Counted from the first letter of the stretch, positions 1-33,754 are shown. The stretch is DNA of 33,754 nucleotides from Bacilli bacterium (GCA_017625395.1 JAGALD010000010.1:1-33754); one strand, 5' to 3'. The notes: a model not told the origin generated them from the sequence alone. Translations and numbers: made by a program.

Positions 1-1
1 A

Positions 2-136
2 GATTGTGGAACAGAATTCGTTTTCACAGCTAGAGATCAAGCTTTTTATGCAGAAAAAGGTTTTACAAATGAACCAAAAAGATGTAAACCATGTCGTGAT
101 GCTAAAAAAGCTGAAAAAAGAAATAATAATCAATAA
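2..136 (+). CDS. Zinc-ribbon domain protein, C-terminal fragment (5' end outside window)
   Basis: The window opens inside a gene read in the frame beginning at base 2 and ending at TAA 134-136. The visible 44 residues contain DCGTEFVFTARDQAFY and, further on, KRCKPCRDAKK, which is the second part of the small 'probable zinc-ribbon' family: Cys pairs around an F-x-F-T-x-x-(E/D)-Q-x-F-Y core, with a basic tail. One Cys of the first CxxC is visible; its partner lies upstream of base 1. These proteins are short and of unknown function, probably binding one zinc ion. A strong terminator follows directly, so this is the last gene of its transcript and is not linked to the sporulation operon downstream. 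Seen: frame, Cys residues and tail. From the family: zinc binding. Confidence 0.75.
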   Translation, partial: DCGTEFVFTARDQAFYAEKGFTNEPKRCKPCRDAKKAEKRNNNQ

Positions 137-145
137 TAAAATTTT

Positions 146-173
146 AATCAAACCAAACGGTTTGATTTTTTTT
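146..173 (+). terminator. Rho-independent terminator of the zinc-ribbon gene
   Basis: A perfect 9-bp stem (AATCAAACC 146-154 with GGTTTGATT 159-167) closes a 4-nt AAAC loop and runs into an uninterrupted T-run to base 173. It separates the truncated first gene from the operon that starts at 220. Confidence 0.85.
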
Positions 174-199
174 GTCATTTTTCGACATATCAATATGAT
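172..199 (+). promoter_or_regulatory. Candidate sigma-A-type promoter for the SpoIIB-like/radC/mreCD/spoIVF operon
   Basis: TTGTCA (172-177) and TATGAT (194-199) are separated by 16 bp. The -35 box begins in the T-run of the preceding terminator. The first gene starts at 220 behind GGTGAT (211-216). In such an AT-rich background this match could be chance, and a sporulation sigma could also read the region; I could not recognise a sigma-E or sigma-K box with correct spacing. Confidence 0.45.
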
Positions 200-219
200 A
201 ATTTAGTATTGGTGATAAA

Positions 220-666
220 ATGAAAAAGAACTTTTGGATTCCATTAGTAATATCAGTTTTTTTAGGTTTCTTGTCTGCTCAAATTGTTTACTCAACATAT
301 AAAAAAAATTTAGAAAATTCAGAATATAATGCATATTTAATTCAAGTAGCAAGTTATAATAATAAAGAAAGTATTGATCCTGTATTTTTGGATAATACAA
401 ATTTTTTAATTATTAAAGAAGATAATATTTATAACATTTATGCAGGTATTACAACTGATTTAATGAATGCACATAAAATTAAAAATATTTATACAAAAAA
501 AGATATCGATATTGAAATAAAACCAACAGTAATTGATAATATTGAGTTTATAAGTAATCTTGAGCAATATGATATTTTAATGGAAGAAGTTGATGAAGAT
601 GAAAATGTACTTTCTATTAATGATGTTATTTTATCAAGTTATGAGGAAATGGTTTTAGGAAAATAA
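220..666 (+). CDS. SPOR-domain membrane protein, likely SpoIIB counterpart
   Basis: A 148-residue protein with one N-terminal membrane segment (about residues 7-25) followed by a compact domain at about 37-106 that reads as a SPOR fold: it opens with AYLIQVASYNN, the typical first strand (Y-x-[IV]-Q-[VL]-[GA]-x-[FY]), and continues through YNIYAGI to an IEIKP strand. SPOR domains bind septal peptidoglycan stripped of stem peptides. In B. subtilis the SPOR protein SpoIIB, a septum-localised protein of engulfment, is encoded just upstream of maf-radC-mreBCD. The same position here makes a SpoIIB role likely, although this protein is under half the length of B. subtilis SpoIIB. An acidic C-terminal stretch (DILMEEVDEDEN) has no obvious counterpart. 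The start is fixed by GGTGAT four bases upstream of the ATG. Other SPOR proteins of division remain possible. Confidence 0.6.
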   Translation: MKKNFWIPLVISVFLGFLSAQIVYSTYKKNLENSEYNAYLIQVASYNNKESIDPVFLDNTNFLIIKEDNIYNIYAGITTDLMNAHKIKNIYTKKDIDIEIKPTVIDNIEFISNLEQYDILMEEVDEDENVLSINDVILSSYEEMVLGK

Positions 667-700
667 CATTATAAGTATAAAAATATATTAGGTGATTAAA

Positions 701-1387
701 TTGAAAATAAAAGATATACCTAATAGTGAAAGACCTAGAGAAAGATTAATTGAGTATGGAAGTGCTTCTTTATCAAATGAAGAGTTATTATCGATAATTT
801 TAAGGTGTGGTACTAAAGATAAATCTGTAAAAGATTTATCTTTTGAAATTTTACAAGAGTTTAAAAATATTACTAACCTAAAAGATGTAACAATTAATAA
901 ATTAATATCTATAAAAGGAATTGGCTTAACTAAAGCAACTATTATAGTTTCAGTAGTAGAATTAGGAAAAAGAATTCTATTGAGTGACAATAAAAGTAAT
1001 ACAGTAGGATATACAAATCCAAGTGTTATATATCAAAATACAAAATATTTATTTAATGATAAAAAACAAGAATTTTTTTATTGCTTTTATTTTGATAACA
1101 AACAACACTTAATTGGAAAAGAACTTTTATTTGTTGGAACTGTCAATAAAAGTTTAGTTCATCCAAGAGAAGTATTTAAATATGCTTATTTATATTCAGC
1201 GACAAGTATAATTTGCATTCATAATCATCCAAGTGGTGATGTTAATCCATCTATTGAAGATATAGATTTAACAAATGCATTAATTGAAATTGGACATATT
1301 CAAAAGATTCCTCTTTTAGATCATATTATAATTGGAAATAATAATTATTATAGTTTTTCAGATAATGGGAAAATTAATAATAGGTGA
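701..1387 (+). CDS. radC: RadC/YsxA family JAB-domain protein
   Basis: RadC family, 228 residues. The N-terminal region has the standard opening DIPNSERPRERL and SNEELLSIILRCGT, then a helix-hairpin-helix segment (IKGIGLTKA, about 71-79). The C-terminal JAB/MPN metalloprotease-like domain carries HNHPSGD (His174, His176) and the downstream Asp187, so the metal site looks intact. Despite the old name, a direct role in DNA repair is not established. I place the start at TTG 701, with AGGTGA at 690-695 as the ribosome site. An in-frame GTG at 692 lies inside that site and would add residues not seen in the family. The gene sits between the SpoIIB-like gene and mreC, as in B. subtilis, but mreB, which normally follows radC, is missing. 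Its TGA stop overlaps the mreC ribosome site. Confidence 0.92.
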   Translation: MKIKDIPNSERPRERLIEYGSASLSNEELLSIILRCGTKDKSVKDLSFEILQEFKNITNLKDVTINKLISIKGIGLTKATIIVSVVELGKRILLSDNKSNTVGYTNPSVIYQNTKYLFNDKKQEFFYCFYFDNKQHLIGKELLFVGTVNKSLVHPREVFKYAYLYSATSIICIHNHPSGDVNPSIEDIDLTNALIEIGHIQKIPLLDHIIIGNNNYYSFSDNGKINNR

Positions 1388-1391
1388 TAGT

Positions 1392-2132
1392 ATGAAAAAA
1401 AGAAGAAAGAGAAAAAAGTCATTCGTTAACAAGAAATATTTATATATTTTTTTTATATTGCTACTTTTAGGATTAGCATATTTTGAAATAAGTAAGGGAA
1501 TTTACATAAGTGGATATTTTAAAGATATATTATTTTATCCAACAACAAAAATCGAAAACTCTTTATTTCCTATTATATTTAATGATGAATTAAAAAAAGA
1601 AAACGACGAATTAAAGAAAATGCTAGAAATAGAGAATACATTATCTAATTATGAAATATATTATGCGACAGTTATAGAAAGAAATAATGATTATTGGTAC
1701 GATACCGTTACAATAAATAAAGGCATAAAAGATGGTATAGAAAAAGGTATGGCAGTTGTAGACTCTTACGGTTTAGTAGGAAGTATTACGTCATTATCAA
1801 ATAATACCTCTGTTGTTAAATTAATTACAAACTCTAATAAATATAATGAATTCTCTGTTAAAATAAAGGGAATAAAAGAAATTAATAAAGTAATAAGTAC
1901 TTCAAATAATAAGTTGCAAATAGAAGGAATAAGTAAAGATTTACAAGTAAAAGTAGGAGATAAAATAATTACAAATGGATTAAGTAATAAATTCCCAAGT
2001 GGATTATTAATAGGAGAAATAATATCTTTAGAAGAAGACTATTATGGTATAAGTAATAAAGCCATAGTAAAACCTGCCGCGAATATCGAAAATTTAAGAT
2101 TTGTAGCTGTATTAAAAAGAGGAACATTATGA
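1392..2132 (+). CDS. mreC: Rod shape-determining protein MreC
   Basis: MreC, 246 residues, slightly short for the family. A very basic N-terminus (KKRRKRKK) precedes a single membrane segment (about 16-32), a coiled coil (about 62-84, DELKKENDELKKMLEIEN) and the extracytoplasmic beta-barrel domain, which has the family phrases YATVIERN, INKGIKDGIEKGMAVV and GLVGSI. MreC is a bitopic scaffold that links MreD, RodA/PBP2 and MreB in the elongasome and activates PBP2. The start is ATG 1392, four bases after AGGTGAT. An in-frame ATG at 1332 lies inside radC and would put a non-family extension before the basic segment. It overlaps mreD by ATGA. No mreB lies upstream in its usual place, so MreC/MreD must work with a distant MreB or without one. 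Confidence 0.9.
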   Translation: MKKRRKRKKSFVNKKYLYIFFILLLLGLAYFEISKGIYISGYFKDILFYPTTKIENSLFPIIFNDELKKENDELKKMLEIENTLSNYEIYYATVIERNNDYWYDTVTINKGIKDGIEKGMAVVDSYGLVGSITSLSNNTSVVKLITNSNKYNEFSVKIKGIKEINKVISTSNNKLQIEGISKDLQVKVGDKIITNGLSNKFPSGLLIGEIISLEEDYYGISNKAIVKPAANIENLRFVAVLKRGTL

Positions 2133-2599
2133 TTATATTAGGACTTGTTTCAATTGTACTTGATTTAATTATTTTAAATGTTTCTCCATATACTATTAAT
2201 AATATTACAAGTCTATTTCCAATGTTAACATTCGTATATATAATTTCTATGTTTTACTTTTCTAAAAAAGTTGATATTACTTATTACGTAATTATTTTTT
2301 TATATTTATTAATTGGCAATAATATTTTTCTACCTTTAATGGGACTTATTTTACTACATTATCTTATTACAAAATATAAGGCGTATTTTAAAATAAATAT
2401 TTTTTCATACTTGCTTTTAGTAACACTATCTATAGCAATTTTTGATATATTCACATTTTTTATCTTGGTATTATTTAATAGTTTACAATTTAATATTTAT
2501 TATCTTTCATATAAAATAATAAACAGTATTATATTAAATATTTCTTATGGTATTCTATTATATTTTTTATTTCCAGTTCTAACATCTAACAAAAATTAA
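2129..2599 (+). CDS. mreD: Rod shape-determining protein MreD
   Basis: A 156-residue, almost wholly hydrophobic protein with about five membrane segments and little sequence conservation, as is usual for MreD (about 160-175 residues). The identification rests mainly on position: it starts inside the mreC stop codon (ATGA overlap, translational coupling) and lies before spoIVFA. The acidic residue early in the first helix region (VLDLIILN) and the hydrophobic periodicity fit MreD. It would act in the membrane with MreC during cell-wall elongation, and possibly in asymmetric septation or engulfment given the sporulation genes in the same operon. Confidence 0.8.
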   Translation: MIILGLVSIVLDLIILNVSPYTINNITSLFPMLTFVYIISMFYFSKKVDITYYVIIFLYLLIGNNIFLPLMGLILLHYLITKYKAYFKINIFSYLLLVTLSIAIFDIFTFFILVLFNSLQFNIYYLSYKIINSIILNISYGILLYFLFPVLTSNKN

Positions 2600-2622
2600 T
2601 AATTATTATTAGAGATGATAAT

Positions 2623-3225
2623 ATGGATGAATATAAAAGTTTAAATAAGTATTTAAACAAAAATAAAGAAAAACCTAAAAGTGAATTTGATAAACATCTT
2701 AATGCATTTATTAGTAAAGTATTAATATCATGTATTTTATTTATTGCATTCTTAATAGCTAATAAAATAAATACAAGTACTAAAGATATAATTTATGAAA
2801 ATGTATATAATAAATCTTTTTCTTTTGCAATAGTAAACAATTGGTATAAAGAAAAATTTGGTGATGTTTTTCCTTTTGAGAGTATTTTTTCAAATACACA
2901 ACCAGTTTTTAGTGAAAAATTAATATATGAATCAGCAAACTTATATAAAGAAGGGGTATCTTTAAAAGTAACACCTAATTATTTAGTACCAATATTAGAA
3001 AATGGAATTGTAATATATATTGGTGAAAAGGAAGAGTATGGTAATACGGTAATCGTTCAACAAGAAAATGGAATTGATGTATGGTATTCAAATGTTAATA
3101 TCTCAAACATTGAAATGTATGACTATGTAAGTAAGGGAAGTTTTATTGGAGAAGTTAATGGAGATAACTTGTATTTAGTATTTCAAAAAGATGGTAAATT
3201 TTTAGATTATAAAAAATATGTTTAA
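2623..3225 (+). CDS. spoIVFA: SpoIVFA-like regulator of SpoIVFB (degenerate LytM/M23 domain)
   Basis: A 200-residue protein with a charged cytoplasmic N-terminus (about 1-28), one membrane segment (about 31-47) and a C-terminal half that reads as an M23/LytM beta-fold (LVPILENGIVIYIGEKEEYG...TVIVQQENGIDVWYSN...GSFIGEVNGDNLYLVFQKDG). The catalytic HxxxD and HxH motifs of M23 peptidases are absent, as in B. subtilis SpoIVFA. In that organism SpoIVFA sits in the outer forespore membrane, holds SpoIVFB inactive together with BofA, and is cut by SpoIVB to start sigma-K processing. The 8-base overlap with spoIVFB (3218-3225) supports the pairing. It is shorter than the B. subtilis protein (264 residues), mainly at the N-terminus. 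The remote alternative is another inactive LytM protein. Confidence 0.72.
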   Translation: MDEYKSLNKYLNKNKEKPKSEFDKHLNAFISKVLISCILFIAFLIANKINTSTKDIIYENVYNKSFSFAIVNNWYKEKFGDVFPFESIFSNTQPVFSEKLIYESANLYKEGVSLKVTPNYLVPILENGIVIYIGEKEEYGNTVIVQQENGIDVWYSNVNISNIEMYDYVSKGSFIGEVNGDNLYLVFQKDGKFLDYKKYV

Positions 3226-3949
3226 AAGTATATATATTCATCCATTAACTTATTTATTAATTATTATTGCAATGATCACGGCAAATTTTAAAAAAATAAT
3301 AATCTATATGTCCTTAATATTTGTACATGAATTAGGTCATTTTTTAACAGCAAAGTACTATAGATGGAACACGGATAAAATATACATATATCCATTAGGT
3401 GGAATTACTAGATTCAATGACTTGATTAATAAATCATTAAAAGAAGAATTAATTATTATTCTCATGGGGCCATTATTTCAAATAATATTTTTTTTAATAC
3501 TTGTTTGCTTTAAAGTAGAAAATATAGCTTTTTTTAATTGGACACTATTACTATTTAATTTATTACCAATTTATCCGTTAGATGGAGGAAAAATATTAAA
3601 TATTTTATTAGCATGTCTACTACCATATAAAACAAGTTATATTATCACCATTCACATAGCATTTATATCTTATTTTTTACTTTTTATATTTATAATTATT
3701 AATTATAAATCTTTATTTTTATTTATTATATTAATATCATTAGTATTTAAAATAATGGATGAATACTCCAAAAGAAATTATTACTTTAATAAATTTCTTT
3801 TAGAAAGATACCTTAATAATTATAGATATAAAAAAATAAAGTATATAACTACAATAAATTCAATGTCACGCGAAAAAACACATTTTATATTAAGTGATAA
3901 TAGAGTTTATACGGAAAAAGAAATATTAAAAAAATATTTTAAGTTATAA
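3218..3949 (+). CDS. spoIVFB: SpoIVFB-type intramembrane (site-2) metalloprotease
   Basis: A 243-residue polytopic membrane protein of peptidase family M50. The zinc motif HELGH is at residues 37-41 inside a membrane helix, and the third zinc ligand is Asp122 in LLPIYPLDGGK. The conserved YPLGG loop and GP (LMGPLFQ) are also present. SpoIVFB cleaves the pro-sequence of sigma-K in the outer forespore membrane late in sporulation. The start codon lies within the last codons of spoIVFA, so translation of the two is coupled. The C-terminal part after the last helix (YKKIKYITTINSMSRE...TEKEILKKYF) is a short form of the CBS-like cytoplasmic domain of B. subtilis SpoIVFB (288 residues). A likely substrate gene, sigK, lies 1.5 kb downstream. 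No terminator is evident after it. Confidence 0.88.
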   Translation: MFKSIYIHPLTYLLIIIAMITANFKKIIIYMSLIFVHELGHFLTAKYYRWNTDKIYIYPLGGITRFNDLINKSLKEELIIILMGPLFQIIFFLILVCFKVENIAFFNWTLLLFNLLPIYPLDGGKILNILLACLLPYKTSYIITIHIAFISYFLLFIFIIINYKSLFLFIILISLVFKIMDEYSKRNYYFNKFLLERYLNNYRYKKIKYITTINSMSREKTHFILSDNRVYTEKEILKKYFKL

Positions 3950-4002
3950 ATATATTTTGTTTCAGAAAAATAATTGTTTCATATATTACACTAGGTGAAG
4001 TT

Positions 4003-5415
4003 ATGAAAAATTTATTTGATTTATATTTTGTGGATACGGCAGTTCAGGATATTAAAACAAATTCGAAAGAAGTTGGGCAAAATGATTTATTTGCATGCAC
4101 AAAAGGAATCAATGTTGATAGACATAATTATATTGATGAAGCAATTGATAACGGTGCAAAGTTTTTGGTAGTATCAAAAGGAAAAGGATATAAAGTTCCA
4201 TATGTAAAAGTAAAAAATGTTGCAAAAGAAATAATAAATATTTCGAAGTATTTATATAATAATGCCAAAAATATAAATCTAATTGCTGTTACTGGAACTG
4301 ATGGTAAAACAACTACTGCATCAATAATAAAAGATATGTTAGGACAAGACTTATGTGGATACATTGGAACTAATGGAATAACTGGAAAATACATTAAAGC
4401 AAATAGTAACAACACAACACCATCAATAGAAGTAATCTATAAATATTTAAATAAATTTTATGAAGAAGGATTAAAATACGCAAGTATTGAAGCATCAAGT
4501 GAAGGTATGCTTTACAATAGAATGGAAAGTTTATCTTTTAAAATAGCAATTTTAACTAACTTTACAGAGGACCATTTAAATGTACACAAGAATCTAAATA
4601 ATTATTTAAAGTGTAAAAGAAAAGTATTTTCCAAGCTAGATAAAGATGGAACTGCAATATTGAATAGAGATGATCCATTTTATTTTAAATTTAGAAAATC
4701 ATGCAAAGCAAAAGTAATAACATATGGAAAAAACAAAAAAAGTACATTACAAATATTAAATTACGAAGAAAATTATAGAATGACAAAAATAACCTATTTA
4801 TACAACAAGAAAAAATATTATATAGAAAGCCCATTACTAGGGGAGTTTAATGTTTATAATTTAAGTGCAGCAATATGTGCATTAATATCTTTAGGATATA
4901 AATTTCAAGATATAAGAAAAAAAGTCTTAAATATTAAAAATCCAATGGGAAGATGTGAATTTTTAGATTATAAAACTAATTATAAAATTTTAATTGATTA
5001 TGCACATACTGAAAATGGCATAAGAAACATTTTAACATATTTACAAAGTATTAAAAAAAATAAAATAATAACTGTAGTAGGATCAGCTGGTGGAAGAGAA
5101 AAAGAGAAAAGAAAAGGAATGGGCAAATATGCTCAAAGCCTATCGGATATCGTCATATATACAATGGATGATCCTAGATATGAGAATGTTTTGGATATAA
5201 TCAATGATTTAAAAGATACAAGTAAACAAAATTATTTAATTGAACCAAATAGAAGTATTGCCATAAAAAAAGCACTTGATATGGCTAAAGAAGATGATAT
5301 TATAGCAATACTTGGAAAAGGAAGAGATAATTATATGGCTATTAATGATCAAAAAATATTTTATAGTGATATTTTGGTACTAGATGACTATTTTAAAAAA
5401 ATTAATAAGAAATAA
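4003..5415 (+). CDS. murE: UDP-MurNAc-tripeptide synthetase MurE
   Basis: MurE Mur ligase, 470 residues, cytoplasmic, adding the third stem-peptide residue to UDP-MurNAc-L-Ala-D-Glu. Order of domains: N-terminal UDP-binding domain (SKEVGQNDLFACTKG), central ATPase domain with P-loop VTGTDGKTTT (about 96-105; most MurE have GTNGKTT), the Lys to be carbamylated in KCKRKVF (about 203-209), and the C-terminal domain from ILIDYAHTENGI on. The residue-selecting motif is DDPR (389-392). Meso-DAP enzymes usually have DNPR, while Lys enzymes such as that of S. aureus lack the Arg; the Lys-using Thermotoga maritima enzyme also has DDPR, so the diamino acid cannot be settled here. Start at ATG 4003 with AGGTGA (3993-3998). 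The 53-bp gap before it shows no convincing promoter, so it may be read with the spoIVF operon. Confidence 0.92.
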   Translation: MKNLFDLYFVDTAVQDIKTNSKEVGQNDLFACTKGINVDRHNYIDEAIDNGAKFLVVSKGKGYKVPYVKVKNVAKEIINISKYLYNNAKNINLIAVTGTDGKTTTASIIKDMLGQDLCGYIGTNGITGKYIKANSNNTTPSIEVIYKYLNKFYEEGLKYASIEASSEGMLYNRMESLSFKIAILTNFTEDHLNVHKNLNNYLKCKRKVFSKLDKDGTAILNRDDPFYFKFRKSCKAKVITYGKNKKSTLQILNYEENYRMTKITYLYNKKKYYIESPLLGEFNVYNLSAAICALISLGYKFQDIRKKVLNIKNPMGRCEFLDYKTNYKILIDYAHTENGIRNILTYLQSIKKNKIITVVGSAGGREKEKRKGMGKYAQSLSDIVIYTMDDPRYENVLDIINDLKDTSKQNYLIEPNRSIAIKKALDMAKEDDIIAILGKGRDNYMAINDQKIFYSDILVLDDYFKKINKK

Positions 5416-5458
5416 TTTATATTTAAATCAAAGACATATAATTTAATAGGAGGATTAT

Positions 5459-6151
5459 ATGTTTTTAAAATTATTAGAAAAACTAAAAAGTTTATTTATT
5501 TTTACAACAAGCTACTCAAATAATGTCTTTTTAGATCCGCTTACAAACGAAGAAGAAGAAGAATGTATAAAAAAGGCAAATATGGGAGATAAACTTGCTA
5601 GAAATAAACTTATTGAACATAACTTAAGATTAGTAGCCCACATAGTAAAAAAGTTTGATTATAAGAATGTTGATCAAGATGATTTAATAAGTATCGGTAC
5701 TATTGGACTTATCAAGGGAGTAGATTCTTTTTCGAAAAGTCATGGTACTAAAATCACAACTTATTGTGCTAGATGTATAGAAAACGAAATACTAATGTAT
5801 TTTAGAAGCAACAACAAGACAAATAAAAATATTTCAATTAATGAATCAATTGGATATGATAAAGAAGGAAATGAAATAACTATTTTAGATATATTAAAAA
5901 TTCCAAGTCCTGATTTTGTAGAAGAAATAAATGAAAAAGATAATGTAAAATTACTTAAAGAATACATAAAGATATTAACACCAAGAGAAAAAAATATTTT
6001 AATAAAAAGGTATGGACTTAATAACACAAATGAGATGACACAAAAAGAAATTGCTCATGAACTTAAAATTTCAAGAAGTTATGTCTCAAGAATTGAGAAA
6101 AGAGCACTTATGAAAATATTAAGAGAATTTATGAAGAATAATAGGACATAA
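5459..6151 (+). CDS. sigK: Sporulation sigma factor SigK with intact pro-sequence
   Basis: A 230-residue sigma-70 family protein. Region 2 carries LVAHIVKKFDYKNVDQDD and LISIGTIGLIKGVDSF, and region 4.2 ends in ISRSYVSRIEKRALMK. These phrases, plus IGYDKEGNEITILDIL in the linker, match sigma-K rather than sigma-E (which has LVVYIARKF and SYISRLEKR). The first 18 residues (MFLKLLEKLKSLFIFTTS) are hydrophobic and basic and precede YSNNVF; in B. subtilis, pro-sigma-K is cut before YVKNNAF, so the predicted cut here is Ser18/Tyr19. Mature sigma-K would direct late mother-cell genes for coat and cortex. The gene is continuous, with no skin-type element splitting it. A strong AGGAGG lies seven bases upstream of the ATG. 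SpoIVFA and SpoIVFB, the processing pair, are encoded just upstream with only murE between. Confidence 0.92.
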   Translation: MFLKLLEKLKSLFIFTTSYSNNVFLDPLTNEEEEECIKKANMGDKLARNKLIEHNLRLVAHIVKKFDYKNVDQDDLISIGTIGLIKGVDSFSKSHGTKITTYCARCIENEILMYFRSNNKTNKNISINESIGYDKEGNEITILDILKIPSPDFVEEINEKDNVKLLKEYIKILTPREKNILIKRYGLNNTNEMTQKEIAHELKISRSYVSRIEKRALMKILREFMKNNRT

Positions 6152-6176
6152 TAAGTTTTTATTATGGACTTTTTTT
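6147..6176 (+). terminator. Terminator after sigK
   Basis: CATAATAA (6147-6154) pairs with TTATTATG (6159-6166) around a GTTT loop, followed after GAC by seven T. The 5' arm contains the sigK stop codon. The stem is AT-rich and so weaker than others in the window. Confidence 0.6.
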
Positions 6177-6193
6177 CTATATACAAGTATAAT
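6165..6193 (+). promoter_or_regulatory. Candidate promoter for the deacetylase/cadherin-like pair
   Basis: TGGACT (6165-6170) and a perfect TATAAT (6188-6193) are 17 bp apart. The -35 box overlaps the sigK terminator. The next gene starts at 6219. Confidence 0.5.
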
Positions 6194-6218
6194 TAGTATG
6201 AATATACGAGGTATTTGT

Positions 6219-7667
6219 ATGATAGAAAGTAACATTAATAAAGAGGATGAAAAAAAGAAAAAAATATTTAATAAAAAACCTATATTAATAATTATCGCGT
6301 TTTCCATTCCTTTTTTATGCTTTTTGATATATATTTTTTTATCTCCTAATTTAAGTTTAATTGGTGAGAGTGATATAAAGATAGAGTATGGTAAAAATTA
6401 TTTAGAAAAAGGATATATTGCAACTTATTTAGGACAAGATATAACAAATAAAGTTTGGATTGAAGGAAATGTTGATAATAATAAAATTGGAAAATATAAG
6501 TTAACATATAAAGTAAAAAAGAACAATATTACTGTTAAACGATCAAGAAATATAACCATAGTTGACCAAGAAAAACCAGTTATTAATTTAGTAGGTAATC
6601 AAGAAATAAAATTATGTCCAAGTGCCAAATTCGTTGAACCAGGATATAGTGCATCGGACAACTATGATGGTGACCTAACTGAAAATGTAGTAGTAAAAAC
6701 TAATGAAGACGAAGTTATATACGAAGTATCAGATAGTAGTAATAATAAAACATCAGTAAAAAGAAAAATAGAGATTGATGATACAGACTCTCCAATATTA
6801 AAACTTGAAAAAGGGACTGATTATTATATATTATTAGGAAATAATTATATAGAACCAGGATATAATGCATTTGATAATTGTGATGGAAATTTAACAAATA
6901 ATGTTGTTATAACTGGAACAGTTGATACTAGTAAGATAGGAAATTATCAAATTTTATATGAGGTAGCTGATTCCAAAGGAAATAAGAGTAGTGTAACAAG
7001 AAATGTATTTGTAATTAAAGAAGATGTTCCAATTAAAGGAGCAATTTATCTTACATTTGATGATGGACCTAGTTCATCTATTACGCCACAAATTTTAGAA
7101 ATATTAAAAGAAAAAGATGTTAAAGCAACATTCTTTGTAATTAATAAATCAGATAGCTTAAATTATTTAATAAAACAGGCTCATGATGAAGGACATACCA
7201 TAGCACTTCACAGCATGACTCATAATTACAAAAAAATATATAGCAGCAAAGAAGGATATTTTGATGATTTGAATCAAATAAGTAATAAAGTGGAAAAAAT
7301 AACAGGTGTTAAATCACAAATTATAAGATTTCCTGGTGGAGGAAGTAATACAATCAGCAAACGTTATTCAAAAGGTATAATGAAAATATTGACTAGGGAA
7401 GTATTAAATAAAGGATATCATTATTTTGATTGGAATATTGATAGTGGTGATGCTGGAAATTCAAAGACAAGTGATGATGTATATAAAAATGTTGTAAACA
7501 ATTTAAGTAAAAATCGTGCAAATGTTGTACTTCTTCATGATTTTGAAAATAATTATAAGACATTAAACGCATTAAGTGATATAATTGATTATGGAAAAGC
7601 TAATGGATATAAGTTTTTAGCAATAGATATGACTACAGCAATGGTTAGACATTCGGTAAAAAACTAG
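6219..7667 (+). CDS. Membrane-anchored polysaccharide deacetylase with three Ig-like repeats
   Basis: 482 residues. A charged N-terminus (NKEDEKKKK) and one membrane segment (about 21-43) with no cleavage site put the rest outside the cell. Three Ig-like units of the DUF5011 kind follow (about 45-116, 118-187, 190-267), marked by repeats such as FVEPGYSASDNYDGDLT and YIEPGYNAFDNCDGNLT. The C-terminal NodB domain (about 273-470) has all carbohydrate esterase 4 motifs: TFDDGP (279-284; Asp281 base, Asp282 metal), HSMTH (331-335), RFPGG (370-374), DWNIDSGD and LLHD (438-441). It should remove acetyl groups from an N-acetylated glycan, most likely peptidoglycan GlcNAc. The Ig units probably act as a spacer or wall binder. 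The start is ATG 6219 behind GAGGT; the in-frame ATG at 6198 lacks a ribosome site. It is followed 11 bp later by the cadherin-like gene. Confidence 0.88.
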   Translation: MIESNINKEDEKKKKIFNKKPILIIIAFSIPFLCFLIYIFLSPNLSLIGESDIKIEYGKNYLEKGYIATYLGQDITNKVWIEGNVDNNKIGKYKLTYKVKKNNITVKRSRNITIVDQEKPVINLVGNQEIKLCPSAKFVEPGYSASDNYDGDLTENVVVKTNEDEVIYEVSDSSNNKTSVKRKIEIDDTDSPILKLEKGTDYYILLGNNYIEPGYNAFDNCDGNLTNNVVITGTVDTSKIGNYQILYEVADSKGNKSSVTRNVFVIKEDVPIKGAIYLTFDDGPSSSITPQILEILKEKDVKATFFVINKSDSLNYLIKQAHDEGHTIALHSMTHNYKKIYSSKEGYFDDLNQISNKVEKITGVKSQIIRFPGGGSNTISKRYSKGIMKILTREVLNKGYHYFDWNIDSGDAGNSKTSDDVYKNVVNNLSKNRANVVLLHDFENNYKTLNALSDIIDYGKANGYKFLAIDMTTAMVRHSVKN

Positions 7668-7678
7668 GAGGAGTTTAA

Positions 7679-9136
7679 ATGAACAAAATAAAAGAAATTT
7701 TTAAGATAATATTTATCTTTTTGATAATAACATTAATTTGCCCAAAATTTGTATATGCAGCAAGTAGTAGCTCAATTGAAGGAGTTAATTTAACAAGCCC
7801 TGGATCATTCATCTTTTTAGATATAAAGATTAGTTCAGATGAGACAATTGATGGTGTTAAAGCAGATTTTACTTATGAGAGAACAGTATTAGAATTTATA
7901 AGTATTGAAAATAAAGAAAGTTGGAAATTAACGAATAAAATAGATAACAAAGAAGGGCCAATTACTCTTGAATTTAATAGAGAAAATGGATTAACTGGCG
8001 GAACTACCGTTGCAACGTTAAAATTTAAAGTAAAAGAAGATGCTGCAAAGACAGAAGCTCTTTTAAAACTAAATAGTACAACAGTAACGCAAGAAGATGA
8101 TACAATAAATACTATTCCAGAATCATCAAAAAATATTGCGATTAAGTCAACTGATAATTCTCTAAGTGATTTAAAATTAAATGGAAAAACACTTACAAAC
8201 TTCTCACCTAAAACTTATAGTTATTCAATTCAAGTAGATGCTAATACTACAACAGCATCAATTGATGCAATTCTAAATAATAGTACAGCTTCATTTGTAG
8301 AAAAATTTGGTTCAAGAAGTGTTCCACTTGATTATGGAGAAAATGTTATAGAAGTTAAAGTTATGTCAGCGTCACTAGTAGAAAAAACATATATCATAAA
8401 TATAAATAGACTTGATAACAGAGGTACTAATAATAATTTAACAAAAATAATTTTGAATTCAGATAAAGTAAAAATTAACTTTGATAAAATGGTAACAGAA
8501 TATAATATTATGACTCACAAATTGACAAAACTAGATGTGGAAGCAACTGCCGAAGATATCAAAGCTAAGGTAAAAATTGATAAACCAGAATCGCTTGTAA
8601 TTGGAGAAAATATAGTAAAAATAACTGTTACAAGTGAAGATGGAAAAGATAAGACATACACAATTAAGATTAATAATGTAGATTATGATATTGATACATC
8701 AATAAAGAAAATAGAAATATCAGGTTATGATGGCAATTTAGAATTTGACCCAAATGTGTTAGATTATGAAATAATTTATAAAGAAAAATATAAAAATGAA
8801 TTAGTAATATTAAAACCAAAATTAAGTTCACAAGATGAAGATGTTAGGTTTGATGAAGCTCTATTTGAAAAAACATCAGCAAACATTGAAAGTGGAACTG
8901 TAGTTCAAATGAGAGTGTATGCACTAGATAGAAGCGCTGAAAGTATATACACAATAACATTTATAAAAGACAATAGAATAAACTTCTTCTTTATACTAGG
9001 GGCAGTAATTCTTGTAGTATTAATTATCATATTCATATATATGTTTGTAAATTTAATGAAAGAAAAAAATAATAAAAAGAAAAAAGAAGCAGACTTAGAA
9101 AAAACTAAAAGACTTAAAAAAGTAAACTTAGAATAA
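7679..9136 (+). CDS. Secreted, membrane-anchored cohesin/cadherin-like domain protein
   Basis: 485 residues. A signal peptide (about 1-27, ending VYA/A) leads to a cohesin-like beta-sandwich (about 36-145: FLDIKISSDETIDGVKADFTY, VATLKFKVKED), then three cadherin-like beta-sandwich units (about 155-245, 248-335, 340-430), each opening with a short hydrophobic strand such as SLSDLKLNG, NLTKIILNS or SIKKIEISG and closing with YxIxIx. A membrane helix (about 434-458) and a Lys-rich cytoplasmic tail end the protein. No LPXTG motif is present. The architecture suggests an extracellular binding or scaffolding protein displayed through a C-terminal anchor; the ligand is unknown. A strong AGGAGG precedes the ATG. 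It is probably co-transcribed with the deacetylase, so the two may act together at the wall. Confidence 0.78.
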   Translation: MNKIKEIFKIIFIFLIITLICPKFVYAASSSSIEGVNLTSPGSFIFLDIKISSDETIDGVKADFTYERTVLEFISIENKESWKLTNKIDNKEGPITLEFNRENGLTGGTTVATLKFKVKEDAAKTEALLKLNSTTVTQEDDTINTIPESSKNIAIKSTDNSLSDLKLNGKTLTNFSPKTYSYSIQVDANTTTASIDAILNNSTASFVEKFGSRSVPLDYGENVIEVKVMSASLVEKTYIININRLDNRGTNNNLTKIILNSDKVKINFDKMVTEYNIMTHKLTKLDVEATAEDIKAKVKIDKPESLVIGENIVKITVTSEDGKDKTYTIKINNVDYDIDTSIKKIEISGYDGNLEFDPNVLDYEIIYKEKYKNELVILKPKLSSQDEDVRFDEALFEKTSANIESGTVVQMRVYALDRSAESIYTITFIKDNRINFFFILGAVILVVLIIIFIYMFVNLMKEKNNKKKKEADLEKTKRLKKVNLE

Positions 9137-9149
9137 CTAAGTTTTCTTT
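9124..9149 (+). terminator. Weak terminator or attenuator after the cadherin-like gene
   Basis: AAACTTA (9124-9130) pairs with TAAGTTT (9138-9144), loop of seven, then TCTTTATT. The T-run is broken and the stem AT-rich, so read-through into yqeG is likely. No clear promoter lies between here and yqeG. Confidence 0.35.
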
Positions 9150-9165
9150 ATTGAAGGGGGATTTT

Positions 9166-9687
9166 ATGAAAAAATATGTTCCTAAGATGTATAAAAGTAG
9201 CATTTTTGATATAGATTATGATAAAATATACGATATTGGAATTAGATGTATAATTTTTGATCTAGACAATACTATCGTTGCTGCAAAGGAAAGTATTCCA
9301 ACAAAAAAGGTTTTATATTTAATAAAAAAACTTAAAAAGAAATTTGATATATATATTCTTTCAAATAATTCAAGTAAAAAAAGAGTAAGCAATGTATGTA
9401 AGATGTTAGAAATTAGTTTTATATCTTTTGCAATGAAACCATTTTCATTTGGATTTAAAAGGCTTTTAAAGAAATACAAATACGATATTAGTCAAGTATG
9501 TATTATAGGAGACCAAATAATGACAGATGTTCTTGGTGGAAATAATATGGGAATCTTTACAGTGTTAGTAGAACCAATTAATTCAAACGAATTAAAAGTT
9601 ACTTCTGTTAATAGATTCTTTGAAAGAAAAAAAATTGTCAAACTTGAAAAGCTTGGCATGTTTAAAAAAGGTGAATTTTATGGATAA
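9166..9687 (+). CDS. yqeG: YqeG family HAD phosphatase
   Basis: 173 residues, HAD superfamily IIIA, YqeG type. Motif I is FDLDNT (Asp32, Asp34), motif II SNN (66-68), motif III Lys91 in MKPFSF, motif IV GDQIMTD (115-121), so all catalytic residues are present. It is predicted to be a cytoplasmic phosphatase of unknown substrate; relatives act on phosphatidylglycerol phosphate in cyanobacteria and plants, but that role is not shown for Bacillota. The start is ATG 9166 with GGGGGA just upstream; a longer in-frame start at 9151 contains that ribosome site. It overlaps yqeH by eight bases, keeping the conserved yqeG-yqeH pairing. The shikimate and nadD genes that follow yqeH in B. subtilis are absent here. 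Confidence 0.9.
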   Translation: MKKYVPKMYKSSIFDIDYDKIYDIGIRCIIFDLDNTIVAAKESIPTKKVLYLIKKLKKKFDIYILSNNSSKKRVSNVCKMLEISFISFAMKPFSFGFKRLLKKYKYDISQVCIIGDQIMTDVLGGNNMGIFTVLVEPINSNELKVTSVNRFFERKKIVKLEKLGMFKKGEFYG

Positions 9688-10687
9688 TGAAAAATATTGT
9701 ATAGGTTGTGGTGTTAAGCTACAAGATTCTAATATGCTTTTTGAGGGATATACAGTTGATATATCTAATGATCTTTGTAGTAGATGTTTCAAACTAAAAA
9801 ATTATGGTGAATATCAAATAACTACTAAATCAAATGACGAATATATTGATATCTTGAAAAGTGTAAATGATACAAAAGATTTAGTCTTATATGTTATTGA
9901 TTTACTTAATATAGAAAAAGATATTACGATGATAAGAGAATATATTCAAAATAGATTGATACTAGTGCTTACTAAAAGGGATGTTCTTCCATTAAGTGTA
10001 AGTGATGAAAAAATTAAAGAATATTTTTCTAAATTAGGTCTTGAATATCAAGATATTGCTATTATAAGCTCAAAGAAAAACTACAATATAGATGATCTTT
10101 TATTACAAATAAAAAAACATAAATCAAGTAAAAACGTATATGTAGTAGGGCACACTAATGTAGGAAAAAGTACATTAATCAAAAAATTAATGAAGAATTA
10201 TTCAGAAGAACAATGCGATTTAACTATTTCACCACTACCATCAACTACACTAAACAAAATAAATATTAAATTAAGTGATGATTTAACTCTAATAGACACA
10301 CCAGGGTTAGTAGATAGAGGAAACATAGTTAACTATATTGATTTATCATATTTAAAAAAGGTAAGCCCTAAAAAAGAAATTAAACCTAAAACTCATCAAG
10401 TTAAAGTTGGACAAAGTTTAGTAATTTCACCAATTCTTAGAATAGACTATGTCGAAGGAGATAAAAATAGCTTTACGTTTTTTGTGTCAAATGATTTAAA
10501 AGTTAAAAAATATAATAGTAAAAGACATACTGAACTAAAAGATATAATAAAAAGAACAATAGAAGTTGGATACCATCAAGACATTGTCATTAATGGTATG
10601 GGATTTATCAAGGTAATTGATAAAGCAGTAGTAGATATTTACTTAGATATGAATGTAGAAATATTTGTAAGAGACTCTTTGATATAG
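9680..10687 (+). CDS. yqeH: Circularly permuted ribosome-assembly GTPase YqeH
   Basis: 335 residues. The N-terminal zinc finger has CIGC (Cys7, Cys10) and CSRC (Cys33, Cys36). The GTPase motifs come in permuted order: G4 TKRD (98-101), G5 SSK (130-132), then the P-loop GHTNVGKST (157-165), G2 Thr-Thr (189-190) and G3 DTPG (206-209). This order is diagnostic of the YqeH/YlqF class, and the Cys4 finger marks YqeH, which is needed for 30S subunit assembly. The C-terminal part (about 225-335) is a predicted RNA-binding region. The start is ATG 9680, six bases after AGGTGA; the reading frame stays open upstream inside yqeG, but the added residues do not belong to the family. The terminator overlaps its last codons. 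Confidence 0.93.
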   Translation: MDNEKYCIGCGVKLQDSNMLFEGYTVDISNDLCSRCFKLKNYGEYQITTKSNDEYIDILKSVNDTKDLVLYVIDLLNIEKDITMIREYIQNRLILVLTKRDVLPLSVSDEKIKEYFSKLGLEYQDIAIISSKKNYNIDDLLLQIKKHKSSKNVYVVGHTNVGKSTLIKKLMKNYSEEQCDLTISPLPSTTLNKINIKLSDDLTLIDTPGLVDRGNIVNYIDLSYLKKVSPKKEIKPKTHQVKVGQSLVISPILRIDYVEGDKNSFTFFVSNDLKVKKYNSKRHTELKDIIKRTIEVGYHQDIVINGMGFIKVIDKAVVDIYLDMNVEIFVRDSLI

Positions 10688-10697
10688 TCTCTTTTTT
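10669..10697 (+). terminator. Terminator of the yqeG-yqeH unit
   Basis: An 8-bp stem, AAGAGACT (10669-10676) with AGTCTCTT (10686-10693), and T-run to 10697. The 5' arm lies inside the yqeH coding sequence and the stop codon is in the loop/3' arm. Confidence 0.85.
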
Positions 10698-10729
10698 GTA
10701 AAATAATTTGTAAAATAAGGTATTAAAAA

Positions 10730-10758
10730 TTGAATATATAATGTTTTGTTGATATAAT
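10730..10758 (+). promoter_or_regulatory. Sigma-A-type promoter of the hydrolase-murF-ddl operon
   Basis: TTGAAT (10730-10735), 17-bp spacer, TATAAT (10753-10758), with TGA directly upstream giving an extended -10. The first gene starts at 10775, so the leader is very short. Confidence 0.7.
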
Positions 10759-10774
10759 TATTATGGGTGTAATT

Positions 10775-11497
10775 ATGACAATAAAGGTTAAAAATATAGA
10801 TATAAATTACATACAATATGGTAAGGGTGAAGATGTAATTTTACTACACGGTTGGGGGCAAAATATTGAGATGATGGATCCAATCGGAAAACAATTAGAA
10901 AAAAAGTATAGAGTTACTATTTTAGATTTGCCTGGACATGGTGCATCAAGTGAGCCATTGGAAGTATTAACTATATATGATTATTGCGAAATACTACAAG
11001 AATTTTTAGAAAAGCTTGATATTAGTAATCCAACAATAATAGGACATTCATTTGGAGGAAGAATTGCAATAATTTATGCATCAAAATACAATACAAAAAA
11101 ATTAGTACTATTAGGAGCACCTTGTATTAGAAAAGAAACAAAAGAAAGTCTAAAAGTAAAAATATTGAAAAAATTAAAGAAAATTCCTGGATTAAATAAA
11201 TTTGAAGGTTTTGCAAAAAAACATATAGGTTCAAGAGACTATCGTAATGCAAGTGAAATGATGAGAAAAATTCTTGTTAACACTGTTAATGAAGATTTGA
11301 GTAATTGTGCGAGAAAAATAGTATGCCCAACGTTATTAATTTGGGGAAGAAACGATACTGAAGCTCCACTAGAAGACGCTGAAGAACTTGAAAGTATTAT
11401 TAAAGATGCAGGACTTGTTGTTTATGATAATGGTACACATTATGCATATTTAGAATTTTTACTGCCTGTTTGTAAAGTAATAAAAACTTTTATATAG
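10775..11497 (+). CDS. Alpha/beta hydrolase
   Basis: A 240-residue cytoplasmic alpha/beta hydrolase without signal peptide. The oxyanion region is LLHGWGQ (23-29), the nucleophile Ser92 is in GHSFGG, the acid is Asp194 in WGRND and the base His222 in NGTHYAYLE; the triad looks complete. A cap of basic helices (about 120-175) lies between strands 6 and 7. The substrate is unknown; family members include esterases, lipases and C-C hydrolases. It is first in an operon with murF and ddl, 16 bp before murF, which hints at a cell-envelope link but does not prove one. A paralogue lies at 31274-32032 on the other strand. The start is ATG 10775, with GGGTG five bases upstream; ATG 10763 overlaps that ribosome site. 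Confidence 0.82.
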   Translation: MTIKVKNIDINYIQYGKGEDVILLHGWGQNIEMMDPIGKQLEKKYRVTILDLPGHGASSEPLEVLTIYDYCEILQEFLEKLDISNPTIIGHSFGGRIAIIYASKYNTKKLVLLGAPCIRKETKESLKVKILKKLKKIPGLNKFEGFAKKHIGSRDYRNASEMMRKILVNTVNEDLSNCARKIVCPTLLIWGRNDTEAPLEDAEELESIIKDAGLVVYDNGTHYAYLEFLLPVCKVIKTFI

Positions 11498-11513
11498 AAA
11501 GAAGGATTAATTT

Positions 11514-13130
11514 ATGTTACTTTTGGTATGTTTATTATTTTTTATAATGCTAGTATATATTATAAATACATCTAGCAAATCAATACACATGTTACAACAA
11601 AATTTATATAATGAGAACAACAGATATTTGAAATGGGTTTTTAAAAACTTAAATATCTCACTGATTAATTTAAATTTGTATGGTATATTGTTTTCCTCAT
11701 TTTTATTTTTTGCAAATAATACAATATTAGAAACATTCTTTATATTAATTTTAATGTCAATTTATATAGTTAGTCTCTCAATTGATAAAGATAAAAGAAA
11801 AAATGATCAAAATAAGAAACCACTAGTAATAACTAAAAGAGTAAGAAGACTTATTATAACAACCTCAATTATTTATTTACTACCGATTCTATTTGTTTTC
11901 TTCGATATAGATAATAGAAATATTTGCATTTTGATTTTATCGATTTTAACAAGCTTAAATTTCTTTATAATATATATTGCTAATTTGATTAATTATCCAA
12001 TAGAAAGAATGGTTTACCACTATTATGAAAGAAAAGCTAAAAATAAACTTAAATCTATGACTAACTTAAAAGTTATTGGAATAACTGGTAGTTATGGAAA
12101 AACAAGTAGTAAAAATATTTTGAATGATATCTTAAATATTAAATTTAATTCACTTGCAACACCAAAAAGCTTAAATACATTTAATGGATTGATGATTACA
12201 GTAAATAATAAATTATCTAAATTTGATGATGTGTTTATTGCTGAAATGGGTGCATATGTTAAAGGAGAAATTAATGGACTATGTAAATTAGTTAATCCTA
12301 AATATGGAATAATAACTTCTATTGGAACAGCACACTTAGAAACATTTGGAAGTGAAAAAAATATAATAAATGGAAAAATGGAATTAATTGAATATCTTCC
12401 AAGTGATGGAGTAGGTGTACTAAATAAGGATGATATAAAGCAAAGAGAATATAAAATTAAGAAAAAAGATCATTGCAAAGTCCTTTGGGTTGGAATTGAC
12501 GCAGATGATGTTGATGTAAAGGGAAGCAATATCACATGTAGTTACAAAGGTACAACGTTCGATGTTGAGTTTAAAGATAGTGAGAAAAAATATACTTTTG
12601 AAACAAAACTTTTAGGTAAGCACAATGTTTATAATATTTTAGCAAGTCTTGCTCTAGGATATGAGTTTGGAATATCAATTAAAGAACTTCAACAAGCAGT
12701 AAAAAAAGTTAAGCCAGTTGAACATAGATTAGAAATAAAAAAACTTGGTAATTTTTATCAAATAGATGATGCTTATAATTCAAATCCCGTAGGAGCTAAA
12801 AGTGCTTTAGATGTTCTTAGTATGATGGATGGTACTAAAGTAGTTGTAACTCCAGGAATGGTTGAATTGGGAGAAAAAGAAAAAGAACTTAACAAAGAAT
12901 TTGGAAAACAAATTGCCGAAGTGGCAGATAAAGTAATTTTAATAGGAGAAAATAGAACAAAACCTATTAAAGAAGGATTAAAAGATAAGAAGTTTGACGA
13001 TGACAATATCTATATATTAAACGACGTAAGAGATGCATATGTTTTAATCAATAAATTTAAAACAGAAGAAAATCTTTATGCATTATTTGAAAATGATTTG
13101 CCAGACACTTATACGGAAATAGGAGGATAA
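11514..13130 (+). CDS. murF: MurF-like Mur ligase with N-terminal membrane domain
   Basis: 538 residues. About residues 1-165 hold five predicted membrane helices (roughly 1-17, 52-68, 72-90, 111-130, 137-160). The Mur ligase ATPase domain begins at VIGITGSYGKTSSK (P-loop about 191-199) and continues with IAEMGAYVKGEI and TSIGTAHLETFGS, then the C-terminal ligase domain (VEHRLEI, DDAYNSNPVGAKSALDVL, TPGMVELGE). The DDAYNSNP and GMVELGE phrases mark MurF, which adds D-Ala-D-Ala to the UDP-MurNAc-tripeptide; ddl, the D-Ala-D-Ala maker, follows with one base between the genes. The usual soluble N-terminal UDP-substrate domain of MurF is not recognisable and seems replaced by the membrane part, which would tether the last soluble precursor step to the membrane. 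An alternative is a MurF-like ligase with another amino acid donor. Confidence 0.8.
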   Translation: MLLLVCLLFFIMLVYIINTSSKSIHMLQQNLYNENNRYLKWVFKNLNISLINLNLYGILFSSFLFFANNTILETFFILILMSIYIVSLSIDKDKRKNDQNKKPLVITKRVRRLIITTSIIYLLPILFVFFDIDNRNICILILSILTSLNFFIIYIANLINYPIERMVYHYYERKAKNKLKSMTNLKVIGITGSYGKTSSKNILNDILNIKFNSLATPKSLNTFNGLMITVNNKLSKFDDVFIAEMGAYVKGEINGLCKLVNPKYGIITSIGTAHLETFGSEKNIINGKMELIEYLPSDGVGVLNKDDIKQREYKIKKKDHCKVLWVGIDADDVDVKGSNITCSYKGTTFDVEFKDSEKKYTFETKLLGKHNVYNILASLALGYEFGISIKELQQAVKKVKPVEHRLEIKKLGNFYQIDDAYNSNPVGAKSALDVLSMMDGTKVVVTPGMVELGEKEKELNKEFGKQIAEVADKVILIGENRTKPIKEGLKDKKFDDDNIYILNDVRDAYVLINKFKTEENLYALFENDLPDTYTEIGG

Positions 13131-13131
13131 T

Positions 13132-14307
13132 ATGATAAGAGTTGGTGTTATTTTTGGTGGAGAATCTGTTGAACATGAGGTAAGTATTATTTCAGCAGTT
13201 CAAGCTATGAACAAATTAGATAATGATAAATATGAAATTATACCTATATATATTTCAAAAGAAGGTGAATGGTATACTGGAGCAGCTTTAAGAGAAATTG
13301 AAACTTTTAAAGATATGGAACTTTTAAAAAGATATACAAAAAATGTAATCTTATATAGAAAAGATGAAAGATTTGTTTTACAAAATAAAGGTTTCATTAA
13401 AAGAATTGTTGATGAAATTGATATAGCTTTCCCAGTTGTACATGGTACAAATGTGGAAGATGGAGTGTTGCAAGGATATCTTAAAACAATTGGAATTCCA
13501 TTTGTAGGAAGTGATGTTTTAGCTAGTGCAGTTGCTCAAGATAAAGTAATTCAAAAACAAGTTTTTGAAAGTGTGGAATTACCAATTCCTGATTATGTAT
13601 GGTTTTATGATTCTGAATATCATGATGATAATGATTCAATAATTGATAAAATTGAGAAAAAACTATCTTATCCAGTAATAGTAAAGCCTGCAACACTTGG
13701 AAGTAGTGTTGGTATATCTTCAGCAAATAATAAAAAAGCATTAGTAAAAGCAATAGAAGAAGCTATTGAATATGATTCAAAAATAATTGTAGAAGAAAAA
13801 ATAGAAAACTTGACAGAAGTAAATATTAGTGTACTTGGTAATTATGAAAGCCAAAAGCTAAGTGAAATTGAAGAAGTAATGACAGATAACGATTTGCTAA
13901 CATATGACGATAAGTACGTAAATGGTGGTAAAAAAACTGGAAAAAGTGGAATGGCTAGTGCAAGTAGAAAAATACCTGCAACAATTTCAGATAAACTTAA
14001 AGATGAAGTAAGAGAAGTAGCTACTTCTGCATTTAAAGCAGTTGGTTTAAGTGGGAATGTTAGAATTGACTTCCTAATTGATCAAAAGAAAAAGAAAGCA
14101 TATATTAATGAGATTAACTCATGTCCTGGATCTCTAGCATTTTATCTATGGGAACCAGTTGGAAAAAACTTTACAGCATTATTAGATGAAATGATAAATA
14201 TAGCAATTAAAGATTATAAAAAGAAAAGTAATAAAACACATAGTTTTAATACAAATATCTTAAGTGGATATAGTGGTCTAAAAGGTTGTAAAGGAAAATT
14301 GAAATAA
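13132..14307 (+). CDS. ddl: D-alanine--D-alanine ligase
   Basis: 391-residue ATP-grasp ligase. The N-terminal GGESVEHEVS (about 9-18) binds the first D-Ala; ATP-grasp motifs VVKPATLGSSVGIS and the metal-binding region RIDFLID...INEINSCPGSLAFYLWE follow. The active-site loop holds YDDKY (258-262); Tyr at the last position is typical of D-Ala-D-Ala enzymes, whereas D-Ala-D-Lac ligases of intrinsically vancomycin-resistant lactic bacteria have Phe there. A D-Ala-D-Ala product and normal vancomycin target are therefore inferred. The roughly 40-residue C-terminal extension ends in a Gly/Lys-rich segment (LSGYSGLKGCKGKLK), which I recall in clostridial-type Ddl proteins. It directly follows murF, whose end supplies the AGGAGG ribosome site. 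Confidence 0.93.
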   Translation: MIRVGVIFGGESVEHEVSIISAVQAMNKLDNDKYEIIPIYISKEGEWYTGAALREIETFKDMELLKRYTKNVILYRKDERFVLQNKGFIKRIVDEIDIAFPVVHGTNVEDGVLQGYLKTIGIPFVGSDVLASAVAQDKVIQKQVFESVELPIPDYVWFYDSEYHDDNDSIIDKIEKKLSYPVIVKPATLGSSVGISSANNKKALVKAIEEAIEYDSKIIVEEKIENLTEVNISVLGNYESQKLSEIEEVMTDNDLLTYDDKYVNGGKKTGKSGMASASRKIPATISDKLKDEVREVATSAFKAVGLSGNVRIDFLIDQKKKKAYINEINSCPGSLAFYLWEPVGKNFTALLDEMINIAIKDYKKKSNKTHSFNTNILSGYSGLKGCKGKLK

Positions 14308-14332
14308 TAATTATTAGTTAGAGGGTGGTTAA

Positions 14333-15475
14333 ATGTTGGATGTTTTAGAATCCAGTGAACAAGAAAATTCATTTGATTATTTTAATGTCCAAAATATTTC
14401 ATTTGACCATCCTCTTACATCTTCTGAGATAGAAGAGTTTAGATCAATAGTATTTTCGTTAAATAATCTAAGACAAGTGTATTTTAAAGGAACTATAGAT
14501 GTTCCAAGTATTGAACTAGTTAAAAATTTAATGTCATTAGGTGGATATGTATTAGATGGAGCTGTAGAAAAATATATTGTTACCATATTATCACCAAATG
14601 ATATGAACAAAGTTCTTGAATCTAATTATGAAAATCCGGAAACATGGCAAATTGCATATGATCTTGATGATGAAAGTTTTGTATTAACTGATTTACCAAG
14701 TTGCAGAAGCTTTTTTGCATACATAAATAGAATAAAAACATTGGTTGAAAAAGAAGAATTAACTGATTTTGAAAAAGTGTTGCGTGTATATGACATCATA
14801 AAAACATATAATTTTGATGAATCATGCAGCGACTCACTTCAATTAGCAGAAATTGTTAAAAATCAAACCGCAGGATCAAAAGGATTTAATAAATTATTCT
14901 CATTTGTTTTATCACAACTAGGAATTAATAGTTTTGTAGGAAGAGAAAAAGACGCATCACAAAAGGAAACATATGTAACAATTGTAGATATTAAAGATGA
15001 TAAATATGGTGTTGATGGAATTTTCTTGTTTGATCCATCTATGGATTCACTACCTACAGATATATATAAAAGTGAAGATATTAGAAGAATAAATTATAAT
15101 TACTTTGGATTAGCTATATCAGATATTGACTATTCTTTATGTGGAGATATGTTAATTGGTGCACTAGGAATAATTGCTATAGAAGACTATGACTATAGCT
15201 TAGAAAGAAAAAAAACAAATAAAGATAATACGACATCAAAAGAATTTGAACAATTAAATAGATGTTTTTTACTTAAATATTCTGATCTTTTTCAAAGAGT
15301 TAAGAACTCTAAAACTATTCCTATAGATACGATTTGCACAGCAGTAAATAACATTTATGGGGAAAATGATAAAGTTGATGATTATGAAAGACTTTTAAAA
15401 GAAAATTATGAAGCTAGAAAAGAAGAACTTTTTAGTCCGAAAACAGAAGAAATTTTATGTAATTTATTAAAATGA
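14333..15475 (+). CDS. Unrecognised protein with a degenerate transglutaminase-like core
   Basis: 380 residues, no signal peptide or membrane segment, acidic. I do not recognise the whole protein. Residues about 140-240 follow the transglutaminase-like plan: a helix (TDFEKVLRVYDIIKTY), then AGSKGFNKLFSFVLSQLGI where active enzymes have GxCxGYAxxFxxLLxxLGI, then KETYVTIVDIKDDKYGVD and FDPSMD. In this alignment the catalytic Cys is Ser182 and the catalytic His position is not His, while the final Asp region remains. It is thus probably a non-catalytic binding module. It is the last gene of the hydrolase-murF-ddl operon, with GAGGGTGG before its ATG and a strong terminator after its TGA. A role with peptidoglycan precursors or cross-links is suggested by context only. 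The N-terminal 130 residues may form a separate alpha/beta domain. Confidence 0.55.
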   Translation: MLDVLESSEQENSFDYFNVQNISFDHPLTSSEIEEFRSIVFSLNNLRQVYFKGTIDVPSIELVKNLMSLGGYVLDGAVEKYIVTILSPNDMNKVLESNYENPETWQIAYDLDDESFVLTDLPSCRSFFAYINRIKTLVEKEELTDFEKVLRVYDIIKTYNFDESCSDSLQLAEIVKNQTAGSKGFNKLFSFVLSQLGINSFVGREKDASQKETYVTIVDIKDDKYGVDGIFLFDPSMDSLPTDIYKSEDIRRINYNYFGLAISDIDYSLCGDMLIGALGIIAIEDYDYSLERKKTNKDNTTSKEFEQLNRCFLLKYSDLFQRVKNSKTIPIDTICTAVNNIYGENDKVDDYERLLKENYEARKEELFSPKTEEILCNLLK

Positions 15476-15476
15476 T

Positions 15477-15499
15477 AAAGAAGCTTGAAGCTTCTTTTT
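15477..15499 (+). terminator. Terminator of the hydrolase-murF-ddl operon
   Basis: A perfect 9-bp stem, AAAGAAGCT (15477-15485) with AGCTTCTTT (15489-15497), a TGA loop, and T to 15499. It begins two bases after the stop codon. Confidence 0.85.
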
Positions 15500-15559
15500 A
15501 TATTGAATAATGTATCAAAATATGATATATATTTTATAAAGTAAAATAGGAGGCAGTAT

Positions 15560-17086
15560 ATGTATAAAACAAAAAATAATCTGAATAAAAATGGATTTAC
15601 ATTAATAGAATTATTATCCGTTATTATAATAATAGGAGTTATATCAATAATTGCGATACCAAGTATTTCAGGATACATATCTAATTCTAGAAAAGTATCA
15701 TATGTAACAACTGCTAGTCAATATATAGAAAGTGCAAAAGCATTAGTAGAAACAAGAAAGTTTCCAATTTCTAGTAAAAATATAACTTATTATATTCCAA
15801 CAAGTTGTATTCCATTAGAAAAAGGAGGGGATTCTCCTTATGGAACATTAGAAGAAGGATATGTAGTAGTAGCAAATGCTGGAAATAAGAATACATATTT
15901 TTTTACTAGTATGGATTCTTTAAATATGGGTATTCCATTGACAAATGAAAATGAATTAAATGCGGATGTTGTACAAAGTGACATAACAGTAATTGATACA
16001 TCGATTGGTATTGGAAATCGAACAGAAATTTATGTTTATACAAGCGACTGCGTATTACCAGAATCTACAATAGCAGCAACAAATACAATTCCAGATTATG
16101 GGCCAAATAATAGTAATGGTAATTTATACAACGAATTAAAATTAAATGCAACTCCAGACAACAAAGTAAGTGCTTACTTACCAAGTGGGAAAGTAGATTT
16201 ATCTAAACCATCAAGTGATACAAATGGAAAAGGTTTATACATGTATAGTAACTCAACTGACAGTACCTATCCAGTATATTACTTTAGAGGAAATATTAAT
16301 AACAATAATATAATTTTTGCAGGTTTTTGTTGGAAAATGGTGAGAACAACAGAAACAGGCGGAATAAAAATTTTGTATAATGGTAAAGCAAATGCAGGAA
16401 AATGTACAAATACTGGTAGTGCAACACATATAGCAACAAGTGTCTATAATACTTCTCATACGGATAATGCATACGTTGGGTATATGTATGGAACACCAGG
16501 ATCTACAACCTATGAGCAAACACATGCTAACGTTAATGATTCAGCAGTAAAAAAAGTAATTGATAAATGGTATGAAGATAACTTAATAAGTTATGCATCA
16601 CGAATAGAAGATACAGTATGGTGTAATGATAGAAGTATTAGTAACCCAGATGCTTGGCAACCTGGAATCAAAAATAACTATACATTATATGGAGCAAATG
16701 CAAGATTTTGGAGTACACCGTATACTGCAACTTTAGAATGTGCAAATCCTAATGATAGATTTACTGTTGGTAGTAAAGGAAATGGAAAACTTACATACCC
16801 AATAGCTTTATTGTCAGCTGACGAAGTCGTATTAGCGGGGCATAAATCAAGTTGGTCAAATTCCCAAACATATTTATATAATGGATTAAACTGGTGGACA
16901 ATGACACCTGATGCTACGGGTGGAATAGGCGCTACAGTGTTTCCAATTCATGGAGCAGATGGCGGACTTATCGGATACGCAGTAAATGCAATAAGTGCAG
17001 GAGTAAGACCTGCAATTTCACTAAAAAATAATACTAATGTTGTATCTGGTGATGGAAGTGCTGAAAACCCATACGTAGTAAAATAA
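15560..17086 (+). CDS. Large prepilin-signal surface protein with DUF6273-like C-terminal domain
   Basis: 508 residues. A short basic leader ends in Gly12, followed by FTLIELLSVIIIIGVISIIAIP, the class of type IV prepilin signal cut before Phe13 and methylated there, with Glu at mature position 5. After the pilin helix (to about 60) comes a pilin-like globular part with a Cys pair (TSCIP, TSDCVLP), then a long C-terminal domain (about 200-508) with PVYYFRGN, FAGFCWKMVRT, LYGANARFWS, LNWWTMTPD and AGVRPAISLKNN. The last phrases match the DUF6273 type (WW-x-R/M-[ST]-P and G-V-R-P-A), seen in surface proteins of gut Bacillota. It is much longer than a major pilin (about 150 residues), so it is more likely a tip or adhesin subunit, or a surface protein using the pilin export route. 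A single-gene unit with AGGAGG and flanking terminators. The assembly ATPase, platform protein and peptidase are not in the window. Confidence 0.8.
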   Translation: MYKTKNNLNKNGFTLIELLSVIIIIGVISIIAIPSISGYISNSRKVSYVTTASQYIESAKALVETRKFPISSKNITYYIPTSCIPLEKGGDSPYGTLEEGYVVVANAGNKNTYFFTSMDSLNMGIPLTNENELNADVVQSDITVIDTSIGIGNRTEIYVYTSDCVLPESTIAATNTIPDYGPNNSNGNLYNELKLNATPDNKVSAYLPSGKVDLSKPSSDTNGKGLYMYSNSTDSTYPVYYFRGNINNNNIIFAGFCWKMVRTTETGGIKILYNGKANAGKCTNTGSATHIATSVYNTSHTDNAYVGYMYGTPGSTTYEQTHANVNDSAVKKVIDKWYEDNLISYASRIEDTVWCNDRSISNPDAWQPGIKNNYTLYGANARFWSTPYTATLECANPNDRFTVGSKGNGKLTYPIALLSADEVVLAGHKSSWSNSQTYLYNGLNWWTMTPDATGGIGATVFPIHGADGGLIGYAVNAISAGVRPAISLKNNTNVVSGDGSAENPYVVK

Positions 17087-17096
17087 AATTTAAAAT

Positions 17097-17125
17097 AAAA
17101 AGGAAATTCTTAGGAATTTCTTTTT
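17097..17125 (+). terminator. Terminator of the prepilin-like gene
   Basis: GAAATTC (17103-17109) pairs with GAATTTC (17114-17120) around TTAG. The stem extends by a G-T pair and A-T pairs into the T-run ending at 17125. Confidence 0.75.
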
Positions 17126-17147
17126 AAATTGTTAATAATATATAGTG

Positions 17148-17176
17148 TTGACAAAATAATCAAATGTTAGTATAAG
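17148..17176 (+). promoter_or_regulatory. Sigma-A promoter of topA
   Basis: A consensus TTGACA (17148-17153), 17-bp spacer and TATAAG (17171-17176). topA starts at 17199. This is the only perfect -35 box I noted in the window. Confidence 0.8.
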
Positions 17177-17198
17177 TAAAGAGAACGGATGTGAATAT

Positions 17199-19223
17199 AT
17201 GACTAAAAATTTAGTAATAGTGGAGTCCCCAAGTAAAAGTAAAACAATAGAAAAATACTTAGGACCAAGTTATAAAGTAGTTTCATCTAAAGGACATATT
17301 AGAGATTTAGCAACAACAGGTAAATATGGATTAGGTGTTGATATTGATGATGATTTTAAACCTAATTATATACCAATTGAAGGTAAGAAAAAAATGATTA
17401 CTGATTTGAAGAAACTTGTAAAAGAATCAGATAAAGTATATCTTGCGACCGACCCAGATAGAGAAGGAGAAGCTATTTCTTGGCATTTAAAAGATGCACT
17501 TGGTATTAAAGAAAATGGATATGATAGAGTATTATTTCATGAAATAACCAAGGATAAAGTCATAAGTGCTTTTAATGAACCAAGAAAAATTGATTATAAT
17601 TTAGTAAAAAGCCAAGAAACAAGAAGAATACTAGATAGAATTATTGGGTTTAGATTAAGTAAATTGATGCAATCTAAAACTGGTGGTAAAAGTGCAGGAC
17701 GTGTACAAAGTGTAGCACTTAAATTAATAGTAGATAGAGAAAGAGAAATTGAAAGTTTTAAAAGCGAAGAATATTGGTCTATTGATGCAATATTTAATGA
17801 TTTTGAAGCAAGCCTATTTAATTATAAAAATAAAGATATAGAACTTCATTCAGAAATAGAAACAGATAAAGTATTAGAAAATCTATCACAAGATTTTAAA
17901 GTGGTATCAATTGAAGAGAAAAAGAAAAGTAAAAAAGCAAAACCACCATTTATTACAAGTACTATGCAACAAGATGCTTCAAATAAACTTAATTTCAATG
18001 CTAAGAAAACAATGAGTCTTGCTCAAAAACTTTATGAAGGAATTGATATTGGAACAGATACAGTGGGACTTATCACATACATGAGAACTGACTCTATTAG
18101 ATTAAGTGATGACTATATCAAAGAAGCATATAAATATATTAATGATACATATGGAAAAGACTATGTTGGATACGTAAAAACAACAAAAAAGAAAGACAAT
18201 GTTCAAGATGCTCATGAAGCAATAAGACCAACTAGTGTTTTTAGAACACCAGAAAAAATGAAACAATATTTATCAAATGATGAATATAAATTATATGAAC
18301 TTATTTATTATAGAACCCTAGCATCAGTTATGGCAGATGCTAAAGTAAATGGTACTACCGTTATATTAGATAATAATGAATATGGCTTCAAAGCAACAGG
18401 TCAAACATTGATATATGATGGTTATTTAAAAGTCTATAAAGAATTTGAAAAAAGTGAAGATAGAATCCTTCCACCATTAAAAGAAGGAGATATTCTTAAT
18501 GCAAATTCTATCGAAAAAGAACAACACTTTACACAACCACCAGCAAGATATACAGAAGCAAAACTTATTAAAGAAATGGAAGAGTTAGGAATAGGAAGAC
18601 CGTCTACATACGCAACTGTTATAGATACAATAAAAGAAAGAGATTATGTTACACTTGAAGATAAAAAGTTTAAACCAACAGAAATGGGAATTGCAACAAC
18701 AGATAAGCTACAAGAATTCTTTAGTGGAATAATTAATGTTGAATATACAGCTAATATGGAAAGTGATTTAGATAAAATAGCAGAAGAAAATGAAGATAAT
18801 ATTAAAGTACTTCATGAATTCTATGATTCATTTGAACCACTTGTAAAAAAAGCTTTTGGTGAAATGGAAAAGAAGGCACCTGAATCAACTGGAGAAACTT
18901 GTCCAGACTGTGGTAGTCCATTAGTAATTAGAAAAGGTAAATACGGAGAGTTCGTTGCATGTAGTAATTACCCTGAATGCAAATACATAAAAAAAGAAGA
19001 AAAAGAGATAAAAGAAATTGTTAAATGTCCAAAATGCAGTGGAACAATAGTAGAAAAAACAAGTAAAAAAGGAAAAGTTTTCTACGGATGTAATAATTAT
19101 CCAAAATGTAAAACTGCAACTTGGGATATACCAACGGGAGAAATTTGTCCAAACTGTGGTGAACTTCTAGTAACCAAAAACAACAAAATAAAATGTGGTA
19201 GTTGTGAGTACGAAAAAGAATAA
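17199..19223 (+). CDS. topA: DNA topoisomerase I (type IA)
   Basis: 674 residues. The Toprim domain opens with LVIVESPSKSKTIEKYLG and contains the acidic DPDREGE motif; the catalytic Tyr294 is in LITYMRTDS; the gate domain has QDAHEAIRPT and ELGIGRPSTYA. Three C-terminal Cys4 zinc modules follow from about residue 568: CPDC...CSNYPEC, CPKC...CNNYPKC, and CPNC...CGSC. The enzyme relaxes negative supercoils through a single-strand break and a 5'-phosphotyrosine link. It stands alone with its own promoter and terminator; the usual neighbours dprA and trmFO (gid) are absent here. Length and domain set are normal for Bacillota. Confidence 0.96.
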   Translation: MTKNLVIVESPSKSKTIEKYLGPSYKVVSSKGHIRDLATTGKYGLGVDIDDDFKPNYIPIEGKKKMITDLKKLVKESDKVYLATDPDREGEAISWHLKDALGIKENGYDRVLFHEITKDKVISAFNEPRKIDYNLVKSQETRRILDRIIGFRLSKLMQSKTGGKSAGRVQSVALKLIVDREREIESFKSEEYWSIDAIFNDFEASLFNYKNKDIELHSEIETDKVLENLSQDFKVVSIEEKKKSKKAKPPFITSTMQQDASNKLNFNAKKTMSLAQKLYEGIDIGTDTVGLITYMRTDSIRLSDDYIKEAYKYINDTYGKDYVGYVKTTKKKDNVQDAHEAIRPTSVFRTPEKMKQYLSNDEYKLYELIYYRTLASVMADAKVNGTTVILDNNEYGFKATGQTLIYDGYLKVYKEFEKSEDRILPPLKEGDILNANSIEKEQHFTQPPARYTEAKLIKEMEELGIGRPSTYATVIDTIKERDYVTLEDKKFKPTEMGIATTDKLQEFFSGIINVEYTANMESDLDKIAEENEDNIKVLHEFYDSFEPLVKKAFGEMEKKAPESTGETCPDCGSPLVIRKGKYGEFVACSNYPECKYIKKEEKEIKEIVKCPKCSGTIVEKTSKKGKVFYGCNNYPKCKTATWDIPTGEICPNCGELLVTKNNKIKCGSCEYEKE

Positions 19224-19228
19224 TTGTT

Positions 19229-19252
19229 AAGAAGTATTTATTACTTCTTTTT
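19229..19252 (+). terminator. Terminator of topA
   Basis: An 8-bp stem, AAGAAGTA (19229-19236) with TACTTCTT (19242-19249), loop TTTAT, then T-rich sequence. Confidence 0.8.
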
Positions 19253-19256
19253 ATTT

Positions 19257-19265
19257 TGCTATAAT
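19257..19265 (+). promoter_or_regulatory. Extended -10 promoter of the polA operon
   Basis: TGCTATAAT (19257-19265) is a full extended -10. At the expected -35 spacing lies only the AT-rich terminator arm. A start near 19272 would leave an 11-base leader that still includes the AGGTGAT ribosome site (19274-19280). Confidence 0.6.
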
Positions 19266-19282
19266 AAATATCAGGTGATAAT

Positions 19283-21904
19283 ATGGAAAAAGTTATATTA
19301 ATAGATGGTAACAATATTCTTTTTAGAAGTTATTATGCAACAGCATACAATGGAAATACAATGAAAAACTCTAAAGGATTTCCAACAAATGCATTATATG
19401 GTCTTGTAAATATGATGAACAAGATAATTGCAGAAGAAAATCCAACTCACGTAATGGTAGCATTTGATAAGGGTAAAACTTTTAGACATGATAAATATGA
19501 TACATATAAAGATGGAAGAAGTGAAACACCTGATGAATTAAAACTTCAATTTCCAAAAGCTAAAGAATTAGTAGAAGCTATGGGAATTAATTATTTTGAA
19601 ATAGATAATTATGAAGCAGATGATATCATTGGAACATTCGCTAAAAAATGTAATAATAATGAAGACTTTAATGCAGTAATTATTAGTAGTGATAAAGATC
19701 TTTTACAATTAATAACTGATGAAGTAGAAGTAAAATTATTAAAGCAAGTTGGAAATATAAGAATGACTAAAGAAGAATTTATTAATACATATGGTATTGA
19801 ACCACCTAGAATGGTTGATTTAAAAGCCTTAATGGGAGACTCTTCCGATAATATTCCAGGTGTAAAAGGAATTGGAGAAAAAACAGCAATTTCTCTTTTA
19901 AAAGAATATGGTACTCTAGATAATTTATATAACAATATTGATACTGTAAAAGGAAAAGTAAAGGATAAACTAATTGCAGATAAAGATTCAGCATATATGA
20001 GTTATGACCTTGCAACAATTTATACTGATGTACCAATAGATACTGATTTTGAAAAAATAAGATACAAAGGATATGATTCATTAAAATATATTGAATTACT
20101 AGAAGAATTTGAATTCTATTCTTTAATTAAAAAGTTAGATATAAAAAAAGAAGATATAAGAGAAAATATAAACATTGAAGAAGATGACGAAATAATTATT
20201 GTCGATGATATATCTAAATTTAAAGTAGAAGGAAACTATTCAATATATTTAGAAATATTAGGATATAACTATCACAAAAGTAATCCTTTAGGAATCTCTA
20301 TATATGATGGAAAAAATAACTATTATATACCTTTTGACGTAGTAATAGAAAACAAAGAAATTATCTTAGAAAATAAATATGAAAAATATACATATGATTT
20401 AAAAAAATTACTTGTAACATTAAAAAAACATAATTTAGAAATTAATAACTGTAATTATGACTTAATGATAGCAGGATACTTATTAAATTATAATATTAAA
20501 GATGATATTAGCTATTTAATGAGAAATAATGGAAATAATGTCTTGTTTTACGAAGAAGAGTTTGGTACACTTGCAAAACTAAAATGCCCTGAACTTGATG
20601 TTGTAGCAAAAAATGCATGTAAAAAAGCAAAATATATTTATGAAACAAGAGAAGACATATTATCTCAATTAGAAAAAGAAGATGCAATGTACTTGTTTAA
20701 TTCTATTGAAATGCCACTTGTTAACGTTTTAGCAGATATGGAATCTACAGGAATTAAGGTAGATGTTTCATATCTTGAAAATATGGGATTAGAAATAAAA
20801 GAAAAATTAGATAACCTTTCAAAAGAAATATATAGTTTAGCAGGAGTAGAGTTTAATATTATGTCTCCAAAACAACTAGGAGAAGTATTATTTGTAACTC
20901 TTGGAATTCCTTATCCTAAAAAGATTAAAGATAACAATTTCTCAACGGGAAAGGATATACTAGATAAAGTAATACATCTTCATCCAATTATTGAAAAAAT
21001 AGAAGAGTATAGAGTATTATCTAAACTACATAATAACTATGTAGTAGGACTTATCGAAGAAGTATCAAGTGATGAAAAGATTCATACAATATTTAATCAA
21101 ACACTAACTAGAACAGGAAGACTTTCATCATCTAATCCGAATCTTCAAAATATTCCAATAAGACTTGAATACGGAAAACTAATTAGAAAAGCCTTTTTAC
21201 CGGAAGAAAATTCAATTATCCTATCAAGTGACTATTCTCAAATAGAACTTAGAATTTTTGCTCATATATCAAAAGCAGAGAACTTGATTCAAGCATTTGT
21301 CGAAAACCAAGATATTCATACTAAAACAGCAAGTGATATTTTTGGTGTTAGTGTTGATATGGTTGATTCTAATATGAGAAGACAAGCAAAAGCAGTAAAC
21401 TTTGGTATCTTATATGGAATTAGTAGTTTTGGATTAAGTGAAGATTTAAATATAGATGTTTATCAAGCAAAAAAATTTATTGATGAATATTTAAAAGCAT
21501 ATCCAAGAATAAGCGAATACATGAAAGAAGTTATTGAAGACGCACACGCAAAAGGATATGTAAAAACAATAATGAATAGAAAAAGAACTATTGAGGAGTT
21601 AAATAATAAAAACTATATGATTAGAAGTAGTGGAGAAAGAATGGCACTTAATACTCCAATCCAAGGATCTAGCGCAGACATATTAAAAAAAGCAATGATA
21701 GAAATATATGATGAATTTAATAAAAGACATTTAAAAAGTAAGATGCTTATTCAAGTACACGACGAATTAGTATTCAACGTATATAAAGAAGAAGAAGAGC
21801 TTGTAGAAAAAATTGTTAAAGACATAATGGAAAATACTTATAAATTATCTGTTCCACTGATAGTAGATATCAATAAAGGAAAAGATTGGTACGAGGCAAA
21901 GTAG
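19283..21904 (+). CDS. polA: DNA polymerase I
   Basis: 873 residues in the standard order. The 5' nuclease domain (about 1-290) has the acidic cluster NYEADDIIGT and SSDKDLLQL, and LMGDSSDNIPGVKGIGEKTA. The 3'-5' exonuclease-like domain (about 300-460) lacks the catalytic DxE of motif I (the strand reads YSIYLEI) and the final Asp of motif III, so proofreading is very probably lost, as in B. subtilis and Taq PolA. The polymerase domain (about 470-873) has motif A SSDYSQIELR (Asp650), motif B RRQAKAVNFGILYG and motif C QVHDELVF (Asp827, Glu828). It fills gaps and removes RNA primers. Start ATG 19283 behind AGGTGAT. The next gene begins one base after its stop, and mutM follows, as next to polA in B. 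subtilis. Confidence 0.96.
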   Translation: MEKVILIDGNNILFRSYYATAYNGNTMKNSKGFPTNALYGLVNMMNKIIAEENPTHVMVAFDKGKTFRHDKYDTYKDGRSETPDELKLQFPKAKELVEAMGINYFEIDNYEADDIIGTFAKKCNNNEDFNAVIISSDKDLLQLITDEVEVKLLKQVGNIRMTKEEFINTYGIEPPRMVDLKALMGDSSDNIPGVKGIGEKTAISLLKEYGTLDNLYNNIDTVKGKVKDKLIADKDSAYMSYDLATIYTDVPIDTDFEKIRYKGYDSLKYIELLEEFEFYSLIKKLDIKKEDIRENINIEEDDEIIIVDDISKFKVEGNYSIYLEILGYNYHKSNPLGISIYDGKNNYYIPFDVVIENKEIILENKYEKYTYDLKKLLVTLKKHNLEINNCNYDLMIAGYLLNYNIKDDISYLMRNNGNNVLFYEEEFGTLAKLKCPELDVVAKNACKKAKYIYETREDILSQLEKEDAMYLFNSIEMPLVNVLADMESTGIKVDVSYLENMGLEIKEKLDNLSKEIYSLAGVEFNIMSPKQLGEVLFVTLGIPYPKKIKDNNFSTGKDILDKVIHLHPIIEKIEEYRVLSKLHNNYVVGLIEEVSSDEKIHTIFNQTLTRTGRLSSSNPNLQNIPIRLEYGKLIRKAFLPEENSIILSSDYSQIELRIFAHISKAENLIQAFVENQDIHTKTASDIFGVSVDMVDSNMRRQAKAVNFGILYGISSFGLSEDLNIDVYQAKKFIDEYLKAYPRISEYMKEVIEDAHAKGYVKTIMNRKRTIEELNNKNYMIRSSGERMALNTPIQGSSADILKKAMIEIYDEFNKRHLKSKMLIQVHDELVFNVYKEEEELVEKIVKDIMENTYKLSVPLIVDINKGKDWYEAK

Positions 21905-21905
21905 T

Positions 21906-22766
21906 ATGAAAAAAGAACTGAGAGCACTTATTTATAGTATGGTAAGTAATCTTATCATATCAACGTTAAAAATAGCAGGGGGAATAATTTCTAGTAGTAA
22001 TTCATTATTTTCTGATGGACTACATACTTTTAGTGACTTTATTACAGATATTTTTGCATTTATTGGTGCAAAAATTTCAAAGAAAAGACCTAATAAACGT
22101 CATCCATTTGGATATGGAAAAGTAGAATATATAACAAGCTTATTCATAGGAATAGTAATATTTGGGCTTGCTGTCTTTATAGTAATAAATGCTCTTTTAG
22201 GAAAGCATTCAACCCCAAGCTCATTAGCAATAATAATTATTATTATAGCAGTTGCATTAAAAGCTTTTTCTGTTATCTATCTTATGAATATGGGAAAAAA
22301 GTTAAAAAGCCAAACATTAATAATGTCTGGAAAAGAGTCCTTAACAGATTTATGTTCATCATCTCTTGTAATAGTTATTATAGTCTTATCTAATTTTCAA
22401 GATAAATTCCCAATATTAAAATATGCTGACTTAATAGGTTGTCTATTTGTAGGAATTCTTATCTTTATAATGGCATATGGCATCTTAAAAGAAAATATAT
22501 TATCTCTTATTGGAGAAACATCAGATGACAAAGATGTATTAGAAAGACTTGAAAAATCTATTGAAAGCATTGATGGCGTAGATTTAAAAGATATAAAACT
22601 TATAAAATATGGTTCATACTATAAAGCAGATTTAGTAATAGAACTTGATCCTAAAATAACTATAATGAGACTTGCAAGACTTGAAAAAAGAATTTCTAAG
22701 AAAGTAAAAAAAGAAAAAGTAGGAATCAAATACATTACACTAGAAGTAGAACCTGATAACGATTAG
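21906..22766 (+). CDS. Cation diffusion facilitator family transporter
   Basis: 286 residues, six predicted membrane helices and a cytoplasmic C-terminal domain (about 207-286). The CDF signature FSDGLHTFSDFITD lies in helix II and HPFGYGK (66-72) in the following loop. These proteins exchange Zn, Fe, Mn or similar ions for protons as dimers. The transport site normally has D/HxxxD in helix II and HxxxD in helix V. Here helix II has His40 and Asp44, and helix V (SGKESLTDL) has Glu144 and Asp148, so the ligand set is changed and the metal cannot be named; a non-zinc ion is possible. It lies between polA and mutM, starting one base after polA with GAGG as a ribosome site, and is co-transcribed with DNA repair genes for no obvious reason. 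Confidence 0.88.
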   Translation: MKKELRALIYSMVSNLIISTLKIAGGIISSSNSLFSDGLHTFSDFITDIFAFIGAKISKKRPNKRHPFGYGKVEYITSLFIGIVIFGLAVFIVINALLGKHSTPSSLAIIIIIIAVALKAFSVIYLMNMGKKLKSQTLIMSGKESLTDLCSSSLVIVIIVLSNFQDKFPILKYADLIGCLFVGILIFIMAYGILKENILSLIGETSDDKDVLERLEKSIESIDGVDLKDIKLIKYGSYYKADLVIELDPKITIMRLARLEKRISKKVKKEKVGIKYITLEVEPDND

Positions 22767-22776
22767 AGGTGATTTT

Positions 22777-23610
22777 ATGCCTGAAAAACCAGAGGTAATA
22801 ACAGTTGCAAAAAAATTAGAACAAAAAATTTTAAATAAAAAAATAAAGGGTGTTGATATATTATATCCAAACATTGTTTTATATCCAGATGTAGCAACTT
22901 TTAAAGAAAATATAAAAAATGAAAAAATTCAAAGTATTACTACACGTGGTAAATGGATAGTAATAGAGCTAATAAATAATTATTTATTATTTCACTTAAG
23001 AATGGAAGGAAAATTCTTCTTTAGAACAAAAGAAGATGAAATAAATAAGCATGAGCATGCAATATTTTATCTTGATGATGATACTGAATTAAGATTTGCA
23101 GATGTAAGAAAGTTTGCTAAGATCATGTTAATACCAAGAGATAAACTTTATACAATGAAGCCTTACACTGAACTAGGCTATGAACCATGGGATAAAAATT
23201 TAGATATAAAGTATTTAAAAGATAAATATCAAAAGAAAAATATTCCAATTAAAACATTATTACTTGATCAAAGCATAATAACAGGAATTGGAAATATCTA
23301 TGCAGATGAAATATTATTTTTATCAAATATAAATCCACTTACAAAAGCCTCTTCATTAACTGATGAAAACTTAGCTAGTATAATAAAAAATACAGTTAAA
23401 GTGTTAGATAAAGCAATTGAAGAAGGAGGAACTACTATTAGAAGTTATACCTCTGAAGAAGGAGTAACTGGACTTTTCCAAAATAGTCTTAACGTTCATC
23501 AAAGACAAAATGAAGAGTGTCGTATTTGTAAAAGTAAAATTATAAAAATAAAAGTAGGTGGAAGAGGGACCTATTATTGTCCAAAATGTCAAAAAGAAAA
23601 GGAGAACTAA
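22777..23610 (+). CDS. mutM: Formamidopyrimidine-DNA glycosylase (Fpg/MutM)
   Basis: 277 residues. After Met removal Pro2 is the catalytic nucleophile, with Glu3; the start reads MPEKPEV where most have MPELPEV. Lys59 in TTRGKW matches the conserved catalytic lysine of the N-terminal beta-sandwich. The H2TH region holds DQSIITGIGNIYADEILF, and the C-terminal zinc finger has Cys248, Cys251, Cys268 and Cys271 with Arg263 in GGRGTYYC. The enzyme excises 8-oxoguanine and formamidopyrimidines from DNA and nicks the abasic site. Start ATG 22777 with AGAGGTGA. It ends the polA operon and converges on the unrecognised minus-strand pair over a two-way terminator. Confidence 0.94.
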   Translation: MPEKPEVITVAKKLEQKILNKKIKGVDILYPNIVLYPDVATFKENIKNEKIQSITTRGKWIVIELINNYLLFHLRMEGKFFFRTKEDEINKHEHAIFYLDDDTELRFADVRKFAKIMLIPRDKLYTMKPYTELGYEPWDKNLDIKYLKDKYQKKNIPIKTLLLDQSIITGIGNIYADEILFLSNINPLTKASSLTDENLASIIKNTVKVLDKAIEEGGTTIRSYTSEEGVTGLFQNSLNVHQRQNEECRICKSKIIKIKVGGRGTYYCPKCQKEKEN

Positions 23611-23623
23611 AATTCTCCTTTTT
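23597..23623. terminator. Two-way terminator between mutM and the minus-strand pair
   Basis: AAAAGGAGAA (23597-23606) pairs with TTCTCCTTTT (23613-23622) around CTAAAA. The A-run on one side and T-run on the other let it serve both converging transcripts. Confidence 0.8.
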
Positions 23624-23624
23624 A

Positions 23625-24131
23625 TTATTCTGCAAGTTTCTTCGCTTTTGTTTTTTCTTTTTCTGCTTTTAATCTTTTTGTTCTATATCTATCAATCATT
23701 ATTAATCCTTTGTAGACTCTATCTTTTTCATCTGACTCATCATAAGCTTGTTTTGGTGTAACACAAGAGCTTTCTGCAAAATGAACCATTAAAGTACGCT
23801 TTAAGAAAATACTAGATTCCATATCTTGCAATAATCCTTCAATATTACCAAGTGCAATTTGTTCTCTAACATATGTTAAAGTTCTACTATCAGAAACATT
23901 TGATAAAACAATATTTTTTAATACCGCAAGTTGTAAATCTAACTCATTAGTACTATTCTTTAATGAACAAGTAGTATAGCTAGAAATAGAATCTTGAATA
24001 CTATCTTTTTCAATTGCAGTTTCTGCTGCAACTTCAGTACCATAAACATCAGATAATTCATTTAAATAAACTACAAAAAACTTTTCAGAAATATTTTGTT
24101 GTAATAGTGTTTCAATATTTTTATTACGCAT
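23625..24131 (-). CDS. Unrecognised protein, paralogue of the gene at 24124-24687
   Basis: 168 residues, mainly helical by composition, no membrane segment or signal peptide. I do not recognise a family. It aligns along most of its length with the 187-residue product just upstream: NISEKFFVVYLNELSDVYG with SFSEKYFRVFVGELIESYG, STNELDLQLAVLKNIVL with NLNELDLRLALLRAAVL, and a shared VTPKQAYDESDEKDRVYKGLIMIDRYR/TTPREVYERDDLERDEMRSLLLLDEYR segment. It ends in a strongly basic tail (RTKRLKAEKEKTKAKK). The pair overlap by eight bases and share one promoter. The ribosome site is AGAGGG about ten bases before the ATG. A cytoplasmic, perhaps nucleic-acid- or membrane-associated protein is possible, from the tail only. 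Confidence 0.7.
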   Translation of the reverse strand: MRNKNIETLLQQNISEKFFVVYLNELSDVYGTEVAAETAIEKDSIQDSISSYTTCSLKNSTNELDLQLAVLKNIVLSNVSDSRTLTYVREQIALGNIEGLLQDMESSIFLKRTLMVHFAESSCVTPKQAYDESDEKDRVYKGLIMIDRYRTKRLKAEKEKTKAKKLAE

Positions 24132-24687
24132 ATTTTTTATCCCTCTTTTTCTTTCTTTTTACATTTTCTATTTTTTTGTTTTGCTCTTTATTTCTATATT
24201 CATCTAGTAATAATAAACTTCTCATTTCATCTCTTTCTAAGTCATCTCTTTCATAAACTTCTCTAGGAGTTGTTGTATAATGATTTACAAAATTTCTAAT
24301 TAAAGAACTTTTTAAAGGATGATTAAAACTTAATGCTTGTACTAATTCTTCAATATCATTTTCGCTGATTTTTCTTCTAGTATATTCTAAATCAAAACCT
24401 TTTTCATCTTTGTATAAAACTGCAGCACGTAACAAAGCAAGTCTTAAATCAAGTTCATTTAAATTATTTGATAAATTAATATCAAGACTAACTGTATCTT
24501 TAATATTGTAACCTTCTGTTAGAACTCTTATTGTCTCTTCACTCCCATATGACTCAATTAATTCACCAACAAACACGCGAAAGTATTTTTCAGAAAAAGA
24601 TTCACTTGTTATTGTTTTTATTAATTCTTCATAATAAGGCTGTAATGCAAGTGCAATTTTATATCTAAGTTTATCCATAGATTTCAT
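24124..24687 (-). CDS. Unrecognised protein, paralogue of the gene at 23625-24131
   Basis: 187 residues, rich in Glu, Leu and Lys, no membrane segment. It is the first gene of a two-gene minus-strand operon, with GAGGTGAA before the ATG and a consensus-like promoter upstream. The middle (about 25-160) is the part shared with its downstream neighbour, with NELDLRLALLR as the clearest common motif. The C-terminus is a basic tail (KIENVKRKKKRDKK). Tandem position and end-to-end similarity indicate local duplication. No catalytic pattern (His, Cys, or acidic triads conserved between the two) is visible, which suggests a structural or binding role. Confidence 0.7.
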   Translation of the reverse strand: MKSMDKLRYKIALALQPYYEELIKTITSESFSEKYFRVFVGELIESYGSEETIRVLTEGYNIKDTVSLDINLSNNLNELDLRLALLRAAVLYKDEKGFDLEYTRRKISENDIEELVQALSFNHPLKSSLIRNFVNHYTTTPREVYERDDLERDEMRSLLLLDEYRNKEQNKKIENVKRKKKRDKKYA

Positions 24688-24717
24688 AATTCACCTCAAA
24701 CGTCAAAAAGTGTTGTA

Positions 24718-24746
24718 ATTATAACATGTTTCTTGTAAAAAGTCAA
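24718..24746 (-). promoter_or_regulatory. Promoter of the 24687/24131 minus-strand pair
   Basis: On the minus strand: TTGACT (24746-24741), 17-bp spacer, TATAAT (24723-24718), with TGT just upstream of the -10. One of the strongest promoter matches in the window. It overlaps the plus-strand truB promoter. Confidence 0.75.
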
Positions 24747-24761
24747 ATAAAGTGTGATAAT
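24733..24761 (+). promoter_or_regulatory. Promoter of truB, overlapping the divergent promoter
   Basis: TTGTAA (24733-24738), 17 bp, GATAAT (24756-24761) with TGT directly upstream (extended -10). Its -35 lies inside the spacer and -35 region of the opposite promoter, so the two cannot be occupied by polymerase at once. Confidence 0.6.
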
Positions 24762-24778
24762 AAGGCTAGGTGATTAAT

Positions 24779-25645
24779 ATGAATAATGGATTATTAGTAA
24801 TTGATAAGCCAAGTGGATATACAAGTAGAGATGTTGTAAATATTGTAAGTAGATTCTTTAATACTAGAAAAGTAGGGCATGCAGGAACTCTTGATCCGAT
24901 AGCAACAGGAGTTCTAGTAGTAGCAGTAAACGACGGACTAAAACTTCTTGAATACTTATCTGAAGAAGATAAAGAATATATTGCAACAGTAAAATTAGGA
25001 ATTACAACAGATACATTAGATGTATCAGGAAATATATTAGAAAAAAATGACAATTATTTTGTTGATCAATCTAAACTTAAAAGTGTAATTGAATCATTTA
25101 AAGGAAAATATCTTCAAGAAGTACCACTTTATTCATCAGTAAGAGTAAATGGAAAAAGATTATATAAATATGCAAGAGAAAAAGAAGAAGTAGTTCTTCC
25201 TAAAAGAGAAGTAGAAATATTTGACATTGAATTACTAGAAGTTAACCATGATGAATTTACTTTTAAAGCAAAAGTAAGTAAAGGAACTTATATAAGAAGT
25301 TTAATTAGAGATATTGGAGAAAAAATAAATCTTTTATGTACTATGAAAAATCTAAGAAGAACAAAACAAGGAATTTTTAGTTTAGAAGATTCAATTAGCA
25401 TTCAAGATATAGAAAATAATAGATTTAAATTTATTCCTTCAAAAAATCTTTTAAATAATTATCCAAAAGTTCAAGCTGATAGTGAAATGGAAAAGAAAAT
25501 TATAAATGGAGCTATCTTAGATAATATTTATGGACATGACACATTAATATTTGAAAATGATAAAGAATTACTAGCAATATACGGAATATATCAAAAAGAT
25601 AATTCCAAAATAAAACCTATTAAAGTATTTAAAAAAAGAGACTAA
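24779..25645 (+). CDS. truB: tRNA pseudouridine(55) synthase TruB
   Basis: 288 residues. The N-terminus NNGLLVIDKPSGYTSRDVV and the catalytic motif GHAGTLDPIATGVL (Asp39 nucleophile) identify TruB, which makes pseudouridine 55 in the T-loop of tRNAs. Further family motifs are VPLYSSVRVNGKRLYKYAR and KGTYIRSLIRDIGE. The C-terminal PUA-like region is present but degenerate. The start is ATG 24779 behind AGGTGA (24768-24773); GTG 24770 lies inside that ribosome site. The gene stands alone rather than in the usual infB-rbfA-truB-ribF group, flanked on both sides by unrecognised minus-strand gene pairs. Its TAA stop forms the loop of the terminator. Confidence 0.95.
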   Translation: MNNGLLVIDKPSGYTSRDVVNIVSRFFNTRKVGHAGTLDPIATGVLVVAVNDGLKLLEYLSEEDKEYIATVKLGITTDTLDVSGNILEKNDNYFVDQSKLKSVIESFKGKYLQEVPLYSSVRVNGKRLYKYAREKEEVVLPKREVEIFDIELLEVNHDEFTFKAKVSKGTYIRSLIRDIGEKINLLCTMKNLRRTKQGIFSLEDSISIQDIENNRFKFIPSKNLLNNYPKVQADSEMEKKIINGAILDNIYGHDTLIFENDKELLAIYGIYQKDNSKIKPIKVFKKRD

Positions 25646-25656
25646 GTCTCTTTTTT
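25632..25656. terminator. Two-way terminator between truB and the minus-strand gene
   Basis: GAGAC (25638-25642) pairs with GTCTC (25646-25650), extended by A-T pairs on both sides; the loop TAA is the truB stop. A-run and T-run flanks allow use from either strand. Confidence 0.8.
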
Positions 25657-26656
25657 AATTAGTATTATTACTTCCTTTATTTGTAACGCGTCTTTTTCTT
25701 AATGCTTTATTTTGAGCATGTTTTATCTTTCTATCGGTATTACCAACAAATTCTAGTATATGCTCTTGTTGTTCTAAATCTAAACCACTAAAAAAGGCTA
25801 GGTAATAAGGATTTTTTCTAAATCTATTATGAGTTGCTAAAATTCTCATAATTCTCATTTTCTTTTCATCTTTTTCTTTTTGTATTAAATCGAAAATTGC
25901 TTTTTTTCTATAGATACCATTATTTAATGCAGCATACATTACTTCTTTTACTTTATCAAAACTATCCTGACGTAATATTGCATCTTTTGCTCTTTGTCTT
26001 TTATCCAGTTTTGAAATATCATTTGGTTTTAGTTTTGGATCTACTTCATCAATTTGACTAGTAGAATTATCTAACATCAAACCAACTAGTTTTGCAGCTA
26101 TACAAGAAGAGTATGGCTCAACTTTTTCTAATAATTCGTTAGCTAAATCTAATAAAGAAGTAGGAAGGCTATCTCTTTTAATTATTTTTTCTACTAATGT
26201 TGGATTATGATATATAGAACTATATTTAATAAGTTCTAATCTATTTAATTTATCAGGAAGACTAGAATTAATTAAAAGATTAATAATTTGTCTATTATAT
26301 TTTGCATTATCAAAATTATTATCTAGAAGAATATATTTATCCAAATATGAAACTCCGATTAGTCCAACAAGTAAATCCTCTTTATTTACGTCATTGGCAT
26401 AATCATGAAAAGCTTTTGTTAATGTAAAAGAATCAAGTTTAGTAAGTGCTAGAAATTGTTCTCTAGTTAATTCAAGCGCACTCAAGTGACTTAAAAGTGG
26501 AGACATCTTTCTAATATCAGACTTTAACCATTCACGTAAATCTTCAAGCTTTAAATCTTCTTTACAATTTTCTAAAATAAGTCTTTCTTCATTACTTAAT
26601 TCTACTTTTCTTCCTTCTAAATACCATGTAAAAGTTCTTTTATCTTTATTTTCCAT
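25655..26656 (-). CDS. Unrecognised helical protein, paralogue of the gene at 26674-27810
   Basis: 333 residues, no signal peptide or membrane segment; I do not recognise a family. It appears mostly helical, with repeated Leu spacing of the kind seen in helical-repeat proteins. It matches its upstream neighbour at several points: LEDLREWLKSDIRKMSPLLS with LKDLIDWLNSDIRRSERALC, RAKDAILRQDSFDKVKEVMY with RAKKAIISQDNASSANQVMH, GIYRKKAIFDLI with GIYQNKELFELI, and HNRFRKNPYYLAFFSGLDLEQQEHIL with YNRFKKDMDFVRSFSELDVLEQKRIL. The C-terminus is basic (KALRKRRVTNKG). The ribosome site AAAGGTGA precedes the ATG in the 17-bp gap between the two genes, so they form an operon. It converges with truB. Confidence 0.7.
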   Translation of the reverse strand: MENKDKRTFTWYLEGRKVELSNEERLILENCKEDLKLEDLREWLKSDIRKMSPLLSHLSALELTREQFLALTKLDSFTLTKAFHDYANDVNKEDLLVGLIGVSYLDKYILLDNNFDNAKYNRQIINLLINSSLPDKLNRLELIKYSSIYHNPTLVEKIIKRDSLPTSLLDLANELLEKVEPYSSCIAAKLVGLMLDNSTSQIDEVDPKLKPNDISKLDKRQRAKDAILRQDSFDKVKEVMYAALNNGIYRKKAIFDLIQKEKDEKKMRIMRILATHNRFRKNPYYLAFFSGLDLEQQEHILEFVGNTDRKIKHAQNKALRKRRVTNKGSNNTN

Positions 26657-26673
26657 AAAGTCACCTTTAATAA

Positions 26674-27810
26674 CTAGATTCTGTTATTTCCTTTTCTTTT
26701 AATAAGCTTTCTAGTAGTAAGACCATTTTTATCATCAAGCTCACGTAATGCTCTAAATGCTCTTATTTGGCTTAACATGCCTTCTTCTGTAACAAAGGTA
26801 TCTAGGACGCTGTTAAGCTTTTCTTGTTGTTTATTTTGTCTAGCAATTCTATATTCTCTTTCTTTATTCATTTGGGCTATTTCGTTATCCCTAATATCTT
26901 TTAAAATACGTTTTTGTTCTAATACATCAAGTTCGCTAAAACTTCTAACAAAATCCATATCTTTTTTAAATCTATTATACTGACATAAATATATAACATT
27001 ATGCATTTGCATAGGAGTAGGTAAAGATATAATTAATTCAAAAAGCTCCTTATTTTGATATATTCCTCTTAATAGAGAAGCATGCATAACTTGATTTGCA
27101 CTACTTGCATTATCTTGACTAATTATAGCTTTCTTAGCTCTTTCCATTGTCTCTAATCTTTTAATACTTTCTTCTGATACAAGCGGTTCAAATGTACCAT
27201 TATCTAATTCATGGTCACTAGATGCTAAAATATATTCTACATATCTACCAATAATATCTGATGGTAAGTCTCTATAGTATTCAAGTAGATGCTCCATACT
27301 TAATAATTGATTTTCGCTTATAAAATACTCTGATAAAACTTTATTTCTAACTTTTTGATTGCTATAAACAGGAAGAGAAGAAATAATACCAAGTCTAGCA
27401 TCTCTATCGCTTGAATTTAATAACTTTCTAATAATTTTTCTGTTTAATTCCTTTTTTCCTTTTGAATTCATTGATTTATCTTTCTTAGAAGTTTCTTTTA
27501 AAATAGCAGTAGCAATTAAAGAAAAAGCTAAATCTTCATCATTATCATTTACGCGATAATTTAATACATCTTGTATATCATTTTTATTTAACGTTAATAA
27601 TTGTCTAAATTGTTCTTTGTTAATTTCTACATTAGAAAACATACAAAGTGCTCTTTCACTTCTTCTAATATCAGAATTAAGCCAATCGATTAGATCTTTA
27701 AGTTCTATATCATCAGGTGTATTTAAAAGAAATTGTTTCTCCATAAAAGATAAATAAATATTATTTTGTACTACATATGATAAAAATTGTTCTAAAACTG
27801 TATAAGTCAT
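26674..27810 (-). CDS. Unrecognised helical protein, paralogue of the gene at 25655-26656
   Basis: 378 residues, first gene of a minus-strand pair. No known family recognised, no membrane segment. The N-terminal block (about 20-60) contains LKDLIDWLNSDIRRSERAL, the middle holds RAKKAIISQDN and GIYQNKELFELI, both shared with the downstream paralogue. The last 90 residues are a charged, likely coiled-coil stretch (MNKEREYRIARQNKQQEK) plus a basic end (RKLIKRKGNNR). I set the start at 27810, directly after GAGGGGGA; the frame is open for 11 more codons upstream, but those would include the ribosome site. It diverges from the hisS T-box leader and has its own promoter. The two minus-strand pairs share a layout: longer copy first, shorter copy second, basic C-terminal tails. 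Confidence 0.7.
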   Translation of the reverse strand: MTYTVLEQFLSYVVQNNIYLSFMEKQFLLNTPDDIELKDLIDWLNSDIRRSERALCMFSNVEINKEQFRQLLTLNKNDIQDVLNYRVNDNDEDLAFSLIATAILKETSKKDKSMNSKGKKELNRKIIRKLLNSSDRDARLGIISSLPVYSNQKVRNKVLSEYFISENQLLSMEHLLEYYRDLPSDIIGRYVEYILASSDHELDNGTFEPLVSEESIKRLETMERAKKAIISQDNASSANQVMHASLLRGIYQNKELFELIISLPTPMQMHNVIYLCQYNRFKKDMDFVRSFSELDVLEQKRILKDIRDNEIAQMNKEREYRIARQNKQQEKLNSVLDTFVTEEGMLSQIRAFRALRELDDKNGLTTRKLIKRKGNNRI

Positions 27811-27833
27811 ACTAATCCCCCTCGTGTTGCTGT

Positions 27834-27862
27834 ATTTTATCACATTTTTAAAATTTTTTCAA
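27834..27862 (-). promoter_or_regulatory. Promoter of the 27810/26656 minus-strand pair
   Basis: On the minus strand: TTGAAA (27862-27857), 17-bp spacer, TAAAAT (27839-27834), TGA directly upstream of the -10. Confidence 0.65.
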
Positions 27863-27870
27863 GTAACATC

Positions 27871-27899
27871 TTGAATTTGCTAATTTATTATTGTAAACT
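27871..27899 (+). promoter_or_regulatory. Candidate promoter of the hisS-aspS leader
   Basis: TTGAAT (27871-27876), 17 bp, TAAACT (27894-27899). It would start transcription near 27906, just before the T-box leader. Confidence 0.45.
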
Positions 27900-27904
27900 A
27901 TAAC

Positions 27905-28098
27905 TAACTTCTGGCAAAAAGAGTAGTTTGTATAAATATTCTAGAGAGAGTATGTTTGGTGAAAATACTTATATTTAGCTTATGAAAGACATTTGCTATA
28001 TGGAAGAGTCGTGTATTCGCGTTAAGAATTTAAGCATAATTTATTATGGAATTAAGGTGGCACCGCGATTATTTCGCCCTTATGTTGCTACCTTTTTT
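27905..28098 (+). promoter_or_regulatory. T-box riboswitch controlling hisS-aspS, with overlapping Asp/His specifier
   Basis: The leader has the T-box landmarks in order: AAGAGTAG, AGAGAG (27943-27950 region), TTTGGTGAAA, the specifier context GAAAGACAT, a GGAAGAG segment, a small stem III (CATAA 28035-28039 with TTATG 28044-28048), and the T-box AAGGTGGCACCGCG (28054-28067). The antiterminator forms AAGG/CCTT (28054-28057 with 28078-28081) and GCGA/TCGC (28065-28068 with 28074-28077), leaving the classic 7-base bulge TGGCACC. The competing terminator pairs AAGGTGGCA (28054-28062) with TGCTACCTT (28086-28094), then six T. By position the specifier is GAC (27988-27990, Asp); CAT (27990-27992, His) overlaps it by one base. 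The bulge UGGC pairs with a GCCA tRNA end, which fits tRNA-Asp (discriminator G) and not tRNA-His (discriminator C). Uncharged tRNA would favour read-through into the synthetase genes. Confidence 0.9.
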
Positions 28099-28117
28099 AT
28101 TTTTTAAGGAGGATTTT

Positions 28118-29494
28118 ATGATAAGTAAACCAAAAGGATGTTACGATATTTATGGTACAAATGCTAAAAAGTGGCAATATGTAAGTAAGATTATTGATTC
28201 ATTAATGGAAAAATATAATTATGGTTATATTAGAACCCCAATTTTTGAGTCAAGTGAATTGTTTCACAGAGGAATAGGTGAGTCTACTGACGTAGTTACA
28301 AAAGAAACATATGACTTTGTGGATAGAGGAGAAAGAAAAATGACTCTTCGTCCAGAAGGAACTGCAGGTATTGTAAGAAGTTATGTAGAAAATAAAATGT
28401 ATGGTGATGCAATTCAACCAATAAAACTTTATTACAATGGAACAATGTATAGATATGAAAGACCACAATCAGGAAGAGACAGAGAATTTACTCAATTTGG
28501 TGTAGAAGTATTAGGAAGTAACGATCCAATGGTTGATGCAGAAGTTATCTCTATTCCAGTAATACTTTTATCAATGCTTGGATTAAAAGGTGTTAAGGTA
28601 AAAATTAATTCACTAGGAGATAAAGAATCACGTGATAACTATAGAAAAGCCTTAATCGAATACTTTAAACCACATATGACTTCTCTTTGTGAGGATTGTA
28701 ATGATAGACTTGAAAAAAATCCTCTAAGAATACTAGATTGTAAAGTAGATAGAGAAAATGAATTATTAAAAAATGCCCCAAAGACAATTGATTACTTAAA
28801 TGAAGAAAGTAAAAAGCGCTTTGAAGAAGTTAAAAGTTATTTAGATGAACTTGGAATAGATTATGAAGTAGATACAAAACTAGTTAGAGGGCTTGACTAC
28901 TACAATCATACAGTATTTGAAATAGAAGCAAGTGTTGAAGGATTTGGTTCAAATAATGTTTTAGCAGGTGGAGGAAGATATAATGGTCTTGTAAATACAC
29001 TTGATGGACCAGAAACATCATGCATAGGTTTTGCTTGTGGAATAGGAAGAATTATTCAAGCACTTGACCTTGAAGAAGTAAAACTACCAATAATAGAAGA
29101 CTTAGAAGTATTTGTTATGTATGTATCAGATACTGAAAAGAAATACGCATCTTCCCTTGTACAATACCTACGCGGAAATGGATTTAGAACAGATACTGAA
29201 TATACTGGAAGAGGACTTAAAGCTCAATTTAAACAAGCAGATAGACTTAATAGTAAATATTTAATTATTTTAAATGACGAAGATTTAAAAAATGACGAAG
29301 TTAAAGTAAAAAATAATAAGACTAAAGAAGAAGCTTTAGTAAGCATTGATTATTTACTTTATTATTTAGATGAACACCTAATGGATGAAGATTATGATAT
29401 GGATGAATGTTCTTGTGGACATGACCATAATCATGACCATGAATGTAATTGTGGTGGAAATTGTAATTGTGGAGGACATAATGAAGAAATTTAA
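28118..29494 (+). CDS. hisS: Histidyl-tRNA synthetase with Cys/His-rich C-terminal tail
   Basis: 458 residues, class II synthetase. Motif 1 region at the N-terminus (GCYDIYG), TLRPEGTAG (about 76-84), motif 2 YRYERPQSGRDREFTQ (111-126), the histidine-binding LVRGLDYYNHTVFE, and motif 3 CIGFACGIGR are all intact; the anticodon-binding domain follows (about 330-420). It charges tRNA-His. The last 37 residues (422-458) are not part of the family: after an acidic linker they hold six Cys (431, 433, 443, 445, 449, 451) and five His (435, 437, 439, 441, 454) among Gly and Asn, a pattern typical of metal-binding tails. The start is ATG 28118 behind AAGGAGGA; an upstream in-frame ATG at 28046 lies within the T-box. 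The tail DNA also supplies the aspS ribosome site (GGAGGA 29471-29476). Confidence 0.95.
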   Translation: MISKPKGCYDIYGTNAKKWQYVSKIIDSLMEKYNYGYIRTPIFESSELFHRGIGESTDVVTKETYDFVDRGERKMTLRPEGTAGIVRSYVENKMYGDAIQPIKLYYNGTMYRYERPQSGRDREFTQFGVEVLGSNDPMVDAEVISIPVILLSMLGLKGVKVKINSLGDKESRDNYRKALIEYFKPHMTSLCEDCNDRLEKNPLRILDCKVDRENELLKNAPKTIDYLNEESKKRFEEVKSYLDELGIDYEVDTKLVRGLDYYNHTVFEIEASVEGFGSNNVLAGGGRYNGLVNTLDGPETSCIGFACGIGRIIQALDLEEVKLPIIEDLEVFVMYVSDTEKKYASSLVQYLRGNGFRTDTEYTGRGLKAQFKQADRLNSKYLIILNDEDLKNDEVKVKNNKTKEEALVSIDYLLYYLDEHLMDEDYDMDECSCGHDHNHDHECNCGGNCNCGGHNEEI

Positions 29495-31220
29495 TAATAT
29501 AGAATTTAATATAAAAAATGTAGGAGAAGAAGTAGAACTATATGGATGGGTTCAAAAGAAAAGAAACCTTGGTGGACTTGTATTTATTGATTTAAGAGAT
29601 AGATCAGGAATAATTCAATTAATTGTTAAGCCAGAAAATCTATTCTATGACCTAGCATCATCTCTAAAAACAGAATCAGTAATCAAAGTAGTAGGAACAA
29701 TCTCTGAAAGAGAAAGTAAAAATCCAAAACTTCCTACTGGAGAAATAGAAGTAATTGTAGATAATCTTGAACTTATAAACTCTTCAGTAGATATTCCATT
29801 CGAAATAGGTGGAGAAACAACTGCACTTGAAGATACTAGACTAAAATATCGTTATTTAGATTTAAGACGTGAAAATATTAAAGACAATTTAATTCTAAGA
29901 CACAAAGTTACATTAATTACTAGAAACTTTTTATCAGAAAATGGCTTTGTAGAAGTAGAAACTCCAATTTTGTGTGTACCAACACCAGAAGGAGCAAGAG
30001 ACTATTTAGTACCATCAAGAATTTCTAATGGAAGTTTTTATGCATTACCACAATCACCACAAATCTATAAACAATTATTAATGATTGGTGGTATGGAAAA
30101 ATATTTCCAAATAGCAAGATGTTTTAGAGATGAAGACTTAAGAGCAGATAGACAACCAGAGTTTACTCAAATAGATATCGAAATGAGTTTTGCTAATGAA
30201 GAAGATATTTGGAATACAACAGAAGGCTTAATGCAAAAAATATTTAAAGAAATTAAAGATATTGAATTAACACCATTTCAAAGATTAACATATAATGAAT
30301 GTATTGATAGATTTGGTAGTGATAAACCAGATACAAGATTTGATATGGAAATAAAAGATATTACTAATATATTTAGTAAAACATTCTTTGAAATATTCAG
30401 TAATATTATTGTAAATGGTGGAGTAATAAATGCAATTGTGTTAAAAGGACTTGCCTCAACTATTTCAAGAAAAGATATAGATAAACTAACTGAATTTGTA
30501 AAAATTTATAAAGCGAAAGCACTCTCTTATTTAAAATATAATAATAGTGAACTAACTGGATCTATATTAAAAATAATGAGTGATAATGAAAAGAAAGAAA
30601 TTATTGAACAATTAGATTTACAAGAAAATGATATGGTATTTATAATTGCAGATAATAAAAAGATAGTTAAGACAGCACTTGGTGCACTAAGAAATAAACT
30701 TGCAAATGATTATCATTTAATAGATGAATCTAAATATAATTTCTTATGGGTAACAGATTTTCCAATGTTTGAATACTCTGAAGAAGAACAAAGATTTGTA
30801 GCAGCACATCACCCATTTACTTCACCAAGAGTTGAAGATATGGATAAATTACTTACTGATAAAGAAAATTGCTATTCAAGAGCATATGACTTAGTTTTAA
30901 ATGGATACGAATTATTAAGTGGTTCTGTTAGAATTCACGATAGCAAAACACAAGCTAAAGTATTTGAAGCAATAGATATGACTCACGAAGAAGCAAGAGA
31001 AAAGTTTGGATTCTTCCTAGATGCATTCCAATATGGAGCACCACCTCATTGTGGAGTAGGTATTGGACTAGAAAGACTTATTATGATTCTTGCAGGAACT
31101 GATAATATTCGTGACGTTGTTGCATTCCCAAAAACAGCTAGCGCATCATGCTTAATGACTGAAGCACCTGGAAAAGTAGGAACAAAACAACTTGATGAAC
31201 TTGGAATTGCAATAAAATAA
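29481..31220 (+). CDS. aspS: Aspartyl-tRNA synthetase (bacterial type)
   Basis: 579 residues, class IIb. Order: N-terminal OB-fold anticodon-binding domain (VELYGWVQKKRNLGGLVFIDLRDRSG), catalytic core with motif 1 and the flipping-loop region (LRHKVTLITRNFL, ETPILCVPTPEGARDYLVPSR), LPQSPQIYKQLLMIGG, motif 2 (FRDEDLRADRQPEFTQIDIEMSF), an inserted GAD domain (about 280-400), and motif 3 (GVGIGLERLIMILAG). The presence of the GAD insertion marks the bacterial enzyme. Whether it also charges tRNA-Asn depends on gatCAB or asnS elsewhere. The start ATG 29481 lies 14 bases inside hisS; earlier in-frame starts from 29385 would lie in the hisS tail and lack family similarity. It ends the T-box operon at a strong terminator. 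Confidence 0.95.
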   Translation: MKKFNNIEFNIKNVGEEVELYGWVQKKRNLGGLVFIDLRDRSGIIQLIVKPENLFYDLASSLKTESVIKVVGTISERESKNPKLPTGEIEVIVDNLELINSSVDIPFEIGGETTALEDTRLKYRYLDLRRENIKDNLILRHKVTLITRNFLSENGFVEVETPILCVPTPEGARDYLVPSRISNGSFYALPQSPQIYKQLLMIGGMEKYFQIARCFRDEDLRADRQPEFTQIDIEMSFANEEDIWNTTEGLMQKIFKEIKDIELTPFQRLTYNECIDRFGSDKPDTRFDMEIKDITNIFSKTFFEIFSNIIVNGGVINAIVLKGLASTISRKDIDKLTEFVKIYKAKALSYLKYNNSELTGSILKIMSDNEKKEIIEQLDLQENDMVFIIADNKKIVKTALGALRNKLANDYHLIDESKYNFLWVTDFPMFEYSEEEQRFVAAHHPFTSPRVEDMDKLLTDKENCYSRAYDLVLNGYELLSGSVRIHDSKTQAKVFEAIDMTHEEAREKFGFFLDAFQYGAPPHCGVGIGLERLIMILAGTDNIRDVVAFPKTASASCLMTEAPGKVGTKQLDELGIAIK

Positions 31221-31245
31221 AAATACAGGAAACTGTATTTTTTTT
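31219..31245 (+). terminator. Terminator of hisS-aspS
   Basis: A 10-bp stem, AAAAATACAG (31219-31228) with CTGTATTTTT (31233-31242), capped by a GAAA tetraloop and followed by T to 31245. The A-rich 5' side may also stop the converging hydrolase transcript. Confidence 0.85.
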
Positions 31246-31273
31246 AAATTTTTATAAAATGTTTTTAATTAAT

Positions 31274-32032
31274 TTATTTCAAAAATTCAAAAATAATTTT
31301 CATAACATAAAAAGAAGCATCTAAATAAACATAATGAAAAGCATTTTTTACTATTACTAATCCTGAATCAGAAATTAATCTATTCATTAAAATTCCATCT
31401 TTTAATGGTGTATCTTGATCCTTTTCACCCCAAATTATTAAAGTTTCAGTTTTAATATCTTTTAAATAATCTGTTAAATCTTCGTTAACAATATTAGAGA
31501 AAGTATGTCTCATATTATTATTTAAATCTTTATAATCACTGGATGCAAAAATATTAAGTAATTTTTTTAAATACCTTTCTTTCATTTTTTTTGGCATTAT
31601 TAATGAAAATTTCTTTAATATCTTGTAACAAGTCTGCCTTAACAATTTAATTAGATTTTTTTTCTTTTTAATACCTGCACCATCCATAATTATCATTTTT
31701 TTAATTTTTATTTTTTCAATAGTACTTAATAATATAGAAAGTCTGCAGCCAAAAGAATGAGCAATAATAATTGGATTTTCTATTTTTATCTTTCTTATAA
31801 AAAGACTAATTAACTTTGCATAGTCATATATTGTTAAGTCTTTATCTAAAAAAGTACTTTTACCAAAACCAGGGTAATCTAAAATATATACAGTATACTT
31901 TTTCTTCAATTCATTAATCATTGAATAAAATGTTTTTCGTGTATCTCCCCAACCAGGAAGTATTAATATATTTTGCTCTTTATCACCATATTTCTCATAA
32001 TATATATCATATCCGTTAATATTTATATTCAT
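31274..32032 (-). CDS. Alpha/beta hydrolase, paralogue of the 10775 gene
   Basis: 252 residues, soluble alpha/beta hydrolase. Ser93 in AHSFGC is the nucleophile, Asp205 in WGEKDQD the acid and His233 in NAFHYVYLD the base. It matches the hydrolase at 10775-11497 through most of its length, including LTIYDYAKL/LTIYDYCEI, SSDYKDLNNNMRHTFSNIVNEDL/SRDYRNASEMMRKILVNTVNEDL and SDSGLVIVKNAFHYVYLD/KDAGLVVYDNGTHYAYLE. The cap is longer and very Lys-rich. The shared cap segment (VNEDL) suggests similar substrates, which are unknown. AGGTGAAG precedes the ATG. Single gene between aspS (converging) and pyk (diverging); no clear promoter could be picked out in its AT-rich upstream region. Confidence 0.82.
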   Translation of the reverse strand: MNININGYDIYYEKYGDKEQNILILPGWGDTRKTFYSMINELKKKYTVYILDYPGFGKSTFLDKDLTIYDYAKLISLFIRKIKIENPIIIAHSFGCRLSILLSTIEKIKIKKMIIMDGAGIKKKKNLIKLLRQTCYKILKKFSLIMPKKMKERYLKKLLNIFASSDYKDLNNNMRHTFSNIVNEDLTDYLKDIKTETLIIWGEKDQDTPLKDGILMNRLISDSGLVIVKNAFHYVYLDASFYVMKIIFEFLK

Positions 32033-32072
32033 AGCTTCACCTGTAATAGTTTATGTTTTTTTTATTAGTTGG

Positions 32073-32100
32073 TTAATTTTTGAATCAATTATGATATAAT
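32073..32100 (+). promoter_or_regulatory. Extended -10 promoter of pyk
   Basis: TGATATAAT (32092-32100) is an extended -10 with a perfect TATAAT. TTAATT (32073-32078) at 16 bp is a weak -35. pyk starts at 32123. Confidence 0.6.
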
Positions 32101-32122
32101 TATTAAGAAAGAGGATGGAAGT

Positions 32123-33538
32123 ATGAAAAAAACTAAAATAGTGTGTAGTATTGGCCCTGCAAGTTCAAGTGTTGATGTAATGTCAAAAATGGTTGAAGCA
32201 GGAATGAATGTTGCAAGAATTAACTTCTCACATGCTACAAGAGAAGAAAATTATAATGTAATTAATACAATTAAAGAAGTAAGAAGATTAACAGGAAAGC
32301 CTATTGCTATTCTTTATGACACAAAAGGACCAGACTTTAGATGTTCAGTAATGCAAGATGAAGGTGTTAATCTAATACCAGGAAACATAATTAGAATTGT
32401 TAAAGATAATGTAATTGGAAACAATCAAAGATTTTCTGTTAATTGTCCACAAGCAATAGATAAAATTAATGTAGGAAATATAATATTATTAGAAGATGCA
32501 TTGATGAAATTACAAGTAATATCAAAAGAAATAGATGGAATTACTTGCGTAGTAGTTGATGGGGGAGTTCTTTACAGCAAGAAAGGAATTAATGTTCCAG
32601 GTGTTAAACTTGACCTTCCTTTTATTAGTAGTCAAGATATAGAAGATATAATCTTTGCATGTGAAAACGATGGAGATTTCTTAGCATTATCGTTCGTAGA
32701 AAGTAAAGAAAATGTTCTAGAAGTAAAAAATATTTTAAGAGAACATAATAGGGAAGATATTGGAATAATTTCTAAAATAGAAAGTAGCACAGGAGTAGCT
32801 AATTTAGAAGAAATAATAGATGTAAGTGATGGAATAATGGTAGCACGTGGTGATTTAGGAGTGGAAGTTCCTATTCAAAAATTACCTATACTACAAAAAG
32901 ATATGATAAGAAAATGCCGTGAAAAAGGAAAAACTGTAATTGTTGCAACAGAAATGCTTGCATCAATGTATACAAGCCCAAGACCAACAAGAGCAGAAGT
33001 TACAGATATTAGTAATGCAGTACTAGATGGAACAGATGCAGTTATGTTAAGTGGTGAATCAACAATCGGAAAACATCCAATTGAATCAGTAAAATTTATG
33101 GCTGACATATGTGAAGAAGCTGAAAAATATCACACATATGCTGCAAAATTTATAAAAGAAAATAATCACGATATAACAACTTCAATTGCCAAAGCAGTAG
33201 TTAGTAGTGTCGAAGGATTGGATGTTAAAGCAATCGTGGTACCTACAACAGGAGGACACAGTGCCATGGTTATGAGTAATTTAAGACCGGAGCCTGTTAT
33301 ATTAGCAACATGCCCAAATGAATCAGTTGCAAGAAAATTATCACTTAGCTATGGTGTATATACTAAAGTAGTAGATATTGATGAATTTGATATGGATGAA
33401 GCAGTATCTCATTCAAAAGAAGCTGCGAAAAAATTCTTTAATTTAAAAGAAAAAGACATTATCATCATAACTGGAGGAATTCATAGTAATCCTAATATCA
33501 AAAAACGTACAAACTTCCTAAAAATAGAAGAAATTTAG
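32123..33538 (+). CDS. pyk: Pyruvate kinase
   Basis: 471 residues: the TIM-barrel A domain with MNVARINFSHAT, KIESSTGVANLEEI (catalytic Lys) and MVARGDLGVE, an inserted B domain (about 70-170) and the C domain (about 345-471). It converts phosphoenolpyruvate and ADP to pyruvate and ATP. The extra C-terminal phosphotransfer-like domain of Bacillus Pyk (about 585 residues) is absent, as in many other bacteria. Two usually firm motifs are altered: DTKGPDFR where most have DTKGPEIR, and LLEDALM where most have a DDG. The core catalytic residues remain, so activity is likely. A single-gene unit with GAGGATGG before the ATG and a terminator overlapping the stop. Confidence 0.95.
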   Translation: MKKTKIVCSIGPASSSVDVMSKMVEAGMNVARINFSHATREENYNVINTIKEVRRLTGKPIAILYDTKGPDFRCSVMQDEGVNLIPGNIIRIVKDNVIGNNQRFSVNCPQAIDKINVGNIILLEDALMKLQVISKEIDGITCVVVDGGVLYSKKGINVPGVKLDLPFISSQDIEDIIFACENDGDFLALSFVESKENVLEVKNILREHNREDIGIISKIESSTGVANLEEIIDVSDGIMVARGDLGVEVPIQKLPILQKDMIRKCREKGKTVIVATEMLASMYTSPRPTRAEVTDISNAVLDGTDAVMLSGESTIGKHPIESVKFMADICEEAEKYHTYAAKFIKENNHDITTSIAKAVVSSVEGLDVKAIVVPTTGGHSAMVMSNLRPEPVILATCPNESVARKLSLSYGVYTKVVDIDEFDMDEAVSHSKEAAKKFFNLKEKDIIIITGGIHSNPNIKKRTNFLKIEEI

Positions 33539-33563
33539 AATCTTTTATAAGATTCTTTTTTTT
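33537..33563 (+). terminator. Terminator of pyk
   Basis: AGAATCTT (33537-33544) pairs with AAGATTCT (33549-33556) around TTAT, followed by eight T. The 5' arm overlaps the TAG stop. Confidence 0.85.
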
Positions 33564-33575
33564 GACCAAAATATG

Positions 33576-33584
33576 TGTTATAAT
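33576..33584 (+). promoter_or_regulatory. Extended -10 promoter of the second prepilin gene
   Basis: TGTTATAAT (33576-33584). The expected -35 position falls in the T-run of the pyk terminator. A second TATAAT at 33590-33595 is an alternative. Confidence 0.5.
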
Positions 33585-33613
33585 TCATTTATAATAGAGT
33601 AAGGAGTGAGAAT

Positions 33614-33754
33614 ATGAAAAATAAAAAAGGATTTACTTTAATAGAATTATTAGCAGTAATAATCATACTTGGTGTATTAATGATAATAGCAATACCAAGT
33701 GTAACAGAATACATTCAAACGGCAAGAAAAAAAGCATATGTTTCTATTTTAGAT
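33614..33754 (+). CDS. Prepilin-type protein, N-terminal fragment (3' end outside window)
   Basis: 47 codons are visible before the window ends. A short basic leader (MKNKKG) is followed by FTLIELLAVIIILGVLMIIAIP, a textbook type IV prepilin signal cut between Gly6 and Phe7, with Glu at mature position 5. The next residues (SVTEYIQTARKKAYV) match the 15560 protein (SISGYISNSRKVSYV), so both come from one pilin-like group. AGGAGTGAG lies just before the ATG. Total length and C-terminal domain cannot be told from here. Confidence 0.88.
   Translation, partial: MKNKKGFTLIELLAVIIILGVLMIIAIPSVTEYIQTARKKAYVSILD

Follow-up and report, generated by a model that had tools for sequence, protein, structure and literature searches.

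What are the four adjacent minus-strand genes that surround truB in this stretch of DNA from an uncultured gut bacterium, and how far does either of the two families they form extend beyond it? The window, that is, the whole 33,754-nucleotide stretch that was analysed, comes from a 1.49-Mb metagenome-assembled genome (MAG) of the class Bacilli (labelled G000 in the comparisons), and the named records near this genome are gut MAGs, from rumen and rabbit among other sources. A sequence-only reading had singled out the four genes as two tandem pairs of paralogues, here called A1-A2 and B1-B2, that belong to no recognised family. An ORF check recovered all four at the same coordinates and lengths (Table 1), and truB proved to be the sole gene between the two pairs, as had been proposed, divergent from A and convergent with B. 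The further remark that the surroundings are otherwise plus-strand was only partly accurate, since the pairs do flank truB but an alpha/beta-hydrolase gene of the window is likewise encoded on the minus strand. Elsewhere in the window, a 380-aa plus-strand ORF (14333-15475) without a Pfam match at E 0.001 lies between the gene for D-Ala-D-Ala ligase and that for a protein with an N-methylation motif (pilin-like).

Table 1. Features of the truB region, in window coordinates
Feature	Position	Strand	Description
Terminator-like hairpin, mutM/A2 gap	23597-23623	both	bidirectional
A2	23625-24131	-	ORF, 168 aa, A1 paralogue
A1	24124-24687	-	ORF, 187 aa, predicted all-helical, first gene of operon A
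Sigma-A-type promoter, operon A	24718-24746	-	TTGACT-17-TATAAT, extended TG; 11/12 consensus matches
truB promoter-like site	24733-24761	+	TTGTAA-17-GATAAT; 9/12, consensus scan only
truB	24770-25645	+	tRNA pseudouridine synthase B; Pfam TruB_N E 3.7e-53
Terminator-like hairpin, convergent truB/B2	25632-25656	+ (as reported)	
B2	25655-26656	-	ORF, 333 aa, B1 paralogue
B1	26674-27810	-	ORF, 378 aa, predicted helical, first gene of operon B
Operon B promoter-like site	27834-27862	-	TTGAAA-17-TAAAAT, extended TG; 10/12, consensus scan only
Alpha/beta-hydrolase gene	31274-32032	-	

Both pairs consist of true paralogues, with 34% identity over 148 residues between A1 and A2 (E 2e-17) and 32% identity over 298 residues between B1 and B2 (E 1e-34), values far past anything that chance similarity, the outcome that would have undone the proposal, could account for. 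Other parts of the initial description had to be adjusted. The similarity within the pairs does not run from end to end in B, where it ceases near residue 303 and leaves about 75 residues at the end of B1 without a B2 counterpart; the basic tails are present in the sequence, but the proteins as a whole have net charges (K+R minus D+E) of 0, -2, +1 and +8 for A1, A2, B1 and B2, respectively. The reading frames of A1 and A2 overlap by 8 nt, and B1 and B2 are separated by 17 nt. The ATG start of B1 is preceded by a strong Shine-Dalgarno sequence, GAGGGGG, while an upstream GTG at 27843 would extend the protein to 389 aa. The strong promoter that had been assigned to every gene turned out to be one for each pair, as the best promoter-like sites before A2 and before B2 are no better than those in shuffled sequence and neither gene has a credible promoter of its own. 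Four terminators were found in the region against 0.8 expected, and the hairpin between truB and B2 could, given its A/T flanks, serve both strands. The four ORFs are thus best described as two predicted two-gene operons, A1-A2 and B1-B2, with one promoter each.

The view of the region as two duplicated pairs was refined by comparison with relatives, in which A is kept genus-wide at the same place and mostly as a single copy, whereas B was seen in the window genome only. When the truB loci of ten congeners were compared by the ORFs around truB, a gene of 150-200 aa on the strand opposite truB was found in nine of them, and wherever mutM and truB share a contig this gene lies between them. Counting all truB-bearing genomes of the genus, A is present in 10 of 11, in one or two copies and in the same place; a profile search of 12 genus genomes found it in 10, with no truB contig in G007 and no A in G011, where the mutM-truB interval is rearranged. 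Outside the genus, the profile returned only 15-21-bit matches inside unrelated larger proteins among 243 genomes of the family, and those in G124, G031 and G188 were rejected on this ground. A was absent where 28 truB loci of the family were partly inspected, 71 mutM loci from outside the genus showed no A protein, and mutM directly adjoins truB with no A in sister genera (G118 and G090, for example). In the sampled genomes, family A is therefore restricted to the genus.

A single copy being usual in the genus, the A pair goes back to a gene shared across the genus that was duplicated locally and recently. Two copies occur in the window genome and in G002; in the A tree, A1 groups with A2 as its sister (support 100/99) and the G002 pair is joined as well, with weaker support (89/91), so tandem duplication took place at least two times, independently. 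Sequence conservation among the members is low, with pairwise identities mostly between 13 and 34% (the two closest pairs reach 63% and 82%), as against 60-70% for TruB and 72-78% for MutM when congeners are compared with the window proteins. G48 is the only invariant residue among the 12 A proteins, L91 and L129 being nearly invariant, and yet length and place are preserved at about 20% identity. The dN/dS ratios of A (NG86) are about 0.35 (G010/G005) and 0.59 (G008/G009), and those of mutM, truB, polA and hisS in the same comparison range from 0.05 to 0.13. By this estimate, A is under purifying selection that is looser than that on its neighbours; with ratios above theirs yet below 1, it behaves as a constrained but fast-drifting gene.

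What has not drifted is the promoter element ahead of it. The -35 hexamer TTGACT (AGTCAA in the orientation of truB) is invariant ahead of all ten A transcription units in ten genomes, with a TATAAT-like -10 element downstream of it in most of these. In the window, the truB promoter-like site, as read from the sequence, lies back to back with the A promoter and overlaps it, and the same arrangement recurs in G002 with TTGAAA-17-TATTAT. The spacer between A and truB is longer in G006, G008 and G009, so the promoters need not overlap there. Where they do overlap, the A and truB promoters may compete with each other. In G001, the invariant hexamer fronts a 293-aa gene (L017:5644-6525) that is followed by A; this gene has no Pfam match, and its product may carry a phage-associated nuclease-type (PBECR-like) domain.

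Family B has a much narrower record. A single-protein search of 59 relatives did not find it beyond the host genome, and a profile search of 243 family, 12 genus and 395 class genomes gave only weak repeat-like matches; one in G193 was rejected, as it falls in a DUF1848 protein. So far, B has been found only in its own species, and since MAG sampling is incomplete it may occur in unsampled relatives. The interval between truB and hisS in which it lies is variable within the genus: G001 and G005 have nothing there, whereas G006 carries an RsgA-like GTPase, G008 and G009 a collagen/beta-helix protein, G003 a 376-aa protein together with a LysM-like protein, and G010 a 385-aa protein. The G008 protein (L015:6973-7959) combines a collagen-like part with a right-handed beta-helix, and its counterpart in G009 (L016:8941-9801) is split into two ORFs, perhaps by a frameshift or as a pseudogene. 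A reading of B as a mobile cassette was discarded, because the repeats in the interval reflect the B1/B2 duplication alone and no flanking repeats were seen.

On the far side of B in the window, a T-box leader (27907-28084; RF00230, 93.9 bits) precedes hisS-aspS. The hisS ORF of annotated length, starting at 28046, overlaps this leader, so that the true start is probably 28118. The leader reads TGGC, which fits G73 of tRNA-Asp, and its probable specifier region has the sequence GACAT, where an Asp codon and a His codon overlap.

No recognisable family emerged for either pair, in agreement with the sequence-only reading. Searches of Pfam, NCBIfam, PHROGs and PADLOC with the four proteins and the 12-member A family gave only marginal, single-member or chance matches (E 0.0015-0.0077 for the single-member PADLOC matches), the best PDB sequence profiles reached E 1.6 and 0.11, and no relatives of A or B were found among phages, plasmids or viral contigs; the profile and structure searches, viral structures included, thus contained no clear match to a characterised family. 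For A, AlphaFold run with a 12-row alignment gave a confident model of A1 (pLDDT 90.3, pTM 0.84) with ten helices, the last of which enters the basic tail, and A is accordingly predicted to be an all-helical protein. Foldseek found no match to this model at E<=0.001 in the PDB or among viral structures (BFVD), and the best Z in VIA-align was 3.9, although the absence of a match does not prove the fold new.

The two-sequence AlphaFold model of B, at a pLDDT of 66, is too weak to rely on, and Foldseek found no PDB match to it at E<=0.001. Its C-terminal part (residues 212-315) is modelled, with low confidence, as an alpha-helical repeat, and about 70-100 residues of it align with TAL repeats and designed helical repeats (Z 4-7), the best VIA-align value (7.0) being against designed repeats; a likeness of this size to proteins built of 31-33-aa hairpin repeats may reflect a common arrangement only. 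In the sister-genus genome G091 (C32:26979-29352, corresponding to L066:2980-5353), we came across tandem genes for 394- and 398-aa proteins made of helical repeats of about 31 aa, which share 56% identity with each other, overlap by 8 nt and have no credible Pfam family. Their repeats resemble residues of about 224-317 of B by weak profile similarity. A summed value of 3.5e-13 made the kinship look strong, but five matches fall on one region of the profile; with a profile of the G091 repeats only, B2 ranked first among shuffles at a mere E of 0.026 and B1 was missed. We regard the resemblance as a weak lead.

Could all four genes descend from one ancestor, with B as an enlarged A? We compared the families with hhalign, using 200 column shuffles and 320 real proteins as controls. 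The best-conserved stretch of A (I-x-D-S-L ... D-I-x3-L-L-x2-A-x-L) aligns with residues 73-106 of B1 at E 0.0043-0.011 and a probability of 4-8%, a score that exceeds 200 of 200 shuffles and all 320 control proteins. The margins, however, are narrow (24.22 against 24.16 for the best shuffle, and 25.54 against 25.17 for an unrelated helical control, which we take to be a TmcAL-like nucleotidyltransferase), B2 alone scores at the control median, and B is absent from the hmmsearch output for the A profile at E<=1. With an unrelated helical protein scoring about as well, the comparison of the two families did not establish that they are related, and we consider a common origin unlikely.

The simplest dismissal, that the ORFs are spurious or an assembly artefact, could appeal to the occurrence of B in a single MAG. 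It is next to negligible given the conservation of the B paralogues at the protein level (E 1e-34), a codon-position GC that resembles that of the neighbours, the presence of Shine-Dalgarno sites and promoters, and the orthologous flanks in the genus; for A it is already refuted. A toxin-antitoxin pair was likewise ruled out, because the partners in each operon are paralogues of each other, and most species have only one copy of A. As with many divergently encoded regulators, A might instead be a DNA- or RNA-binding regulator of the divergent truB promoter, a role that would suit its conserved place opposite truB, the promoter overlap in several species and the basic tails. Its low-Z structural matches do include TetR-family helix-turn-helix proteins, but at Z of about 3 these do not exceed what helical models reach by chance, and Pfam contains no helix-turn-helix family that matches A. 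Drift to about 20% identity would moreover be unusual for a protein that reads a conserved site, and in G001 another gene intervenes between the promoter and A, so that the regulator reading seems doubtful.

Conflict with phages or mobile elements, whether as defence or counter-defence, would explain both the fast drift and the tandem duplications: the omega of A is several-fold above that of its neighbours, its duplication is repeated, identity within the genus falls as low as it does, and the gene content of the truB-hisS interval varies. Yet PADLOC and PHROG gave only marginal, single-member matches, the searches for phage, plasmid and viral-contig relatives came back empty, and a fixed position in the core genome behind a constant promoter is unlike mobile defence islands; we judge this explanation quite improbable. 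The reading that we prefer, with a probability of about 0.55, is that A and B are taxonomically restricted, soluble, cytosolic proteins, all-alpha and non-enzymatic, whose C-terminal tails are basic and which would serve as binding or adaptor proteins for lineage-specific partners. A binding role is suggested by the combination of an all-helical fold, only one invariant residue and a loose constraint on sequence with a strict constraint on promoter and place; that A has no invariant polar residue counts against an enzyme, without excluding one.

Under this binding or adaptor reading, the A pair arose when a gene that most of the genus keeps as one copy was duplicated locally, and B would either have been acquired by the host species or have disappeared from others, in an interval between truB and hisS whose content varies. 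Duplication may yield two related subunits, perhaps of a hetero-oligomer, and the expression of A and truB may be weakly coupled through their overlapping back-to-back promoter-like sites in several species. A bolder and very unlikely extension would make A a fast-drifting helical adaptor whose fold the PDB does not yet contain and whose synthesis, from a fixed strong promoter, competes with that of TruB through the promoter overlap; with B, it would add a layer, specific to the genus, to tRNA modification or to phage conflict.

Clusters of taxonomically restricted (orphan) genes have been described in Bacillus (PMC10003748), and the FESNov catalogue lists 404,085 novel families from uncultivated taxa (PMC10849945). 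A and B appear to be new families of this ordinary, known kind, clade-restricted and set in a conserved context; they share with the published families a clade known from MAGs, the lack of a curated family match, purifying selection and conserved context. Unlike ordinary clustered families, however, A has diverged within a genus to about 20% identity, too far for clustering to join its members. Their orthology is exposed by synteny and an invariant promoter element and not by protein sequence, and ordinary similarity searches would label them unrelated orphans. Such cases bear on what share of bacterial orphans are fast-diverging old genes as opposed to new ones.
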